Assembly: GCF_003287275.1 (NCBI RefSeq)
Contig: NZ_QEVW01000010.1
Location: 1-64,000 of the forward strand
Direction: 5' to 3'
Source: Paenibacillus taichungensis
GTDB taxonomy: Bacteria > Bacillota > Bacilli > Paenibacillales > Paenibacillaceae
DNA: 64,000 nucleotides
Shown here: positions 1-64,000 of the stretch, one piece after another
Layout of the letters: each line of letters begins with the position of its first letter
Numbering within the stretch: position 1 is the stretch's first letter
Notes under the pieces: generated by a model
Told to the model about the DNA's origin: nothing
Database searches by the model: none
What the model saw: only the letters and a program-made list of their open reading frames with translations
Translations under genes and position numbers: made by a program

Positions 1-1
1 G

Positions 2-1807
2 GTGACAGTGACGAACCCGACGAACCCGACAGATCCAACAAATCCAACGGACCCAACGGATCCGACGAACCCGACAGATCCAACAAATCCAACAGATCCA
101 ACGGAAGCGAACGCCGACAGCAACAGTGTTAGCGCAAGTCCAAACAGTGTAACAATAGGCGGAACAGTCACACTGAAGGCAGAGGGCGATCGTCAATCAG
201 AAGACGGTGCTTTTGTTGGTGACAAGCGTTACGTGCCGGTAAGCTGGATCTCGACAGAGACTGGTAAGTCAGGAACGTTCATAAAAAACAATAACGGTAG
301 CTACACGGCTGTTTACAGACCTTCGGCTGCTGGAAGTTATACGGTAACGGCGATATTCCAGAAGCAAACTTGGAATGGTACGACGTGGGTTTCCGGGATA
401 TCTGATACAAAGACGACAATGGTGACGGTGAATGATTCAACAAATCCAACGAACCCGACAAATCCAACAAATCCAACAAATCCAACAAATCCAACGAATC
501 CGACAGATTCGACGAATTCAACGGAAGCGAATACGGAGAGCAACATTGTCAGCGAAACAGGCGTGATTGTTTTGGTTAATGGAAAAGTCGAAATGGCAGG
601 CATAGCAAAAGAGACTGAAATAAATGGTCAATCGGCGACAATGATCATAGTTGATCAAAAAAAGCTTAAGGAGAAGCTTGTAACTGAGGGATTTGGTGCG
701 GTTGTAACGGTTCCGGTGAAAACCAATTCTGATCTGGTTGTAGCTCAGCTTAACGGTCAGTCCATTCAGGAAATGGAGGATCTACAAGCTACTCTTGTTG
801 TAAATACCGAACGCGCAATATACACCATTCCATCAGTTCAGATCAACATGAATGAGTTATCGAAGCAATTCGGACCGAACGTTTCACTACAGGACATCAA
901 GGTAGAGCTTCAATTTGGCACAACGACGGCCGATATGGCAAGGATCGTTGAGCAAGCGGCAAAAGAAGGACGTTTTACGCCTGTGATACCAGCGATGGAC
1001 TTTATGGTCAAGGGCATCTATGGTGACAAGACTGTAGAAATATCAACCTTCAGTGTATATATTGAACGTGCTATTGCAATTCCCGATGGCGTAGATCGGA
1101 ACAAGATTACGACTGGTGTTGTCGTCGATCCTGATGGCACTTCTCGTCATGTTCCGACCAAAATTTCGGTTATTGATGGCAAGTATTACGCTGTCATCAA
1201 CAGCTTGACCAACAGCACGTATTCAGTCGTATGGCATCCTCTCGAATTTAGCGATGTTGAGAAACATTGGGCGAAAGATGCGGTGAACGACATGGGGTCC
1301 CGCAAGGTTGTAGAAGGTGTTGGAAATGGAAATTATAATCCAAATCGCGACATTACCCGTGCCGAGTTTGTTGCAATTATGGTTCGGGGATTGGGGTTGA
1401 AACCTATAAATGAAGCTGCTCCTTTCTCGGATGTCAAGCGAACGGATTGGTACAATAGCTCGATCAGTACGGCCTCAGCATACGGATTGATTGACGGTAT
1501 GGGGGACGGTACGTTCCTTCCGAACGAAAAGATCACGCGGGAACAGGCGATGGTTATTGTTACTAAGGCCATGAAAATTACAGGTCTAAAAGACAAGCTT
1601 GTTGTGCAATCGGATGAATTATTACTACGTCCGTTTGCAGACGCGTACACTTCATCTGATTGGGCGCAGAGCAGTATTGCGACTAACATTCAAGCAGGTA
1701 TTATCATGGGAAGAAGCGAAACTAAGCTTGCACCGAAAGAATATATCACTAGAGCCGAGGTTGCTGCAGTTATCCAACGACTGCTTCAAAAATCGGATCT
1801 GATTTAA
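2..1807 (+). CDS. S-layer homology (SLH) domain surface protein, 5' end cut off by the window
   Basis: The reading frame is open at the window edge, so the GTG at position 2 is not necessarily the start and any signal peptide lies upstream. The visible 601 residues contain an Asn/Asp-Pro-Thr linker (residues 5-34), an Ig-like module (about 41-145), a second NPT linker (148-175), an unrecognised beta-rich region (about 185-410) and three C-terminal SLH repeats starting near 416 (FSDVEKHWAKDAV), 475 (FSDVKRTDWY) and 544 (FADAYTSSDW). Each SLH repeat carries the usual ITRAE/ITREQ motif. SLH triplets anchor proteins to pyruvylated secondary cell-wall polymer, so this should be a cell-surface protein with an exposed, linker-spaced N-terminal part. 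The substrate or function of the beta-rich region is not recognisable. A terminator follows directly. Confidence 0.9.
   Translation: MTVTNPTNPTDPTNPTDPTDPTNPTDPTNPTDPTEANADSNSVSASPNSVTIGGTVTLKAEGDRQSEDGAFVGDKRYVPVSWISTETGKSGTFIKNNNGSYTAVYRPSAAGSYTVTAIFQKQTWNGTTWVSGISDTKTTMVTVNDSTNPTNPTNPTNPTNPTNPTNPTDSTNSTEANTESNIVSETGVIVLVNGKVEMAGIAKETEINGQSATMIIVDQKKLKEKLVTEGFGAVVTVPVKTNSDLVVAQLNGQSIQEMEDLQATLVVNTERAIYTIPSVQINMNELSKQFGPNVSLQDIKVELQFGTTTADMARIVEQAAKEGRFTPVIPAMDFMVKGIYGDKTVEISTFSVYIERAIAIPDGVDRNKITTGVVVDPDGTSRHVPTKISVIDGKYYAVINSLTNSTYSVVWHPLEFSDVEKHWAKDAVNDMGSRKVVEGVGNGNYNPNRDITRAEFVAIMVRGLGLKPINEAAPFSDVKRTDWYNSSISTASAYGLIDGMGDGTFLPNEKITREQAMVIVTKAMKITGLKDKLVVQSDELLLRPFADAYTSSDWAQSSIATNIQAGIIMGRSETKLAPKEYITRAEVAAVIQRLLQKSDLI
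14..103 (+). repeat. Tandem 9-bp coding repeat (NPT/DPT)
   Basis: About ten tandem 9-bp units of the form aay-ccr-acr encode an Asn/Asp-Pro-Thr linker. Synonymous third positions differ between units, so this is an older, drifted repeat, but its length could still vary between strains. Confidence 0.85.
443..526 (+). repeat. Second tandem NPT-coding repeat in the SLH gene
   Basis: At least seven Asn-Pro-Thr units, then DST and NST variants. The run aat-cca-aca is repeated almost without synonymous change, which suggests more recent expansion than in the first linker. Confidence 0.85.
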
Positions 1808-1825
1808 TATCCACGCAAAAAAAAG

Positions 1826-1862
1826 AGACCTGGAATCCATTGTGATTCCAGGTCTTTCTTTT
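1826..1862 (+). terminator. Rho-independent terminator of the SLH gene
   Basis: A perfect 12-bp stem (AGACCTGGAATC, 1826-1837, pairing with 1844-1855), a 6-nt loop and a following T-rich run. It begins 18 bp after the SLH stop codon. Confidence 0.9.
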
Positions 1863-2238
1863 TTCGCGAAACGCTCAGTACGCGGGTCAACCCATTGTAG
1901 CCACCAGTTTAAAACGTCAGTTTCAGAGTTTCTCTTAAATTATTTCTAATTACTAAATATTTTCCTCATGAGGCTCTCCAATTTCAAAGCTCTATTTATC
2001 CGATGTACTACAGCCTTTCATTAAAAAAATCGACAATTGTAAAAATGTGAATTTATACACAATAAATCTCTTTATCTTCAAATAAAATATTATAATTCCT
2101 ATGTTCTTAGGTGCTCCGCGTTTCTGGACAAATAAGTGAATATATTTAATAAAATCGGAATATTTACAAATAATGGAGCATAATTTTCCAGCTAATCAAG
2201 TATAATGAGACTACTTAACAAACAGGGAGGATTTACCT
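1863..2238. other. AT-rich intergenic stretch with a possible promoter
   Basis: No gene is supported here. A TATAAT hexamer at 2201-2206 lies 33 bp upstream of the next gene and could be its -10 element, but no convincing -35 is seen at 16-18 bp. The GGGAGG ribosome binding site for the next gene is at about 2225-2230. Confidence 0.35.
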
Positions 2239-2580
2239 TTGGATCAACGTCAGAATGATGTGGATCGTTATTATATCGATCCACTTCCACCACCACCTTA
2301 TGTAGTACCCAAAACCAATAGCAAGTCTATTGCAGCTCTTGTCTTGGGAATTTTGTCAATCATGATTCCATATTTGGGATTTCTGATTGGGATTGTTGCT
2401 ATCGTATTTGCCTCTATTTCTCTTAAGGAAATCAGGCTTCGCATGGAACAGGGAAAAGGACTTGCGATAGCCGGTCTCGTCTGTGGCATCATCGGCACAG
2501 CCATTTATGCGATTATCCTGTTATTCCTGCTGGTAGTATTCGCCGTTTACACTAATGGGGAGATTTCTTCTACATATTAG
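2239..2580 (+). CDS. DUF4190-type small membrane protein
   Basis: A 113-residue protein starting at TTG with a GGGAGG Shine-Dalgarno sequence upstream. It has a hydrophilic, proline-rich N-terminus (PLPPPPYV) followed by two hydrophobic helices (about residues 30-58 and 74-104). They are separated by an Ile-Arg-Leu-Arg/GKGLAIAG segment, which is typical of DUF4190 proteins. Proteins of this family are membrane proteins of unknown function. It stands alone between terminators, pointing at the convergent yhgE-like gene. Confidence 0.75.
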   Translation: MDQRQNDVDRYYIDPLPPPPYVVPKTNSKSIAALVLGILSIMIPYLGFLIGIVAIVFASISLKEIRLRMEQGKGLAIAGLVCGIIGTAIYAIILLFLLVVFAVYTNGEISSTY

Positions 2581-2640
2581 TTTTCTACATATTAGGATGA
2601 TGAAAACTGAAGAAGGGCGAGCTACTTTTGCTCTTCGCTC

Positions 2641-2727
2641 AAAAAAAGCAAGGCCGTTTATAAGCAAACACTCGCTGTGTTCCGGACGAGGATATGCTTG
2701 TAACACGCCTTGCTTTTTATTTTTTTG
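2641..2727. terminator. Bidirectional terminator between convergent genes
   Basis: AAAAAGCAAGGC near 2643 pairs with GCCTTGCTTTTT near 2709-2720, and the inner segment TTTATAAGCA/TGCTTGTAA extends the stem. A-runs and T-runs flank both sides, so it can end transcripts from the DUF4190 gene and from the yhgE-like gene. Confidence 0.7.
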
Positions 2728-2731
2728 AATT

Positions 2732-4921
2732 CTACACGTGAAGCACTGCCTCACTATTAACTTCTTCTACCTCATTCGTGCGATGCATCATGAAATAGGC
2801 AAAGGTAGCTACCAGACCAATCACCGCAAAGATGCACAGAATTCCGATCTGATCCCACGCCACACCGAACTGTCCACTCGAAATAACAGCTTTATACCCG
2901 GTTACCGAATAGGTCATTGGCAGCCATGGATTGAAACCTTTCAGCCAATTCGGAATGAGCTCCAACGGGAACGTACCTGCACTGGTGGTCAATTGGAAGA
3001 TTAACATGAGGATCGCCAGGAAGCGGCCGGGATTCTCTAACCAAGTAACCAGAGCCTGAATGATGTACATGAAGGTCAGGCTGGTAACGAAACTGAATAA
3101 AAGGAACAAAGGCACGCTTTGAACTTCCAGGCCCAAGCCGGACAAGACAAGCCAGGAAGCGAGCAGGGACTGCACGGCACTCATGATTGTGAACGCCAGC
3201 GTTCTGCTCACAAAACGATTCCAGCCACTCGCATCGGTAACCGAGCTGCTGCGTGTTGGTACAACCAGCGTTGCAATCAATGCCCCCACAAATAGCCCCA
3301 AAGACAGGAAGTATGGCGAGAATCCTGTACCATAGTTGGGCACTTCATTATGTTTATGTTCATCCACCTGAACGGGCTCTGCGAACATTGTTACGAGTTC
3401 ATCCGTCTTTTTCACACTGCCCGTTTGATCGGCGGCATCATTCAGTTTGGTTGCAAGTTCACCAGAGCCGTCGGTCAACTTGGCGGTACCTTCTTTTAAA
3501 TCTCCTGCGCCGTTATCCAGCTTGCGGGAACCATCGGCAATGGTGGTGATTCCGTCTGAAAGTTGGCTCAACCCGTCAACCAGTTTCCCTGCACCTGCGT
3601 TTAATTGACTCGAACCCTCTGAAAGTTTGGCTCCGCCAGCGGCAGCCTCAGACAGCTTGGCGTTGAACTGCTGGAGGCCAGTCGCAAGCTGTACCTGCCC
3701 GGCGGACAATTGCGTTGCTCCTTCCAAAAGCTGCTGCTCACCCTGCACTAACTGGCTGCTGCCTTGGTGCAGCTGCTGCTGCGCAGCTTGCAGGTTCTGG
3801 CTGCCTTCGAGCAATTGCTGTCCACCTTGATATACCTGTTCGCTACCAGCGGCAACAGCCTGGCTTGCTGCCAGCAGCTGCTGTACAGCCGGATTGGCTG
3901 CGAGCTCCGGACTTGCCTCAGCCAGTTGCGCAAGTCCTTGCGCGACGGCCTTGGCACCTTCACTTACTTTGCCGCTGCCTCCGACTGAAGTTTGCAATCC
4001 AGCGTTCAGCTTGGCGCTGCCTTCCTCGGTTGCTGCCAGTCCAGCATCCAATTGGGCTGCTCCTTCCTGAGCAGATTGAATCCCAGCCTGTAACGTTTTG
4101 CCGCCAGCTTCAGCCTGTGCTGCTCCGTCACCAAGCTTCGTACCTGCCGCCGCCAATTGGGACAAACCATTGGAAAGGGAGTTGGCTCCCGTATGAAGCT
4201 CATCAATACCCTGAGCCAAGGTGTTCGTGCCTTCTTTTAACGGGGCAATGCCTGTTTCGAGTTGATCGGTTCCATCGGCCAGCTCGGACAGGTTTTCTTT
4301 CAGCTTGGAGGCACCTTCATCCAGCTTAACCGCACCCTCGTTGATTTGACCTGCGCCATCTCCAGCATCCGCCAGACCGCTAGAGATCTTCTCCACCTGA
4401 TCGAGTAACGTTTCGGTATACGATTCCGTCACTTTGGCCGAGACTTTGGATTTGATCTGTTTGACCGCTGTCCCGCCAATCTGACCCGCAAGGAAGTTGT
4501 ATCCTTCATTGGGTTCATAGATCAGCTCAGCCGGCTGGGGATGGTCATCCATCAGAGTGGTTGCTTTGGCGGAAAAATCCTCTGGAATAACAATCGTCAT
4601 ATAATACGTGTTGTCTTCCATGCCTTTTTCGGCTTCTTCTCGTGTCACAAATTTCCAGTTGAAGTCGTCACTTTTTTTCAATTCATCGACCAGGTTCTGG
4701 CCGACTTCCAGCGATTTGTCGTTGTAGGTTGCCCCCTGATCCGTGTTGACCACGGCAACAGGCAGTTCATTCATTTTGCCGTAAGGGTCCCAGAACGCAT
4801 TGAGGAACAGGCCGCTATACAGTACCGGAATGAACAGTACCACGAGAATCGGAATAAATACTTTCGGTTTCTTGAAGGCGGATTTCAAATCCTGCCCAAA
4901 TACAGTGAATGATTTCATCAT
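2732..4921 (-). CDS. yhgE: YhgE/Pip family membrane protein (ABC-2-like permease)
   Basis: 729 residues. There is one N-terminal membrane helix (about 20-42), then a large external region. The middle of it (about 180-500) is a long run of LxxGxxxLxxG-type heptad repeats rich in Gly, Ala, Gln and Leu, as in Pip (phage infection protein) and YhgE. About five membrane helices follow at roughly 535-715. Family members are envelope proteins related to ABC-2 permeases. Pip is a phage receptor in lactococci, and other members are linked to type VII secretion or drug tolerance, so no exact role can be given here. It lies 77 bp downstream of a TetR-type regulator on the same strand, the same arrangement as yhgD-yhgE in Bacillus. 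Two adjacent ATGs are possible starts, and the second is better spaced from GGGAGAG. Confidence 0.85.
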   Translation of the reverse strand: MMKSFTVFGQDLKSAFKKPKVFIPILVVLFIPVLYSGLFLNAFWDPYGKMNELPVAVVNTDQGATYNDKSLEVGQNLVDELKKSDDFNWKFVTREEAEKGMEDNTYYMTIVIPEDFSAKATTLMDDHPQPAELIYEPNEGYNFLAGQIGGTAVKQIKSKVSAKVTESYTETLLDQVEKISSGLADAGDGAGQINEGAVKLDEGASKLKENLSELADGTDQLETGIAPLKEGTNTLAQGIDELHTGANSLSNGLSQLAAAGTKLGDGAAQAEAGGKTLQAGIQSAQEGAAQLDAGLAATEEGSAKLNAGLQTSVGGSGKVSEGAKAVAQGLAQLAEASPELAANPAVQQLLAASQAVAAGSEQVYQGGQQLLEGSQNLQAAQQQLHQGSSQLVQGEQQLLEGATQLSAGQVQLATGLQQFNAKLSEAAAGGAKLSEGSSQLNAGAGKLVDGLSQLSDGITTIADGSRKLDNGAGDLKEGTAKLTDGSGELATKLNDAADQTGSVKKTDELVTMFAEPVQVDEHKHNEVPNYGTGFSPYFLSLGLFVGALIATLVVPTRSSSVTDASGWNRFVSRTLAFTIMSAVQSLLASWLVLSGLGLEVQSVPLFLLFSFVTSLTFMYIIQALVTWLENPGRFLAILMLIFQLTTSAGTFPLELIPNWLKGFNPWLPMTYSVTGYKAVISSGQFGVAWDQIGILCIFAVIGLVATFAYFMMHRTNEVEEVNSEAVLHV

Positions 4922-4998
4922 GTTCTCTCCCTATCATTACGCTACTCTGTTGCTATATCTATCTCTAATCCATAAAGGATTCAGCCGCGCATCTTTCT

Positions 4999-5577
4999 TT
5001 ATGTAGGGGATAATCCACTTTTGAGAAAGAGGCCCACGAAATCCTTGATCTGATCCTTATGAAGCGAAGGATGCGCTTTGTTCCAATCGGAAGTTAAAGT
5101 GACATACAGCTTCAGCAGGACAAAAGAGACCAGCTTTGGATCGTCTTCACGAATCTGCTCTAGTTCCATGGCGCGCTGAACTTGGCGTTCCAAATATTCG
5201 AGAATCGCTGTCTCTACTTTCTGCAAACCTTCCTTCGCCTGAGGTGTGCCAAACTCATTTACTTCCTGAAATAGCTTGATTAACAGCTCATGTTCCTCTC
5301 TATACTCCAGCAAAGCGTCCATGCTCTCGTGTACGTTCTCAAGAAACGGTTTGTCGTCTTGAACAGTTTGTTCCGTAATCCGCTTCATATCAGTAATGAT
5401 CGAGTGGAGGATCTCTCCGAACAATTCTTCCTTGTTCTCGAAAAAAGTATAGATCGTACCTTTCCCCACGTTGGCCAGTCTCGCAACTTGTTCCATTGTG
5501 GTGGCTTTGTATCCAAACAACGCGAACGATTTCTCAGCAGAGTCCATGACTTGCTGTCTTCGATCGATGGTTTTCAT
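4999..5577 (-). CDS. TetR/AcrR family transcriptional regulator (YhgD-like)
   Basis: 192 residues with an N-terminal TetR helix-turn-helix (about residues 8-50, ending in the signature GTIYTFFENKEELF) and a helical ligand-binding C-terminal domain without recognisable pocket residues. AGGAGGTG lies 8 nt before the ATG. It is the first gene of a probable two-gene operon with the YhgE-like protein, which it probably represses. An inverted repeat about 50 bp upstream is a candidate autoregulatory operator. Confidence 0.88.
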   Translation of the reverse strand: MKTIDRRQQVMDSAEKSFALFGYKATTMEQVARLANVGKGTIYTFFENKEELFGEILHSIITDMKRITEQTVQDDKPFLENVHESMDALLEYREEHELLIKLFQEVNEFGTPQAKEGLQKVETAILEYLERQVQRAMELEQIREDDPKLVSFVLLKLYVTLTSDWNKAHPSLHKDQIKDFVGLFLKSGLSPT

Positions 5578-5624
5578 GGCATATACACCTCCTAGTCGTA
5601 TGCAATGATAAAAGTAACTCAGAT

Positions 5625-5649
5625 TTGACCGGATTACTTATTTGGTCAA
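5625..5649. promoter_or_regulatory. Inverted repeat upstream of the TetR gene, candidate operator
   Basis: TTGACC (5625-5630) and GGTCAA (5644-5649) form an inverted repeat with a 13-bp spacer, and a second GGTC follows at once, giving GGTCAATTGGTC. TetR-family regulators usually bind such palindromes in their own promoter. The assignment is by position only. Confidence 0.45.
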
Positions 5650-5814
5650 TTGGTCGTAAACAAATGTATCATTGAATGCGGAGAGAAGAAGTGATGTTTG
5701 TCATAAGCCCATCTGGAATATTAGCTTCCCACCATCATCCCCACCTAAAGAAAACACAAGTGAACGAAAAGACAGTCCATTGTTGCTCTATCTCAGGAGC
5801 GCTAAGATGAAGTT

Positions 5815-5829
5815 GTTGAAGCGTTTACA
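5815..5829 (+). promoter_or_regulatory. Candidate CcpA cre site of the lpl-type operon
   Basis: GTTGAAGCGTTTACA matches the cre consensus WTGNAANCGNWNNCA at all but two fixed positions and lies 27 bp before the tautomerase start. It is one of five cre-like sites in this window, each in front of a sugar-uptake unit. Confidence 0.5.
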
Positions 5830-5856
5830 TTATATGGTGAAGGGAGCTTAACTCGG

Positions 5857-6066
5857 ATGCCAGAAATTACGATCAGGCTGTATGAAGGCAGGACGGATGA
5901 GCAAAAGCAGGAGATAGTGGAGGTGTTCACACGCGAGCTCTCGCGTATTATCGACCGTGAACCGGATTATATTTCCGTTGAATTCAATGAAATCCCATGG
6001 GACGAGAACGTTCCTGATAATTTGAAAGCCATGCAATCACAGAAGCAAGGAGGGAAGAAGACGTGA
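5857..6066 (+). CDS. 4-oxalocrotonate tautomerase family protein
   Basis: 69 residues, the usual size of the small tautomerases. Pro follows the initiator Met directly (MPEITIRLYEGRTDEQK), and this N-terminal proline is the catalytic base after Met removal. The family interconverts keto and enol forms of small acids, usually as hexamers. It is the first gene of the operon and overlaps the permease gene by four bases (GTGA), so it is translationally coupled to sugar uptake. Together with a lyase and an SDR downstream, a role in isomerising an unsaturated sugar acid is possible but unproven. GAAGGGAG lies about 11 nt before the ATG. Confidence 0.85.
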   Translation: MPEITIRLYEGRTDEQKQEIVEVFTRELSRIIDREPDYISVEFNEIPWDENVPDNLKAMQSQKQGGKKT

Positions 6067-7040
6067 AGCCGGCGGACTTTGCGCCGCCAAGCCGGGGGAC
6101 AGCGAGACTTCACTCGTCTGGTCTGGGCACTCGGCTCGGAGATGCGGGACGTTATCTTTGGCGATACCGGATACTATATCTGCTCTCCGTACCGGGCATT
6201 CTGTATTTTTTCCTTTTCAAATATGTGCCTCTGTTCGGTTCGATCATTGCTTTTCAGAACTACAACATTTTCAAAGGCATCACCGGAAGTGATTGGGTAG
6301 GCCTGGAGCATTTCCAGAAGATGTTCAGCCATTATGACTTTTTGCGAATTCTCAATAATACACTTCTGCTCGGACTATATGATCTGGTGATTGCATTCCC
6401 GGTACCGATCTTACTGGCCATTCTGCTGAATGAAGTACGGATGATTGTGTTTAAGCGTTTGCTGCAAACGATTGTATACATGCCTCACTTTCTGTCCTGG
6501 GTTGTCATTAGTGGTATATTCATGGGGATTTTCTCGATGGATGCCGGGGTGGTGAACAAGGCACTTGGATTTCTGGGCATGCAGCCGATCTACTTTCTTG
6601 GAGAAGACTCGTACATTCGTTCCATTCTGATCGGTTCGGGGATCTGGCGCGACTCCGGTTACGGAACGATTATTTTCCTGGCTGCCATTGCGGGCATTAA
6701 TCCCGATCTGTATGAGGCGGCAGAGGTAGATGGAGCCGGACGTTTGAAGCAAATATGGTCGATTACCCTGCCATCCTTACTGCCGACGATTATGATCCTG
6801 CTGCTGCTGCACATCGGGAAGTTCCTTGATCTGGGCTTTGAGCGTGTGTTCGTATTCCTGAATCCGCTCAATCTGGAATCGGGTGAAATTCTCGATACGT
6901 ATATTTACAAAGCCGGCCTGCTCTCACAGCAGTACAGCTATACAACGGCTATCGGATTGTTCAAGTCGGTCGTGGGTTTGATGCTTGTTCTACTCGGTAA
7001 TTTCTTCAGCAAAAAAACAACCGGCGAAAGCCTGTATTAG
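6063..7040 (+). CDS. lplB: Carbohydrate ABC transporter permease, LplB type
   Basis: 325 residues starting at GTG inside the preceding stop codon, with AAGGAGGG about 10 nt upstream. It has six predicted membrane helices, and the cytoplasmic EAA loop (EAAEVDGAGRLKQIWSITLP, residues about 219-238) contacts the ATPase. This is the MalF-like half of the transmembrane pair; the other half follows directly. No ATPase gene is in the locus. Importers of this family commonly share an MsmX-type ATPase encoded elsewhere. The substrate is probably an oligosaccharide released by the lyases downstream. Confidence 0.9.
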   Translation: MKPADFAPPSRGTARLHSSGLGTRLGDAGRYLWRYRILYLLSVPGILYFFLFKYVPLFGSIIAFQNYNIFKGITGSDWVGLEHFQKMFSHYDFLRILNNTLLLGLYDLVIAFPVPILLAILLNEVRMIVFKRLLQTIVYMPHFLSWVVISGIFMGIFSMDAGVVNKALGFLGMQPIYFLGEDSYIRSILIGSGIWRDSGYGTIIFLAAIAGINPDLYEAAEVDGAGRLKQIWSITLPSLLPTIMILLLLHIGKFLDLGFERVFVFLNPLNLESGEILDTYIYKAGLLSQQYSYTTAIGLFKSVVGLMLVLLGNFFSKKTTGESLY

Positions 7041-7052
7041 GAGGCGAGATAG

Positions 7053-7931
7053 ATGCGTACCCCCAGTGTCCGTTACCGTATATTCCGCATTGGAAATCTC
7101 GTTTTTCTTACGCTGCTCTCGTTGACGATGATTCTGCCTTTCATTAATGTGCTGGCTCAATCTCTCAGCAGCTCGGAAGCGATTATGGGCGGAAAGGTCA
7201 GCTTCTGGCCTGTCGCTTTTACCTGGATCAATTATGAATATGTATTCGGCGATGCTTCGTTCTGGCGGGCATTTGCGGTATCGGTTGGGGTGACGCTGTT
7301 CGGGACGCTGGTCAATCTTGCTGCAACGGCATCGTTGGCGTATCCCGTTTCCCGTCCAGAGTACAAGGGGCGCTCCCTGGTCGTCATGTTTGTCCTGGTG
7401 ACCGTTGTATTCTCGGCGCCGCTCATTCCAAACTTTATCCTGATGAAGGAACTGCATCTGGTCAACAATCCGCTGGTGCTGATTGTGCCAGGAGCGATTA
7501 ATGCCTTTAACTTTTTCGTTATGCGCTCGTTCTTCGCACAGCTGCCGGGTGAACTGATCGACGCTGCCCGTATCGATGGCTGTGGGGAATTTGGCATCAT
7601 CTGGCGTATCGTCATTCCATTGTCCAAACCGGCTATGGCATCACTCGGCATTTTCTATGCGGTAGGCCACTGGAATGCCTATTCTACCGCGCTTTATTAT
7701 CTGAATGATCCGGCCTGGTGGCCGATCCAGGTAACACTCAAGAAGTTGTTTGAGAGTGACGATATTTCCGTCGATCCAGGTTCTGCCGTCTACAGCACCC
7801 TTGCGCATACATCGCCGGAAGGCATCAAAATGGCAACCATCATCATCGCCACCTTGCCAATCATTATCATTTACCCTTTCCTGCAAAAGCATTTTGTAAA
7901 AGGAATCATGGTCGGCTCCGTCAAATCTTAA
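7053..7931 (+). CDS. ytcP: Carbohydrate ABC transporter permease, YtcP type
   Basis: 292 residues with six hydrophobic segments and an EAA loop (DAARIDGCGEFGIIWRIVIP). This is the MalG-like partner of the preceding permease, from which it is separated by 12 bp containing the ribosome binding site AGGAGGCGAG. The C-terminal ending HFVKGIMVGSVKS is characteristic of the YtcP/LplC group. It forms the membrane channel with LplB and receives substrate from the lipoprotein encoded at 14184. Confidence 0.9.
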   Translation: MRTPSVRYRIFRIGNLVFLTLLSLTMILPFINVLAQSLSSSEAIMGGKVSFWPVAFTWINYEYVFGDASFWRAFAVSVGVTLFGTLVNLAATASLAYPVSRPEYKGRSLVVMFVLVTVVFSAPLIPNFILMKELHLVNNPLVLIVPGAINAFNFFVMRSFFAQLPGELIDAARIDGCGEFGIIWRIVIPLSKPAMASLGIFYAVGHWNAYSTALYYLNDPAWWPIQVTLKKLFESDDISVDPGSAVYSTLAHTSPEGIKMATIIIATLPIIIIYPFLQKHFVKGIMVGSVKS

Positions 7932-7973
7932 GTACAAGAAGCATACAGATCTGACGGAAACGGGGGAATGGCG

Positions 7974-9011
7974 ATGTTCAGAATCTTGATTACGGACGAT
8001 GAGCCGATGATTCGGATGGGTCTGGCGAAGATGATCAAGCAAGCGGGACTGTTTGACTGTGAGATACGTCAGGCAGCGCATGGGGAAGAGGCCCTTCAGG
8101 TGGTAGAGGCCTTTCGGCCGCACATCCTGTTTACGGATATCCGCATGCCGACGATGGATGGTATTGAGCTGTGTCGACGTTTATCCGAGCAAGGCAGTAC
8201 GATGCGCATTATTGTGGTTTCCGGTTATTCGGACTTTGAATATGCAAGAGCCTGTATGGATTATGGGGTAAAGCGATATCTGCTGAAGCCTGTGGGAAGG
8301 CAGGAGCTGCATGAACTGCTGCTCAAATTGCTGGCCACCGAAGAGGATAAACCTACGGTGTCCCTTGTACCCGTGAGGGAGCTGAATGATTGGGCGATGC
8401 GTCTGGAAGAGGCCATATGGGAGCTGAGACAGTCCGATGTGACGGAGCTGCTCGCAGCATGGTCTGGTCGGTATCCGGCATATTCCTTGATGCCTGAGCA
8501 GACAGCGGAGCTTTTTCAGGAATTGCTGGAATTGATTGTGGCCCGCATGAACGCACGTGGCAACGGAACGATGAGTACATCCTGCGAGATAAATGAAAGC
8601 GCTTCCTCAAAAGAGTGCTTCGAGGCTTTGGGCAACGAGATCCACACGTTAATGAAGACGATCAAGGAAAAGCGTAGTGGCAAGCGCAAGCACCCGGTGG
8701 AAGAAGCAAAAGCCTATCTGGAGAAGCATTTGCGCCGCGAAGTTTCGCTGGATGAGATTGCCGCCAAGCTGGGCCTTAACCCGTCCTACTTCAGCCAACT
8801 ATTTAAGCAGACAACAGGCCAGACCTTTATCCAATACCGGATACGCAGCAAAATGGAACTGGCCAAACGCATGCTGGAACAGCCGGGCAACCGGATTACG
8901 GATATTTCCTACGAAGTGGGGTATGCAGATCATCCCCATTTCACGAAGACATTCAAGAAAATTACCGGACTGACACCGTCCGAATACCGCAGCAAGTTGG
9001 GCATTGAATGA
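7974..9011 (+). CDS. yesN: YesN-type response regulator with AraC DNA-binding domain
   Basis: Receiver domain at residues 1-120 with the phospho-acceptor Asp at about 55 (TDIRMP) and the conserved Lys (LLKP). A divergent linker follows, then an AraC double helix-turn-helix (about 240-343) ending in GLTPSEYRSKL. Two ATGs are possible. The GGGGGA Shine-Dalgarno touches the upstream ATG at 7968 but is well spaced from the one at 7974, so 7974 is preferred. The stop overlaps the kinase start (ATGA). YesN/YesM pairs of Paenibacillus usually activate the neighbouring polysaccharide-utilisation genes when an oligosaccharide is sensed outside the cell. Confidence 0.92.
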   Translation: MFRILITDDEPMIRMGLAKMIKQAGLFDCEIRQAAHGEEALQVVEAFRPHILFTDIRMPTMDGIELCRRLSEQGSTMRIIVVSGYSDFEYARACMDYGVKRYLLKPVGRQELHELLLKLLATEEDKPTVSLVPVRELNDWAMRLEEAIWELRQSDVTELLAAWSGRYPAYSLMPEQTAELFQELLELIVARMNARGNGTMSTSCEINESASSKECFEALGNEIHTLMKTIKEKRSGKRKHPVEEAKAYLEKHLRREVSLDEIAAKLGLNPSYFSQLFKQTTGQTFIQYRIRSKMELAKRMLEQPGNRITDISYEVGYADHPHFTKTFKKITGLTPSEYRSKLGIE

Positions 9012-10846
9012 TGAAGCGCAGCCTGTCCATCCGCCTGTTCTTTCATTTTGCCGTCGTGATTACGTTGTCCCTGTCCGCCATCGGCCTGTTCACCTATACC
9101 TATGCCTCGACTGAAATGAACGACCAGCTTGCGGACAATATCGCCCAAACGATGCGCAATACGGCATACCAGACCGATCTGTATTTGCAAAATTATGATC
9201 GTGCGACCTACTCCATCCTCTCGAACGGAAGTGTGAAGCACTTTCTCGATATGAATTCGGAGGACAGTTATGCCTATTACGAGTACAGCCGTCAGATTAA
9301 GACGAATGTGTTCCCGCCTGTTTTTATGTTATACCCACAGATCAAGTTCCTGTATGTTATCGGGGATAACGGGCGTGTTGTGATTGATGACAACCAGAAT
9401 TCAGCCGGCATACCGGATATCGACGCGGTACAGCAATATAAGGAGTTGCTGGCTGCAACCCCTGCAAATGGCGAATCGACGTTGCTGACCCGCAGTATTC
9501 GCGGTGGACAGAGTGCCAATGTGATTACGATCGCGCGACGGATCAGAGGGGTGTCCTCCTATACGCCCAATGGAGTACTGGCGATGGAAGTGAATGTGCT
9601 GGAACTTGACAAAATATGGGGAGAACTCGATCTCGGTCAAGGTGGGTATCAGTATGTGATGGATCAGAACGGAACGGTAATCTACACACCCGGGGACGAA
9701 GAGGCGCAGACGGCTATGCCGTCCAACACTGTGAACAGGCTTATGCACATGGAGGCAGGGTTACTGGAACAGAACACGGATGGCACCAAGCGGCTGCTCA
9801 TATCGGAACTTTCGGCATATTCGGGATGGCGCTTTGTCGCTTCCGTGCCGCTGTCGGAGCTGCAAAGACCGATTGCAACGATTCGTTCGGCCACCTTATG
9901 GGTTGGTGCAGGGACCTTGCTCGCTGCACTTGTCGTGGCCTACCGGATTGGAGCATCTCAAGTGGAACCCATTCGTGTGCTGATGATCGGAATGAGACAG
10001 ACGGAGAAGGGAATCTGGAACAAGGTGGAGATGAAGGAAAGGCGCGATGAAATTGGTGTGCTGATTCGCAGCTATAATCTGATGGTCAGCCGCCTGTCGG
10101 ACATGATTGAGAGTGTATACGAGTCGGAGCTGCGCCGCCAGAAGTCGGAAATCGAGCTTCAGCAGGAGGCGCTGGAACGGCACCGTGCGGAATTTCAGGC
10201 GCTTCAGTTGCAGATCAATCCGCATTTTCTCTACAACACCCTGGAAACGATCAAATGTTATGCCGTCGTACAGGACTCCGAAGAAATCGCACAGATGGTG
10301 GAATCCATGGCTCATATGCTCCGTTATTCCATTCAGACCAATCTGGAGGAAATTACGGTTGCCAATGAACTGAAGCACGTGCTGGCCTACCTTTCCATCA
10401 TGAAACATCGCATGGATCGGGAGCTTGAAGTGGAGGTCATCATTGCACCGGATCTGTTGTTGGAAAAAATGGTTCGACTCACTCTTCAGCCACTGGTGGA
10501 AAATGTGCTACAACACGCATTTCCGCGAGGCATGGAGCCCGGTCACTTTATCCGTATCGATGCTCGGCGCCTGGAAGATCGCTTTCTTGTCATCGTCCAG
10601 GATAACGGCATGGGCATGAGCGAGGAACGCCTGAAGAAGCTGCGTGACCGTCTGGAATTGAATCGTCTGGCAGGCGAAGATTCCGATGATGTCTACCATC
10701 GCGGAGGCATCGGACTCATGAATGTTCATCGCCGGATACAGCTGGTATTTGGAGAAATGTATGGCTTGATGATTGAGAGTGAGCAAGGCTTGGGAACGAC
10801 CATTACGATGGCGCTTCCCGCAGATCAGCATAGCAAACGGATTTAA
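9008..10846 (+). CDS. yesM: YesM-type sensor histidine kinase
   Basis: 612 residues: an N-terminal membrane helix (about 12-32), a large extracytoplasmic sensor domain of the dCache type (33-290), a second helix (about 290-312) and a HAMP domain. Then come a His_kinase domain with phospho-acceptor His406 (INPHFLYNTLET) and an HATPase_c domain (LTLQPLVENVLQHAF, DNGMGM, GGIGLMNV). The gene overlaps yesN by four bases, so the two proteins form one signalling unit. The extracellular ligand is probably an oligosaccharide from this locus. Confidence 0.92.
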   Translation: MMKRSLSIRLFFHFAVVITLSLSAIGLFTYTYASTEMNDQLADNIAQTMRNTAYQTDLYLQNYDRATYSILSNGSVKHFLDMNSEDSYAYYEYSRQIKTNVFPPVFMLYPQIKFLYVIGDNGRVVIDDNQNSAGIPDIDAVQQYKELLAATPANGESTLLTRSIRGGQSANVITIARRIRGVSSYTPNGVLAMEVNVLELDKIWGELDLGQGGYQYVMDQNGTVIYTPGDEEAQTAMPSNTVNRLMHMEAGLLEQNTDGTKRLLISELSAYSGWRFVASVPLSELQRPIATIRSATLWVGAGTLLAALVVAYRIGASQVEPIRVLMIGMRQTEKGIWNKVEMKERRDEIGVLIRSYNLMVSRLSDMIESVYESELRRQKSEIELQQEALERHRAEFQALQLQINPHFLYNTLETIKCYAVVQDSEEIAQMVESMAHMLRYSIQTNLEEITVANELKHVLAYLSIMKHRMDRELEVEVIIAPDLLLEKMVRLTLQPLVENVLQHAFPRGMEPGHFIRIDARRLEDRFLVIVQDNGMGMSEERLKKLRDRLELNRLAGEDSDDVYHRGGIGLMNVHRRIQLVFGEMYGLMIESEQGLGTTITMALPADQHSKRI

Positions 10847-10876
10847 TTGAACCTATAACAGGGAGGAAGATCGAAC

Positions 10877-11644
10877 ATGAATATTAACTTGCAGAACAAA
10901 ATTGCGCTGGTTACCGGCTCCAGCGGAGGAATTGGTGCTGCCATTGCTGGGGCATTGGCACGTTGCGGAGCAAAGGTAGCTGTGAATGGCTTGCATAATA
11001 TGGATCGGGCGGAGGAGGTCGTGGCCGCCATCCGGGATGCTGGCGGTGAAGCAGCGGCATTTCAGGCAGATGTGACCGATACGAATGCCATAGAATCGAT
11101 GGTTGGGGATATTACGCTCCGCTTTGGCGGTCCGATTGATCTGTTGATTAATAATGCAGGGCATCTGGTTGAACGGAGTCCGATTGAAACGATGAGCGAG
11201 GAGCTTTACAGCCGGATTATGGATGTCAATCTGAAGAGCGCTGTTTTTGTCTCCAAAGCGGTCATTCCTGGTATGAAAGCGGCTGGAGGCGGCCGAATTA
11301 TCAATCTGACCTCGGTAGCGGCTCATAACGGGGGCGGTCCGGGTGCAGCTATTTACGCAGCCTCCAAGGCATCTGTCATTGCGTTAACCAAAGGACTTGC
11401 CAAAGAACTGGCGCCTGGCGGGATTACGGTCAATGCCCTTTCACCGGGCTTCATCGGGCAAACGGCATTCCATGCAACGTTCACCTCGGCGGAAGGCCGA
11501 TCTTCTGCGGTAAGCAGCATTCCGCTTGGACGAGAAGGGACTCCCGATGATGTCGCAGGAGCGGCGCTGTACCTGTGTTCCGAGCTGGGTTCTTTTATAA
11601 CCGGAGAAACGATTGAAATCAATGGCGGAATGTACATGCGTTGA
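10877..11644 (+). CDS. SDR family NAD(P)-dependent oxidoreductase
   Basis: 255 residues, a classical short-chain dehydrogenase. It has the Rossmann motif TGSSGGIG near the N-terminus, NNAG, and the catalytic Ser146, Tyr160 and Lys164 (YAASK). GGGAGGAAG precedes the ATG. Sequence alone does not separate a FabG-like reductase from sugar-acid reductases. Because it lies between a two-component system and a polysaccharide lyase, a reductase acting on an unsaturated or keto uronate (as KduD or DEH reductases do) is a reasonable inference, not a proof. Confidence 0.88.
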   Translation: MNINLQNKIALVTGSSGGIGAAIAGALARCGAKVAVNGLHNMDRAEEVVAAIRDAGGEAAAFQADVTDTNAIESMVGDITLRFGGPIDLLINNAGHLVERSPIETMSEELYSRIMDVNLKSAVFVSKAVIPGMKAAGGGRIINLTSVAAHNGGGPGAAIYAASKASVIALTKGLAKELAPGGITVNALSPGFIGQTAFHATFTSAEGRSSAVSSIPLGREGTPDDVAGAALYLCSELGSFITGETIEINGGMYMR

Positions 11645-11678
11645 TGCTACACCATTGCGATAAGGAGGGGACGATACG

Positions 11679-14048
11679 ATGGAAGTGAAGCGGAAGCTTG
11701 CAGAAAGACCGTTGTACCAACCAATCAGCGGGCCATTCCATGTGGACTATGCACCTGATGAACATACCGTTCTGGCAGAGAATCCGCCAAGATTTACCTG
11801 GATGGCGGCGCAGCAGGAGGATGAGAACGCCTATATGCTGCAGGTGTCGGTGGGGCCTTCTTTTCAGGAAGAAGGGACGATGACCTTTGCGCCGCTCCCG
11901 TATAACTTTTTCACGCCGGATAAAGTGTTTGAACCTGGAGATTATTATTGGCGATATGCACTGCTTGTAGATCATCCAGTGCAGCAAGGTAGCGAAGCCG
12001 AAGTGGATGTCGTGCTGGGTAAGCAGCAGGAAATGTCGACATGGAGTGAGGTGAGGCGGTTTACGGTACCAGCGGGATTGCCCGAGACACCGATACCTTC
12101 TCGGGCACAGCGGTATGTTGCCACGGAAACGTCTCACCCTCGGCTATGGCTCGGAGATAGCGGGCTAAGGGCACTTGCGGATGCCATTGCGTCAGATGCT
12201 ACATATTGCGGCTGGGATATGTTTATGGCAAAATCCGTGGAGCCATGGGCCAACAGAGAGCCGATCAGTGAACCGCTGCCTTACCCGGATAACAAACGTG
12301 TCGCTGCGCTGTGGAGGCAAATGTACATTGACTGTCAGGAAACGTTATATGCGATTCGTCATCTCAGCATCGCGGGGCGGGTGCTTCGTGACGAACGGTT
12401 GCTTGGTGCAGCGAAAACCTGGCTGTTGCATGTAGCGGCTTGGGATACGGAAGGAACGACCTCCCGTGATTACAACGATGAAGCGGCCTTTCGGGTCGCA
12501 GCCGCGCTCGCTTGGGGCTATGATTGGCTGCATGATGAGTTGAACAGTGAAGAGCAAGATGTGGTGAGGCGCAGTTTGCTGCGGCGGACAGAACAGGTGG
12601 CCCAGCATGTGATGGTCCGCTCGAAAATCCATCATGTGCCTTATGACAGCCATGCTGTGCGTTCATTGTCTTCCGTGCTTGTGCCCTGCTGCATGGCCAT
12701 GTTGCATGAGGAGCAGCAGGCTGCAGAGTGGCTGGATTATGCGATCGATTATTATGCCTGTCTGTACTCCCCTTGGGGAGGAAGTGATGGAGGTTGGGCC
12801 GAAGGTCCAATGTACTGGACAACAGGTATGGCCTACGTGACCGAAGCGATGAATTTGTTGCGAAACTATGCGGGCATCGATTTCTTCTGTCGGCCGTTCT
12901 TCCAGCGTACTGGGGATTTTCCACTCTACGTGTACCCGCCCGATGCTCGGCGCGCCAGCTTTGGAGATCAGTCTACGCTGGGTGACCCCGTAAACTTGAA
13001 AACAGGCTATCTTGTCCGCCAACTGGCAGGTGTTACAGGAAACCGCTGGTACCAGTGGTACTTTGAGCGTGTACGCCAATCCGATCCGGGGACAGAGGGA
13101 GCTTTTTATAACTACGGTTGGTGGGACTTTAACTTTGACGACTTGGTATACCGCCACGATTATCCGCAGGTGGAGGAAGAGTCGCCTGTGGACATTGAGC
13201 CACTTAAGTGGTTCCGTGATGTGGGGTGGGTAGCGATGCATCATCGGATGGATAATCCGGATGAGCATATCATGCTGCTTCTCAAGTCGAGCCGTTACGG
13301 CTCGATCAGCCACAGTCATGCGGATCAGAACAGCTTCACTTTGCATGCATTTGGTGAGCCACTTGCAGCGGATACAGGCTATTATATCGCGCACGGCAGC
13401 TCTTTTCACCGGGAATGGCGCAGGCAGACACGCTCCAAAAACAACCTGCTGATCGGTGGAGCAGGTCAGTATGCGGAGAACAACAAGGTGCTGAACATGG
13501 CCGCCACCGGGCAGATCGAGGAGGCCTATTGGCGGGATGGCGATGGTTATGTGCGCGCGGTAGCGACCGATGCCTATGCCAGCACCGTACCCCATGTGAA
13601 GCGTGTTGTACGGGAGATTCATTTTCTGCAATCATCCTATTTCGTCATTGTGGACCACATTGACCTGGAGAAGCCGGACAGCGTTCAATGGCTGTTTCAT
13701 GCACTGCACCCGCTACAGCTGAAAGGGCAGAGCTTCCGTCTGGACGGTAATAAGGCTGGGCTTGAGGGCACGTTTGTATATGCTTCCTCCGGTGAGCTGG
13801 CGCTCAGCCAGACGGATCAATTCGCAGAGGTGGACCCGGCAGAGTACGAAGGACTGGAAAGACATTATCATCTGAGCGCAGAAACGCGCCCTGCTTCAAG
13901 CCATAGAATTGTAACACTGCTTGTGCCGTATAAGATCGAGGAGCCGAAGTATGTCCCCTATTTCATCGATGACCAGGATCACGGCATCCATCTCTATTTT
14001 ACCGACAACGGTGTTACGAAGAAGATCGAGGTATCCAAGACGTACTAG
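11679..14048 (+). CDS. Heparinase II/III-type polysaccharide lyase with N-terminal DUF4962
   Basis: 789 residues, no signal peptide, so probably cytoplasmic. An N-terminal beta-sandwich (DUF4962, residues about 10-135) precedes an alpha-toroid domain (about 140-480) and a C-terminal heparinase II/III-like beta-sandwich. The last carries the conserved HSHADQNSFTLHAFGEPLAADTGYY segment, whose His is a metal or catalytic ligand in this fold. Enzymes of this type cleave uronic-acid polysaccharides or oligosaccharides by beta-elimination (heparinoids, alginate and others). The substrate cannot be read from sequence. A likely role is breakdown of imported oligosaccharides to unsaturated monomers for the adjacent SDR. 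A strong AAGGAGGGG site precedes the ATG. A terminator and a cre-like site follow. Confidence 0.85.
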   Translation: MEVKRKLAERPLYQPISGPFHVDYAPDEHTVLAENPPRFTWMAAQQEDENAYMLQVSVGPSFQEEGTMTFAPLPYNFFTPDKVFEPGDYYWRYALLVDHPVQQGSEAEVDVVLGKQQEMSTWSEVRRFTVPAGLPETPIPSRAQRYVATETSHPRLWLGDSGLRALADAIASDATYCGWDMFMAKSVEPWANREPISEPLPYPDNKRVAALWRQMYIDCQETLYAIRHLSIAGRVLRDERLLGAAKTWLLHVAAWDTEGTTSRDYNDEAAFRVAAALAWGYDWLHDELNSEEQDVVRRSLLRRTEQVAQHVMVRSKIHHVPYDSHAVRSLSSVLVPCCMAMLHEEQQAAEWLDYAIDYYACLYSPWGGSDGGWAEGPMYWTTGMAYVTEAMNLLRNYAGIDFFCRPFFQRTGDFPLYVYPPDARRASFGDQSTLGDPVNLKTGYLVRQLAGVTGNRWYQWYFERVRQSDPGTEGAFYNYGWWDFNFDDLVYRHDYPQVEEESPVDIEPLKWFRDVGWVAMHHRMDNPDEHIMLLLKSSRYGSISHSHADQNSFTLHAFGEPLAADTGYYIAHGSSFHREWRRQTRSKNNLLIGGAGQYAENNKVLNMAATGQIEEAYWRDGDGYVRAVATDAYASTVPHVKRVVREIHFLQSSYFVIVDHIDLEKPDSVQWLFHALHPLQLKGQSFRLDGNKAGLEGTFVYASSGELALSQTDQFAEVDPAEYEGLERHYHLSAETRPASSHRIVTLLVPYKIEEPKYVPYFIDDQDHGIHLYFTDNGVTKKIEVSKTY

Positions 14049-14082
14049 GGAGTGCTGACCTAAAGAAAACGCAATCTCATCT

Positions 14083-14119
14083 AAAACATCCCCATTGTGG
14101 CAGGCGGTGGGGATGTTTT
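14083..14119 (+). terminator. Terminator after the lyase gene
   Basis: An 11-bp perfect stem (AAAACATCCCC, 14083-14093, with 14109-14119) and a T run. It separates the enzyme and regulator genes from the highly expressed binding-protein gene that follows. Confidence 0.85.
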
Positions 14120-14128
14120 AACATCTAT

Positions 14129-14143
14129 TTGAAAGCGCTTCAC
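14129..14143 (+). promoter_or_regulatory. Candidate cre site before the solute-binding protein gene
   Basis: TTGAAAGCGCTTCAC keeps the TGAAAGCGCTT core of cre sites but misses the last two consensus positions, so it is a weaker match. It sits between the terminator and the lplA-like gene, as expected for a separate, carbon-repressed promoter. Confidence 0.4.
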
Positions 14144-14183
14144 CAATGAGTGGTACCTAAATCAGGATGAAAAGAGGGGTAGC

Positions 14184-15734
14184 ATGAAAAAGTGGATGGT
14201 CTCAGGCATGGCGTTATTGCTGGCAGCAGCTGTCATGACAGGATGCAACAAAGGCAGCGGAGCGGCATCCGGTGAGGGCGGGGGAGACGGCAAAACAAAA
14301 TTCTCCATTTCACTACGTACGCTGGCGTATACCTATGTGGAGAAGTCACCGGACATTAACAAGGATCAATGGGTGAAGAAACTGGAGGATCTGACCAATA
14401 CCGATCTGAAAATTATCCTGGTGCCCCATAAGGAATATGAACAGAAAATGGTCCAGATGTTTGCCACCAATGATATTCCTGATGTGGTGCAGGGTGACGG
14501 CGGCGTCAACGGCAAAGAGATGGCCGGATCGGTCGAAGCAGGAGTATTTCAGCCGCTGGATGAACTGCTGCAGCAGTACGGGCAAGATTTGCTGAAAGCC
14601 GTGCCGAAGGAAGCCTGGGACCAGGTAACTCATGACGGACATATCTATGCCATTCCCGAATATTTATCCAATCCATCCCGCCGGGCAACCTGGATTCGCA
14701 AGGATCTGCTGGATCAAACGGGACTGCCGGTGCCTACTACGGTTGAGGAGACCATGGACGTTTTGCGCGCCTTTAAGAAACTCGGCGTGGAGAATCCGTA
14801 TATGGGGCGTGAGGATTTCAAATATGCGGATACCTTTTTCGGTGCCTATGACGTACAGCAATTCCTGTCCATGATGGAGCAGCAGGGTGACCAGGTTGTA
14901 CCGAAGTTCATGGATAACGAGAATATGCAGCAAGCCCTAACGGTCTATAAGACGATGTACGAGGAAGGGCTGATCAACAAAGAGTTCGCGACCATCAATT
15001 CCACCGTATTCAAAAATACGATTCTCTCTGGCAAGGCGGGCATGTGGTCCATGAACGCTAACGAACTGATCCAATGGGAGAAGCAGATTAAAGCGTCGGT
15101 TCCCGATGCCAAAATCGAGATTATCCCTTCCCCAGTCGGCCCCGACGGAAAGGGCGGTTATTATTTGTACGGTCCGGTGACACGTGCCTACTTTATTAAT
15201 AAGGATGCGGCTGATCCGGCTTCCATTATCCGTTTCTTCAACTGGATGGTGTCAGACGAAGCCGAGAAGTTTTTCACATACGGCACAGAAGGAGAGACCT
15301 ACACAGAGGATAATGGCGTGATTTCATACACAGCGCCAACAGACTCTGCTGGTGTGGACGAAGAGCGTTATCGTCAGTCGTTCTTATGGTTCGTACAGGA
15401 CACGACGTACAATAAAGGCTCGTTGTCGCTGACAGAAGAAGGCAGAAAGCTGATGAATATTTACGATACCATTTTAGCCAAAGAAGGTCGGGATGGCATC
15501 AACTTTGATCCGCGTTTGGAAGCCTTTGTACAGAATCCTGATATTGCTCCCAATTCGGATACACCTCCTCAGGTATTGCTCACACACATGATCAAGATGG
15601 TTTATGGTAAGGAGCCGATTTCTGATTGGCCGAAAGTGGTAGAGGAATGGAAATCCAAAGGTGGCGATCAGGCAATCAAAGAAGCCACCGAGAAATTCAA
15701 TAAGGGTGAGGGAGTGTCGGCACCGCGTCGCTAA
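14184..15734 (+). CDS. lplA: Sugar ABC transporter substrate-binding lipoprotein, LplA type
   Basis: 516 residues. A lipoprotein signal peptide ends in VMTGC (lipobox, Cys about 21), then a Gly/Ser linker and a two-lobed family-1 solute-binding domain. The length and the motif EYLSNPSRRATWIRKDLLDQTGLPVP match the LplA group that works with LplB/YtcP permeases. It is anchored to the outer face of the membrane and passes its ligand, probably a lyase-generated oligosaccharide, to the permeases encoded at 6063-7931. It has its own upstream terminator and cre-like site, which suggests separate and stronger expression. Confidence 0.9.
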   Translation: MKKWMVSGMALLLAAAVMTGCNKGSGAASGEGGGDGKTKFSISLRTLAYTYVEKSPDINKDQWVKKLEDLTNTDLKIILVPHKEYEQKMVQMFATNDIPDVVQGDGGVNGKEMAGSVEAGVFQPLDELLQQYGQDLLKAVPKEAWDQVTHDGHIYAIPEYLSNPSRRATWIRKDLLDQTGLPVPTTVEETMDVLRAFKKLGVENPYMGREDFKYADTFFGAYDVQQFLSMMEQQGDQVVPKFMDNENMQQALTVYKTMYEEGLINKEFATINSTVFKNTILSGKAGMWSMNANELIQWEKQIKASVPDAKIEIIPSPVGPDGKGGYYLYGPVTRAYFINKDAADPASIIRFFNWMVSDEAEKFFTYGTEGETYTEDNGVISYTAPTDSAGVDEERYRQSFLWFVQDTTYNKGSLSLTEEGRKLMNIYDTILAKEGRDGINFDPRLEAFVQNPDIAPNSDTPPQVLLTHMIKMVYGKEPISDWPKVVEEWKSKGGDQAIKEATEKFNKGEGVSAPRR

Positions 15735-15762
15735 CGATTTAAGTTGAACTATACATTTTACA

Positions 15763-15796
15763 CGATAACAGCGATCGGAAGGTTGTTCTGTTATCG
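15763..15796 (+). other. Hairpin between the binding protein gene and the large secreted enzyme gene
   Basis: CGATAACAG (15763-15771) pairs with CTGTTATCG (15788-15796), leaving a 16-nt loop with no T run. It may stabilise the upstream transcript end or act as a weak attenuator before the large gene. Confidence 0.5.
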
Positions 15797-15831
15797 GAGT
15801 GACAAGTCAGCTGAATATGGAGGGGATACAA

Positions 15832-18800
15832 GTGAGTGACGTGTTCATAACGTGGAAGAGGCGGGTTGTACTTGTTGCCATGTCTGTCATACTCATTAGC
15901 GGTATTACCGTTCCCGTGCATGAAGTTCGGGCGATGGAAGACGCTATTCCTAGCTCTATTTTCAATATTACACAGGAAGAAAATATCCCAGATCCGGAGG
16001 GCCCAGAGCTGGAGATTTACGCGGAAAACTTTGATGATCCGGACAATTTTGGCTCTACTGGCGGAATTGCATTGAGAGCTCCCTGGCTGCAGGAAGGAGA
16101 AGGTGGAAGCAAGGCCAAAACGTCATCTTCCACAACCGCACCTTCGCTGCCCAACATGATCAAGATTGACGGAACCGATGCACTCGCTCTGCCGCTTGAT
16201 CTGACTGGATACGGAAATATCCGGCTGAGCTACTACACGCGCGCCTCATCCTATATCAGCGGTAGCATTATTATCGAATGGTCGAAGGACGGAGGCATTT
16301 CCTGGGCTACGCTGGAGACATTTGAACTTCCTCCGGGTACTCCTGACGTGAAGAACAAGCAAGGAAATACGCTAAAAAGCTGGACGCTGGGCTCGGAAGC
16401 GAACAATAACAGCACGGTGAAAATTCGTTTTCGAACAGGAGATGCCATGCAGGCCAACATGTATATCGACAATGTTGCCATTTACGGTCAGGCTATTCCC
16501 GGTATAACGCCTGCCCCATCCCCAGTGCCGCCTGGAGAGGAGAATACTGAGTTTACGCCACCACAAGGAGTGACTTTATACGAAGATGTGGAGATTGGCA
16601 CGGCTGGTGGGCGAGCAATCTATTCATCCATTGCTGTTCCCGAGACAGCGGCAGCTGAACCGATGCCGGTCATGGTCTATATCCATGGAGGTGGATGGAA
16701 TCACGGGGATCGAAAGCAGGCATTAAACTCCATATGCAATTATGTACTCAAACGTGGTTATATCGGTGTATCTCTGGACTACCGGCTGACACCTGAGGCG
16801 CCCTTCCCTGCCCAGATTCAGGATGTAAAGCTCGCTATCCGATACTTGCGAGCTCATGCGGCGCAGTACAATCTGGACCCGAGTCGTATCGGCGTCTGGG
16901 GATCATCTGCGGGCGGCCATCTGGCTGCATTACTCGGCACAACAGGGGACATGGTCGCTGGTGACACTGTAGAGCTCGATACAGGGGTGACGGTAGATGT
17001 ACCTGATCTTGAAGGTTCTGGCGGATGGCCTGAGTATTCCGATAAAGTGCAGGCCGTCGCCGACTGGTACGGACCCGCTGATTTTACGACGGCATTTGCC
17101 AATAACTATAGCTCGGTTACGGCTCTGCTTGGTGGGCATCGTGCGTTCGATGTTCCGGAGCAGGCCAGACTTGCCATGCCTGGCACGTATGCTTCACCGG
17201 ATGATCCACCGTTCTGGATTCGGCACGGTGATGCTGATGCCACCATTCCCTATACCGACAGTGTTACTTTCGCGGGACAGCTTCAATCTGCGGGTGTCCC
17301 GATTGTGGATATGAAAGTCGTACCAGGTCAGGGCCATGGATTTACAGGGACGGCTTCCGAGATTGCTAATGCGGAGGCGTGGGCCTTCCTTGATGAACAT
17401 GTGAAGAACCGGATCGTTACGGAGCCCATTATTTTCAAAAGTAATCCCGAACACCCTTCGCCTGGAAATGAAGAAGAGGGAGAAGAAAAACCTTTGATTG
17501 AGAAGGTCATCGCCAGTAAACTGCCAAGCGACGATGCGGCGATTGACAGCGGAAAGCCTGATCTGAATTTCAATCAGGCAACGGGCTCCAGCACCGGATT
17601 ACTAAGCATCTCTTCCACTTCATCGACCAAGAAATATGTGTATTTCAAATTTGATATGACCGGAAATGAGCCTGAAGGAGATCGGTATCGACTTCGGATT
17701 GCCGCCAAGAAAGGCACATCGAATATCGATACAGAGTTGTCTCTATATGGTTTGAATGCAACGGACTGGAGCGAATCATCGTTAACCTGGTCGAATGCTC
17801 CGGTTCAAAGTCTCAGCGAAGCTTCGCTCGTTGGCACATTCCAGGTTACGGCAGATCGTAATGGAAGCCCAGCAGTCTATGAAGTGGATGTAACCGATGT
17901 TGTGAAGAGTCGTCCAGATGCGGGGCAGGTTGCATTTTTGCTCGCGGATGCGGGATCAACTGGTGTTTCCGTGAACGTATACACCAAGGAAGCCAACGGA
18001 ACAAGCAATCCGCGTCCACAGTTATCGGTCATTGCTTTAATTGAAGAAGGTAGTGACACGCAGTCGCCAGAATGGGAGCAGGGAGCCGAACTGAAAATTC
18101 GCAACTGGGGAACGGATTTTGCGGAACTGAGATGGCCCGCTGCCAGCGATGATACGGCTGTATCTGCCTACCGAATGTATCGGGATGGAGTTATGCTGGC
18201 AGAACAAGGTAAACAGTCATTTCGTGACAGCGGACTTGCAGCTGGAACATCGTACACGTTTCAAGTGAGGGCGATTGATGAGGCAGGTAACGTCAGCACT
18301 GCATTATCAACCGATATGACCACCCTTGCCGTTCCGGTTTCGTCCTTGTCTGTTGCTTCCGTCTCGGCAAGCGGCAGTGACGGTAACCTGGCGACCAATA
18401 CCATCGACAATAACAGTTATACACGCTGGTCTGTTGCCGGAGAGGGGCAATGGATCACGTTTGATCTGGGTCAGGCTCAGCAAGTGGGCTATGTTGGGAT
18501 TGGTTTTTACAAAGGGGATGTCAGGAAGACCTTTTTTGAGATAGAAACGTCTGTTGACGGTAATCATTGGACCCAGGTATATGACGGCGAAAGCAGTGGG
18601 GATACAACAGAAATGCAGGCATTTGATATCCCGGACACTTCTGCACGTTATGTACGGATCACCGGGCATGGCAATTCTGATTCCAGTATTTATACAAGTC
18701 TGACCGATGTGCATCTGTATGCCCCTTATGCAGGGGGAGGAACGCCCGTTGCCCTGATTCCATACATTGAGCCGCAACCACCGGAGGGAACGGTACCTTT

Positions 18801-20157
18801 TATCGATCCAGGTCTGACGGAGACAGATGGAACACCGCATACTATCCATTCTCCTCATGCTGTAACTGGACGTACGATTGATGTACGGGATTATGGAGCA
18901 GATCTGGCTGATAATACGAGTGATGATCGACCTGCAATACAGGCCGCCATTGATGAGGCTAACGTTGGTGATGAAGTGTTTTTGCCTAATGGAGTGTACA
19001 ATTTGTTGTCCGGGCCGGATGGAACCACCAACCTGATGCTCAAATCCGGGGTGAACCTGAGAGGGGAGAGCGGTGAAGGAACTGTGCTCAAGACATCACT
19101 GGATCAAGTGACGGGCAGCGCTGTTCTGAAAGCATCAGCTCAGCAAAGCATTCTTGTATCCAATATGACCATAACTTCATCCTGGTCCGGCACTTACACG
19201 ACCGATCACAAATCCAATAACCCCTCCGCAGGGGGGCCGGATAGCATGATCCACATCGCTAACTATGGTGAGGCTCCATCGTATGACATTACAATCGATG
19301 GCGTAATTGTGGAAAAATTCAAACGGATGGCTATCCGTATCGAACACAGCCGAGATGTCGTTGTGAAACATGCAACATTCCGTAATGCAACAGATCTGGG
19401 CCCTGGAGGTTCAGGTTATGGAATTTCCATTCAGGGAACGGCCAAGACCGATCGGCTCGGCTTTGACAATGATACGCTATGGAATGTGGTGGAGGATAGT
19501 ACGTTTGAGGGCCCTTATCTCAGACATGGAGCGTTGATTCAGTTTGTCGCCCATAACAACGTGCTGCGTGGCAATACATTTAGCGGAACAAAGCTGGATG
19601 CTATTGATCTTCATGGTGAACTGGAGTATTTGAATGAAATCTCCGGCAATGTCATTACGGATGTGCTGACAGGCGCAGGGATCGGACTTGGCAATACAGG
19701 GGGTTCAGCACCCAGCAACCACAGCAAGTCGGGCAAAGGAAACTACATTCATGACAACACGATCACGAACAGCCAAATCGGCATTTCGGTAACCATGGGC
19801 ACCCCGGATACATTAATCGAGAATAATCTCATCGAGAATACAACCACGATTGCCGATGCGGCAGGAATTAAAGTACTGAACGGACCGGGCACAGTAATAC
19901 GCGGCAATGTGATCTGTAACAATACCGCCAGCGGATACTGGGGCGTGCGGCTTGAACGCGACAAAGGCGATGCCGGAGCCGGCAATATTGGCGAAGGAAA
20001 CCCCGAGAATGTGTTGATTGAAAATAACCGAATCGAAGGTAACACAAACGGAATCGGACTCTTTGCCGGAGTCGGCATTCTGCTGAAGGCCAACATTCTA
20101 AACAATGTGAATGAGGACTACTACAAAGCAGCAGGTGTTACCGTTACCGAGTTATAA
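15832..20157 (+). CDS. Secreted multidomain protein: esterase, CBM96-like, FN3, F5/8-type and beta-helix lyase-like domains
   Basis: 1441 residues from the GTG that follows TGGAGGGG by six bases; the frame extends upstream to an ATG without a ribosome site. A signal peptide ends near VRA. In order there are: a beta-sandwich (about 60-220); an alpha/beta-hydrolase of the BD-FAE/acetylesterase type with oxyanion motif HGGG (about 285), nucleophile GSSAGG (about 356), Asp near 466 and His near 502; a CBM96/DNRLRE-like module (about 555-736); a fibronectin III domain (about 743-833); an F5/8-type C (CBM32-like) domain (about 837-966); and a C-terminal pectate-lyase-superfamily beta-helix (about 1013-1441) opening with IDVRDYGAD. 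One secreted chain therefore appears to deacylate and cut a uronic-acid polysaccharide, with binding modules between. The substrate is unassigned; alginate- or pectin-like polymers are candidates. Confidence 0.85.
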   Translation: MSDVFITWKRRVVLVAMSVILISGITVPVHEVRAMEDAIPSSIFNITQEENIPDPEGPELEIYAENFDDPDNFGSTGGIALRAPWLQEGEGGSKAKTSSSTTAPSLPNMIKIDGTDALALPLDLTGYGNIRLSYYTRASSYISGSIIIEWSKDGGISWATLETFELPPGTPDVKNKQGNTLKSWTLGSEANNNSTVKIRFRTGDAMQANMYIDNVAIYGQAIPGITPAPSPVPPGEENTEFTPPQGVTLYEDVEIGTAGGRAIYSSIAVPETAAAEPMPVMVYIHGGGWNHGDRKQALNSICNYVLKRGYIGVSLDYRLTPEAPFPAQIQDVKLAIRYLRAHAAQYNLDPSRIGVWGSSAGGHLAALLGTTGDMVAGDTVELDTGVTVDVPDLEGSGGWPEYSDKVQAVADWYGPADFTTAFANNYSSVTALLGGHRAFDVPEQARLAMPGTYASPDDPPFWIRHGDADATIPYTDSVTFAGQLQSAGVPIVDMKVVPGQGHGFTGTASEIANAEAWAFLDEHVKNRIVTEPIIFKSNPEHPSPGNEEEGEEKPLIEKVIASKLPSDDAAIDSGKPDLNFNQATGSSTGLLSISSTSSTKKYVYFKFDMTGNEPEGDRYRLRIAAKKGTSNIDTELSLYGLNATDWSESSLTWSNAPVQSLSEASLVGTFQVTADRNGSPAVYEVDVTDVVKSRPDAGQVAFLLADAGSTGVSVNVYTKEANGTSNPRPQLSVIALIEEGSDTQSPEWEQGAELKIRNWGTDFAELRWPAASDDTAVSAYRMYRDGVMLAEQGKQSFRDSGLAAGTSYTFQVRAIDEAGNVSTALSTDMTTLAVPVSSLSVASVSASGSDGNLATNTIDNNSYTRWSVAGEGQWITFDLGQAQQVGYVGIGFYKGDVRKTFFEIETSVDGNHWTQVYDGESSGDTTEMQAFDIPDTSARYVRITGHGNSDSSIYTSLTDVHLYAPYAGGGTPVALIPYIEPQPPEGTVPFIDPGLTETDGTPHTIHSPHAVTGRTIDVRDYGADLADNTSDDRPAIQAAIDEANVGDEVFLPNGVYNLLSGPDGTTNLMLKSGVNLRGESGEGTVLKTSLDQVTGSAVLKASAQQSILVSNMTITSSWSGTYTTDHKSNNPSAGGPDSMIHIANYGEAPSYDITIDGVIVEKFKRMAIRIEHSRDVVVKHATFRNATDLGPGGSGYGISIQGTAKTDRLGFDNDTLWNVVEDSTFEGPYLRHGALIQFVAHNNVLRGNTFSGTKLDAIDLHGELEYLNEISGNVITDVLTGAGIGLGNTGGSAPSNHSKSGKGNYIHDNTITNSQIGISVTMGTPDTLIENNLIENTTTIADAAGIKVLNGPGTVIRGNVICNNTASGYWGVRLERDKGDAGAGNIGEGNPENVLIENNRIEGNTNGIGLFAGVGILLKANILNNVNEDYYKAAGVTVTEL

Positions 20158-20170
20158 AAGGATCAGAACA

Positions 20171-20286
20171 AGTAGCCTGGCAGGCGTCTATATAAGTTGA
20201 GGCTCAATTGTACACCATACTGCAATCGGAGTGATAAGGTGTAACATTTATAGTTTAACTTATGTAGCCTGATGGGCTACTTTTTG
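20171..20286 (+). terminator. Nested long inverted repeat ending in a terminator hairpin
   Basis: The last part (GTAGCC 20264-20269, GGCTAC 20275-20280, then T5) is a normal terminator. Upstream arms also pair in nested order with segments before it: AGTAGCC 20171-20177 with GGCTACT 20275-20281, TATAAGTT 20191-20198 with AACTTATG 20257-20264, and TACACC 20211-20216 with GGTGTA 20238-20243. The 111-nt region can thus fold into one long arm or into the short terminator. Confidence 0.6.
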
Positions 20287-20385
20287 TTGTGAATCATTGA
20301 TTTAAGATTCATTAAAGGTTTGTCCTCTACCATGGTTTCATAAGCCTAAGTTGCTTAACAGAAACCAAGAAGGAGGATTCATCAT

Positions 20386-22341
20386 TTGAATAGTTTACTA
20401 CGTAAAGTTGCAGTAACGGCCTTGTCCGTGACGATGGTATCATCATCTTCTTTTGCCCTGATAGGAAGTCCAAACGCTGCGTTTGCCGCAGAGGATACAA
20501 GCACCAGCACAGGCGTCACGCAAGCCTATGAATCGTTGTTCCAAACGGACAACGTCATTGATGTGAATGTTACGATTGATGATGCAGACTGGAAGAGCAT
20601 GCTCGAAAGCCCGCTGGATAAGGATTATAAGAAGGTAAGTGTGGAAGTGGACGGCAACAAGCTGGATAACGTTGGTTTCTCCACCAAGGGTAATCTGACT
20701 TTGAAAGCCGTAGCCTCGATGCAAGATTCGGACCGTTACAGCTTCAGACTGAAGTTTGATAAATACGACAAAACACAAACCCTGCTCGGTTTGGATAAAA
20801 TGGTCCTGAACAACAACTATGCCGATCCGTCGTATATGCGTGAAGTTCTTCATTATGAAGCGCTGCGCAGCATTGGCATGGATGTACCGATGACAAACTA
20901 CGTTAATCTGTATGTAAACGGCGAACTGGTTGGTTTCTATACCGGGGTCGAAGCAGTTGATGACAGCTACCTGGAACGCAATTACGGTGAAGATTATGAG
21001 GACGGTGTCCTCTACGATACGGATGAGAAGAGTTACCTGCAATATTCAGAAGGCAGTGACTACAGCACGATCACAGAAGATTTGGGTACGGACGAGAACA
21101 AAACCAAACTCAAAAATTTTATCAAAACGCTGAACGACATGCCTGAAGGTGAAAAAGGCGATATCGAGAGTGTGCTGGATGTGGATTCGGCACTGCAATA
21201 TATCGCGGGCAACATGGTCTTTGGCAACTATGACAGCTATAACGGCGACAAAGGGCATAACTACATGCTTTACAGCGACGCGGATGGCAAATTCACAGTA
21301 GTACCTTGGGACTTTAACATGTCCTTCAATGGATACTCGGGTGGTGGCGGACGTGGAACAACGACAACCGGATCAACCAACACCAACGCGACAAACGTAT
21401 CCGTGGACGAGCCAGTACTGGGCATTAGCATGGACAATGTACCGATGATCAACAACCTGCTGGCCGTGCCTGAGTATAAAGAAAAATACTTGAGCTACGT
21501 CAATGAGTTGACGGATTATCTGGAAGGCATTCAGGACCGCATCACAGGTCTGGCTGATATCATTCGTCCATATGTAGAAGCCGATCCAACGAAGTTCTAC
21601 ACAACCGAGCAGTTTGAATCCAACATTGCATACTCTGCCAACGCTGATGCAACAGGCGGTATGGGTGGCATGGGTGGTACACCACCAGAAGGATTCGAAG
21701 GCATGACACCGCCAGAAGGTTTTGAAGGTATGACACCTCCCGATGGTATGACACCACCGGATGGCACAACGGGAACAGGAACAACAGACAGCACAGGCAA
21801 TACTCAGACACGTCCTGGCGGTAACTTTGGCGGAGGCGGAGGTATGGGCTCGATGGCAGCGGGATCGCTGACAACGTTTGCCCTGAACCGACTTGCCAAT
21901 CTGCAAGAGCAGCTTGGACGTGAAGTAACACCTCTGCCGGAGACTTCAGAAGATACAGGCGCGGATAACGGAACAGGAACAACAGACAAAGCAATTACTG
22001 TATCCCTTGATGGAAAAGCGATTACGTTCCCGGATCAGGACCCGCTAGAGCAAAGTGGCCGGGTTATGGTACCCGTGAATGCTATCCTTGAAGCTTTGGG
22101 TGCAGAAGTGACGTGGGACAAAGCAGCGAAAACCGTAACAGCCGTTCTGAATGACCAGACGCTCGTACTCCAGATCGGAAGCAGCACGGCAACGGTGAAT
22201 GGTGAAACGCTCGAAATTGATGCACCAGCCATTATCAAAAACAGTCGCACACTTGTGCCGGTACGCTTCATCTCTGAAGGACTGGGACTGACCGTGGATT
22301 GGGATCAAACGGCTGCACAAGTAACACTTACATCCAAATAA
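20386..22341 (+). CDS. Secreted CotH-family protein with C-terminal copper amine oxidase-like (stalk) domain
   Basis: 651 residues starting at TTG, nine bases after AGGAGG. A signal peptide ends near AFA-AED (about residue 34). A CotH kinase-like domain follows (about 50-460) with the conserved PWDFNMSFN segment after GHNYMLYSD. CotH proteins are atypical protein kinases, known from spore coats and also found on cell surfaces. After it comes a low-complexity stretch of Gly-Gly-Met and TPPEGFEGM repeats (about 425-500). The C-terminal 115 residues form a PF07833-type domain with duplicated LVPVRFISEGLG motifs, common in Paenibacillus and Clostridia surface proteins. Export plus the stalk domain argue for a wall-associated kinase rather than a coat protein. 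Confidence 0.85.
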   Translation: MNSLLRKVAVTALSVTMVSSSSFALIGSPNAAFAAEDTSTSTGVTQAYESLFQTDNVIDVNVTIDDADWKSMLESPLDKDYKKVSVEVDGNKLDNVGFSTKGNLTLKAVASMQDSDRYSFRLKFDKYDKTQTLLGLDKMVLNNNYADPSYMREVLHYEALRSIGMDVPMTNYVNLYVNGELVGFYTGVEAVDDSYLERNYGEDYEDGVLYDTDEKSYLQYSEGSDYSTITEDLGTDENKTKLKNFIKTLNDMPEGEKGDIESVLDVDSALQYIAGNMVFGNYDSYNGDKGHNYMLYSDADGKFTVVPWDFNMSFNGYSGGGGRGTTTTGSTNTNATNVSVDEPVLGISMDNVPMINNLLAVPEYKEKYLSYVNELTDYLEGIQDRITGLADIIRPYVEADPTKFYTTEQFESNIAYSANADATGGMGGMGGTPPEGFEGMTPPEGFEGMTPPDGMTPPDGTTGTGTTDSTGNTQTRPGGNFGGGGGMGSMAAGSLTTFALNRLANLQEQLGREVTPLPETSEDTGADNGTGTTDKAITVSLDGKAITFPDQDPLEQSGRVMVPVNAILEALGAEVTWDKAAKTVTAVLNDQTLVLQIGSSTATVNGETLEIDAPAIIKNSRTLVPVRFISEGLGLTVDWDQTAAQVTLTSK

Positions 22342-22383
22342 AAAAATTCTCCGGTAGAGTAGCGTTGTTCTATGGAGAACGAG

Positions 22384-22418
22384 AAAAGGGATTCGATGAT
22401 CAGATCGAATCCCTTTTT
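22384..22418 (+). terminator. Strong terminator between the CotH and acetyltransferase genes
   Basis: AAAAGGGATTCGAT pairs with ATCGAATCCCTTTT around a 6-nt loop, followed by T. It lies only 30 bp before the acetyltransferase start, so it could also act as an attenuator for that gene. A TACAAT hexamer at 22421-22426 is directly after it. Confidence 0.85.
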
Positions 22419-22448
22419 GGTACAATGAGGGAAAAGGAGGGAACGTCT

Positions 22449-23093
22449 ATGGCTCCCGATAAAACAAAGCTTTTCCCTAATGATCATATTCGTACCGTTT
22501 GTTACATTCAAAATTTGCCGCCGCGCTCCAATGTGCTGATTGGTGATTATACGTATTATAGTGACAACAGTCGTCCACCCGAGCAATTTTATGACCGCAT
22601 TCAGCATCATTATGATTTCCTGGGTGATCGTCTGGTGATCGGCAAGTTTTGTGCAATTGCCGAAGGGGTGACATTCATTATGAATGGTGCCAATCATCGG
22701 ATGGAGGGCATGACAACCTATCCCTTCAATATTTTTGGTGGTGGTTGGGAGAGAGTAACGCCTACGCTGGATCAACTGCCTTTTAAGGGAGACACCGTAT
22801 TGGGGAACGACGTCTGGATCGGGCAAAATGTAACCATCATGCCGGGTGTCACGATTGGAGACGGTGCCATCGTCGCTTCCAATGCGACAGTCACCAGGGA
22901 CATCGAGCCTTACACCATTGTGGGTGGCAACCCGGCCAAACCAATCAAAAAGCGCTTCGACGACGAGATCATTGCTTTATTGCTGGAACTGAAATGGTGG
23001 GATCAGGATGAGGTGTGGTTGGACACACATTTGGAACGACTCGTCTCTTCATACGATCCGCAGGCATTGCGTGAGCTATTGAAGAGCAAATAG
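22449..23093 (+). CDS. vat: Vat-family O-acetyltransferase (probable streptogramin A acetyltransferase)
   Basis: 214 residues from the ATG placed eight bases after AAGGAGG; in-frame upstream codons cross a terminator and are not coding. The protein is a left-handed beta-helix xenobiotic acetyltransferase. It has the Vat signature segments IGKFCAIAEGVTFIMNGANH (catalytic His at its end), YPFNIFGGGWE, QLPFKGDTVLGNDVWIGQNV and GGNPAKPIKKRF, the last being the acetyl-CoA-binding turn. Vat enzymes inactivate streptogramin A by acetylating its hydroxyl. Chloramphenicol acetyltransferases of the CatB type share the fold, but FNIFGGGWE and LDQLPFKGDT point to Vat. It is a solitary gene without mobile-element flanks, consistent with an intrinsic resistance gene. 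Confidence 0.82.
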   Translation: MAPDKTKLFPNDHIRTVCYIQNLPPRSNVLIGDYTYYSDNSRPPEQFYDRIQHHYDFLGDRLVIGKFCAIAEGVTFIMNGANHRMEGMTTYPFNIFGGGWERVTPTLDQLPFKGDTVLGNDVWIGQNVTIMPGVTIGDGAIVASNATVTRDIEPYTIVGGNPAKPIKKRFDDEIIALLLELKWWDQDEVWLDTHLERLVSSYDPQALRELLKSK

Positions 23094-23134
23094 TTGGTTT
23101 ACTTGGATTTATTTGCGAAAAAAACGAGACTATC

Positions 23135-23161
23135 GCTGGTTCCTTACGGAGCCGGCTTTTT
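23135..23161 (+). terminator. Terminator after the vat-like gene
   Basis: GCTGGTTCC and GGAGCCGGC pair (with G-U pairs) around TTAC, followed by T5. Confidence 0.75.
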
Positions 23162-23341
23162 CATTTTGGACTACAAATGCTCATCTACATCACAATTCAT
23201 TGAACCTTGCATATCCGCATTAATCCCCTGGGTGGAATAAATTAAGAGAGCCAATCCATCTGTAGGTGGACTTAACTCGCGCTGAATTCGGCTACACTGA
23301 ATGTAGATCAGAGAACATGTGGAGAAGGTGAGGAAAAAAAC
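23162..23341. other. Intergenic region, no gene seen
   Basis: No coding potential or strong promoter is evident. The ribosome binding site GAAGGTGAGG of the next gene ends it. Confidence 0.5.
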
Positions 23342-23788
23342 ATGATGAATATTGTGATTGTAGCGGTCATTGTTCTATTGTTATCTCTAAGGGAGAAGGA
23401 AGTGAAGACATCCCGCTTATGGATATTGCCAGCGATCCTTGCGTATTGGGTGCTTTCGAGTGTAGTAAATACACCATTAACGGTGGGCAACATCCTGTTA
23501 TATATTGTTTTTCTCATTATAGGTTGCGGGATTGGAGCGTGGCGTGTACATCTGGAACAGCTTCGAATCCATCCAACGACAGGCAAAATGATGTCCAAGG
23601 GATCGCTGGCCAGCAGCTTGCTTCTGATCGCGGTTATGGTGTTAAGACAGCTCGCCAGCCAATGGGATGTGCATCATGCGGTGGTTTCACTGAGTAGTGC
23701 TCTGTTGTTTCTGCCTCTGGGAAGCATCGCTGCCCGGCGTTATTTTCTGTATGCCAAAGTCCAGCGCTTTCAAGGCAGAGGTGTATAA
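23342..23788 (+). CDS. Small polytopic membrane protein, DUF1453/CcdC-like
   Basis: 148 residues with four hydrophobic segments (about 3-17, 25-42, 48-66 and 88-130), a basic loop and a short cytoplasmic tail. The length and pattern resemble the CcdC/DUF1453 family, whose members are associated with cytochrome c maturation or are unassigned. It is 33 bp upstream of a histidine kinase gene on the same strand without a terminator, so it may belong to the same operon and act as a membrane accessory of the sensor. The function is not established. Confidence 0.65.
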   Translation: MMNIVIVAVIVLLLSLREKEVKTSRLWILPAILAYWVLSSVVNTPLTVGNILLYIVFLIIGCGIGAWRVHLEQLRIHPTTGKMMSKGSLASSLLLIAVMVLRQLASQWDVHHAVVSLSSALLFLPLGSIAARRYFLYAKVQRFQGRGV

Positions 23789-23821
23789 TCGTTTCAAACT
23801 TTAGAATTGGAAAGGATAGCT

Positions 23822-25060
23822 ATGCAGAACGATTCGAAATGGATGCAGATTCAGAAAGTGGTACTTGATCATACAGCAGATATTATTCTAACGTTGCTGC
23901 TGCTTTACAGTCTGATCGAGCCCTTCAAAGAAATGGCATGGGTCGAGTTGGGCGCAGGACTCATCGTTAGGCTGCCGTACCTGATGTTGGTTTGGGTTCC
24001 ACAGTCACTTCGAAATGAGCGGATGCGGACGTTAGGGATATTGGTGATTTGGATCGTGACACTGCTCTATGCCCAGTTCTTCCAGGCCGAGGATCGTATA
24101 TTTGAATTAAGCTTTTATCTCATCGGATATACTGCATTGAAGCTGCCCGTCCATCGTTCTTCGTTGCTCGGCATCATTATTCTCATCGGCAATGCGGCGC
24201 TGCTCTATATGGATGAATACGAACCCAATCAGATTCTGGTGTATTCAATGGCTCACGCTGTAACCTATATTCTATGCTGGGCTGCGAGAATCAGGCGGGA
24301 AAGCAGACAGGACAGCAAACGGCATTATGAGGAATTGCAGAAAGTGCACGCTGAACTGACACAGGCCCACGAGGAGCTTCAGGATACACATCAGGAGTTG
24401 GAGCAGGCTACCGTGCGACTGATGCAGTACGCCGTACTTGAAGAGCGAAGCCGAATTTCGATGGACTTGCATGACAGTGTTGGCAATCGATTGACCTCCA
24501 TTATTGTTCAGCTCCAGGCATTGCCGTATATGATGAAGATGGACACAGCGGAAGCGGACAAAGCAATGGGTACGGTGCTTGAAGTAGTCCGACAATGTCT
24601 CCAGGAGGTTCGGACCGTTGCTCATCAGATGGGCAGCAATGAAGCAGGTCTCGGGTTGGTTGCATTGACGAGTCTGGTGAATGAGATACGGGAGATGGCG
24701 GGCTTCACAATCAAACTCACTCCCCAGGAGCAGACGAGTCATTGGTCGCCAGAAACATCCGAATTATTGTACCGTGTACTTCAGGAAGCGTTAACGAATA
24801 TCATTCGTCATGCCCAGGCTTCGCAAGTGAAGGTGGACATCTTGGAGAAAGAGCACCAGTTACATATGATCGTGGAAGATAACGGAATATATCGAAATGA
24901 AAATCCGTTCTCTCCCGGTTTCGGGCTGTCGAGTATGAGAGCAAGATGCGAGAGAGCAGGCGGTTCCTTATCCATAGATGCAGTCGATCCACATGGAATG
25001 AGGTTAACCCTTACCATTCCTCAAGATGTGAAGGAGATTATGGAAGGTGATGAACAGTAA
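23822..25060 (+). CDS. NarL-type sensor histidine kinase (HisKA_3), membrane-bound
   Basis: 412 residues from the ATG preceded by GGAAAGGA. The N-terminal third has five or six membrane helices (to about residue 155). A coiled coil rich in Glu, Gln and Leu follows (about 158-200). Then come a HisKA_3 dimerisation domain with His217 (DLHDSVGNRLT) and an HATPase_c domain (EALTNIIRHAQ, GFGLSSMRARC). No extracellular domain is present, so it probably senses a membrane state, as LiaS- or DesK-like kinases do. Its stop overlaps the regulator start by one base (TAATG). Confidence 0.9.
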   Translation: MQNDSKWMQIQKVVLDHTADIILTLLLLYSLIEPFKEMAWVELGAGLIVRLPYLMLVWVPQSLRNERMRTLGILVIWIVTLLYAQFFQAEDRIFELSFYLIGYTALKLPVHRSSLLGIIILIGNAALLYMDEYEPNQILVYSMAHAVTYILCWAARIRRESRQDSKRHYEELQKVHAELTQAHEELQDTHQELEQATVRLMQYAVLEERSRISMDLHDSVGNRLTSIIVQLQALPYMMKMDTAEADKAMGTVLEVVRQCLQEVRTVAHQMGSNEAGLGLVALTSLVNEIREMAGFTIKLTPQEQTSHWSPETSELLYRVLQEALTNIIRHAQASQVKVDILEKEHQLHMIVEDNGIYRNENPFSPGFGLSSMRARCERAGGSLSIDAVDPHGMRLTLTIPQDVKEIMEGDEQ

Positions 25061-25746
25061 TGGAACAGGACGTACAGGAAATACGTGTACTTCTCGTGGA
25101 TGACCAGCATCTGGTCCGGCATGGATTACGTTTTATTATTAATGCACAGCAGGATATGGAAGTGGTAGGCGAAGCGGGCGGGGGACATGAAGCAGTCCAT
25201 CTTGCAGCCGAGGTTCGTCCACATGTTGTATTGATGGATGTACAGATGGAAGCAGGAGACGGACTGGAAGCGACAGCGGAGTTAATGAAGATGCTGCCTG
25301 AATGCAAAGTGGTCATCCTGACCACATTCGATCATGAGGACTATGTGTACAAAGGAATACGTGCCGGAGCAGTCGGTTATCTGCTCAAGGATGCGGCGCC
25401 GGACGAACTGGTTGATGCGGTTCGTGCTGCATACCGGGGGGAGGCGATTTACCGCACGGCGGTGGCAGCCAAGGTGATCAGTCTTGCGATTCGTTCAACC
25501 CCTGGTCATTCGGATTCGGTGAAGGAGACAGTAGCACACGAACCCTTGCCGGAACCGTTTACCGGGCGGGAATTGGAGGTTTTGCAACAGATGGCATATG
25601 GGTTAAGGAATGAGGAGATTGCTCGCAAGCTTTTTATCGGAGAGAGCACGGTCAAGACTCATGTACATCGCATTTTGCAAAAGATTCAGGTGGAAGACCG
25701 CACTCAGGCGGTCGTCTTTGCCATTCGTAATGGATTCGTCAAGTAA
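25060..25746 (+). CDS. NarL/LuxR-family response regulator
   Basis: 228 residues. The receiver domain has the acidic pair DD near the start and phospho-acceptor Asp60 (LMDVQ). A C-terminal LuxR helix-turn-helix (about 167-225) contains the motif GESTVKTHVHRILQKI. It is the cognate partner of the overlapping kinase gene. Targets are not identifiable, but the upstream small membrane protein gene is a candidate for autoregulated co-transcription. A terminator follows 41 bp downstream. Confidence 0.92.
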   Translation: MEQDVQEIRVLLVDDQHLVRHGLRFIINAQQDMEVVGEAGGGHEAVHLAAEVRPHVVLMDVQMEAGDGLEATAELMKMLPECKVVILTTFDHEDYVYKGIRAGAVGYLLKDAAPDELVDAVRAAYRGEAIYRTAVAAKVISLAIRSTPGHSDSVKETVAHEPLPEPFTGRELEVLQQMAYGLRNEEIARKLFIGESTVKTHVHRILQKIQVEDRTQAVVFAIRNGFVK

Positions 25747-25787
25747 ACCGTTCTTGATCTTCTGTATAGTAATAATCATAATTCGGC

Positions 25788-25822
25788 AAATAACCAGCTT
25801 TCCCATGCGGTGCTGGTTATTT
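25788..25822 (+). terminator. Terminator after the two-component operon
   Basis: AAATAACCAGC (25788-25798) pairs perfectly with GCTGGTTATTT (25812-25822), with a 13-nt loop. Confidence 0.85.
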
Positions 25823-25902
25823 CGTGTGTCCGCATAAACAATGTCTCAAAATTGAGAAAAGAGATGGAATGTTTGGTGTGAGATAAGTCATAGAATAACT
25901 TT

Positions 25903-25917
25903 AAGTAAGCGCTTCCA
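25903..25917 (+). promoter_or_regulatory. Candidate cre site of the family-5 ABC importer operon
   Basis: AAGTAAGCGCTTCCA matches the cre consensus WTGNAANCGNWNNCA with one mismatch (A for the first T) and lies 34 bp before the binding-protein start. Carbon catabolite control of this operon supports a sugar rather than a peptide substrate. Confidence 0.6.
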
Positions 25918-25951
25918 ATAACATCAATATGAATTCACGGAGGGGTTCAGA

Positions 25952-27763
25952 ATGCGATTTAAAAGAGCTGCCACACCGCTCGTCGCTCTGTTCATGTCGG
26001 TCACATTGTTTGCCGGATGCCAAAGTGTTCAGCCACCATCAGTAAGTGAACCACAAGGGCCGGTGGATACACCGACCACGACAACCCAGAACGAACCTGC
26101 ACCACAGACCAACAAGGAGACACCACGGAATGAGACCTTGTATATCAATGGGCTGCAATGGGGGCCACCAACCAATTTCAATCTGTTGAGCGGAAACCCC
26201 GCATTTCCAGTGAATTACGGCAACTCTAGGGAACTGGTGTACGAAACACTGTTTATGGTAAACCAGCTGGATGGTGGTCTTGAACCGCTCTTGGGCAATT
26301 CGTATGAATGGACGGATGAAACCACGCTCCGCATTGAGTTGAATGCGGATGCGAAGTGGAGCGACGGAACGGCTTTTACAGCAGATGATGTTGTGTACAC
26401 CTATGAACTGGGCAAAAAATACGATATCAACTGGAGCAGCTTCTGGACCTACATCAGTGAAGTAAAAGCGGATGGAGCGCAGGCTGTGGAAATTAAGCTG
26501 AACCCTGCTAACCCCAACAAGCTGACTGTACTGGACAGCATCGAACTGATTCCAATGCTGCCGAAGCATATCTGGGAAGAGATCGAGAAGAAAAACAACA
26601 ATGATCTGACCGCAATCCGCAAAGAGGTTAATGATAATCCGGTGGGCACCGGAGCATATAAGCTTCACTTCTACAACGATCAGAAAATTACGATTGTCCG
26701 TGATGACAACTACTGGGGTCAGAAATTGTTCGGCAAATTGCCCGCACCGAAGTACATCACCCACGTGATCTACAAGGATAATGCCGCAGGTGATCTGGCG
26801 TTCAAGAGTGGGCAAGTGGACGTCTCCCAGCAGTTTATCCCTCAAGTGTGGAAGATGTGGGAAGGCGGGGCTGCTGTCAAAACGTATCTGAAAGATGCGC
26901 CGTATTATCTGCCCGGTTCCATGCCAAGCATTTTCTTCAATCTGTCCAAAGCCGGACTCGATAATGCTGACGTTCGCCGTGCAATAGCCATGAGCATCAA
27001 CTATGAAAAAATTTCGGAGCTGGCCATGAGCGGATACTCCGCACCAATGCAGCCTTCCCTGACCTTGAACTCGGACGCCGAGTCCAAATATATTGACCAG
27101 GATGCCATCAAGTCGTTGCAATGGACGATGGATATTGAAGGAGCCAACGCCCTGCTCGACAAGATTGGAGCGAAGAAAGGAAAAGATGGCATCCGTGTCC
27201 TTAACGGCACACGCCTTGGACCTTTCGAGGTTGAATGTCCTTACGGCTGGTCTGACTGGAACGCTGCCCTGGAGATCGTAGCGCAGAGCGCCAAAGCCAT
27301 AGGGATTGAGATTCGCACCAAATTCCCGGAATCTCCGGTATGGACCAATGATCTGCAAACCGGCAAATTCGATATCATCATGAATACACCTGCAGGCGGG
27401 GTCAGCCCAAGCCAGCCATGGAACCGTGCGATGACGATCATGTACTCCAAAGGGGTTGCCCCAATGGGTGAGATGGCATTCTGGAACTGGGGACGTTACC
27501 AGAATGACCGCGCAGACGCCATTATTGAAGAGATTCCATCTGTGTCTGACGAGGCGAAGCTGAAATCACTGTATACCGAACTGAATACCATCTGGCTGAA
27601 AGATATCCCTTCCATTCCGCTGATGTACAGACCATGGGTGTTTGACACCGTGAATGAATCAGTCTGGAAAGGCTTCCCGACCGAAGGAGATGGCACCAAC
27701 ATTCCGCCGCAAATCTCGATGGACGGCGCAGGTATTAAGGCATTGTATCAGATCCACAATTAA
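25952..27763 (+). CDS. Family-5 ABC substrate-binding lipoprotein (oligosaccharide or peptide)
   Basis: 603 residues. A signal peptide ends in LFAGC (lipobox), then a Pro/Thr/Gln-rich linker and an SBP_bac_5 (DppA/OppA-like) domain. Recognisable family segments are DAKWSDGTAFTADDVVYTYEL, NPVGTGAYKLHFYNDQK and the ADVRRAIAMSINYEKISELA region. Family-5 proteins bind peptides, but a subgroup in Thermotoga and Firmicutes binds cello-, xylo- or manno-oligosaccharides. The cre-like site upstream and the general content of the region favour an oligosaccharide. It is the first gene of a five-gene importer operon. Confidence 0.88.
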   Translation: MRFKRAATPLVALFMSVTLFAGCQSVQPPSVSEPQGPVDTPTTTTQNEPAPQTNKETPRNETLYINGLQWGPPTNFNLLSGNPAFPVNYGNSRELVYETLFMVNQLDGGLEPLLGNSYEWTDETTLRIELNADAKWSDGTAFTADDVVYTYELGKKYDINWSSFWTYISEVKADGAQAVEIKLNPANPNKLTVLDSIELIPMLPKHIWEEIEKKNNNDLTAIRKEVNDNPVGTGAYKLHFYNDQKITIVRDDNYWGQKLFGKLPAPKYITHVIYKDNAAGDLAFKSGQVDVSQQFIPQVWKMWEGGAAVKTYLKDAPYYLPGSMPSIFFNLSKAGLDNADVRRAIAMSINYEKISELAMSGYSAPMQPSLTLNSDAESKYIDQDAIKSLQWTMDIEGANALLDKIGAKKGKDGIRVLNGTRLGPFEVECPYGWSDWNAALEIVAQSAKAIGIEIRTKFPESPVWTNDLQTGKFDIIMNTPAGGVSPSQPWNRAMTIMYSKGVAPMGEMAFWNWGRYQNDRADAIIEEIPSVSDEAKLKSLYTELNTIWLKDIPSIPLMYRPWVFDTVNESVWKGFPTEGDGTNIPPQISMDGAGIKALYQIHN

Positions 27764-27852
27764 GGAACTCATATTGAATCAGGACATGATGAAGTGACAC
27801 GCCACTTCAGACATAAGGCCCTTATCCGCTAAACTCGGGGGTGCTAAATCCT

Positions 27853-28863
27853 ATGAATGCCTATTCCAGATATGTCGCCAAAAAAGTATTCTGGTACGGC
27901 CTGACCCTGGTCATCGCCATCGGACTGAATTTTATTTTGCCAAGACTGATTGAAGGTAACCCGGTGAGCATGATCGCTTCCAAAATGACGTCAGGGATGA
28001 CCGACTCGGATTCCATCAAGCGGGTGTATGAGACGTTTACGGTTGAATTCGGCATTGATCAGCCGCTATGGACCCAATTCGGCATCTATTTAAAAAATCT
28101 GTTCACAGGCAATTTGGGCACGTCCTTTGGACTGTATCCGAAGCCTGTAACGGACATTCTGGCCTCCGCCGTCCCTTGGACGGTGGGGCTTCAACTTCCG
28201 GCCATCCTGGTCGGCTGGATCATTGGCAATTTGCTCGGTGCGATTGCAGCGTACCGGAAGGGTGTTTTTGATAAAGTGCTGTTTCCGGTAGCATTGTTTA
28301 TCAATTCCATTCCTTTTTTTACTCTGGCTATTATTATGCTGTATGTCTTTGCGTTATCACTGAAATGGTTCCCTTTATCAGGGGGATATGACTTCCAGAT
28401 GGTGCCGCAGCTGAGCTTCGACTTCATCATGTCGGTGGTTCGCCACCATACTTTGCCGTTCCTCTCCATTGTGCTTGTGACCATTGGTGGTCAGGCCATT
28501 GGTATGCGGGAGATGTCCATCTATGAGCTCAATTCAGACTATGTGTTATACAGCAAACTGCTGGGTATTCGCGACGGTCGAATTGCACGTTATGTGTTCC
28601 GTAACGCCATGCTGCCGCAAATTACGGGACTTGCGCTCTCCATTGGTACGATGGTCGGCGGATCACTCATCTGTGAGATTGTCTTCAGTTATCCGGGTAT
28701 CGGCACATGGCTGTTCACGGCTATACGGCAGCTGGATTACCCACTAATCTCGGGATGTACGCTGCTGATTGCCATTGCTGTATTGCTTGCGAATTTCACC
28801 ATTGATGTCATCTACGGCTTCATTGACCCGCGCATCAAGGCCGCTCAAATGGAGGAACAGTGA
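27853..28863 (+). CDS. ABC transporter permease, DppB type
   Basis: The ATG at 27853 is nine bases after GGGGGTG; the frame also opens at a GTG at 27841, which lies inside that ribosome site. The protein has 336 residues with an N-terminal helix, a large external loop ([10 protein letters not shown] to about residue 105) and five further helices. The EAA-type loop contains [16 protein letters not shown]. It pairs with the DppC-type permease encoded directly downstream. Confidence 0.88.
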
Positions 28864-28864
28864 T

Positions 28865-29701
28865 ATGAAGCATTCGATCTCTATTTTGCTGAAGTCACCC
28901 AAATTCATGATCGGTGCGGTGACTTTTGTCGGCATGCTGCTCTTGGTAACGATCTATCCGCTCATTAATCGCAGTGATCCCCTTGAGATGATTGCGATGG
29001 CGTTCCAGCCACCTGGCGATGGCCTGCTATTAGGATCGGACAATTTTGGACGGGACATTTTTCTTGAATTAATGTATGGCATCCAGACATCCATACGTGT
29101 AGGGCTGATTGCAGGTGTGTTTGCGACCGTTATCGGTCTGGTTATGGGGCTGGTGTCGGGATATATAGGGGGAATGCTGGATAACTTTCTGACGGCAATT
29201 ACCAACATATTCATCGTCATTCCTTCGTTTATTATTCTGATCTTGATCTCCGTCAGCATTGATTCACGCAGTTCCCTGGTGACGGCGATCATTATCGGTA
29301 TAACCAGCTGGCCTTGGACGGCCCGGGCTGTGCGAGCTCAGACGACATCTCTACGCAGCCGGGATCATGTGCATATTGCGAAAATTTCGGGACACAGTAC
29401 GCCGCGTATCATTATCCATGAGATTTTGCCGTATATCGCGTCTTATGTGGTGATGGCTTTTGTGCTCCAGACGGCATCGGGCATTCTGTCCGAAGCTTCC
29501 ATCTCCATGCTGGGACTGGGGCCGTATAATACGATCTCGCTTGGCATTCTGATGAACTGGGCACTTGTGTTTGAAGCGCCAGTAGCAGGGGCGTGGTGGG
29601 CTTTCATTCCTGCAGCGCTGGCGATTGCCGTCATTACCTTTTCGCTTTATCTGATGAATACGGGCATGGACGAAATTTTCAATCCGAAAATAAGGAGCTA
29701 A
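28865..29701 (+). CDS. ABC transporter permease, DppC type
   Basis: 278 residues starting one base after the previous stop, with GGAGGAA overlapping the end of that gene. Six membrane helices are predicted. The family signature [19 protein letters not shown] follows the first helix, and the cytoplasmic loop with [21 protein letters not shown] precedes the last helices. The close spacing implies coupled translation with the DppB-type subunit. Confidence 0.9.
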
Positions 29702-29705
29702 GACC

Positions 29706-30839
29706 ATGAACCAACCTATACTTCAGGTCAGCGGTCTGAAAACCTATTACCGTACCCGGCTCAAGGAGAACGTCTTTGCCGTCGATGGGGTGGAGTTCGG
29801 GCTGAAAGAGGGGCAGACGCTGGGCATTGCAGGTGAATCGGGCTGTGGCAAATCGACGCTGGCGCTCAGCCTGATGGGCTTTTATTTCCCGCCGCTTCAT
29901 TATGGCAGTGGTTCGATCCGCATTAATGGTACCGATATTATGCAGCTGAACAAAGAGCAGCTTCGTTCCCGCATTCTGGGCAAGGAAATTGCTTATATTC
30001 CGCAGGCTGCCATGAATGCACTAAACCCAACGCTGCGGATTATCAGGTTTATTGAAGATATCATGAAGGAGCATCGTCCGGAGATGAAACGGTCGGATGT
30101 ACGGAAGATGGCTACGGAGCGCTTTCAATCACTGAATCTGTCGCCGGATGTGCTGGATATGTATCCAAATGAATTATCCGGCGGCATGAAGCAGCGAACC
30201 GTTATCGCCATCTCAACGATTCTGAATCCCAACGTGCTTATTGCGGATGAACCTACTTCCGCACTGGATGTGACTTCCCAGAAGGCAGTCATTCGTCTGT
30301 TGAAGGATTTGTTGAAGCGTAAAGTCATCAAATCACTGGTGTTCATTACGCATGAACTGCCGCTGTTGTACCATGTGACGGATGAAATTATGGTGATGTA
30401 TGCCGGGGAGATTGTGGAACGAGGTACGGCAGAGCAGATGATTTTTAATCCGCTGCATCCGTACACCCGCAAGCTGATGGGTTCCATCATTGTGCCCGAA
30501 GAGGGCATGAAGGAGCATAAACTGGCTGCCATTCCTGGTGCACCACCAAATCTGAAGAATGTGCCGGAAGGCTGCCGTTTCGCAGAGCGCTGTACACTGG
30601 TGACCGACGAGTGCCGCCAGGGCAAAATCGAGAACATTCATGTCGATGGACGCATATATCGCTGTCTCCTGACACCAGAGATTTTGGAGCAGATCAGGGA
30701 GCAGGAGCAGGACGGTCATTTAGAGCAGAAGAGCATAAACGAACAGCCCCAGGTGATGGAACAAAATCAGGAGGAAAAGGGCTTAAATAAAATTGAAATC
30801 GAGGATATTGGAACTGACACAGACGATATAGCAGACTAA
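29706..30839 (+). CDS. ABC transporter ATP-binding protein, DppD type
   Basis: 377 residues with Walker [10 protein letters not shown], signature LSGGMKQR, Walker [13 protein letters not shown] and switch His (ITHEL). The oligopeptide/dipeptide C-terminal extension has clustered cysteines (GCRFAERC near 295, C near 308), which in relatives bind an iron-sulfur cluster. The last about 50 residues are an acidic, Gln/Glu-rich tail that is longer than usual. It energises import together with the second ATPase downstream. Confidence 0.92.
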
Positions 30840-30902
30840 TGAAATGATTCTTTCTGGGCGTAATGAGCTCGGATCAAGGCTCCCCGAAAGGAGTGAGGTA
30901 GT

Positions 30903-31703
30903 ATGGCGATAGGCAAGGTGCTGATCAGCGGCCGCCATCTGACCAAGGTGTACGGTACAGGCAATCGTAAAAAGGCAGCCGTGGACGATGTGAGCTTTGA
31001 TTTTCATGAAGGGGAGATTATATCCATTGTCGGAGAGAGCGGCAGTGGCAAAACCACGCTTGCAAAAATGATCATGGGCCTGCTCAAGGAAACGGATGGA
31101 GCGATTGAATACGATGGCAAGCCCAGACAATTGAAACGGTACCGTGAGCGCAAAGCTTATTGGAAGGATATCCAGGCCATTTTCCAGGATCCGTTTTCTT
31201 CGTTCAACGTATTTCACCGGGTGGAAAAGCTGCTGGTGGACTGTATCAAACTTCAGGGGCTGAAGCTGAACAAGGACGAAGAATATGCCAAAATGAAGGA
31301 GGCCTGTTCCTTCGTCAACCTGAAGTTCGAAGAGTTATACAACAAATATCCGTTTGAACTGTCCGGTGGACAGATGCAACGGCTTATGATTGCCCGCATT
31401 TTCATGCTGCATCCTAAGGTATTGATTGCCGATGAACCAACGTCCATGGTGGACGCATGCTCGCGTTCAACGATTCTGGATATGCTGCTCAAGCTGCGCG
31501 ACGAGAACCGCATGACCATTGTATTTATTACGCACGATGTGGGTCTGGCTTATTATGTGAGCGACACGATCTGTATTATGGAGCATGGACGAATGGTGGA
31601 GGCAGGGAGAGCGGAGGAGGTCATTCATCATGCGGAGCATCCTTATACCAAACAATTAATCAATGACGTACCCAAAATTCATTCTCCCTGGGTGCTCGAG
31701 TGA
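30903..31703 (+). CDS. ABC transporter ATP-binding protein, DppF type
   Basis: 266 residues with Walker [10 protein letters not shown], signature LSGGQMQR, Walker [13 protein letters not shown] and switch His ITHDV. The Asp-Ala-Cys after Walker B (MVDACSR) replaces the more common DVSVQ. It lacks the cysteine-rich C-terminal extension of DppF relatives and ends soon after LINDVPKIH. Start ATG with GAAAGGAG about 11 bases upstream. It is the last gene of the operon; a terminator follows within 20 bp. Confidence 0.9.
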
Positions 31704-31720
31704 CACAAGTGACACAAATC

Positions 31721-31758
31721 AAGCCCTGGACCGTTTTGAGCGGAACAGGGCTTCTTAT
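31721..31758. terminator. Terminator after the importer operon
   Basis: AAGCCCTG (31721-31728) pairs with CAGGGCTT (31746-31753), with a smaller CCG/CGG stem inside, then CTTATT. It is convergent with the HU gene and may serve both directions. Confidence 0.75.
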
Positions 31759-31780
31759 TGTCCAAGATGAAAGGTTCGTT

Positions 31781-31983
31781 TTAGCGAGTGGGTGGTTGTG
31801 GCGTCTGTGCAGACTCTGTTGATGGGGGTGTTGAATGGGTGTGATCTTCCGCGTTATTCTGGTTTGTCTGCTTGCCGGAATAAAAGTTAATGATATCATC
31901 AACCGTAGAAAACACGACATTTACATCAAAATGTTCGTTGTGTGTTTGAATAAAAACCTCTTTTCCAATCCTGTTGTTGCTGT
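31781..31983 (-). other. Open frame without a standard start, directly downstream of the HU gene
   Basis: On the minus strand, in a frame shifted from HU, an open stretch runs from inside the end of the HU gene to a TAA at 31781-31783. It would read ...NSNNRIGKEVFIQTHNEH, then VDDIINFYSG, and end in a Pro/Thr/Gln-rich tail. The sequence looks protein-like but has no ATG, and its only in-frame GTG has no ribosome site. It could be a decayed gene, a frameshifted extension of HU or chance. No other feature is seen in this 280-bp gap. Confidence 0.3.
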
Positions 31984-32256
31984 TTAGTTCAAAGCTTCTT
32001 TCATGGTTAATCCTGCTGTGAATACGGGAACTTTACCTGCTGGAAGCTGAATTTCCTTACCGGTTCGACGGCTTTTACCCATACGTGCTTCACGATTACG
32101 CACTTCGAATTTGCCGAATCCAACCAGTTGAACCTCTTTGCCTTCTTTTAATGCTTCCAAAATCGAATCCAGTACAACCGTTACGGCCTTTTCAGCGTTC
32201 TTTTTGGAGAATCCGCCGTTTTTGGCTACTTCTGTGATCAATTGTTCTTTATCCAT
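31984..32256 (-). CDS. hup: Nucleoid protein HU
   Basis: 90 residues, exactly the family length, with the signature GFGKFEVRNREARMGKSRRTGKEI (beta-arm that inserts into the DNA minor groove, with PAGKVPVF at its end). HU bends and compacts DNA as a dimer. GAGG lies about 10 bases before the ATG. No promoter is visible in the 40 bp after the cold-shock terminator, so transcription may come by read-through from the cold-shock gene. Confidence 0.95.
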   Translation of the reverse strand: MDKEQLITEVAKNGGFSKKNAEKAVTVVLDSILEALKEGKEVQLVGFGKFEVRNREARMGKSRRTGKEIQLPAGKVPVFTAGLTMKEALN

Positions 32257-32297
32257 TTGTCATACCTCGCTTTTCGTTTTTGGATGAAATAAAACAA

Positions 32298-32323
32298 AAA
32301 GCTGCCTTGTACAAGGCAGCTTT
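32298..32323 (-). terminator. Palindromic terminator between the cold-shock and HU genes
   Basis: A 26-bp perfect palindrome (AAAGCTGCCTTGT and its complement) followed on the minus strand by T-rich sequence. It ends the cold-shock transcript and probably lets part of it through to HU. Confidence 0.85.
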
Positions 32324-32330
32324 AATATAA

Positions 32331-32531
32331 TTAAACTTTAGTAACGTTCTCAGCCTGTGGACCACGGTTACCTTGAGTTACTTCGAATTGGACGCGTTGT
32401 CCTTCATCCAATGTTTTGAAGCCGTCGCCTTGAATTGCACTGAAATGAACGAATACGTCTGTTCCTTCTTCAGTTTCGATAAAGCCAAATCCTTTGTCCG
32501 CGTTAAACCATTTCACTGTACCTGTTTGCAT
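32331..32531 (-). CDS. Cold-shock protein, CspA/CspB family
   Basis: 66 residues, full length, with both RNA-binding motifs: RNP1 (KGFGFIE) and RNP2 (VFVHFSAI). It is a single-stranded nucleic-acid chaperone in the cytoplasm. TTGGAGGAAC is the ribosome site. The 5' region up to the divergent recombinase gene is about 170 bp and AT-rich, which suits the long leader usual for csp genes. Confidence 0.95.
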
Positions 32532-32593
32532 GTAGTTCCTCCAAAAAATAAGTTTTTAAACGACCATTTTGAAAAGGCTAATTTAACAATCAA

Positions 32594-32673
32594 CGCTAAT
32601 CAGGTATATTCAAACCCACAGACTTGATGTCCGCTAATGTATCGATTAATATGATAATACCATGTCCGCTAAT
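32594..32673. repeat. Three CGCTAAT repeats between cold-shock and recombinase genes
   Basis: ATGTCCGCTAAT occurs at 32627-32638 and again at 32662-32673, 35 bp apart, and CGCTAAT also occurs at 32594-32600. They lie in the 170-bp divergent promoter region. They may be binding sites of the recombinase or of a regulator. Confidence 0.6.
32624..32652 (+). promoter_or_regulatory. Candidate sigma-A promoter of the recombinase gene
   Basis: TTGATG (32624-32629), a 17-bp spacer and TAATAT (32647-32652). The first long CGCTAAT repeat lies inside the spacer, so binding there would block the promoter. Confidence 0.45.
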
Positions 32674-32701
32674 ATAAGTCAAGATTTGGAGGTTTTTTCT
32701 A

Positions 32702-33628
32702 ATGGATAAGATATCTGGTACTTCGATACAAGGGGAAATGGTTGTTCAGGAATTCATACATATGCTTACAATCCAGGGAGAATTGACTCCCAAAACCTTG
32801 AAGGAATATGCGAGTGATTTGAAGCATTTTACTGAATGGTATAAAGAGAATGATTCTCGGAGTGAAGAGATTTCATTTCATATTGAAGATGTGCATACAT
32901 CGACTTTGGTCCGTTACCGGGAGGATTCACAAAAGGTGATGCAATTGAAGCCATCTACCATTAATCGCAGACTGATTACATTGAAGCGTTTTTTCAAGTG
33001 GGCCGTATCGGAATCCAGGATCAACAGTGATCCTTCCAAACCTTTGAAATTCATTCCGGAAGACAAGGTTAGCCCACGCCGAATGACCACCGAGGAAGAA
33101 CAATCATTCATATCTGCGGTCGAGAACGGCAACTCGCTTCGGGATCAGACCATCCTTACGCTCATGTTTCATACCGGTATGCGAACGATGGAGATATGCA
33201 ATCTCGCTCCCGGTGATATTGAATTGGGCAAACGAAGCGGGCAGCTCACCGTGCGTGCCGATAAACGAAACGGTCAACGGAAAATTCCACTGAACATGAC
33301 ATGTATTGCTTTGTTGAAGATGTACATGGCTGGCCTCGCGCCGGATAGTCCTTACCTGTTTCCTTCCGAGAAAACCAGTGATCGCTTAACGGAGAGGGCG
33401 CTGCGCCATTTGATCAAAAAGGTGATGACTACAGCCGGTCTGGAGGGGCTAAGTTCCCATGATCTGCGTCATCGGTTCGGATACGCTATGGCCGAGCATA
33501 CACCACTACATCGCTTGGCAGAAATGATGGGACATATCAATCCGGATACGACTATGATTTATGTTAAGGGGTTAAATGCCAATCTATCTTCATCAGCAGA
33601 AGAGAATGGAGAAACGGAACCGCATTAA
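32702..33628 (+). CDS. Tyrosine recombinase/integrase, XerC/D-like
   Basis: 308 residues. An N-terminal SAM-like core-binding domain (about 12-105) is followed by the catalytic domain with Arg161 (GMRTMEICNL), the beta-hairpin Lys region (RADKRNGQRKIPL), H253-x-x-R256 (HDLRHRF), His278 (GHINPDTT) and nucleophile Tyr287 (MIYVKG), so it is intact. TTTGGAGG precedes the ATG. It carries no extra N-terminal arm domain and is not next to other mobile genes. A housekeeping XerC/D would normally sit elsewhere (for example near hslV or ripX loci), so this is a solitary, possibly locus-specific recombinase. Confidence 0.9.
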   Translation: MDKISGTSIQGEMVVQEFIHMLTIQGELTPKTLKEYASDLKHFTEWYKENDSRSEEISFHIEDVHTSTLVRYREDSQKVMQLKPSTINRRLITLKRFFKWAVSESRINSDPSKPLKFIPEDKVSPRRMTTEEEQSFISAVENGNSLRDQTILTLMFHTGMRTMEICNLAPGDIELGKRSGQLTVRADKRNGQRKIPLNMTCIALLKMYMAGLAPDSPYLFPSEKTSDRLTERALRHLIKKVMTTAGLEGLSSHDLRHRFGYAMAEHTPLHRLAEMMGHINPDTTMIYVKGLNANLSSSAEENGETEPH

Positions 33629-33686
33629 AGTATGTGAAGAACTCTTTATGAGGAATTAAGAATGGATATAGGAATATAGGATCAAT

Positions 33687-33715
33687 GCCCTAACCCACTT
33701 CAAGTGGATCAGGGC
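33687..33715. terminator. Convergent terminator
   Basis: GCCCTAACCCACTT pairs with AAGTGGATCAGGGC (few mismatches) between the recombinase gene and the convergent unknown gene. Confidence 0.65.
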
Positions 33716-34221
33716 TGTTTGGTTATCCAAGAATGACTGACATCCCATTCGGGTTTGTTGTTTGCATTGATTTGCGATTCTAATGTAATAATGGCATAGG
33801 TTCCATCATGCTTTTCCCAATAAAGTATTGCCTTTGTATGATCGGGATGTAAAAGCAAGGCAGGCATGATATCCCCGTTTTCCAGCATGGTTCTTCGTTC
33901 ATTACTATAATAGGCAGTGATGAAGGAAGATTGCTCTTGATGGGGAAGGGTGTTTAATGAATCCTCCAAGCTGTAAAACAGTTTCCATTCAGTTATATTT
34001 TCCTCCTCACGGTTCTCATTCAGCGTGCTACGTATCGCCTCCATTCCTCTGCTCCATGATTTTGTTAATTTCTCCTGAAGTTCTCGAGGTTGGTTCTCCC
34101 AGCGTGAAGACTCTGTGGATGCTTCTAACCGATCAGTTCGAATCGTCTCCGTGATTGCACCGCTGCTAATTAATATTGCGGCAATACCGGTCGTTATCAT
34201 TCCGGATTTCAAATAATTCAT
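33709..34221 (-). CDS. Unknown small exported or membrane-anchored protein
   Basis: 170 residues, not recognised. A short hydrophobic N-terminal segment (about 6-24) suggests a signal anchor or uncleaved signal peptide. A charged helical region (about 40-80) and a C-terminal part rich in Trp, Tyr and Thr follow. No Cys is present. It is monocistronic between the recombinase and the YesN operon; no partner is suggested by context. Confidence 0.6.
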   Translation of the reverse strand: MNYLKSGMITTGIAAILISSGAITETIRTDRLEASTESSRWENQPRELQEKLTKSWSRGMEAIRSTLNENREEENITEWKLFYSLEDSLNTLPHQEQSSFITAYYSNERRTMLENGDIMPALLLHPDHTKAILYWEKHDGTYAIITLESQINANNKPEWDVSHSWITKQP

Positions 34222-34320
34222 CAGTTAATAGACTCCTATCCTTTTTCATAATCAACTACTTCCTATATTTTACCATATATTTGTGTATGAGCACTTATTA
34301 GATCAATCTTATCACCATAA

Positions 34321-34335
34321 AAGTAAGCGGTTACA
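34321..34335 (+). promoter_or_regulatory. Candidate cre site of the galactose-type sensor operon
   Basis: AAGTAAGCGGTTACA matches the cre consensus with one mismatch and lies 103 bp before the YesN-type regulator gene. Confidence 0.55.
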
Positions 34336-34437
34336 CAATTAAATTTATATTGTATATTATGATGGCAACCTTGAATCATATCGACATATACATTATTGCT
34401 TGGGCTTATGGCCCCTTAAATAAAGGAGGAATCTGAC

Positions 34438-36057
34438 GTGTACCGGGTATTGTTGGTGGATGATGAAGAGGATGTACGCGAAGGGTTGGTTGTAGAAGTG
34501 GATTGGGAAGCACTCGATCTGCGCATAGTTGGTCTGGCGGAGAATGGACGTGAAGCACTGGAGATGGCAGAACGAGTGGAGCCGGATATTGTGGTAACGG
34601 ATATCAGCATGCCATTTATGGATGGACTGGAACTTGCCAAAAGGTTGCGGGAACGAAATCCGCTTGTAAAAGTGGTGATTTTGACCGGATACGATGAATT
34701 CGACTACGCTCGACAAGCGGTCTCGCTGAGTGTGGATGAATATTTACTAAAGCCTTTCTCGGCAGGACATCTGACAGATCTGCTTACAAGGTTGCGTGCA
34801 CAGATGGCAGATGAAGTGGCAGAGCGAGAGGATGTACAGCAGCTGCGCGACCATTATTATACAAGCCTGCCCCTGTTACAGGCGGACCTGATGGCCACTT
34901 TGCTGCATCGGCAAAAATCGCCTGAATATATTCACGGCAAAGCAAAGCAATGTGGACTGGATCTGCAAGGTGAACGTTATGGTGTATCCGTATTGACCCT
35001 GCATATGGACGGAGACCAATCCGAGGATGTGGAGTTGAAGCAGTTCGCTGCGCTAAACATTGCCGCAGAGGTATGGGCAGAACACGGGGCCGGACATGCT
35101 TTTATGCATCAGGAGACGATTGTGCTGCTCTATGTAGATCGATGGGGTGGAGGAGATGGGGAAAAACGACAGCAGCAGGCGCTGGAAAATGTAATGCGCA
35201 GCATCAATCACTATCTGCGTGTTCCTGCCACTGTTGGATCGGGCTCGATCGTGAACACACTGGCAGGTGTAAAGCATGCCTATGAGGATGCACTACTGGC
35301 ACTGGATTATCGGCTTGTACCGGGGACTGATCCACTTATTTATATTGCAGATGTGGAGCGTCAGACGGCGGGCAAATTGCGTTTTGACGAGTTGAAGCAG
35401 CAAACGCTGACACGTTGTTTGAAAGCGGGTACGCAGGCGGAGCTGGAGGAGACGCTTGCGATCATTTTCCGGGAAATTACGGTGGAGCATGGGCGAAGTG
35501 ACATCCAATTGTATCTGATTGAAGTTTTAACAAACGTTTGGAAAGCGGCCCAAGCATCGGGTGAGGCCATGGAAGACATTTTTGGAGCAGGGTTCCAGTT
35601 GTATGCCGATTTATTCCGTTTGCCTGGGTTGTCTGAGGCACAGGGTAAGGTGCGGGAGGTTTGTCTGCTCGTTCAACAACGTATTGCCAGCGGAAGGCAG
35701 CATGTGTACAAGGATATTGTGGAACAGGCATTGTCGTTTACCAAAGAACATTACGCCGATCCGGATCTGTCCATTCAGAAAGTATGCGGGCATCTGCATA
35801 TCAGTTCGGGTTATTTTTGTGGCATTTTCAAAAAAGAAGTACAGCTTACCTTCCTGCAATATTTGATGCAAATCCGGATGGAGGCGGCGAAGGAATTGCT
35901 TCGATCTACAGTGATGAAGTCGTTTGAGATTGCTGGTCAGGTAGGCTTCGCGGAACCGAATTATTTCAGTTTTTGCTTCAAAAAACACATCGGCGTCTCG
36001 CCCAAAGAATATCGCAAACAGATTGCACTAACAGCTAGTGAAGGCACAAGCCGATGA
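34438..36057 (+). CDS. YesN-type response regulator with AraC domain (galactose-type locus)
   Basis: 539 residues starting at GTG with AAGGAGGAA upstream. Receiver domain with Asp55 (TDISMPFMDG) and LLKPF; a long central region (about 130-425) that is larger than in the first YesN; and a C-terminal AraC domain (about 430-533: QKVCGHLHISSGYFCGIFKK, GVSPKEYRK). It overlaps the kinase gene (ATGA). It probably activates the sugar transport genes downstream. Confidence 0.92.
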   Translation: MYRVLLVDDEEDVREGLVVEVDWEALDLRIVGLAENGREALEMAERVEPDIVVTDISMPFMDGLELAKRLRERNPLVKVVILTGYDEFDYARQAVSLSVDEYLLKPFSAGHLTDLLTRLRAQMADEVAEREDVQQLRDHYYTSLPLLQADLMATLLHRQKSPEYIHGKAKQCGLDLQGERYGVSVLTLHMDGDQSEDVELKQFAALNIAAEVWAEHGAGHAFMHQETIVLLYVDRWGGGDGEKRQQQALENVMRSINHYLRVPATVGSGSIVNTLAGVKHAYEDALLALDYRLVPGTDPLIYIADVERQTAGKLRFDELKQQTLTRCLKAGTQAELEETLAIIFREITVEHGRSDIQLYLIEVLTNVWKAAQASGEAMEDIFGAGFQLYADLFRLPGLSEAQGKVREVCLLVQQRIASGRQHVYKDIVEQALSFTKEHYADPDLSIQKVCGHLHISSGYFCGIFKKEVQLTFLQYLMQIRMEAAKELLRSTVMKSFEIAGQVGFAEPNYFSFCFKKHIGVSPKEYRKQIALTASEGTSR

Positions 36058-37871
36058 GACCGTTTGCCGGATGGATAAGATCCCTATGGCTTAAGTTTCG
36101 TTCAAGGCTGCGTTCATCCAGAGTCAGCAGTATCCGCTTTATTATTACGTGGTCCTTCTCTGTCTTCATTGTACTGGTGCTGACCATCATGGCGTTGCTG
36201 CTGCATGACAAATTCACGCAGGCCGCGGAGCGAAGTGCGGAGCTGACGACGAGACAGATCGTGGATCAGGTCAGTTACAATCTGGAGGATTATGTCCGCA
36301 GCATGTCGCATCTGTACCGAGCCATCGAAGAGCATATGCTGCGGGACGGCACGTGGGAAGGGGATCAGGTAGATAAACAGCTCGACACGCTGCTCAGCAG
36401 CCGCGAAGATATCATCTCGATTACGTTGTTGGATTCAACAGGGCATTTGCTCAAGAACAGACCTTCAGCTGAATTAAAACCGAGTGCGCATGTGACACAG
36501 CAAGGGTGGCTTCAATCTGCACTCCGAGTGCCGGATCACCTTAGTTTCTCTCTACCTCATATCCAGAACATGTACACAGGCCCATACAAATGGGTCGTTT
36601 CCATGAGCAAAGGCATCACCGTACGCCAAAATGGTCAGGATCGGCAGGTCATTTTGCTGGTGGATATCAACTTCAAACAAATGGACGAACTGAGCCGCCG
36701 TGTTAGTCTGGGGCAGCGGGGATACGTCTACATTATCGACGAAAGTGCAGGAAATATCGTCTACCATCCGCAGCAGCAATTAATGTATATGGGGCTCAAA
36801 AGTGAAAATATCGAACAGGCACTGGTTGCAACCGGCAGTTATGAAGATGAGGCGGATGGGCAGAAAAGGTTGAATGCGGTCAAGTCTGTCGCCAATATCG
36901 GATGGAAAATTGTCGGTGTAGCTTACCTGGATGAGATCATGACAACCCGCCAGGAGGTCAATGGATATCTCATTCGGGTACTGCTGGTTGTGCTGGTTCT
37001 GGTCATCCTTGTCTCGCTGTTCCTCTCTTCCAGTCTGACACGTCCAATCCGGCGTATGGAACGAAAGATGAAGGCAGTGGAGCGAGGGGATTTTAACGTG
37101 GAGCTACCTATCGAAGGGCCGCTGGAAGTGGAACGTTTATCCCGTCGTTTTAACCTGATGGTCTATAAAATCCGAACTTTGATGAATGAAATCATTCATG
37201 AACAGGAACAAAAGCGTCGTCTCGAACTGGAAGCTTTGCAGGCTCAGATCAATCCACATTTCCTATATAACACGTTGAATTCAGTTGTGCGTATGGTGGG
37301 CATGAGCCGGAATGAGGAAGTTATTACGATGATCACTTCGTTATCCCGATTGTTTCGCATCAGTCTCAGTCAAGGCAAAACGATTATTACGGTTAGGGAA
37401 GAACTGGAGCACGCCCACCATTATCTGACGATTCAGCAGATGCGGTTCAAGCGCAAATTCAATTTTAGCATGAAGGCGGATGAAGATACGCTGGACTGCC
37501 TGACACTTAAGCTGGTGCTTCAGCCACTCATTGAAAATGCGATCGTGCATGGCATTGAATATCATATGGACGAGGGATGTATTGAGATACGTGTATACCG
37601 GGAGGACGACAAGCTGGTATTTCGCATTACGGATAATGGGGTCGGAATGACAGAAGAGCAGTTGTCGAAACTTTTGATGGGCAGTCCTGTCGTGAAAAGT
37701 GGTGCAGGATCAGGTGTAGCTGTGCGCAATGTGCATGATCGGATTCAGCTCTATTATGGCGAACTTTACGGTCTTGAATTCGAGAGTGAGCTGGAGGAAG
37801 GCACAACCGTCTGGATTCGGATTCCGATCCAATCGGAACGAGAGGAGGACGATGCACATGAAAGCGAATAA
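36054..37871 (+). CDS. YesM-type sensor histidine kinase (galactose-type locus)
   Basis: 605 residues: two membrane helices (about 30-50 and 305-325) around an extracytoplasmic dCache-like domain, a HAMP domain, phospho-acceptor His402 (INPHFLYNTLNS) and an HATPase_c domain (LQPLIENAIVHG, DNGVGM, GSGVAVRNV). The gene overlaps both the regulator upstream and the lipoprotein gene downstream, so all three are co-translated. This suggests that the lipoprotein takes part in sensing. Confidence 0.92.
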   Translation: MRPFAGWIRSLWLKFRSRLRSSRVSSIRFIITWSFSVFIVLVLTIMALLLHDKFTQAAERSAELTTRQIVDQVSYNLEDYVRSMSHLYRAIEEHMLRDGTWEGDQVDKQLDTLLSSREDIISITLLDSTGHLLKNRPSAELKPSAHVTQQGWLQSALRVPDHLSFSLPHIQNMYTGPYKWVVSMSKGITVRQNGQDRQVILLVDINFKQMDELSRRVSLGQRGYVYIIDESAGNIVYHPQQQLMYMGLKSENIEQALVATGSYEDEADGQKRLNAVKSVANIGWKIVGVAYLDEIMTTRQEVNGYLIRVLLVVLVLVILVSLFLSSSLTRPIRRMERKMKAVERGDFNVELPIEGPLEVERLSRRFNLMVYKIRTLMNEIIHEQEQKRRLELEALQAQINPHFLYNTLNSVVRMVGMSRNEEVITMITSLSRLFRISLSQGKTIITVREELEHAHHYLTIQQMRFKRKFNFSMKADEDTLDCLTLKLVLQPLIENAIVHGIEYHMDEGCIEIRVYREDDKLVFRITDNGVGMTEEQLSKLLMGSPVVKSGAGSGVAVRNVHDRIQLYYGELYGLEFESELEEGTTVWIRIPIQSEREEDDAHESE

Positions 37872-39036
37872 GATCAATGGAACGGAATGGATGGGGCATC
37901 TAGTTATGAAAATAAACCTCTGTCCTCGCGTGGGAATCATTCGGATGAGAGTTCTTCTCCTTCGTTATATGGCCATGATAGCAGCAACTTGCTGCCTGTT
38001 GTTATGTGTGGCGTGCGGCATGTCGAATGCTGAGCCAGCGGGATCGCCGCCGCGTATTGCGCTGATTACGCCAGCAGGAACCGGAGAACTTGCAGAAGCG
38101 ATACGTCTTGGGGCCGAAGCCGCTGCCAAAGAAGCGGGAGCGGAGCTTATTACGGTGGAGGCTTTTCCCTCAGAGGGGTTAACCTATGCGCCATCTAACC
38201 CCGATTTTACAGCAGGACAGGGAAAGGTCAAGCAAGAGCATTTGCAAAATGGGACTTATCTACTGAGCGAGCGTGAACAAGCTCAGGTGGATGCGGTATC
38301 GTTGGCAATGGAGCAGGGAGCATCGGCCCTGTTGATCGATCCCTTGAGTGAGAAGGCACTCAGTGACATCATTCAGAAGGCACAGACTAAGGATGCCAAC
38401 GGAGTGATTATCCCCGTCATTTTGTTGAACGACGAGTTTCCTGTAAAAGGTATAACAAGTGTTATCTCAATAGATAACGTTGAGGCAGGACGGCAGGCGG
38501 GTCAGGCCATGGCTGTGCTTATGGGAGGACGAGGACGTGTAGCATTGCTTGGTCCTGATCCTGTAAATCCTGTTCTGATTAACCGGGAACAAGGGGTAGA
38601 GGAATCACTGGCTCAATACCCTGACATTCATGTGGAGGCTCAATCGGTATGCAGTACCCGGGATGCTTGCTGGCAGGCGGCGAAGCAACTGCTTGATGAG
38701 CAGCAGGTGGACGGATTGATTGCCCTTCAGGAACCTGCTTCTCTGGGGGCAGCGGATGAACTGAATCGACGTACGTCCGAGAACAACGGGAACAAGGTGA
38801 AGATTGTGGGATTTGGCAGTGAACAGCAGCAGTTAGAGCAGTTACAGGAAGGCAGAATTCAACACTTGATCGTGCAAAACGGATTCAGCGCAGGTTATCT
38901 TGGTGTGAATCAGGCTGTTGCACGATTGAACAACCAACAGGTGCAAGCCAGGGTAACACTGGAAACGAAGCTGGTCAGTACGGACAATATGTTCTGGATG
39001 GATAATCAGAAGCTGCTGTTTCCTTTTGTACAGTGA
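37858..39036 (+). CDS. Periplasmic-type sugar-binding lipoprotein, probable sensor partner of the kinase
   Basis: 392 residues from the ATG nine bases after GAGGAGG; other in-frame ATGs at 37852, 37906 and 37945 are possible. The signal segment RMRVLLLRYMAMIAATCCLLLCVACG has a lipobox near VAC. The rest is a Peripla_BP_4 (ribose/galactose type) domain: PPRIALITPAGTGELAEAIRLGAEAAAKEAGAEL opens the first lobe and a DPVNPVLINREQGVE segment is in the hinge area. It overlaps the kinase gene by 14 bases and is separate from the importer's own binding protein. The gene order resembles tripartite sensors in which a sugar-binding protein feeds a kinase (XylFII-LytS type). Confidence 0.82.
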   Translation: MKANKINGTEWMGHLVMKINLCPRVGIIRMRVLLLRYMAMIAATCCLLLCVACGMSNAEPAGSPPRIALITPAGTGELAEAIRLGAEAAAKEAGAELITVEAFPSEGLTYAPSNPDFTAGQGKVKQEHLQNGTYLLSEREQAQVDAVSLAMEQGASALLIDPLSEKALSDIIQKAQTKDANGVIIPVILLNDEFPVKGITSVISIDNVEAGRQAGQAMAVLMGGRGRVALLGPDPVNPVLINREQGVEESLAQYPDIHVEAQSVCSTRDACWQAAKQLLDEQQVDGLIALQEPASLGAADELNRRTSENNGNKVKIVGFGSEQQQLEQLQEGRIQHLIVQNGFSAGYLGVNQAVARLNNQQVQARVTLETKLVSTDNMFWMDNQKLLFPFVQ

Positions 39037-39092
39037 AAATTCAATTGAGGAAGATTTCGATAAAACAGAGGAAGATATTGTATTCGAATTTA

Positions 39093-39107
39093 TTGTAAAC
39101 CCTTTCA
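39093..39107 (+). promoter_or_regulatory. Candidate cre site before mglB
   Basis: TTGTAAACCCTTTCA matches the cre consensus except for C in place of the central G, 51 bp before the mglB start. Confidence 0.5.
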
Positions 39108-39157
39108 TAATAAAGACATCGGTAAAGCCGAATGAACTTGGGGGAGGTCATTAGGAT

Positions 39158-40219
39158 ATGAAGAAAACGTGGATGACATTGTTGCTTACAGCGTGTATGG
39201 TTGCGGCGGCGGGGTGCAGCAGTGGCGGAGACAGTGCAGGCGGAAGTACAGGAACAGATACTGGAGGTCAGACGGCCGCAGGAACGGAAACGCCGAAGAT
39301 TGGCGTGGCGATCTACAAGTTTGATGACACGTTCATGACGGGTGTACGGAATGCGATGACCGCAGCAGCGGAAGGCAAAGCCACACTCGATATCGTGGAT
39401 AGCCAGAACGCACAGCCGACCCAGAATGAGAAAGTCGATCTGTTTGTATCCAAGAAGTACAACGCAATGGCCGTGAACCCGGTTGACCGGACCGCAGCAG
39501 GTGTCATTATTGACAAAGCCAAAGCGGCCAGCATTCCGGTGGTCTTCCTGAACCGTGAGCCAGTTGCTGAGGACATGAACAAGTGGGATAAAGTTTATTA
39601 CGTTGGAGCCAAGGCGGAAGAGTCCGGCACGATCTCCGGTCAACTCATTGTGGACTACTGGAAGGCCCACCCGGAAGCAGATAAAAACGGGGATGGAAAA
39701 CTGCAATACGTCATGCTGAAAGGCGAGCCTGGCCACCAGGATGCTGAGCTGCGGACTAAATATTCCGTACAGGCAATTCAGGATGCCGGTATTGAAGTGG
39801 AAGCATTGGCGGAAGACACGGCGATGTGGGATCGGGTCAAAGGCCAGGAGAAAATGCAGGCGTTCCTTGCCTCCCACGGAGACAAAATTGAAGCGGTATT
39901 GGCTAACAATGATGACATGGCACTTGGAGCCATTGAAGCGTTAAAAGCAGCGGGATACTTCAAGGACGGCAAAATGATGCCTGTTGTCGGCGTGGATGCA
40001 ACTGCTCCGGCCATTCAGGCCCTTCAGGACGGAACGATGCTGGGCACGGTGTTGAATGATGCCAAGAACCAGGGCGCAGCAACGGTTGCACTCGCTTCCG
40101 TACTTGCGAAGGGTGAGACGCCAACAAAGGAAAACACGGGTTATGACATTACGGATGGCAAGTACGTCTGGATTGCCTACAAAAAAATTACGAAAGACAA
40201 CATTGCCGACGCCCAATAA
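39158..40219 (+). CDS. mglB: Galactose/glucose-type ABC substrate-binding lipoprotein
   Basis: 353 residues with lipobox AAAGC and a Gly/Ser/Thr-rich linker. The Peripla_BP_4 domain closely follows MglB. It has the EF-hand-like Ca-binding loop DKNGDGKLQ followed by YVMLKGEPGHQDAELRT, and the sugar-contact segments NNDDMALGAIEAL and GVDATAPAIQAL. It delivers sugar to MglA/MglC encoded downstream. A hairpin after the gene should give higher expression than the transporter genes. GGGGGAGG lies about 10 bases before ATG. Confidence 0.92.
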   Translation: MKKTWMTLLLTACMVAAAGCSSGGDSAGGSTGTDTGGQTAAGTETPKIGVAIYKFDDTFMTGVRNAMTAAAEGKATLDIVDSQNAQPTQNEKVDLFVSKKYNAMAVNPVDRTAAGVIIDKAKAASIPVVFLNREPVAEDMNKWDKVYYVGAKAEESGTISGQLIVDYWKAHPEADKNGDGKLQYVMLKGEPGHQDAELRTKYSVQAIQDAGIEVEALAEDTAMWDRVKGQEKMQAFLASHGDKIEAVLANNDDMALGAIEALKAAGYFKDGKMMPVVGVDATAPAIQALQDGTMLGTVLNDAKNQGAATVALASVLAKGETPTKENTGYDITDGKYVWIAYKKITKDNIADAQ

Positions 40220-40230
40220 CAGCAGCAAAC

Positions 40231-40264
40231 AGGGACGTCCGTCATGAGATGGCGTCCTTTTTTT
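40231..40264 (+). terminator. Attenuating terminator between mglB and mglA
   Basis: GGGACG with CGTCC closes a hairpin with further inner pairing and a T7 run. A partial terminator here would raise the binding protein above the ATPase. Confidence 0.75.
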
Positions 40265-40293
40265 GCCGGGTTTACGGAAGGGGAGGATGAAAG

Positions 40294-41799
40294 ATGGAAT
40301 CACCTTACCTGCTGGAGATGGACGGAATATCCAAAGCATTTCCAGGTGTGCAGGCACTAAGTCAGGTCACATTGAAGGTAAAGCCGGGTACAGTTCATGC
40401 GCTGATGGGAGAGAACGGAGCGGGCAAATCCACGCTGATGAAATGTCTATTCGGTATGTATCGCCCGGATGAGGGGACGATTCGGATTGAAGGCAATGAG
40501 GTGGACATTCCGAGTTCGAAAGCGGCGCTTCAGCATGGCATATCGATGATTCATCAGGAGCTGAACCCGGTGCCGCATCGGCCAGTGATGGAGAACATCT
40601 GGCTGGGACGGTTTCCCATGAGGGGGTTGTTGGTGGATGAGAAGCGAATGTATGCCGATACACTGGCCCTGTTCAATGATCTGAATCTGGACATTGATCC
40701 GAAGGCTCAGGCGGGGACTTTATCCGTTTCCAAAATACAGTCGATGGAAATCGCCAAAGCGGTCTCTTTTCAATCCAAAGTTATTGTGATGGATGAGCCA
40801 ACGTCCTCGCTCACGGGCAAGGAAGTGGACCAGCTCTTCGCCATTATTAATCAGCTTCGCAATCGCGGGGTTTCTATTATCTACATCTCGCACAAGATGG
40901 AGGAAATTCTGACAATCTCGGATGAGGTCACGATTATGCGGGATGGTTTTGTGGTCGGTACCTGGGATGCTGCTGATTTAACGACCGATCTGATCATTAC
41001 CCGCATGGTTGGACGTGATCTGGATGAACGGTTCCCGGAACGGACGAACGTACCTGGAGAAGTGATTTTGAAGGCTGTAGGCTTAACGTCCAGCCAACCG
41101 AATTCGTTCCGTGATGTGACGTTTGAATTGAGGAAAGGCGAAGTGCTTGGCATCGGCGGCCTTGTTGGGGCACAGCGGACGGAATTAATCGAGTCATTGT
41201 TCGGCTTGCGCGGACTTGCATCAGGGACAATTTCGATTCATGGGCGCAAGGTAAAGATCAAGTCACCTGCCGCAGCAAAGCGTCATAACATTGCCTTGCT
41301 GACCGAAGAACGAAGAGTCACGGGAATTTTTCCGGTGCTGTCTGTATATGAAAATACGATTATTGCGAGTCTCGGACGTTACCAAAATCGGATTGGTCTG
41401 TTAGATGAGAAGAAAGGCCGAGATGAGGCACGCGAGCAAACGCAGAAGTTCAGAACTAAAACGCCTTCAGTTAACACGCTGATTCGCAACCTTTCCGGTG
41501 GTAATCAACAGAAGGTACTTCTGGCGAGATGGTTGTTAACTGACCCGGAAATTCTACTGCTGGATGAACCAACACGTGGGATTGATGTAGGCGCCAAATT
41601 TGAAATCTACACCATTATTACGGAACTGGCCCGCCAGGGCAAAAGCATTATTATGATCAGCTCGGAGATGCCCGAACTGTTGGGCATGTCGGATCGAATT
41701 ATGGTCATGAGCGAAGGACGGCTCACCGGAATTGTGGACGGAGCCGAGGCAACAGAGCAGGATATCATGAGGCTGGCCGCACAGCAGCGGATGGCTTAG
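40294..41799 (+). CDS. mglA: Sugar ABC transporter ATPase with two ATP-binding domains
   Basis: 501 residues. The first ABC domain has Walker A GENGAGKST and Walker B VIVMDEPTSSL. The second begins near 255, with a degenerate Walker A (GLVGAQRTELIESLF, as usual for the second domain of this family), LSGGNQQK and ILLLDEPTRGIDVG. This is the standard layout of MglA/RbsA importers. AAGGGGAGGATG precedes the ATG. It powers import through MglC. Confidence 0.93.
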   Translation: MESPYLLEMDGISKAFPGVQALSQVTLKVKPGTVHALMGENGAGKSTLMKCLFGMYRPDEGTIRIEGNEVDIPSSKAALQHGISMIHQELNPVPHRPVMENIWLGRFPMRGLLVDEKRMYADTLALFNDLNLDIDPKAQAGTLSVSKIQSMEIAKAVSFQSKVIVMDEPTSSLTGKEVDQLFAIINQLRNRGVSIIYISHKMEEILTISDEVTIMRDGFVVGTWDAADLTTDLIITRMVGRDLDERFPERTNVPGEVILKAVGLTSSQPNSFRDVTFELRKGEVLGIGGLVGAQRTELIESLFGLRGLASGTISIHGRKVKIKSPAAAKRHNIALLTEERRVTGIFPVLSVYENTIIASLGRYQNRIGLLDEKKGRDEAREQTQKFRTKTPSVNTLIRNLSGGNQQKVLLARWLLTDPEILLLDEPTRGIDVGAKFEIYTIITELARQGKSIIMISSEMPELLGMSDRIMVMSEGRLTGIVDGAEATEQDIMRLAAQQRMA

Positions 41800-41813
41800 T
41801 CAGGAGGGAACAT

Positions 41814-42833
41814 ATGAATACACAGGTTATCAATCAGGTGAAGCAGTATGTGGCGCAGCGCGCGATCTTTATTGTGCTGATCCTGCTCGTCATCGGCATT
41901 GCCATTGCCGATCCGCATTTTCTTGCTTTCTCTACACTTCGGGATATATTACAACAGTCCTCCACACGGGCCATCATTGCGCTGGGGGCGGCGTTTATCC
42001 TCGTAACGGGCGGGGTCGATTTGTCGGCAGGGCGGGTTGTTGGGCTAACGGCTGTTGTATCGGCATCCATGCTGCAGATCGACGAATATGCCAATCGGTT
42101 CTTTCCTGATCTGCCACATTTATGGGTGTGGGCGCCCATGATCGTCGGGATCATTGCAGGCTTGGCAGTGGGTCTCGTCAACGGCATCATTGTAGCCAAA
42201 TTACATGTTCCACCCTTTATCGCGACACTGGGCACGATGGTTGCGGTATATGGTCTGAACTCGATTTATTTTGATACGGAGCCCAATCAGTCACAACCCA
42301 TTGGAGGACTGAGATCCGATTTTACCGTTATTGGTTCCGGTTACATTGATCTTGGCGGTGGTTATTCCATTCCGTATATCGTATTAATTGCTGTAGCGGT
42401 TGCGCTGATCTGCTGGGTCGTCTTCAACAAGACCCGCCTCGGGAAGAACATGTATGCCATCGGTGGCAACATTCAGGCTGCGCATGTGTCCGGTATTCAT
42501 GTAGCCCGCAACCTGATTGCATTGTATGCCATTGCAGGTGCATTGTATGGACTGGGCGGTGTGCTGGAAGCCGCACGTACGGGCGGGGCAACGAACAATT
42601 ACGGCAATATGTATGAGTTGGATGCGATTGCGGCCTGTGTCGTGGGGGGCGTCTCCACTGCGGGTGGTATTGGTACGGTGCCCGGAGTCATGGCAGGGGT
42701 GCTGATCTTTGGAGTCATCAACTATGGTCTGACCTTTATCGGTGTAAGTCCTTACTGGCAGCTGATTATTAAAGGGTTGATTATTGTGGCTGCGGTGGCA
42801 TTTGATATCCGCAAGTATATGGCGAAAAAATAA
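41814..42833 (+). CDS. mglC: Galactose/methylgalactoside ABC permease
   Basis: 339 residues with about nine hydrophobic helices and the BPD_transp_2 signature GAAFILVTGGVDLSAGRVVGL near the N-terminus, GGNIQAAHVSGI and LDAIAACVVGGVS later. It follows mglA after a 14-bp gap containing CAGGAGG. It forms the homodimeric channel. The operon ends with a strong terminator 15 bp downstream. Confidence 0.93.
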   Translation: MNTQVINQVKQYVAQRAIFIVLILLVIGIAIADPHFLAFSTLRDILQQSSTRAIIALGAAFILVTGGVDLSAGRVVGLTAVVSASMLQIDEYANRFFPDLPHLWVWAPMIVGIIAGLAVGLVNGIIVAKLHVPPFIATLGTMVAVYGLNSIYFDTEPNQSQPIGGLRSDFTVIGSGYIDLGGGYSIPYIVLIAVAVALICWVVFNKTRLGKNMYAIGGNIQAAHVSGIHVARNLIALYAIAGALYGLGGVLEAARTGGATNNYGNMYELDAIAACVVGGVSTAGGIGTVPGVMAGVLIFGVINYGLTFIGVSPYWQLIIKGLIIVAAVAFDIRKYMAKK

Positions 42834-42847
42834 AAATGTAGTAATGA

Positions 42848-42900
42848 AGCAAAAAGCCAGCTTCCTGAAGTGACAGGGGAAGCTGGCTTTTTGCTCTTTT
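42848..42900. terminator. Strong terminator after mglC
   Basis: An 18-bp perfect stem (AGCAAAAAGCCAGCTTCC, 42848-42865, with 42878-42895) and a T run. It also borders the convergent membrane-protein gene. Confidence 0.92.
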
Positions 42901-43234
42901 AATGAAATGTAACCCATATTATACCGTAAAGTGGAAAGATCATAACGCTAAAGATCAGCATGAAACCACCGACCTTGTAGGCTACTTTTGTACCAAAGTG
43001 AGAATGATATTTGCGTGCGATCAAAACGGAAGATAACCAAAAGATTATAGCTACCATAAAGGGAATGTGAAATCCTTGATGACCATTGCTATAGATAGGC
43101 AAGTTCAGTAGATTAAACAAATAGTGGCTGATTTGTACCTTTTCTGCTCCCCAACCATAATTAAAGGCAAACCCCATAGCGAGCACAAGCAGAGAAAGTG
43201 TCCCGATGCCCAAAGGTTTTCTTTGTTTTATCAT
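42899..43234 (-). CDS. Unknown small membrane protein
   Basis: 111 residues with three membrane helices (about 10-27, 55-72, 85-107) and a basic N-terminus. GGAGGGATAAG lies before the ATG. No family was recognised. It is monocistronic, ending against the mglC terminator. Its promoter region is shared with the divergent kinase gene to the right. Confidence 0.6.
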   Translation of the reverse strand: MIKQRKPLGIGTLSLLVLAMGFAFNYGWGAEKVQISHYLFNLLNLPIYSNGHQGFHIPFMVAIIFWLSSVLIARKYHSHFGTKVAYKVGGFMLIFSVMIFPLYGIIWVTFH

Positions 43235-43382
43235 GCTTATCCCTCCATAACCAAGGTGATATCCTAAATAAATCCATTAATGTATTTTAACACAGTGTTG
43301 ATCAATGTGATAGGAGGATTATTTCGTAATATGCACTTTCCTATAAACCGTTTGTCCTATTTTAATTATAAATTTATACATT

Positions 43383-43488
43383 CATGTGAATTTGACAAGC
43401 CTCCAATAATCGACAACATCAGCTAATCATAACCGATATAATACATGTAAATAGGATCTGGATATGAGAATTATGTCAAAGGGGGCGA
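43383..43488 (+). repeat. Copy 1 of a ~106-bp duplicated promoter/leader, before the histidine kinase
   Basis: From CATGTGAATTTGACAAGCC to GTCAAAGGGGGCGA this stretch matches 45224-45330 with about seven substitutions and one single-base gap (about 93% identity). It carries TATAAT at 43437-43442, two TYGACA direct repeats 18 bp apart (43393 and 43410) and the GGGGG ribosome site of the kinase gene. No good -35 hexamer stands at 17 bp from TATAAT, so an activator or alternative sigma factor may be needed. Confidence 0.9.
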
Positions 43489-43494
43489 GGCTGT

Positions 43495-45090
43495 TTGCTG
43501 AGTTACACGATGAAAATGGTTATTTTCCCGCTAGGATGTCTGCTTGTTATACTGTCCTCTTATTTTTTAGGGCTTACTTCCCACCTTGTGTTAATGATAT
43601 GTGCTGGTGCGTTATTTGTGGCAAGTGTGTATAAGGAAAAACAGTATCCGGTATTGCGTAACTTTCATTGGATCTTTCTTGGCATATTCCATTATTTCAG
43701 TGAACTTAACTGGTGCAATATGTTGTATTACCTGCTCATCATGTCGATGATTCAGGATAAACAGCGGATTACGCAGACGTTACCCATTTCAATGTTGATT
43801 GTATTTGAATATACCGTGATTCGGCTATCGTATGTGACGATAGATACATATAGTTTGCTAGTGTCGATATTTGACATGTTAACTGCAATTGTCATTATTT
43901 TTTTGTATCATACCTTGCTTAACAGCGAAGCAGAGAAGCGCAGACTTCGGGAGGAAAATCATTTTCTAACCCTTCATGATCCGCTCACTGGATTGCTGAA
44001 TTACGAGGGATATATGAACATACTGAAGAAGACAGTGGACGAGCAACCATCTTTTTTGCTGATTATCATGAACATTCAGAATTTCAATGGATTTGATAAA
44101 GAGGTTGAAGACAACTGGAGTCATGTAATCAAAGCGACAGGCGAGAGTGTTTTGAAACAGTTTGCAGATGCATATGGCATATCTCGGTATGCGGGGGATC
44201 GTTATGCTGTCGTTTTGCCTGAAATACAAAATATCGAAGAACGCATGGCGTTACTGCTGTCCGGGGAGTTAAGGGGCTTACAAATAAACTACAGCATATC
44301 CCTATATCCTGGCATGTCCGAGACGTTGCAACACTTTATCGCGGTGTCGGAGGAGAGGATGTTGCAGCAGCAGCGCAGCAAATGGTTAAAAAACGGAGAG
44401 GAGGTCTTCCGTTCCGAAAGACTTCGGGCTGTTGGTGAGTTAGCCGCGGGCATGGCTCATGAAATTCGCAACCCCCTGACTGCCATTCGTGGTTTCCTGC
44501 AGCTTTCTCGGGGACAGGCCTTCAATATCGCTCCATGGTATGAGGTCATTATGGGTGAGATCACACGGGTAACAGAGCTGACGGCTGAGTTTTTACAGTT
44601 CTCCAAGCCGCATGCCAATCACATGAAACCTGAACGAGTAGAGCTGTGTCTTGAACGGGTCATGTCGTTAACCGGATCGGATGCAGCATCACGGGGGCAT
44701 CGAATTACACTGGAGATGACAGGTGAGTCGGTCGTGGTCAATATGGATCGGGACAAGATCGTACAGGTTCTGATTAATCTGATTCGTAATGCTTTTGAAG
44801 CGATGGAAGATCCGGGTGAAGTGCATATTGATTTGCATCATGATGGTGAGAAGGCGCTTATCTCGATTACCGATACGGGCAGCGGTATCCCTGAGAACTC
44901 TCTGGTGACGATCTTTAATCCATTTTATACGACAAAGGAAGAAGGTACAGGACTTGGACTGGCACTCTGTCAGAAAATCGCTCAGGATCATCATGGCAAA
45001 ATCACCGTTCATAGTGAAATGGGGATTGGCTCTACATTTACCCTTCATTTACCAACAAATAAAAACGCTGAACTGCTCCCCGTCAAGTAG
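43495..45090 (+). CDS. Membrane histidine kinase with degenerate GGDEF domain
   Basis: 531 residues starting at TTG after the GGGGGCGAGG site. Five or six membrane helices (1-140), a short coiled segment, then a GGDEF-like domain (about 152-300). It keeps LHDPLTGLLNYEGY but has AGDRY (233-237) in place of GGDEF, so diguanylate cyclase activity is not expected. HisKA with His322 (GMAHEIRNPLTAIRGFLQL) and HATPase_c (NLIRNAFEAM, DTGSGIP, GTGLGLALC) follow. The kinase half resembles sporulation kinases (KinB/KinD type). No response regulator gene is adjacent. It shares a duplicated promoter with the lpxCDA operon downstream and ends at its own terminator. Confidence 0.9.
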   Translation: MLSYTMKMVIFPLGCLLVILSSYFLGLTSHLVLMICAGALFVASVYKEKQYPVLRNFHWIFLGIFHYFSELNWCNMLYYLLIMSMIQDKQRITQTLPISMLIVFEYTVIRLSYVTIDTYSLLVSIFDMLTAIVIIFLYHTLLNSEAEKRRLREENHFLTLHDPLTGLLNYEGYMNILKKTVDEQPSFLLIIMNIQNFNGFDKEVEDNWSHVIKATGESVLKQFADAYGISRYAGDRYAVVLPEIQNIEERMALLLSGELRGLQINYSISLYPGMSETLQHFIAVSEERMLQQQRSKWLKNGEEVFRSERLRAVGELAAGMAHEIRNPLTAIRGFLQLSRGQAFNIAPWYEVIMGEITRVTELTAEFLQFSKPHANHMKPERVELCLERVMSLTGSDAASRGHRITLEMTGESVVVNMDRDKIVQVLINLIRNAFEAMEDPGEVHIDLHHDGEKALISITDTGSGIPENSLVTIFNPFYTTKEEGTGLGLALCQKIAQDHHGKITVHSEMGIGSTFTLHLPTNKNAELLPVK

Positions 45091-45120
45091 ACCGTTTAAT
45101 AAACAAAAAATGGATCGTTT

Positions 45121-45158
45121 AGAAACCTTAGCTCGGATGACATGCTAAGGTTTCTTGT
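45121..45158 (+). terminator. Terminator of the histidine kinase gene
   Basis: AGAAACCTTAGC (45121-45132) pairs perfectly with GCTAAGGTTTCT (45144-45155) and runs into TT. It isolates the kinase transcript from the second copy of the leader. Confidence 0.88.
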
Positions 45159-45223
45159 TATGCTGATCTTTGGCGAAGCTTTTTCAGCGTACTTGCGGAT
45201 CATCTTATTCTCAGCGACATATC

Positions 45224-45330
45224 CATGTGAATTTGACGAGCCTCCAAATATCGACAACATCAGCTAATCGTAATCGATATAATACATGTAAATAGGATCC
45301 GAATATGAGAATTATGTCAAAGGGGGGCGA
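45224..45330 (+). repeat. Copy 2 of the ~106-bp duplicated promoter/leader, before lpxC
   Basis: The same sequence as 43383-43488, 1841 bp downstream, in the same orientation and position relative to the start codon. TATAAT lies at 45278-45283 and the ribosome site AAAGGGGGG at 45319-45327. The conservation includes untranslated leader and Shine-Dalgarno, not coding sequence. Confidence 0.9.
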
Positions 45331-45334
45331 TGCT

Positions 45335-46165
45335 ATGTACCAAAAAACGATTCGTAATAGTTTTACATTAGACGGCATTGCTGTACATAGTGGGAATTTG
45401 TCAGCGATAACTCTGCATTCTGCACAACCAAACACAGGTATTGTTTTTAGAAGAGTGGATGTAGATCCATATGAAATTATTGAAGCTAGAATCGGTAATG
45501 TATCCAATACGGAACGTTGCACACAGCTTAAAAACATGCATGGATACACCGTATCTATGGTTGAACATACATTGTCTGCAATTCGAGGGATGGGCATTGA
45601 TAACGTGATTATTGATGTTAATGGTGAAGAATTACCTATTTTTGATGGCAGCTCTACCAATATTGCAACCAAGATTTCAGAAGTTGGCCATCTGCAGCAA
45701 GAAGTCAAAATAAAGTACCTTCATTTACAACAAAAAATTAGAGTTGAGCACGGTAATTCTTTTCTTGAAGCTCATCCCTCTTCTATGATCTCCTATTGCG
45801 TCTGTTTTAAAAATGAACATAAAATTGCATACCTCTCGGATCAAACAATCAATTTTAATTTTATAGATAACAATTACTTAACTGAAATTGCGCCAGCTAG
45901 GACATTTTGTTTTGAAGAAGAAATAATGTACTTAAAAAGCAAAGGTTTAATTCAAGGAGCTTCTTTAGACCATGGAATAGTTATAGGTGAAAAGGAAATT
46001 TATCCCGATTTACGTTTTTCTGATGAATTGTCTCGTCACAAGCTGCTGGATCTTATTGGCGATTTAGCTCTGAATCCTCCTTTTCATGCAAAAATCATAG
46101 GATCGGGAACGTCTCATTATTTGAACACTCTTTTTGCTCAAGAATTATTAAATAATCTAATTTAA
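45335..46165 (+). CDS. lpxC: UDP-3-O-acyl-N-acetylglucosamine deacetylase
   Basis: 276 residues from the ATG eight bases after AAAGGGGGG. It removes the acetyl group from UDP-3-O-acyl-GlcNAc, the committed step of lipid A synthesis. Zinc and catalytic residues are all present: Glu77 and His78 (VEHTLSAIRGMGIDN), Thr190 (ARTF), His235-x3-Asp239 (RHKLLDLIGDL) and His261 (SGTSHYLN). They match E78, H79, T191, H238, D242 and H265 of the E. coli enzyme. It lacks the C-terminal tail of the 305-residue E. coli protein. Codon use is AT-rich compared with its neighbours: bases 45841-45900 have 16 G/C of 60, while 44701-44760 in the kinase have 30. First gene of a three-gene lpx operon. Confidence 0.93.
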   Translation: MYQKTIRNSFTLDGIAVHSGNLSAITLHSAQPNTGIVFRRVDVDPYEIIEARIGNVSNTERCTQLKNMHGYTVSMVEHTLSAIRGMGIDNVIIDVNGEELPIFDGSSTNIATKISEVGHLQQEVKIKYLHLQQKIRVEHGNSFLEAHPSSMISYCVCFKNEHKIAYLSDQTINFNFIDNNYLTEIAPARTFCFEEEIMYLKSKGLIQGASLDHGIVIGEKEIYPDLRFSDELSRHKLLDLIGDLALNPPFHAKIIGSGTSHYLNTLFAQELLNNLI

Positions 46166-46185
46166 ATACAAAAGGAGACCATATT

Positions 46186-47211
46186 ATGCCATGTAATTTG
46201 AATGAAATCTCTGAACAGTTAAATGGGATTCTAATAGGTGATGGCAATGTCGTTATAACAGGCGTAGGTTCAATTAATGCTGCTAAAGAGGGAGATATTG
46301 CTTTTGTTACGGATAAAAATCTAAATAAATTAGATCAATGTAAGGCTTCAGCTTTCATTGTGCCAGAAACGACAATAATAGAATTTAAAGTACCTGTTAT
46401 TAAGGTGAAAAATCCCCGACTCGATTTTATTCGCCTAATTGAAATGTTTAGCGAGAAAACCAAAAGCAGTGGTGTATTATCATCAGAAGCAATTGATCCT
46501 TCGGTAACGTTAGGCTGTAATGTGCAGATCGACGAATTTGCGGTAATCAAAGAAGATGTATCTATTGGGGATCATACTATTATTTCCGCGCATTCATTTA
46601 TTGGTAAGAATGTGACCATTGGAACGAATTGCTTGATCCACCCTAATGTCACTGTTCTACATGATACTTTCATCGGAGATAATGCCATCATTCACTCAGG
46701 CGCAGTGATTGGCGCTGACGGCTTTGGTTTTGAATGGGATGGTCAAAAACAAGTTAAGATCCCACATATCGGAAATGTCGTTATTTTTGATGATGTTGAG
46801 ATTGGAGCAAATACCACTATTGATCGCGGAACGATTGATTCAACAACCATTGGTAAAGGAACTAAAATGGACAACCTTATTCAAATTGGCCATAATGTTC
46901 AAATTGGTGAGCACTGCATTATCGCAGGCACAAGTGCAATTGGGGGCTCATCAAAAATTGGTAATCGCGTCATAATGGCTGGTGGAAGTGCGGTAATTAA
47001 TAATATCACCATTGGAGACGGCTGCGTTGTTTTAGCTAAAACCATGGTTACTAAAAACATGCCCGAGAACTCAATGGTGTCAGGGTATACAGCTCGCTCA
47101 CATAAGAGACAACTACGAGAATCCGCTGCACTTTCCAGACTCCCCCAAACGATAAAAAAACTAAATAAAAAACTTGATGAACTTAGCAAAACAAAGGAAG
47201 GTGCTAAGTGA
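46186..47211 (+). CDS. lpxD: UDP-3-O-acylglucosamine N-acyltransferase
   Basis: 341 residues, the same length as E. coli LpxD. The uridine-binding N-terminal domain (about 1-100: GVGSINAAKEGDIAFV, NPRLDF) is followed by a left-handed beta-helix of hexapeptide repeats (about 102-300) and a C-terminal helix. The catalytic base His236 (IQIGHNVQIG) corresponds to E. coli H239, and ADGFGF matches the family motif. It transfers an acyl chain from acyl-carrier protein to the glucosamine 2-amino group. AAGGAGACC precedes the ATG. AT-rich like lpxC. It overlaps lpxA by four bases (GTGA). Confidence 0.93.
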   Translation: MPCNLNEISEQLNGILIGDGNVVITGVGSINAAKEGDIAFVTDKNLNKLDQCKASAFIVPETTIIEFKVPVIKVKNPRLDFIRLIEMFSEKTKSSGVLSSEAIDPSVTLGCNVQIDEFAVIKEDVSIGDHTIISAHSFIGKNVTIGTNCLIHPNVTVLHDTFIGDNAIIHSGAVIGADGFGFEWDGQKQVKIPHIGNVVIFDDVEIGANTTIDRGTIDSTTIGKGTKMDNLIQIGHNVQIGEHCIIAGTSAIGGSSKIGNRVIMAGGSAVINNITIGDGCVVLAKTMVTKNMPENSMVSGYTARSHKRQLRESAALSRLPQTIKKLNKKLDELSKTKEGAK

Positions 47212-47984
47212 TACATCAGTCAGCCATTATTCATCCTACAGCAGTAATTGGGGACAATGTCGAAGTCGGACCTTTCAGTATCATTGAAGAAAATTCAAAA
47301 ATAGGTAGCGGTTGTAGGATTGGAAGTCACGTTATCATAGGGGCTAACACGGTATTGGGGGAGAATAACTATATTTCACATGGTGCCATTATCGGCTCAG
47401 ACCCACAAGATAAAAGTTACCAAGGCGAAGAATCGTATCTCATTATTGGAGATAATAATACCGTGAGAGAGTATGTCACTATATGTAAAGGCACATCAAA
47501 AGGAGATTGTTTCACGAGAGTAGGAAATAACAACTTTATTATGAATTATGCTCATATCGCACATGATGTATTGATGGGAGACCATAACGTCATCGTCAAT
47601 AATGTGCAAATTGGCGGACATGTTATTGTTGAAGACTATATCACATTTGGTTGTGGTTCTGGTGTACACCAATCATGTAACATTGGAAGGTTTGCAATGA
47701 TTGGAGCGGGAAGTAAAGTTTCACAAGATATCGTTCCATATTCTTTAGCAGATGGTCCGCGTTCGTACATACATGGTATTAATATCATTGGTCTAAGAAG
47801 AAATGGATTCTCAAATGAAGAGATAAGCACGATAAAAAAGATTAATACCATTTTATTTCGCCAAAAGCGAACGCTCGATCAATCTATTGAAGAAATAAAC
47901 AACTTGCCTCCTTCTGAATTTAAAGAACACACATTGAATTTTCTAAATAAATCTACACGCGGAATTGTACGAATGAAGCGATAA
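47208..47984 (+). CDS. lpxA: Acyl-ACP--UDP-N-acetylglucosamine O-acyltransferase
   Basis: 258 residues (E. coli 262), starting at GTG inside the lpxD stop. A left-handed beta-helix (about 5-190) and a C-terminal helical domain with the family endings IIGLRRNGFSNEEI and STRGIVRMKR. The catalytic His119 with His116 (NYAHIAHD) corresponds to E. coli H125 and H122. It 3-O-acylates UDP-GlcNAc, the first lipid A step. The ruler residues that set acyl length cannot be assigned safely. With LpxC and LpxD the expected product is UDP-2,3-diacylglucosamine; no LpxB or LpxH/I follows. A terminator ends the operon. Confidence 0.93.
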   Translation: MIHQSAIIHPTAVIGDNVEVGPFSIIEENSKIGSGCRIGSHVIIGANTVLGENNYISHGAIIGSDPQDKSYQGEESYLIIGDNNTVREYVTICKGTSKGDCFTRVGNNNFIMNYAHIAHDVLMGDHNVIVNNVQIGGHVIVEDYITFGCGSGVHQSCNIGRFAMIGAGSKVSQDIVPYSLADGPRSYIHGINIIGLRRNGFSNEEISTIKKINTILFRQKRTLDQSIEEINNLPPSEFKEHTLNFLNKSTRGIVRMKR

Positions 47985-47993
47985 AATGGAAAT

Positions 47994-48035
47994 GCCGCAA
48001 AGGTCCGGAATAAAACGGAACTTATGCGGCGTTTT
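47994..48035 (+). terminator. Terminator of the lpxCDA operon
   Basis: GCCGCA (47994-47999) pairs with TGCGGC (48025-48030), with inner TCCG/CGGA pairing, then GTTTT. Confidence 0.8.
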
Positions 48036-48061
48036 CGTCTTGTCTTTAGGGGCAAGGGGCG

Positions 48062-49888
48062 TTAATTTTGTTGACCCTGATGCAACTGATAGTAGAAACC
48101 TTGGTGTTGCAACAACTCATCATGGCTGCCTCGTTCGGCGATCTTGCCGTCATCAATAACCAGGATCTGATCGGCTTCACGAATCGTACTCAGCCTGTGG
48201 GCAATGACGAAGCTGGTGCGATCCTTCATCAAGGTGCGCATCGCTTCCTGAATCTGCATTTCGGTGCGTGTATCAATGCTGCTGGTCGCTTCATCCAGAA
48301 TAAGAATCGCAGGATCAGCGAGAATGGCACGAGCGATGGTTAACAGTTGTCGCTGTCCCTGACTTAGATTGCTGCCACCGGAAATGATCGGGGTATCATA
48401 ACCCTGCGATAATTTGCGGATGAAGGAGTGGGCATTGGCCAACTTCGCTGCTTGCTGAATCTGTTCGTCCGTTGCATCCGGTTTGCCGTAGGCAATATTG
48501 TCACGAATGGTGCCGGAGAATAGATAGGCGTCCTGTAACACAATGCCAAGTTCGCGCCTTAGCTGGTCTTTCTCCAGTTCGGAGATGTCACAGCCATCAA
48601 TGGTAATCCGTCCGCCCGTAATCTCGTAAAAACGGGGCAGCAGGTTGATGATCGTTGTTTTACCCGCTCCAGTCGGACCGACAAGTGCAATCATCTCGCC
48701 TGGCTTGGCGGTGAAGCTGACCTTTTTAAGGATTTCCCTCTCGGAGTTATACCCAAAGGATACATCTTCAAATACAACGTTACCCTGGATCTGCTGCAGT
48801 TGTTTCTTCTGTTCTTCCACATATTCACTGGGTGTATCAATAATGTGGAATACGCGCTCGGCACCTGCGATAGCTGCCTGAATCAGGTTATATTGGTTCG
48901 CCAAATCATTGATGGGCCGCTCAATCTGGCGGGAGTAAGCAAGGAAGCTAACAATCAGCCCGATGGACGTCAGATCATGATAAGCCATCCATCCACCTAC
49001 GGCTGCCAGTATGGCAAAGCCGATATTGTTCATAACGTTCATCGTTGGCCCAACCAGACCCGATACGCTTTGAGCTTGGGTACTGGACGTGCGAAGCTTC
49101 TCGTTCAGATTCTGAAAATGGTTTTGTGCCTGCTCCTGGCGGTTATAGGCTGCAACCACCTTTTGTCCGGCAATCGTTTCCTGAGCGTAGCCATTAAGCT
49201 CACCAAGCAACTTTTGCTGGGCGGTAAAATGTTTGCGTGTTCTTGAAGCGATCAGCCGAGTAGCGATCGTAATCAGGGGAACCGTGACCAGACTGAGCAG
49301 TGTCAGACGGACATCCAGGGCTAACATAATCGACAGGGAGCCAACGAGCAAGATGGCGCTGGACATCAATTGAGTTACACTTTGATTCAGCGTCGTGGAC
49401 ACGTTATCGATATCATTGGTAGCCCGGCTCATCAGATCACCGCTCTGATTTTTGTCAAAAAAACTGATTGGCAGCTGTTGCAGCCGTGAAAACAGAGCAT
49501 GACGCAAATCCTTCACAGTCAGTTGGGACACACCGATCATGACATAGGATTGAGCCCACATCATGAACGAGCCGAGGACGTATACGGTCAGCAATAACAT
49601 GCAGTCTTTCAGCAGACCGTCCGTAATTTTTGGGACGATATGTTCATTGACAGCACGGCCGAGCAGATAAGGTCCTGCCAGATTAAGTAACGTTCCAAGA
49701 GCCGTCAGTACCAGAGCGGTGATAACCCCTTTGCGATGACGTCCCATGTATGACCACACTCGGATGATGACGTGCCGGGCGTTCTTTGCTCTTACTTTGG
49801 GAACCGGACCTCGGCCGGGTGGCCCAGGTCTTCCGATCATCGGTGGGACAACGGTCTGATGGATGGAGGAAGAAGCGTTTTTAGCCAA
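48062..49888 (-). CDS. ABC exporter half-transporter, consensus ATP site subunit
   Basis: About 608 residues. AAGGAGG is eight bases before the TTG at 49888 but touches the in-frame ATG at 49897, so TTG is preferred; longer frames reach into the upstream gene. Proline-rich N-terminus (PPMIGRPGPPGRGP), six membrane helices (about 45-330) and a nucleotide-binding domain with Walker A GPTGAGKTT, signature LSQGQRQ, Walker B ILILDEATSSID and switch His IAHRLS. The complete set of catalytic residues contrasts with its partner upstream. Together they form a heterodimeric multidrug- or lipid-type exporter (YfiB/YfiC or LmrCD-like). Confidence 0.9.
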   Translation of the reverse strand: MAKNASSSIHQTVVPPMIGRPGPPGRGPVPKVRAKNARHVIIRVWSYMGRHRKGVITALVLTALGTLLNLAGPYLLGRAVNEHIVPKITDGLLKDCMLLLTVYVLGSFMMWAQSYVMIGVSQLTVKDLRHALFSRLQQLPISFFDKNQSGDLMSRATNDIDNVSTTLNQSVTQLMSSAILLVGSLSIMLALDVRLTLLSLVTVPLITIATRLIASRTRKHFTAQQKLLGELNGYAQETIAGQKVVAAYNRQEQAQNHFQNLNEKLRTSSTQAQSVSGLVGPTMNVMNNIGFAILAAVGGWMAYHDLTSIGLIVSFLAYSRQIERPINDLANQYNLIQAAIAGAERVFHIIDTPSEYVEEQKKQLQQIQGNVVFEDVSFGYNSEREILKKVSFTAKPGEMIALVGPTGAGKTTIINLLPRFYEITGGRITIDGCDISELEKDQLRRELGIVLQDAYLFSGTIRDNIAYGKPDATDEQIQQAAKLANAHSFIRKLSQGYDTPIISGGSNLSQGQRQLLTIARAILADPAILILDEATSSIDTRTEMQIQEAMRTLMKDRTSFVIAHRLSTIREADQILVIDDGKIAERGSHDELLQHQGFYYQLHQGQQN

Positions 49889-51602
49889 ATTGAACATCCT
49901 CCTTCCGCTGCTGCGAATAATAGATGGCTTGGTAATGTGACGAATGGGCCATGAGATGTTCATGTGTACCACTTGCCACGATTTCTCCTTCATCAAGCAC
50001 GTAAATACAGTCTGCATCCTTTACAGAAGAGATCCGTTGTGCAATCAAGAAGGTGGTACTATTTTTCATTAGTGAATGCAGCGCCTTCTGAATGATTGCT
50101 TCGGTACGCAGATCGACGGCACTGGTGCTGTCGTCCAGAATCAGAACCTCCGGTTGCATGAGCAGGGCACGGGCGATAGAAATCCGTTGTTTCTGCCCAC
50201 CTGAGAGATTGACCCCGCGCTGGCCCAGCTCCGTGTCATATCCATCTTTCAGATTCATAATAAAATCATCAGCCGCCGCCGCTTGAGCTGCGGCACGCAG
50301 TTCAGCTTCCGTTGCATCAGGTCTGCCAAAGCAGATGTTATCCCGGATACTGCCACTGAACAGGATGGATTCCTGTAATACGATGGACACACGGCTGCGA
50401 AGATCCTGTAGATCCCAGTTACGCACGTTCACTCCATTCACGAGCACTTCACCCTGTGAGGCATCATACAAGCGGGGGATCAGCTGTACAAGTGATGTTT
50501 TGCCTGATCCTGTAGATCCGAGCAGAGCCACTTTTTCTCCCGGCCGAGCCGTCAGTGTAATTCCGGAGAGTGTATGTTCTCCATCATAGCGGAAATAGAC
50601 ATCCCTGAATTCCACCTGACCTGCTCCTTTACGAGACATATCATCTCCCGATTGAATATCAGGCTGGGTGTGAAGCACCTCGTTGATGCGTGTTGCAGAT
50701 ACTTTCGCGCGGGAGAAGCTCATCATCATCATGCCGATTGAAGTGAGCGACGAGAGTACAACGGTTACGTAGTTGATAAAAGCAATCAAATCCCCGGCGG
50801 CAATATCGCCTCCCACCACCTGAAAGCCTCCAAACCACAGCACCGCTACAATGGTTGCATTCAGCATCAGGCTTAATACCGGTGCATTCAGCGATACGAT
50901 GCGCCAGGCTTTCACTGCGGTATGGGTATAATCTTCATTGGCTTGCTGAAAACGCTTCTTCTCCTGACGTGCGCGTGCAAAAGCTTTGACGACACGAATG
51001 CCGGCCAGATTTTCCTGAAGCACCGCGTTCACCTTGTCGAGCTTGTTCTGAACGCTGGCGAACAGCGGATAGGAAGCGGATATGAGGATGTATAAGATGA
51101 TAAACAGAATCGGTACGGACAAAATGAGAATGAGCGCCAGTTTGACACTGATCGTAAACGCCATAATAATACTGCCGATAATCAGCATCGGCGAACGGAT
51201 AAACATACGCAGAAGCATCTGTACAAAGGTCTGCATCTGGGTGATATCACTCGTCAGACGAGTGATAAGCGAGCCCTCCTGGAAGGTATCCAGATTACGG
51301 AACGAAAACTTCTGGATATGATCAAATAATTCCTGGCGCAGATCGGTGCCGTATCCAACAGCAGCTTTGCTTGAAAACAGCGTACATCCTGCACCGCCAA
51401 CCCATCCGATTAACGCAAAAAGAAGCATAAACAAACCTGTAGTCACAATGTGGGACAGGTTCCCTGCAAGAACACCATCATCCACAATGCTGGACATCAG
51501 CTTGGGTTGAAGCAGATCCATGGCAACCTCAAGGACCATGAGCAGCGGTGCAAGAATGGCCGCTGACTTATACGGGGTAAGAAATCGTTTTAACGTCCAC
51601 AA
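49881..51602 (-). CDS. ABC exporter half-transporter, degenerate ATP site subunit
   Basis: 573 residues with six membrane helices and a nucleotide-binding domain. Walker A GSTGSGKTS, signature LSGGQKQR and Walker B VLILDDSTSAVD. The catalytic Glu after Walker B is Asp and the switch His is Gln (IAQRISS), so it supplies the degenerate site of a heterodimer. It overlaps the downstream partner by eight bases, giving coupled translation. A MarR regulator gene lies 70 bp upstream and probably controls both. Cargo is not predictable from sequence. Confidence 0.9.
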   Translation of the reverse strand: MWTLKRFLTPYKSAAILAPLLMVLEVAMDLLQPKLMSSIVDDGVLAGNLSHIVTTGLFMLLFALIGWVGGAGCTLFSSKAAVGYGTDLRQELFDHIQKFSFRNLDTFQEGSLITRLTSDITQMQTFVQMLLRMFIRSPMLIIGSIIMAFTISVKLALILILSVPILFIILYILISASYPLFASVQNKLDKVNAVLQENLAGIRVVKAFARARQEKKRFQQANEDYTHTAVKAWRIVSLNAPVLSLMLNATIVAVLWFGGFQVVGGDIAAGDLIAFINYVTVVLSSLTSIGMMMMSFSRAKVSATRINEVLHTQPDIQSGDDMSRKGAGQVEFRDVYFRYDGEHTLSGITLTARPGEKVALLGSTGSGKTSLVQLIPRLYDASQGEVLVNGVNVRNWDLQDLRSRVSIVLQESILFSGSIRDNICFGRPDATEAELRAAAQAAAADDFIMNLKDGYDTELGQRGVNLSGGQKQRISIARALLMQPEVLILDDSTSAVDLRTEAIIQKALHSLMKNSTTFLIAQRISSVKDADCIYVLDEGEIVASGTHEHLMAHSSHYQAIYYSQQRKEDVQFG

Positions 51603-51672
51603 TGGGAAAAATCACCTCATTTGATATGAAATCATCATGTAGCAAATATGGATGCATACAGATGAATCTCAC

Positions 51673-52107
51673 TTAATATTCTCGCAGATTCTGAACCATG
51701 CGCTGAGCGAGAGCTGACATCAGCTGCGATTCCTCGGGTGTAAAATCTTTCTGGGCTTGGCGATCAAGCTCTTGGAATACTTCCCTCAGGTCTTTAAGTG
51801 CGGCACGGCCCTGATCGGTCAGATAGACACGCAGACTGCGCAGGTCCTTCGGGTCGGCTTCACGCCGTATAAACCCCGAGCTTTCCATACGTTTCAGCAT
51901 TACCGTCACCGTTGCAGGGGCGCGGCGAAGCTGTTCAGCCAGGTGTTTCTGGGTCTGACCATCTTCCCGTTCAAGCTGGAACAGCAGCGGCGGTTGTCCT
52001 GGATATAACTCAGGGTGGTTGACGAGCTTCTCATGAACCTTGTAACGATGTAGCTTGACGAGTTCTGATAATTGGCCCATCAACCGTTCATTTCGAGCTG
52101 ATTTCAT
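51673..52107 (-). CDS. MarR-family repressor of the ABC exporter operon
   Basis: 144 residues from the ATG that follows AAAGGATGG by eight bases. Upstream in-frame ATGs would place the promoter and operator inside the gene, so the short form is preferred and fits the normal MarR length. The winged helix-turn-helix (about 40-110) has QKHLAEQLRRAPATVTVMLKRMESSGFI followed by the wing D-x-R (DPKDLRS). It probably represses itself and the exporter by binding the palindrome at 52128 until an inducer is present. Confidence 0.9.
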   Translation of the reverse strand: MKSARNERLMGQLSELVKLHRYKVHEKLVNHPELYPGQPPLLFQLEREDGQTQKHLAEQLRRAPATVTVMLKRMESSGFIRREADPKDLRSLRVYLTDQGRAALKDLREVFQELDRQAQKDFTPEESQLMSALAQRMVQNLREY

Positions 52108-52127
52108 AAGTGCTTCCATCCTTTTAA

Positions 52128-52139
52128 TTAGTCGACTAA
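52128..52139. promoter_or_regulatory. MarR operator palindrome
   Basis: TTAGTCGACTAA is a perfect 12-bp palindrome, with partial symmetry beyond it, starting 5 bp downstream of the -10 of the marR-type promoter. Its position over the transcription start suits a repressor site. Confidence 0.75.
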
Positions 52140-52143
52140 CTAA

Positions 52144-52172
52144 ATGATAAGTTTCATTTGACATATCGTCAA
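52144..52172 (-). promoter_or_regulatory. Sigma-A promoter of the marR-ABC operon
   Basis: On the minus strand TTGACG (52172-52167), 17 bp and TATCAT (52149-52144) form a good promoter just upstream of the palindrome. Confidence 0.75.
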
Positions 52173-52273
52173 GTGATTTTTGACATGCAAAGAAAGCATG
52201 TGTGAGCATGCCATAATGAACTTTTGCAAGGAGATGGGAAATATTGACGTAGGCCATGAGGGTATGTTAGATT

Positions 52274-52308
52274 GTTATTATCTAATTGTTAATAACAAAT
52301 TGTTAATA
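52274..52308. promoter_or_regulatory. Candidate operator of the NrtR-like regulator
   Basis: GTTATTA (52274-52280) and TAATAAC (52290-52296) form an inverted repeat, and AATTGTTAATA occurs twice (52284-52294 and 52298-52308), 14 bp apart. It lies just upstream of the Nudix regulator gene, as expected for an autoregulated promoter. Confidence 0.5.
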
Positions 52309-52328
52309 TCAGAATGGAGTCTTTCGAA

Positions 52329-53258
52329 ATGACACATACAGGTAATTCTGATCCAAATTCATTAGATCATCAGAATCACGTGAATATAAGTGAACAACAG
52401 TTTCTTGAAACCTATGACCCAGGCGATTTCGAACGTCCCTCCGTCACGGTGGATATGTTGGTATTTACCATACGAAGTGAAACGCAGGAGAACTATCGCA
52501 AACTTGCGGAACCTGAGCTCCAGTTGCTGCTGATCCGGCGTGGCGGCCATCCCTATATGGGGCAGTGGGCTCTTCCGGGCGGGTTTGTCTCCATGCAGGA
52601 ATCGCTGGAAGATGCGGCTAGGCGGGAACTATTTACGGAAACGGGACTGGATGATATCTATTTGGAGCAGCTGTATACCTGGGGAGATGTGCATCGTGAT
52701 CCGCGTACGCGTGTAATCAGCTGTTCCTACATGGCGCTGGTCGACAGCAGCGAACTGCAACTTCAGGCTGGCGATGATGCCAGCGAAGCAGACTGGTTCC
52801 GAATGGAGCAGCGGCTTCTGGAGGAGAAACGCCATATTCATGAGCGTGGACGCGTGACGGAGCGCAGGGTGCAGCTGATTTTGACCAATGGAACAGAGGA
52901 ATTGTCGGCGGTCATTGAGACGAAAGAAACGTTGGAAGGCAGAGTACGCAGCAGCCATATTACCATGAACGAAGTTCAAGGAATTGCTTTTGATCATGCG
53001 AAGATCATTTACTACGCGCTGGAACGTCTGCGGGCAAAGGTGGAGTATACGGATATCGCTTTCAATCTGATGCCGGAGACGTTCACTCTGACCGCTCTTC
53101 AGAAAGTATACGAGACCATCAGTGGCAAAAAACTGCTGGCTGCCGCCTTCCGGCGCAAAATCGCCGATTGGGTCATCGAAACGGGGGAGTATACAGGGAA
53201 TGCCGGACATCGCCCATCCCGTTTATATAGATTGAATCCGGAAAGATTGGCCCCATAA
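52329..53258 (+). CDS. Nudix-domain regulator of the NrtR type with degenerate Nudix box
   Basis: 309 residues from the second ATG, which is eight bases after GGAG; the upstream ATG at 52314 has no ribosome site. The Nudix domain (about 30-170) has the box GFVSMQESLEDAARRELFTETG, in which the first of the paired metal-binding Glu residues is Thr, so hydrolysis may be weak or lost. The C-terminal winged helix (about 225-305: FTLTALQKVYETISGKKLL ... RPSRLYRLN) is that of NrtR regulators, which sense ADP-ribose or NAD-related compounds. It heads a four-gene ADP-ribose cluster and is likely its local regulator. Confidence 0.85.
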   Translation: MTHTGNSDPNSLDHQNHVNISEQQFLETYDPGDFERPSVTVDMLVFTIRSETQENYRKLAEPELQLLLIRRGGHPYMGQWALPGGFVSMQESLEDAARRELFTETGLDDIYLEQLYTWGDVHRDPRTRVISCSYMALVDSSELQLQAGDDASEADWFRMEQRLLEEKRHIHERGRVTERRVQLILTNGTEELSAVIETKETLEGRVRSSHITMNEVQGIAFDHAKIIYYALERLRAKVEYTDIAFNLMPETFTLTALQKVYETISGKKLLAAAFRRKIADWVIETGEYTGNAGHRPSRLYRLNPERLAP

Positions 53259-53276
53259 AGTTAGGAGGGAATATCA

Positions 53277-53774
53277 ATGGAGAAGTTTACATTTTTCTGG
53301 CGCACAGCGTCTCCGTTCTCACAGTGGCACCCGGCGGATTTTACCGTGAATGGTGTTCAATACACCAGTGCGGAGCAGTATATGATGCACCAGAAAGCTT
53401 TGCTGTTCGGCGATCAGATTAGTGCAGATAAGATCCTGAAAGCAAGCTCCGCTTCCGTACAAAAAAAGCTGGGCAGACAGGTCGCAGGGTTCGACCAGAC
53501 TGTATGGGAAGCGGAGTGCAAACGTATTGTCTATGAAGGTAACGAAGCCAAATTCACCCAAAACGAGCAACTGATGACCTCGCTGCTCGCTACCCGAGGA
53601 ACGACCCTTGTGGAGGCAAGCCCGGATGATCGCATCTGGGGGGTTGGACTGGCGGAGGAAGACCCGCGCATTCGTAATAGAAGAACGTGGCGGGGAACGA
53701 ACTGGCTGGGAGAGATTCTCACCCGTCTTAGAGAAAATATAGGAAGTGATGAAGATGAACAATCAACAACATAG
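53277..53774 (+). CDS. NADAR-family protein (YbiA-like)
   Basis: 165 residues covering one NADAR domain. FWRTASPFSQWHPADFTVNG is at the N-terminus, TSAEQYMMHQKALLFGD follows, and WRGTNWLGEILTRLRE is near the C-terminus. NADAR proteins act on ADP-ribosyl or riboflavin-intermediate N-glycosidic bonds. Members from DarT1 systems remove ADP-ribose from guanine in DNA, while plant and E. coli relatives act in riboflavin metabolism. The neighbours all concern ADP-ribose, so the first role is favoured here. AGGAGGG precedes ATG. The next gene begins inside its last codons. Confidence 0.9.
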   Translation: MEKFTFFWRTASPFSQWHPADFTVNGVQYTSAEQYMMHQKALLFGDQISADKILKASSASVQKKLGRQVAGFDQTVWEAECKRIVYEGNEAKFTQNEQLMTSLLATRGTTLVEASPDDRIWGVGLAEEDPRIRNRRTWRGTNWLGEILTRLRENIGSDEDEQSTT

Positions 53775-54693
53775 GAACAATATTCAGAACAACAATCATA
53801 GTAAAACAACTGGCATTAATAGCACGAATCAACGTTCCAAACGATCCCAGATCGCCCATCAGACACTGGCTATTCTGGAAGAAGGAGAATACGTGAACGG
53901 ATATGATCGCAGGGTTCAGATCGGTACAGATTTACAGCGAGCGATCCAAGATTCGGTCTTATATCGTCCCACGGAACTTATCGCTCTTCGAGAAAAGCGA
54001 AGTAAAGAAATGGTCCAGCTGCAACCTTCCGTCGAAGCTTCAGCCGTTCGCATCGAGGTTACGGGCGAGACCACACTCGCAGCCGCTTCACGTCTTTCTG
54101 TGGATGAAGGAAGGGAAGATGTCATTTGCCTGAACTTTGCATCAGCGAAAAATCCCGGCGGCGGCTTCCTGGGTGGCAGTCAGGCACAGGAGGAGAGCTT
54201 GGCCCGGGCTACGGGACTGTACCCATGTATCGCCCAAATGAGCGAAATGTATGACTACAACCGCAAGCAGCGATCTTGTATGTACTCGGATTACATGATC
54301 TATTCGCATGCTGTTCCGGTGATCCGTGATGACGAGGATCGGCTGCTCGACCAATATGATCTGTCGGCATTTATTACAGCGCCTGCTGTAAATGCGGGAG
54401 TGGTGAGAGAGCGGGGAAATGCCGATGATCAGCAGATTGAGTCTGTCATGAAAGGGCGCATTCGCTATATTTTGGACTTGGCTTTGCTGCATGGACATCG
54501 AGCCATTGTGCTGGGCGCATATGGCTGCGGAGTATTCAGGAATGATCCGGCGAACGTAGCGAAGTATTTCCATGATGTGTTGGTGGAAGAGAACTTTAGA
54601 CATTCCTTTGAACGAATCGTATTTGCCGTATTCGACCGGACAGCAGGACGGAAAACGTTCAAAGCATTTGAGAATCGTTTGGCGGGAGAGTGA
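53755..54693 (+). CDS. TIGR02452 family protein (microbial PARG-like macrodomain)
   Basis: 312 residues from the ATG about eight bases after AGGAAG; GTG at 53746 and ATG at 53749 are alternatives. It overlaps the NADAR gene by about 20 bases. The N-terminus (1-25) is Asn/Gln-rich. The TIGR02452 domain has the macro-type PARG signature GGGFLGGSQAQEE (NFASAKNPGGG before it) and ends with VLGAYGCGVFRNDP. These enzymes hydrolyse poly- or mono-ADP-ribose links. The coupling to NADAR suggests that both act on ADP-ribosylated targets. Confidence 0.9.
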   Translation: MNNQQHRNNIQNNNHSKTTGINSTNQRSKRSQIAHQTLAILEEGEYVNGYDRRVQIGTDLQRAIQDSVLYRPTELIALREKRSKEMVQLQPSVEASAVRIEVTGETTLAAASRLSVDEGREDVICLNFASAKNPGGGFLGGSQAQEESLARATGLYPCIAQMSEMYDYNRKQRSCMYSDYMIYSHAVPVIRDDEDRLLDQYDLSAFITAPAVNAGVVRERGNADDQQIESVMKGRIRYILDLALLHGHRAIVLGAYGCGVFRNDPANVAKYFHDVLVEENFRHSFERIVFAVFDRTAGRKTFKAFENRLAGE

Positions 54694-54739
54694 ATTGGAG
54701 AAGTTTGAAAAGTAAAACGTTGTAAGGGAGAGAACGGAT

Positions 54740-55162
54740 ATGGAGTTTCGTGAGATACAGCAGGATCTATTTGCTATGGAAGATTATTACACGCTTGCAC
54801 ACTGCATTTCCGCGGATGCGCGGATGGGTGCAGGAATTGCTGTGCAGTTTCGCCAGCGATTTGGCTTGGAGGTTCTCCAGGAGCAGGCGCAGCAGGAGCC
54901 GCTTGAGATCGGACAATGTTATCCGGTAGGGCGTACCCTGAATTTGGTCACCAAGGCCAAATTTTCGAACAAACCGACTTATCAGTCGTTTACCCGAGCC
55001 GTGGAATCCATGCGTGACATATGCGTTAGAGATGGGCTCAACAAACTGGCGATGCCGCAGATTGGTTGCGGGCTGGATAGGTTGAAATGGGATAAGGTGA
55101 GGGGCATTATTCAGGATGCTTTTGCCGAAACGGATGTTGAGATCGTCGTTTGTACCTTGTGA
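54740..55162 (+). CDS. TARG1/ALC1-like macrodomain protein
   Basis: 140 residues, a stand-alone macrodomain. It has HCISADARMGAGIAVQFRQRFG, a Lys-containing KFSNKPTYQSF loop and the second motif MPQIGCGLDRLKWDKV, whose Asp follows GCGL. In TARG1 the Lys and Asp are catalytic for removing ADP-ribose from glutamate, and DarG antitoxins of the same group remove it from thymidine in DNA. AAGGGAGAG precedes the ATG. It is the last gene of the cluster; a bidirectional terminator follows. Confidence 0.88.
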   Translation: MEFREIQQDLFAMEDYYTLAHCISADARMGAGIAVQFRQRFGLEVLQEQAQQEPLEIGQCYPVGRTLNLVTKAKFSNKPTYQSFTRAVESMRDICVRDGLNKLAMPQIGCGLDRLKWDKVRGIIQDAFAETDVEIVVCTL

Positions 55163-55212
55163 TTAGGCCATGCCGACGGACTTTTACCTACAAGAATACC
55201 AATTTGGATTCA

Positions 55213-55287
55213 AAAAAACCTCTGCTTTGAGTGGATGAAGAGAGCATGTTAGCTGACTCTGTTCCGATCTACAAAGAGAGGTTTTTT
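55213..55287. terminator. Bidirectional terminator
   Basis: AAAAAACCTCT-GCTTTG (55213-55229) pairs with CAAAG-AGAGGTTTTTT (55272-55287) at the ends of the convergent macrodomain and siderophore-binding genes. Confidence 0.85.
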
Positions 55288-55318
55288 GTGTTTTTAAATG
55301 TTGTGCGTAAGGATCATT

Positions 55319-56266
55319 TTATTTCTTGGAAAACATTTCTTTGGCTTCATCCATGGCCATTTTATTGCCGATTGAAGAGTAGTCCAGCCAAGGTTGAGCG
55401 CCGATCGGGTAGACATGACCTGCTTTGACAGCCTTCAGTCCTTGCCAGATTGGATTGTTTTGCAGTTCTTTGAACATGTTCTGAGCTTCATCATCCGAGT
55501 TCACAACAACGAAGATCGCATCTGCATCAAAGTCCGGCAATATTTCACGTGAAACAACTTGATACGGATTGGACGAATCGAATTCCTCAATGCCTTTTGC
55601 TGGAGTTAACCCCAGATCTTCATACAAAATCGGGCCCATTGGACGGCGTGTACTGAATACACGCAGTTCTTTGGCGGTAACACGGATTGCCATTACGGTG
55701 CCGTCACCGATTGTATCGTGAATCAGCGATTTCACTTCTTCCGTTTCAGTTGCATAATCCTGAATGTATTGCTCTGCTTCTTTCTCGCGGTTGACCAGTT
55801 TACCAATGTCTTTCAGGTGGTCGCGCCAAGTGCCATCATCCAGATTGAAGACGTGTACAGGAGCAATTTTCTCGAATTTGGCAATATCATCACCGGAGAA
55901 TTCTTCGTCCAGATAGATGACATCCGGTTTCAGGGCAAGCAAAGCTTCCATGTCCGGGTCCTTAACGGGACCGAGCGGCGTTGTATTTTGTAGACGATCA
56001 GCAACATGGGACAAGAAGGCTTTGGCTTCCCCGCCGATCACCGAACCAACCGGTGTAATGCCGAGAGAGAGCAGGTCATTGGTCAGATGGATCGACATGG
56101 ATGCGATGCGTTGATCCCCGGAAGCGGAATTGGTGTCCTGCGTAGTGTTCGAAGTGTCCGTAGTAGAACCTTCCGACGCAGAAGATGATTTATTGGCATT
56201 CCCGCAGGCTGCGAGTACAAGCACCAGACAGATGCTCATGAAGAGCATAAGGTTTTTCTTTAACAT
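55319..56266 (-). CDS. Iron-siderophore ABC substrate-binding lipoprotein
   Basis: 315 residues from the ATG at 56266, with lipobox LAAC after a strong hydrophobic segment; an in-frame ATG 30 bp upstream is an alternative. A Ser/Thr-rich linker precedes a Peripla_BP_2 (FhuD/FepB) domain with SMSIHLTNDLLSLGITPVG and the ALLALKPDVIYLD motif. It is the third gene of a Fur-type operon behind two FecCD permeases. The ligand could be a catecholate siderophore, given the Btr-like regulator nearby. No ATPase is encoded here, so a shared one from elsewhere is needed. Confidence 0.9.
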   Translation of the reverse strand: MLKKNLMLFMSICLVLVLAACGNANKSSSASEGSTTDTSNTTQDTNSASGDQRIASMSIHLTNDLLSLGITPVGSVIGGEAKAFLSHVADRLQNTTPLGPVKDPDMEALLALKPDVIYLDEEFSGDDIAKFEKIAPVHVFNLDDGTWRDHLKDIGKLVNREKEAEQYIQDYATETEEVKSLIHDTIGDGTVMAIRVTAKELRVFSTRRPMGPILYEDLGLTPAKGIEEFDSSNPYQVVSREILPDFDADAIFVVVNSDDEAQNMFKELQNNPIWQGLKAVKAGHVYPIGAQPWLDYSSIGNKMAMDEAKEMFSKK

Positions 56267-56356
56267 GGGTAATCTCAATCTCCTTGAACATCTCATGGAT
56301 GTCGTTTTTATGTTGGGTATAACGGTGAAATTATTCGGATTGTTCCGATAAAGTCA

Positions 56357-57373
56357 TTACTTGGTTCGTACCAGCAGGTATAAAAAGTAAGGTGCGCCTA
56401 TCGCTGCGACCACAACACCTGCCGGAATGGAATTGGGCTGAAAGATCGTTCGCCCGACCGTATCGGCGGCAACTAGGATCACCATGCCGATGAGTCCGGC
56501 GGCTGGGATCAGATGGCGATGCATCGGGCCAACCAGTCTGCGGGCCAGATGTGGTGCCGCCAGACCAATGAACCCGATTCCGCCAGCCATTGACACACTG
56601 ACAGCAGATAATGCTACCGTGCACAATAGCAAAATAACACGCTGGGATCTGACGGGTGTACCAATACTGGTTGCGGCAGCATCTCCCAGATTGAAGGCAT
56701 CCAGTGTTTTGGAGCGGCTCCATATGTACGAGATGCACAGCACAATCCATGGAAGCAGCGCCTGAACATGAACCCAGTCTCTGCCCCACACGCTACCTGC
56801 CAGCCAGCGGGCGGCGAAGGAATAGGTTTCTTCATCCAAACGCAGGGACAGATAGAGCGTCAGGGCATGGAAACCGGCTGCTACGGCAATGCCCACCAGA
56901 ATTAGTTTAATGGGGGATACTCCGTTATGTCGGTCATAGGATAGCAGCATGATAATTAGCGCCGCGGCGACACTACCTGCAAAAGCAAACAACGGAATCA
57001 GCAAGGCCACCGAACCATTCATGGAATGGCAGAAGCTTACAAATACCATCAATCCAAAAGCCGCTCCTGCATGCAAGCCGAGAATGCCCGGATCGGCCAG
57101 TGGATTGCGCGTAATACCTTGCAGTGCAGCACCAGCCACACCGAGTCCCGCTCCGGCGAGCACAGTAACCAGAATGCGTGGCAGTCGATAGTCGAACAAT
57201 ACAATCTGATCATCCGGCGTGCCATTGCCTAGCAGGGTGTGAAGCACGGCTATTGGTGACAGGCGAATTGTTCCCGAGTTGAGACTGATAACAATAACGG
57301 CACAGGCGATGCAGAGCAGCGTAACGCTGACCGCGATGGAACGTTTGCCTCGTGAGGGTGCATTGGTGTTCAT
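56357..57373 (-). CDS. FecCD-family iron-siderophore ABC permease, second subunit
   Basis: 338 residues with about nine to ten hydrophobic helices and the FecCD motifs YRLPRILVTVLAGAGLGVAGAALQGITRNPLADPGILG and GGIGFIGLAAPHLARRLVG. It starts 2 bp after the stop of the partner permease and forms a heterodimeric channel with it. Confidence 0.93.
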   Translation of the reverse strand: MNTNAPSRGKRSIAVSVTLLCIACAVIVISLNSGTIRLSPIAVLHTLLGNGTPDDQIVLFDYRLPRILVTVLAGAGLGVAGAALQGITRNPLADPGILGLHAGAAFGLMVFVSFCHSMNGSVALLIPLFAFAGSVAAALIIMLLSYDRHNGVSPIKLILVGIAVAAGFHALTLYLSLRLDEETYSFAARWLAGSVWGRDWVHVQALLPWIVLCISYIWSRSKTLDAFNLGDAAATSIGTPVRSQRVILLLCTVALSAVSVSMAGGIGFIGLAAPHLARRLVGPMHRHLIPAAGLIGMVILVAADTVGRTIFQPNSIPAGVVVAAIGAPYFLYLLVRTK

Positions 57374-57375
57374 CG

Positions 57376-58422
57376 CTATAGGGCCCTCCTTTCTTTACGG
57401 GCCAGATAGAGGAAGAAGGGCACACCGACAAAGGCGACCATAATGCCTACTGCCAGTTCCTGCGGCGGGTTCACAATGCGTGATCCCAGATCGGCGAGCA
57501 CCAGCAAGACGGCTCCGAGCAGGGAGGACATCGGAATGATGAGTCGATAATCCACGCCAACCAATTTGCGAGAAATATGTGGAATGACCAGTCCAACAAA
57601 GCCGATCGAGCCTACAGCAGAAACGGATACGCCAGCCAGCACAACAACCGCCGTCAAGGCAAACAGCCTGGTCCAGCGTAGATTGATTCCGAGATTAATG
57701 GCAACTTCTTCTCCTAGCGACATGAGAGATATCCGACGAGCCATAGGCAAAGTGAGCACGAGAGTAACGAGCAGAACAGGCAGAATCAGCTTCAGATGCC
57801 GCCATTCAATTCCCCCGAAACCACCCGCATACCAGAAGGCCAAATCCTGGCTCAAGTCAAAATATATGGCGACACCGGTGCTGAGCGAACTCAGCATGGC
57901 TGCAATAACGGCACCCGCAACGGTAAGCCTGATGGACGTCAGTCCTCCAGGGGCCGCCATACCCAGCAGGAAAATGAGCAGAGTGCCAAGCACAGCCCCT
58001 GCAAATGACAGGAACATAATCCAGCCATAAGGCAGCCCTGGCCAAAAGGCAAAGCTGAGCGCCACAACAAAGGTAGCTCCTGCATTAATCCCAAGAATGC
58101 CGGTGTCTGCCAGCGGATTACGTGTTATTCCCTGCATGAGCGCTCCGGCCACAGCAAAGGCTGCGCCAATTACAGCAGCAGCAATGACACGTGGCAGCCG
58201 TAGCTCGTGAATAATCTGATGCGGCGTCAAAGCCGGATTGTACTGGAATATGGCAGTCCATACGGTCTCCAGTGTCAGCCCCTTAGCACCAAGAGAAATG
58301 GCGACAAACATACTAAGCAGCAGTGCGGAAATGGCCGCCAAAAACATTAGGCCAACCGTCACTGCGGATTTTCTTGATGTGGACGGACGTTGTGACAGTC
58401 CCGGATGTTGAATGCGGGTCAC
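57376..58422 (-). CDS. FecCD-family iron-siderophore ABC permease, first subunit
   Basis: 348 residues with FecCD motifs LRLPRVIAAAVIGAAFAVAGALMQGITRNPLADTGILG and GSIGFVGLVIPHISRKLVG. The start is unusual. GTG at 58422 directly abuts AAAGGA, whereas an ATT codon at 58413 has ideal spacing (eight bases after AAAGGAG), so an ATT start is possible. First gene of the operon, with a Fur box and TATAAT upstream. Confidence 0.9.
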   Translation of the reverse strand: MTRIQHPGLSQRPSTSRKSAVTVGLMFLAAISALLLSMFVAISLGAKGLTLETVWTAIFQYNPALTPHQIIHELRLPRVIAAAVIGAAFAVAGALMQGITRNPLADTGILGINAGATFVVALSFAFWPGLPYGWIMFLSFAGAVLGTLLIFLLGMAAPGGLTSIRLTVAGAVIAAMLSSLSTGVAIYFDLSQDLAFWYAGGFGGIEWRHLKLILPVLLVTLVLTLPMARRISLMSLGEEVAINLGINLRWTRLFALTAVVVLAGVSVSAVGSIGFVGLVIPHISRKLVGVDYRLIIPMSSLLGAVLLVLADLGSRIVNPPQELAVGIMVAFVGVPFFLYLARKERRAL

Positions 58423-58455
58423 TCCTTTGGTACCAACAACGCTTTGCTGTTGTTA

Positions 58456-58472
58456 TTGATTATCATTATCAA
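58456..58472. promoter_or_regulatory. Fur box of the siderophore uptake operon
   Basis: TTGATTATCATTATCAA matches the 7-1-7 Fur consensus TGATAATNATTATCA with one mismatch on the minus strand. It lies over the expected start of transcription: the -10 TATAAT is at 58487-58482 with a weak -35 TGTACG 17 bp before it. Iron-loaded Fur would block the operon. Confidence 0.85.
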
Positions 58473-58488
58473 TTAGTGAACATTATAA

Positions 58489-58527
58489 AATCTTAATTCA
58501 GGCCCGTACATGGCATAAATTAAGATT
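58489..58527. terminator. Inverted repeat after the Btr-type gene
   Basis: AATCTTAATT (58489-58498) and AATTAAGATT (58518-58527) pair perfectly around 19 nt. On the minus strand a short T run follows, so it may end the Btr transcript, although it overlaps the promoter of the fec operon. Confidence 0.45.
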
Positions 58528-58549
58528 CTAGAGATGGACATTTTTTAGA

Positions 58550-60268
58550 TTACAGAAATGCTGGTTTGTTCGTCAACATAGAGAGCGCTTCATCGAGCTG
58601 GATGTTGATGGAATACGGAGCGTATACCACCCATGAATTCCAGTCTATGACATGAATGCGCCCAGCTTTAACCGCGGGATAGTTTTTCCACAATGGATCA
58701 GCAGTAATCTGCTGCAACAGAGTGGTACGTTCGTGCATGGACGTAACCGCAATCAACAGCACATCTGCTTCGAGGCCATTCCATTCTCCAGGCGTGAAAG
58801 GCATCCAGTTGAATCCCACACCAGCAGGTTTGCCTGTCAGTTCATTCTGAATTCGATCAGGAGCGGCCAGCTGCAGGCTGCGGTAAAATACATGACCGAA
58901 GTTGCGATTGCTGTACATGCGCGGTCCTTTTGCAGTTAAGGTACAGATCGCGACGGTGACCTGCCCCGCTGTTTCCCTGATTTTTTTACGAGCCCGCTCT
59001 GCCTTACGCTCATGCCGATCCAGCCACTCCCTAGCCGCTTGAGTACGATCCACAATAGAGGCGATTTTCTGCAGATGACCGAACATGTCTGTCTGATTCC
59101 ATGGGATGGTGATGATTGGAGCCACATCTCCGATATGCTCCATCGCTTTAGCCGCTGCGTTATCCTTGGTCAGAACCAAATCGGGATTCACATCCAGAAA
59201 TGCCTGACGTCCCTGTTCCCATGGTTCATAGGCATGGAATGGCAGTGTCAACGATTTGGGAACATGGGGCAGATGGCCTTGGATTTGAGCTGCACATGGT
59301 GTGATGCCAAGTGTCATCAGGTGATCGGTGTATGGATAGGAGAGTGAGACGATATTTCGATGTACCTGCTTGGCATAGGAAGTTGGCGCATAACCGGCAT
59401 GGTTCCTGAAGCGGCGGCTGAAATAGAATTCGTCCCGATAGCCTACGTGGCGGGCCACATCACGAATTCGCAGATCTGAAGTCATGAGCAATTCCTTGGC
59501 CCGATTCATTCGTAAATGAGTGATATATTCGATTGGATTTTTCTGCATCCGGCTCTTGAAAAGCTGTGAATAATATGAAGGGTGCATACCTGCCAGTTCG
59601 GCCAGCTTCTCCAGCTTGATCTCGTTCATATAGTTTTCCCGCATGTACTGCAAAGTTGATCTGAGCCAATGCTCTGGCTCGTCCTGTCCTTCCGCATCCG
59701 ACTGATCATCCTGTGGCCAGAGGGTATGAAGCAGATCGGTCAGAAGCAGCTGCACTTTCAGGCTGGTCTGTGAAGCTTCGGTTGTTAATTGTGCGGCAAT
59801 TCGCTGTATCCCATAGTAAGGTCCCTGAATCCATCCTGTTACAGGTGAACCAAGCTCTCGCTCATATATTCGCCGTTCTTCCGTTTTCTCAGCTACCCGA
59901 AACAGATCAAATTGAATGATATACAATTCCATCTCATGGTCCGCATCAGAGTATAGCTCCAGGGATGTTCCCGGAGTGCACAGGAAGGCAGACTTGCGGG
60001 CGACAAGGGATTCGATGCCGTTCACTACCAGCTTGCCCGTGAATTTGTGCATGTAGACAAAGGTATGGTGAGGGAGCTCAGTCTGACTCCATTGCCAATG
60101 AGTATTCACGGTAACCAGCTCTGCCTGACGCAGTTCGAGCAGCGCATCATTCAGAAAAGCATGCATTTCCGTTCGGGAGATGGATGCATCAGCTGGTTTC
60201 GGCTGATCCGGTTGGGTCAACGTGTGGGAGATAGTGCGGTTATTATTGATGCTCGGACGGGTTAACAT
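58550..60268 (-). CDS. btr: AraC-type regulator fused to a siderophore-binding domain (Btr-like)
   Basis: 572 residues. N-terminal cupin-like AraC sensing region (about 30-180), AraC helix-turn-helix domains (about 200-310: AGMHPSYYSQLFK, RHVGYRDEFYFSRRF) and a C-terminal Peripla_BP_2 domain (about 315-570: SYPYTDHLMTLGITP, VNPDLVLTKD). The layout matches Btr of Bacillus subtilis, where bacillibactin or enterobactin binding to the C-terminal domain activates the uptake genes. No signal peptide, so it is cytoplasmic. GGAAAGGAGG precedes the ATG. It sits 33 bp after fetB and probably activates the fec operon downstream. Confidence 0.9.
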   Translation of the reverse strand: MLTRPSINNNRTISHTLTQPDQPKPADASISRTEMHAFLNDALLELRQAELVTVNTHWQWSQTELPHHTFVYMHKFTGKLVVNGIESLVARKSAFLCTPGTSLELYSDADHEMELYIIQFDLFRVAEKTEERRIYERELGSPVTGWIQGPYYGIQRIAAQLTTEASQTSLKVQLLLTDLLHTLWPQDDQSDAEGQDEPEHWLRSTLQYMRENYMNEIKLEKLAELAGMHPSYYSQLFKSRMQKNPIEYITHLRMNRAKELLMTSDLRIRDVARHVGYRDEFYFSRRFRNHAGYAPTSYAKQVHRNIVSLSYPYTDHLMTLGITPCAAQIQGHLPHVPKSLTLPFHAYEPWEQGRQAFLDVNPDLVLTKDNAAAKAMEHIGDVAPIITIPWNQTDMFGHLQKIASIVDRTQAAREWLDRHERKAERARKKIRETAGQVTVAICTLTAKGPRMYSNRNFGHVFYRSLQLAAPDRIQNELTGKPAGVGFNWMPFTPGEWNGLEADVLLIAVTSMHERTTLLQQITADPLWKNYPAVKAGRIHVIDWNSWVVYAPYSINIQLDEALSMLTNKPAFL

Positions 60269-60301
60269 GGTGTGACCTCCTTTCCTGGCGGGGGTGATGT
60301 G

Positions 60302-61051
60302 TTATAGCGAGCGAAGCCGCATATCCGATGTGAACCACTGTCGGTACGTCATCATGCTGAGCAGGATGCTGGTAATAGCGGCTGAGCTGGTAAAAGCAAA
60401 TACGATCAGAATCTGGTAACGAACGGCCTCAACCGGATCGGCACCCGCAATAATCATGCCTGTCATCATGCCAGGAAGCTGAACGAGTCCTACTGTTTTC
60501 ATGCCATCGATCGTGGGGATCATGCTGGATTTTACGGAACGTTTCAAAACATCCTGAAAAGCACGTCTGGGCGTTGCACCCAGTGCAAGCAGCGATTCAA
60601 TTTCTCCTTTGGAGGATTCGACCTCGCGTTTCATCTGATTCAGGAACAGCCCGGATACTACCATGGCATTACCGATGGTCATCCCGCTCAATGGAATAAT
60701 GTATTGGGGAGTAGGGGCTACAATACCCAGTCCTAACAACAGCCCCATCATAAGCAGCTCCGTGACTGTAATTGCAGCCGCAATATAAAAGGCAATCCAG
60801 CGAAGTCCTTTTCCGCGTTTGCCAGCATTAATGGAGGCTACGGTAATCATGAATCCGACAATGGCAATGATGAGAGCCGGGTGGTCCGAGTTAAAAATAA
60901 ATTGAAGTACATAGCCGACAAGCAGCAGCTGTACAGCGGAACGAACGGTACCTATAGCAATATCCTTTTCCAGATCAAGCTTCTGCCAGACAGAGATGAG
61001 CATGGTGACCATCACAAATATAATGGTAAAACTCAGAGCGATGAGTGACAT
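60302..61051 (-). CDS. fetB: FetB-type iron exporter permease
   Basis: 249 residues with six to seven hydrophobic helices and the UPF0014/FetB motifs SGMTIGNAMVVSGL and LVQLPGMMTGMIIAGADPVEAVRYQ. It follows fetA after 9 bp. FetAB lowers cytoplasmic iron in E. coli and raises tolerance to iron and peroxide. Its juxtaposition with iron uptake suggests a homeostatic unit. Confidence 0.9.
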   Translation of the reverse strand: MSLIALSFTIIFVMVTMLISVWQKLDLEKDIAIGTVRSAVQLLLVGYVLQFIFNSDHPALIIAIVGFMITVASINAGKRGKGLRWIAFYIAAAITVTELLMMGLLLGLGIVAPTPQYIIPLSGMTIGNAMVVSGLFLNQMKREVESSKGEIESLLALGATPRRAFQDVLKRSVKSSMIPTIDGMKTVGLVQLPGMMTGMIIAGADPVEAVRYQILIVFAFTSSAAITSILLSMMTYRQWFTSDMRLRSL

Positions 61052-61060
61052 GATTTCTCC

Positions 61061-61801
61061 TTATTCTGCCGCATGGGCAGGGCGCATAATGAATTGTTTG
61101 GCCAGGTCAGTGGCCGGATTGTCAAAAAAATGAGCTGTAGACTGGCGCTCCAATAGTGTCTGATTGCCCATAAACCAGGTGGTTGTACTGAATGATCGTG
61201 CCTGTTCCTGATCATGGGTAACCCAGACGAGTGAAGTACCTTCCTGCTGACTCCAGCGGGTCAATTGTTCTTCTACCATTCGGGCGTTGGTCCGATCCAG
61301 GGAAGCAGTCACTTCATCCAGCAGCAGGACCTCAGGACGCAGCATCATGGAACGAATCAGGGCTATACGCTGTTTCTCCCCTCCAGAGAGGTCGATAGCC
61401 CGCTTATGAATATCAAGATTCTCCAATCCCATGCCTGCAAGCAGGCGGCGGGCCAGATCCTGATCGTATGGCTGCCTGTGAAGCAGGTGCACCGTTTTCA
61501 GGTTATCTTCCACACTGCCTGCCAGCATGACAGCCTGCTGTGCGACATATGTCATTCGCATGCGCCAGATACGAGGGTCCGAATCCCGATAAGAAATTCC
61601 TTTCCAGATCAGGTCTCCTTCATCAGGAATATCCAGAAGGGCGAGAATGCGGAGCAAGGTGCTCTTCCCTTGGCCGGATGCACCAAGTATGGCAATACGT
61701 TCTCCCTGATCCACTACTGCGTTCACATGTTCAAATAAAATACGCTGCTCGGTTAAACCGATACGTTTTACTAGCTTATCAATGGTTATAAGTGTGGACA
61801 A
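61061..61801 (-). CDS. fetA: FetA-type iron exporter ATPase
   Basis: 246 residues starting at TTG, seven bases after AAAGGACGG. Walker A GASGQGKST, signature LSGGEKQR, Walker B VLLLDEVTASLD and switch His VTHDQ, all intact. It drives the FetB permease. The small size (no extra domain) matches FetA. First gene of a probable fetA-fetB-btr operon; a palindrome upstream resembles a Fur box. Confidence 0.9.
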   Translation of the reverse strand: MSTLITIDKLVKRIGLTEQRILFEHVNAVVDQGERIAILGASGQGKSTLLRILALLDIPDEGDLIWKGISYRDSDPRIWRMRMTYVAQQAVMLAGSVEDNLKTVHLLHRQPYDQDLARRLLAGMGLENLDIHKRAIDLSGGEKQRIALIRSMMLRPEVLLLDEVTASLDRTNARMVEEQLTRWSQQEGTSLVWVTHDQEQARSFSTTTWFMGNQTLLERQSTAHFFDNPATDLAKQFIMRPAHAAE

Positions 61802-61864
61802 AGTCGGGCCGTCCTTTCATCCGTGATCTGCAATCATCTTAGCAAAAATACGGAAAAATTGAAA

Positions 61865-61879
61865 TGAGAGTGAATCTCA
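61865..61879. promoter_or_regulatory. Fur-box-like palindrome before fetA
   Basis: TGAGAGTGAATCTCA has symmetric TGAGA and TCTCA arms and fits Fur-type boxes of the TGAGAATNATTCTCA kind. It lies 63 bp upstream of the fetA start. It is a weaker match than the box at 58456. Confidence 0.45.
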
Positions 61880-62029
61880 ATTAGAACATTGAAATGACAA
61901 CATCGAATGTGAAAGATGAAACTGGTCTGACGCAAGCGGTTCTTTTTGGTAAAATAAAGAAGACTCCGTGTTGGCCTAATCGAGATCGTGATCTTTTTAA
62001 AATATGTTGATATCAGGGGAGGCTTTACG

Positions 62030-63031
62030 ATGACGAAAGTTGTTGGACGGGACAAAGTGAATTGGGGCATTATGGGTACGGGATGGATTGCATCCCAATT
62101 CGCGCGAGATCTGGAGCATGCCGGGAATGCTGTAAAAGCGGCAGTGGGTTCACGAACAGCCGAAAGTGCAGAGAAGTTTGCAGCTGAATATGGTTTTGCA
62201 CGCGCTTACGGTTCATATGATGAGATGCTGCAGGACCCTGAAGTGGATATTATTTATGTGGCTACACCGCATCCGTTACATAAGGAAAATGTGCTTGCTT
62301 GTCTGGAAGCGGGCAAAGCAGTTCTCTGTGAGAAACCCTTTACGATGAATGCCCGTCAGCTGGAGCAATTGGTGGAGAAGGCGCGTGAGCGCAAACTGTT
62401 TCTTATGGAAGGCATGTGGACACGCTTTCTGCCACCGATTACCCAAGCGAGAGCATGGATTGCGGAAGGACGAATCGGCGAGGTACGTTTGGTCAAAGCA
62501 GACTTTGGTTTCCGCGTAGGCTGGGAGCCGGAAGGCAGGTTACTTAACCCGGATCTGGGTGGAGGTGCTTTGCTTGATGCAGGGGTATATCCGATCTCCT
62601 TCGCGTCCATGATTTTTGGTGAGCAGCCTCAGCATGTGTGGAGTACGGCGAACATTGGACAGACGGGTGTGGATGAACAGTTCTCCGTACTGTTGTCTTA
62701 TTCCGAAGGCCGTTCTGCCTCGCTGAATGGGGCCATTCGGCTTAACCTGAGTAACGAAGCGGTCATATATGGCACAGAAGGGTACATTCGTTTACCTCTT
62801 TTCCTGGCAGGCAAAGAAGCCTATCTGCATGTGAACGGCCAGGACGAACCGGAGAAATTCACCGATGACCGGACGTGTATTGGATATGCATTTGAAGCCG
62901 AGGAAGCAGGGCGCTGCATTCTGGAAGGACGTACCGAGAGCAGAACGATACAACTGGACGAATCCCTGGAAATCATGAAGTTGATGGACACCATTCGTGG
63001 GCAGTGGGGCCTGCGTTACAAATCCGAGTAA
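62030..63031 (+). CDS. Gfo/Idh/MocA family oxidoreductase
   Basis: 333 residues from the ATG seven bases after GGGGAGG. Rossmann fold with WGIMGTGWIA near the N-terminus, ATPHPLHKEN and the active-site CEKPFTMN (Lys). The C-terminal alpha/beta domain has GGGALLDAGVYPISFAS. The family oxidises or reduces sugars and related compounds with NAD(P). The precise substrate is unclear; MEGMWTRFLP is characteristic of the subgroup near dihydrodiol and xylose dehydrogenases. It shares a strand with pcp, 21 bp apart, so they may form an operon. Confidence 0.9.
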   Translation: MTKVVGRDKVNWGIMGTGWIASQFARDLEHAGNAVKAAVGSRTAESAEKFAAEYGFARAYGSYDEMLQDPEVDIIYVATPHPLHKENVLACLEAGKAVLCEKPFTMNARQLEQLVEKARERKLFLMEGMWTRFLPPITQARAWIAEGRIGEVRLVKADFGFRVGWEPEGRLLNPDLGGGALLDAGVYPISFASMIFGEQPQHVWSTANIGQTGVDEQFSVLLSYSEGRSASLNGAIRLNLSNEAVIYGTEGYIRLPLFLAGKEAYLHVNGQDEPEKFTDDRTCIGYAFEAEEAGRCILEGRTESRTIQLDESLEIMKLMDTIRGQWGLRYKSE

Positions 63032-63052
63032 ATAGACAGGAGTGGAAAAGCG

Positions 63053-63673
63053 ATGGTGAAAATTCTGATCTCTGGATTTGAACCTTTTGGCGGGGATGCG
63101 GTGAATCCAACGGGAGAGCTGATGGAGGCATTTGCGCAGGAAGTGATGGGGGGAGCGGAGCTGAAAACAGTGCTGCTGCCTGTGCACTTCGATGAATGTG
63201 CGGATCTGCTGATCGCAGAGATGGAATCCTGGCGACCGGATGTTGTCATCGCCTGTGGTCTGGCCAAAGGCAGGACAGCCATTACAGTTGAACGGATTGC
63301 TGTTAATGTCAAAGATATTCCTCCTGGCTCCTATGCGGACAACCAGGGCCAGCAACCTGTGGACGAGCTCATCGTCGAGGGCAGCCCAGACGGTCTGTTC
63401 TCCACATTGCCAATTCGTGCGATGGTAAATAACCTGGGGGCAGCAGGCATCCCGGCTGCGGTGTCCAATACGGCAGGCACGTATATTTGTAACAATACGA
63501 TGTATCGGGTGCTGGATCATATCCGATTGAAGCAGCTTCCGATTCGTGCCGGATTTGTACATTTCCCAGCTTCAACGGAGATGGCTGTGTTTCAACCTTC
63601 CGTGCCGTCACTGCCCATTCCCATGATGCTGGATGCTCTGCGGGTTATGATTCGCACGGTAGTAGCGGAGTAA
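63053..63673 (+). CDS. pcp: Pyroglutamyl-peptidase I
   Basis: 206 residues, close to the usual 215. A cysteine peptidase (C15) that removes N-terminal pyroglutamate from peptides in the cytoplasm. The catalytic triad is in place: Glu80 (VERIAVN), Cys146 (YICNN) and His170 (GFVHFPAS). The substrate-pocket motif GFEPFGGDAVNPT is near the N-terminus. GACAGGAGTGG precedes the ATG. Confidence 0.95.
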   Translation: MVKILISGFEPFGGDAVNPTGELMEAFAQEVMGGAELKTVLLPVHFDECADLLIAEMESWRPDVVIACGLAKGRTAITVERIAVNVKDIPPGSYADNQGQQPVDELIVEGSPDGLFSTLPIRAMVNNLGAAGIPAAVSNTAGTYICNNTMYRVLDHIRLKQLPIRAGFVHFPASTEMAVFQPSVPSLPIPMMLDALRVMIRTVVAE

Positions 63674-63880
63674 CGGGTAGTGACATGATGGAAGGTAAAT
63701 GAATGATGGTCGGCACCATGTGCATCTCCTAGTGTGCGATGTAATGAGTGATACGCATCCCGATTACCAGTTTTGTATCCCGACCTGCGTATACATATTG
63801 GACTGCTGAGAGTTTGTTAATATGTGGAGTTTGAGGGATCAACAAGGTGTGAAGATTTCGATTTTTGTTGAAGTGAATTA
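63674..63880. other. Intergenic region, nothing identified
   Basis: No open frame with a ribosome site or recognisable protein was seen between pcp and the terminator. Confidence 0.5.
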
Positions 63881-63930
63881 AAAAAGGCTGTCCTGTAGTC
63901 AATAAACATGACTTTACAGGACGGCCTTTT
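63881..63930. terminator. Terminator near the right edge
   Basis: AAAAGGCTGTCCTGTA pairs with TACAGGACGGCCTTTT (one mismatch) around an inner AGTCA/TGACT stem. With A and T flanks it can act in both directions. The 70 bases after it hold no identifiable gene. Confidence 0.88.
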
Positions 63931-64000
63931 AATTATTGGTATTGGTGGCAGTGAGAGGTGTGCAGCCTCGTCACGTCTAACGAACTTGAGAAACGCTGAT

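Follow-up and report, generated by a model that had tools for sequence, protein, structure and literature searches.

A probably mobile lpxCDA operon in Paenibacillaceae, predicted to make UDP-2,3-diacylglucosamine in hosts where the later lipid A enzymes were not found

The window, which is the whole stretch of Paenibacillus taichungensis DNA analysed here (64,000 nucleotides), carries the consecutive genes lpxC, lpxD and lpxA. With a probability of roughly 0.6, these genes are a working, self-contained and horizontally spreading three-enzyme cassette, which makes UDP-2,3-diacylglucosamine for a further step supplied by the host. Lipid A is the anchor of the Gram-negative outer membrane, and its precursors are regarded as outer-membrane matter. 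A monoderm lineage that keeps just these starter enzymes under selection, and has captured a host promoter for them, hints at a new lipid and at an enzyme that accepts it, and lets one ask in nature whether UDP-diacylglucosamine has a use of its own. Two further consequences are that lpxC in a genome is no proof that the envelope contains LPS, and that some Gram-positive bacteria might be affected by LpxC inhibitors.

The lpxCDA genes and their predicted enzymes

The coordinates of the operon and of the elements around it are given in Table 1. The lpxC start adopted is the one common to most relatives in the alignment, lpxC and lpxD are separated by 20 nt, and lpxD and lpxA overlap by 4 nt.

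Table 1. Features of the lpxCDA region, in positions of the window
Feature	Position	Strand	Description
Kinase's own probable promoter and leader	43380..43492	+	Source of the duplicate; TATAAT at 43437-43442
Histidine kinase gene	43495..45090	+	Degenerate GGDEF, HisKA and HATPase; upstream neighbour sharing the promoter element
Hairpin, possible terminator	45121..45155	+	After the kinase stop codon, ahead of the promoter duplicate
lpxCDA probable promoter and leader	45221..45334	+	Duplicate of the kinase promoter
lpxCDA promoter parts	45251-45256 and 45278-45283	+	TCGACA, 21 nt, TATAAT
lpxC	45335..46165	+	UDP-3-O-acyl-GlcNAc deacetylase, 276 aa; longest ORF from 45305
lpxD	46186..47211	+	UDP-3-O-acyl-glucosamine N-acyltransferase, 341 aa
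lpxA	47208..47984	+	Acyl-ACP:UDP-GlcNAc O-acyltransferase, 258 aa, GTG start
GCCGCA hairpin, possible terminator	47986..48038	+	3' of lpxA

Measured against the curated NCBIfam equivalog thresholds, LpxC scores 222 bits with TIGR00325 (cut-off 187), LpxD 323 bits with TIGR01853 (cut-off 242.5) and LpxA 301 bits with TIGR01852 (cut-off 231). LpxC also matches PF03331 with 272 bits (cut-off 27), LpxD has PF04613 and Hexapep domains, LpxA has the C-terminal domain PF13720, and each of the three aligns along most of its length with a solved protein of its own kind. The zinc ligands of LpxC are two histidines and an aspartate, and a glutamate and a further histidine are catalytic. The catalytic residues are in place in all three proteins: Glu77, His78, His235, Asp239 and His261 of LpxC, His236 of LpxD, and His116 and His119 of LpxA. 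The same positions are kept in 15 LpxC, 16 LpxD and 17 LpxA aligned full-length copies, a set that comprises the copies other than the three of the second genus. The sequence-only reading had described an lpxC-lpxD-lpxA operon with intact catalytic residues, and this identification stands, since all three proteins exceed the curated cut-offs and the residues that it named are exact.

According to this family membership, LpxA would transfer an R-3-hydroxyacyl group from the acyl carrier protein to the 3-OH of UDP-GlcNAc, LpxC would take the N-acetyl group off the LpxA product, and LpxD would attach another hydroxyacyl chain. The resulting UDP-2,3-diacylglucosamine would be formed in a host without an outer membrane. 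The same product had been proposed earlier, and family membership and residues uphold it as a prediction. The length of the acyl chains may differ from the C14 type. Residue 167 of LpxA, which aligns with the second glycine of the MVGG motif in a solved LpxA, is alanine in the type A copies and valine or leucine in the type B copies (the types are genomic settings, defined below), and in the hydrocarbon ruler of LpxA this position bears on acyl chain length.

Later steps of lipid A synthesis

Enzymes of the later steps were sought in 24 genomes, which are 20 with lpx genes and four controls, or in 21 genomes, which are 17 with lpx genes and the four controls. LpxH and WaaA were found in 0 of the 24 genomes, and LpxI and LpxK in 0 of the 21. 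LpxB gave no match over the cut-off in the 24 genomes and no match at all in the window's own genome. Weak partial LpxB matches below the cut-off occur in six of the 24 genomes, two of which lack lpx genes, and are presumably MurG. Omp85/BamA was likewise not found in any of the 24 genomes. Two claims of the sequence-only reading gain from these searches: that no lpxB, lpxH/lpxI, lpxK or Kdo gene lies nearby, which extends to the whole genome for LpxB, LpxH, LpxI, LpxK and WaaA, and that the host has a single membrane, with which the lack of an Omp85 match agrees.

Since LpxH, LpxI, LpxB, LpxK and WaaA were not found, the pathway is predicted to end at UDP-2,3-diacylglucosamine, and for the same reason one of two host steps would most likely follow. 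A host glycosyltransferase could hand the diacylglucosamine on to an acceptor, either a lipid or an envelope component; alternatively, a phosphodiesterase outside the LpxH and LpxI families could cleave the product to a lipid X-like glycolipid.

It is very improbable that complete lipid A is made by later enzymes that are non-homologous or strongly diverged. The window's genome does have a weak LpxL-type match over the Pfam cut-off, but such a match occurs in only four of 24 genomes, including G058, in which lpxC is broken, and this reading also has against it that LpxB over the cut-off, LpxK, WaaA and Omp85 were not found. The LpxL-like gene lies in a separate cluster with genes for an acyl carrier protein, a KAS III-like protein and a decarboxylase. 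As a candidate consumer of the product, the LpxL-like protein was set aside, because its gene lies in this separate cluster and its occurrence in those four genomes, with G058 among them, does not track that of lpx.

Distribution and genomic settings

LpxC (PF03331) is matched in 17 of 75 genomes of the genus and in 20 of 394 genomes of the family. In a class-wide draw it occurs in 5 of 398 genomes, all five of the same genus and the window's own among them. The trio is intact in 18 of the 20 genomes with lpx genes, and all 18 intact copies have the order C-D-A on a single strand, with genes that overlap or lie at most 37 nt apart. Named records that carry the trio in a nucleotide scan include P. 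xylanexedens, P. illinoisensis, P. xylanilyticus and P. taichungensis. A protein search with LpxC, in which 7,999 candidates were scored, gave 22 matches of at least 48% identity, query included, among the best 120 of 7,625 matches; those of the 22 that carry an organism name come from Paenibacillus, apart from a Bacillota MAG and a record named Neobacillus mesonae. Within the same best 120, identity steps from 48-70% down to 36-44%. The order C-D-A without fabZ was seen in none of 72 non-Paenibacillus loci that were fetched by LpxD, of which 29 have a detectable lpxC.

Across the genomes with lpx genes, the trio occurs in five genomic settings. Type A (13 genomes, five of them single-contig assemblies) has the trio flanked by a histidine kinase and an ABC transporter pair, and type B (four genomes) has it flanked by a GH95 glycosidase and a rhamnogalacturonan lyase, neighbours that were assigned by Pfam in one of the four genomes and by clustering in the other three. 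The three genomes of a second genus have different neighbours in each. That the segment is an assembly chimera or a contamination, as its AT-rich island could suggest, has a practically negligible chance given the identical setting in 13 genomes, five of which are single contigs. The earlier assumption that the segment is no chimera is thus borne out, also by the presence of LpxC in 17 of the 75 genus genomes.

No gene adjoining the trio is common to more than one of the five settings, and a shared neighbour was therefore rejected as the consumer of the product. Generic genes do recur farther off: ABC transporter genes, ABC ATPases among them, occur in the stretches retrieved for types A and B, and histidine kinases are present in type A and in two stretches of the second genus; these recurrences are read as chance.

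With its usual chemistry, the trio could also tailor an acylated amino sugar that is secreted or specialised, such as a natural product or a surfactant, and not a membrane lipid. This reading would match the patchy, mobile distribution, which is like that of accessory metabolism, and the alanine, valine or leucine at LpxA residue 167, which suggests a chain other than C14. It is nevertheless unlikely, as genes for biosynthesis, export or a glycosyltransferase sit next to the trio in one setting at most.

Outside type A, a scan of 20 neighbours from the other four settings found no integrase, transposase or phage gene; the type A neighbours were scanned in part. Searches with LpxD gave no match of at least 60% identity in plasmids (50 records, none of the 20 listed from Paenibacillus) or in phages (12 records, none from Paenibacillus).

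Promoter duplication and empty site

The region upstream of lpxC in type A is a copy of the probable promoter and leader of the neighbouring kinase. The two align over 61-181 nt with 77-92% identity in all 13 type A genomes, and a 21-nt element is nearly invariant upstream of lpxC in this setting. Allowing at most three mismatches, and assigning loci by tblastn or else by position, a search for this element in 24 genomes gave 40 matches, of which 13 lie before lpxC, 17 before the kinase (the 13 type A genomes and four genomes without lpx) and 10 elsewhere. A control with the reversed pattern gave nine matches, close to these 10 stray ones, and so no further member of a wider regulon is claimed from the pattern. 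Since the genomes without lpx carry the element before the kinase, the kinase copy of the promoter is probably the older. Upstream of the trio in the other settings, a promoter of the kinase type was not seen.

The four relatives without lpx, which are the genomes that already served as controls, all show an empty site, in which a GCCGCA inverted repeat, identified by eye, comes directly after the kinase and precedes the ABC pair. In type A genomes with lpx, the order is kinase, hairpin, second copy of the kinase promoter and leader, lpxCDA and GCCGCA hairpin. The hairpin between kinase and duplicated promoter was not seen by eye at the four empty sites. A sigma-70 scan restricted to spacers of 16-18 nt did not report the lpx promoter and found 16 promoters, against 16.6 in shuffled sequences. 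A simple terminator scan found none, against 2.9 in shuffles, and thus reported neither hairpin. By eye, the N-terminal half of the histidine kinase is hydrophobic.

In the lineage of the window, lpx transcription would probably start from the copied kinase promoter and, because this is a copy, the Lpx proteins are probably made alongside the kinase. Promoters activated by Spo0A, such as spoIIG and spoIIE, have long spacers of 21-22 nt. The heptamer ATCGACA (45250-45256), at the -35 position and 21 nt before TATAAT, has six of the seven letters of TTCGACA, the Spo0A box used in P. polymyxa according to PMC10782996, which makes it a weak match with one mismatch. No paper that gives spacers of 21-22 nt for promoters activated by Spo0A came up among the matches listed. 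As a 7-mer with one mismatch is not rare in such a block, Spo0A control of lpx is offered only as a hypothesis, under which stationary phase or early sporulation would be the likeliest time of expression. A wider proposal, which is tentative and rather doubtful, is that some Paenibacillaceae make a new class of glycolipid, a UDP-linked or transferred 2,3-diacylglucosamine resembling lipid X, at the onset of stationary phase or of sporulation. In this view the starter pathway would have come loose from LPS, gained a copy of a host kinase promoter, and be passed among species as a selectable trait.

Horizontal spread and origin

In the window's genome, the GC content of the trio is 35-39%, against 44-51% in its histidine kinase, ABC1 and permease neighbours, and GC at third codon positions is 26-31% against 49-56%. 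In 500-base windows, GC is 33-41% over 45250-47999 and about 50% downstream and over 41000-42700. Over 42750-44250, which covers a gene for a 111-aa protein and the kinase gene's 5' half, GC is likewise low, at 35-40%. The sequence-only reading had called the operon AT-rich compared with its neighbours, which is correct against the whole kinase gene, ABC1 and permease but fails against 42750-44250. The type B copies have third-position GC of 34-53%, close to their surroundings.

The case for transfer comes from synonymous divergence, for which the kinase, ABC1 and permease genes served as flanks, with one gene fewer for G066 and one fewer for G071. These flanking genes separate two host clades with full support. 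Between the clades, the median synonymous difference is 0.207 (0.119-0.389) for lpxCDA and 0.646 (0.595-0.665) for the flanks, with lpx below the flanks in 28 of 28 pairs, which supports the earlier claim that the operon was acquired by transfer. Within the illinoisensis-side clade, the difference is 0.271 for lpx and 0.304 for the flanks, lpx being lower in two of six pairs; here lpx is about as diverged as its flanks and is therefore not simply slow. Within the other clade, the values are 0.174 and 0.320, with lpx lower in 21 of 21 pairs. The pattern fits an exchange of the operon among species, which would have occurred by recombination at one site. In the lpxCDA tree, the four illinoisensis-side sequences are not united (0% of 200 bootstrap trees), and an AU test that places them in one clade gives p 0.139, by which their union is not rejected. 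The transfer case consequently rests on synonymous divergence, as topology by itself does not reject common descent.

In a quick LpxD tree with uneven sampling, the Paenibacillaceae form one clade (19 rows, support 100) on a long stem, and its neighbours are Neomarinimicrobiota rows with supports of 84 and 93. Vertical descent, with the trio as a vestige of an ancestral diderm envelope, has in its favour that a diderm ancestry of the Bacillota is argued in PMC5007114, and that three Bacillota LpxD rows fall in the same half of the midpoint-rooted LpxD tree. A vestige is highly improbable, and this reading is rejected on distribution, empty site and divergence: the class-wide draw finds LpxC in a single genus, the trio has five settings and an empty site in four relatives, and between clades it is less diverged than its own flanks. 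The AT-rich composition in type A and the single LpxD clade on a long stem also speak against it.

Selection and broken copies

In pairwise comparisons of the 11 type A genomes with an intact trio (55 per gene), the median dN/dS is 0.215 for lpxC, 0.135 for lpxD and 0.169 for lpxA, and the maximum for lpxC is 0.49 in one pair. The flanks have lower values of 0.08, 0.05 and 0.01. These ratios suggest that the Lpx proteins are kept by purifying selection, less strictly than the flanking proteins, which indicates function.

Two of the 13 type A copies are broken by deletions. G058, which belongs to the window's own species, has lost 148 nt of lpxC and keeps lpxD and lpxA intact, and G042 has lost most of lpxC and lpxD and retains lpxA. 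The trait is thus dispensable, also in the species of the window. Such losses, together with a base composition that is not ameliorated in type A, are what would be expected of foreign DNA that has no present use, hitchhikes and decays. This explanation is quite unlikely, given the medians of about 0.14-0.22, the conserved and dedicated upstream element, and the reading frames that are intact in 18 of 20 genomes.

Relation to known systems

The trio corresponds to the first three enzymes of the Raetz pathway of lipid A synthesis, with the same families and catalytic residues, and differs in that LpxH/LpxI, LpxB, LpxK and WaaA were not found and that the order is C-D-A without fabZ. The diderm Negativicutes and Halanaerobiales also have lpx genes within the Bacillota, but according to PMC5007114 their clusters have fabZ beside lpxC, and they have an outer membrane and both make and transport LPS. 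An lpx gene in Bacillota without LPS is likewise described for Desulfotomaculum acetoxidans and Peptococcaceae DCMF; in PMC11448272, however, these carry LpxC alone, possibly as remnants of a second lpxC region.

The nearest case, in PMC11448272 (2024), is a partial lpx operon, lpxACD, in the Gram-positive Paenibacillus crassostreae, with a lone lpxA in Cohnella abietis. Both are read there as one horizontal transfer from Terrabacteria, with one Paenibacillus among 3,855 Bacillota genomes. The bare presence of lpx in Paenibacillus is therefore not new, having been printed there with the transfer reading. No other paper on lpx in Paenibacillus or on lpxC transfer in monoderms was recognised among the matches listed, and PMC11138523 names lpxC in its reference list only. 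Within the literature searched, what is new is the breadth of the distribution (20 of 394 family genomes), the five settings, the promoter duplication and the transfer between species, and these features and the broken copies set the present operon apart from the P. crassostreae report. The LpxC of P. crassostreae (P0005) belongs to the same group of matches, within the best 120 of 7,625, and has 68% identity to the type B query.

Neighbourhood of the lpx operon

The probable promoter of the histidine kinase gene upstream of lpxC is duplicated before lpxC, and in two of the compared genomes, G021 and G066, the kinase-side copy carries the lpx-side form TATCGACA, so that these kinase-side copies look as if they had been converted by the lpx copy. 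The kinase gene is adjoined by a gene for a 111-aa protein, which has no Pfam or NCBIfam match and is conserved in all 13 type A genomes, where the lpxC-lpxD-lpxA trio lies between the kinase gene and an ABC transporter pair; it is present too in all four lpx-less relatives used as controls. Genes related to NAD and ADP-ribose stand in a row in the window, and part of this row recurs at other type A loci.

Histidine kinase genes other than the type A kinase were also seen inside the fetched stretches around the trio at L038 and L040, the loci of two genomes from a second genus of the family; this recurrence may be due to chance.

Other observations

A biosynthetic cluster with an LpxL-family acyltransferase (locus L163) is found in genome G000, and clusters of this type are present also in G058 and G021, with a diverged form in G031. 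The LpxC record P0001 (L019) bears the name Neobacillus mesonae and is probably misnamed; genome G048, which has a contig of equal length, is assigned to the genus of the window.

Coordinates and content of the described features
Feature	Position	Content
111-aa protein gene	window 42899-43234	hydrophobic (by eye)
NAD/ADP-ribose row	window 52314-55162	NrtR-type NUDIX regulator, NADAR, microbial PARG, macro domain protein
L163 cluster	G000:C7:118500-137500	ACP, KAS III-like protein, PLP decarboxylase, LpxL-family acyltransferase; by eye, transporter and phosphopantetheinyl transferase
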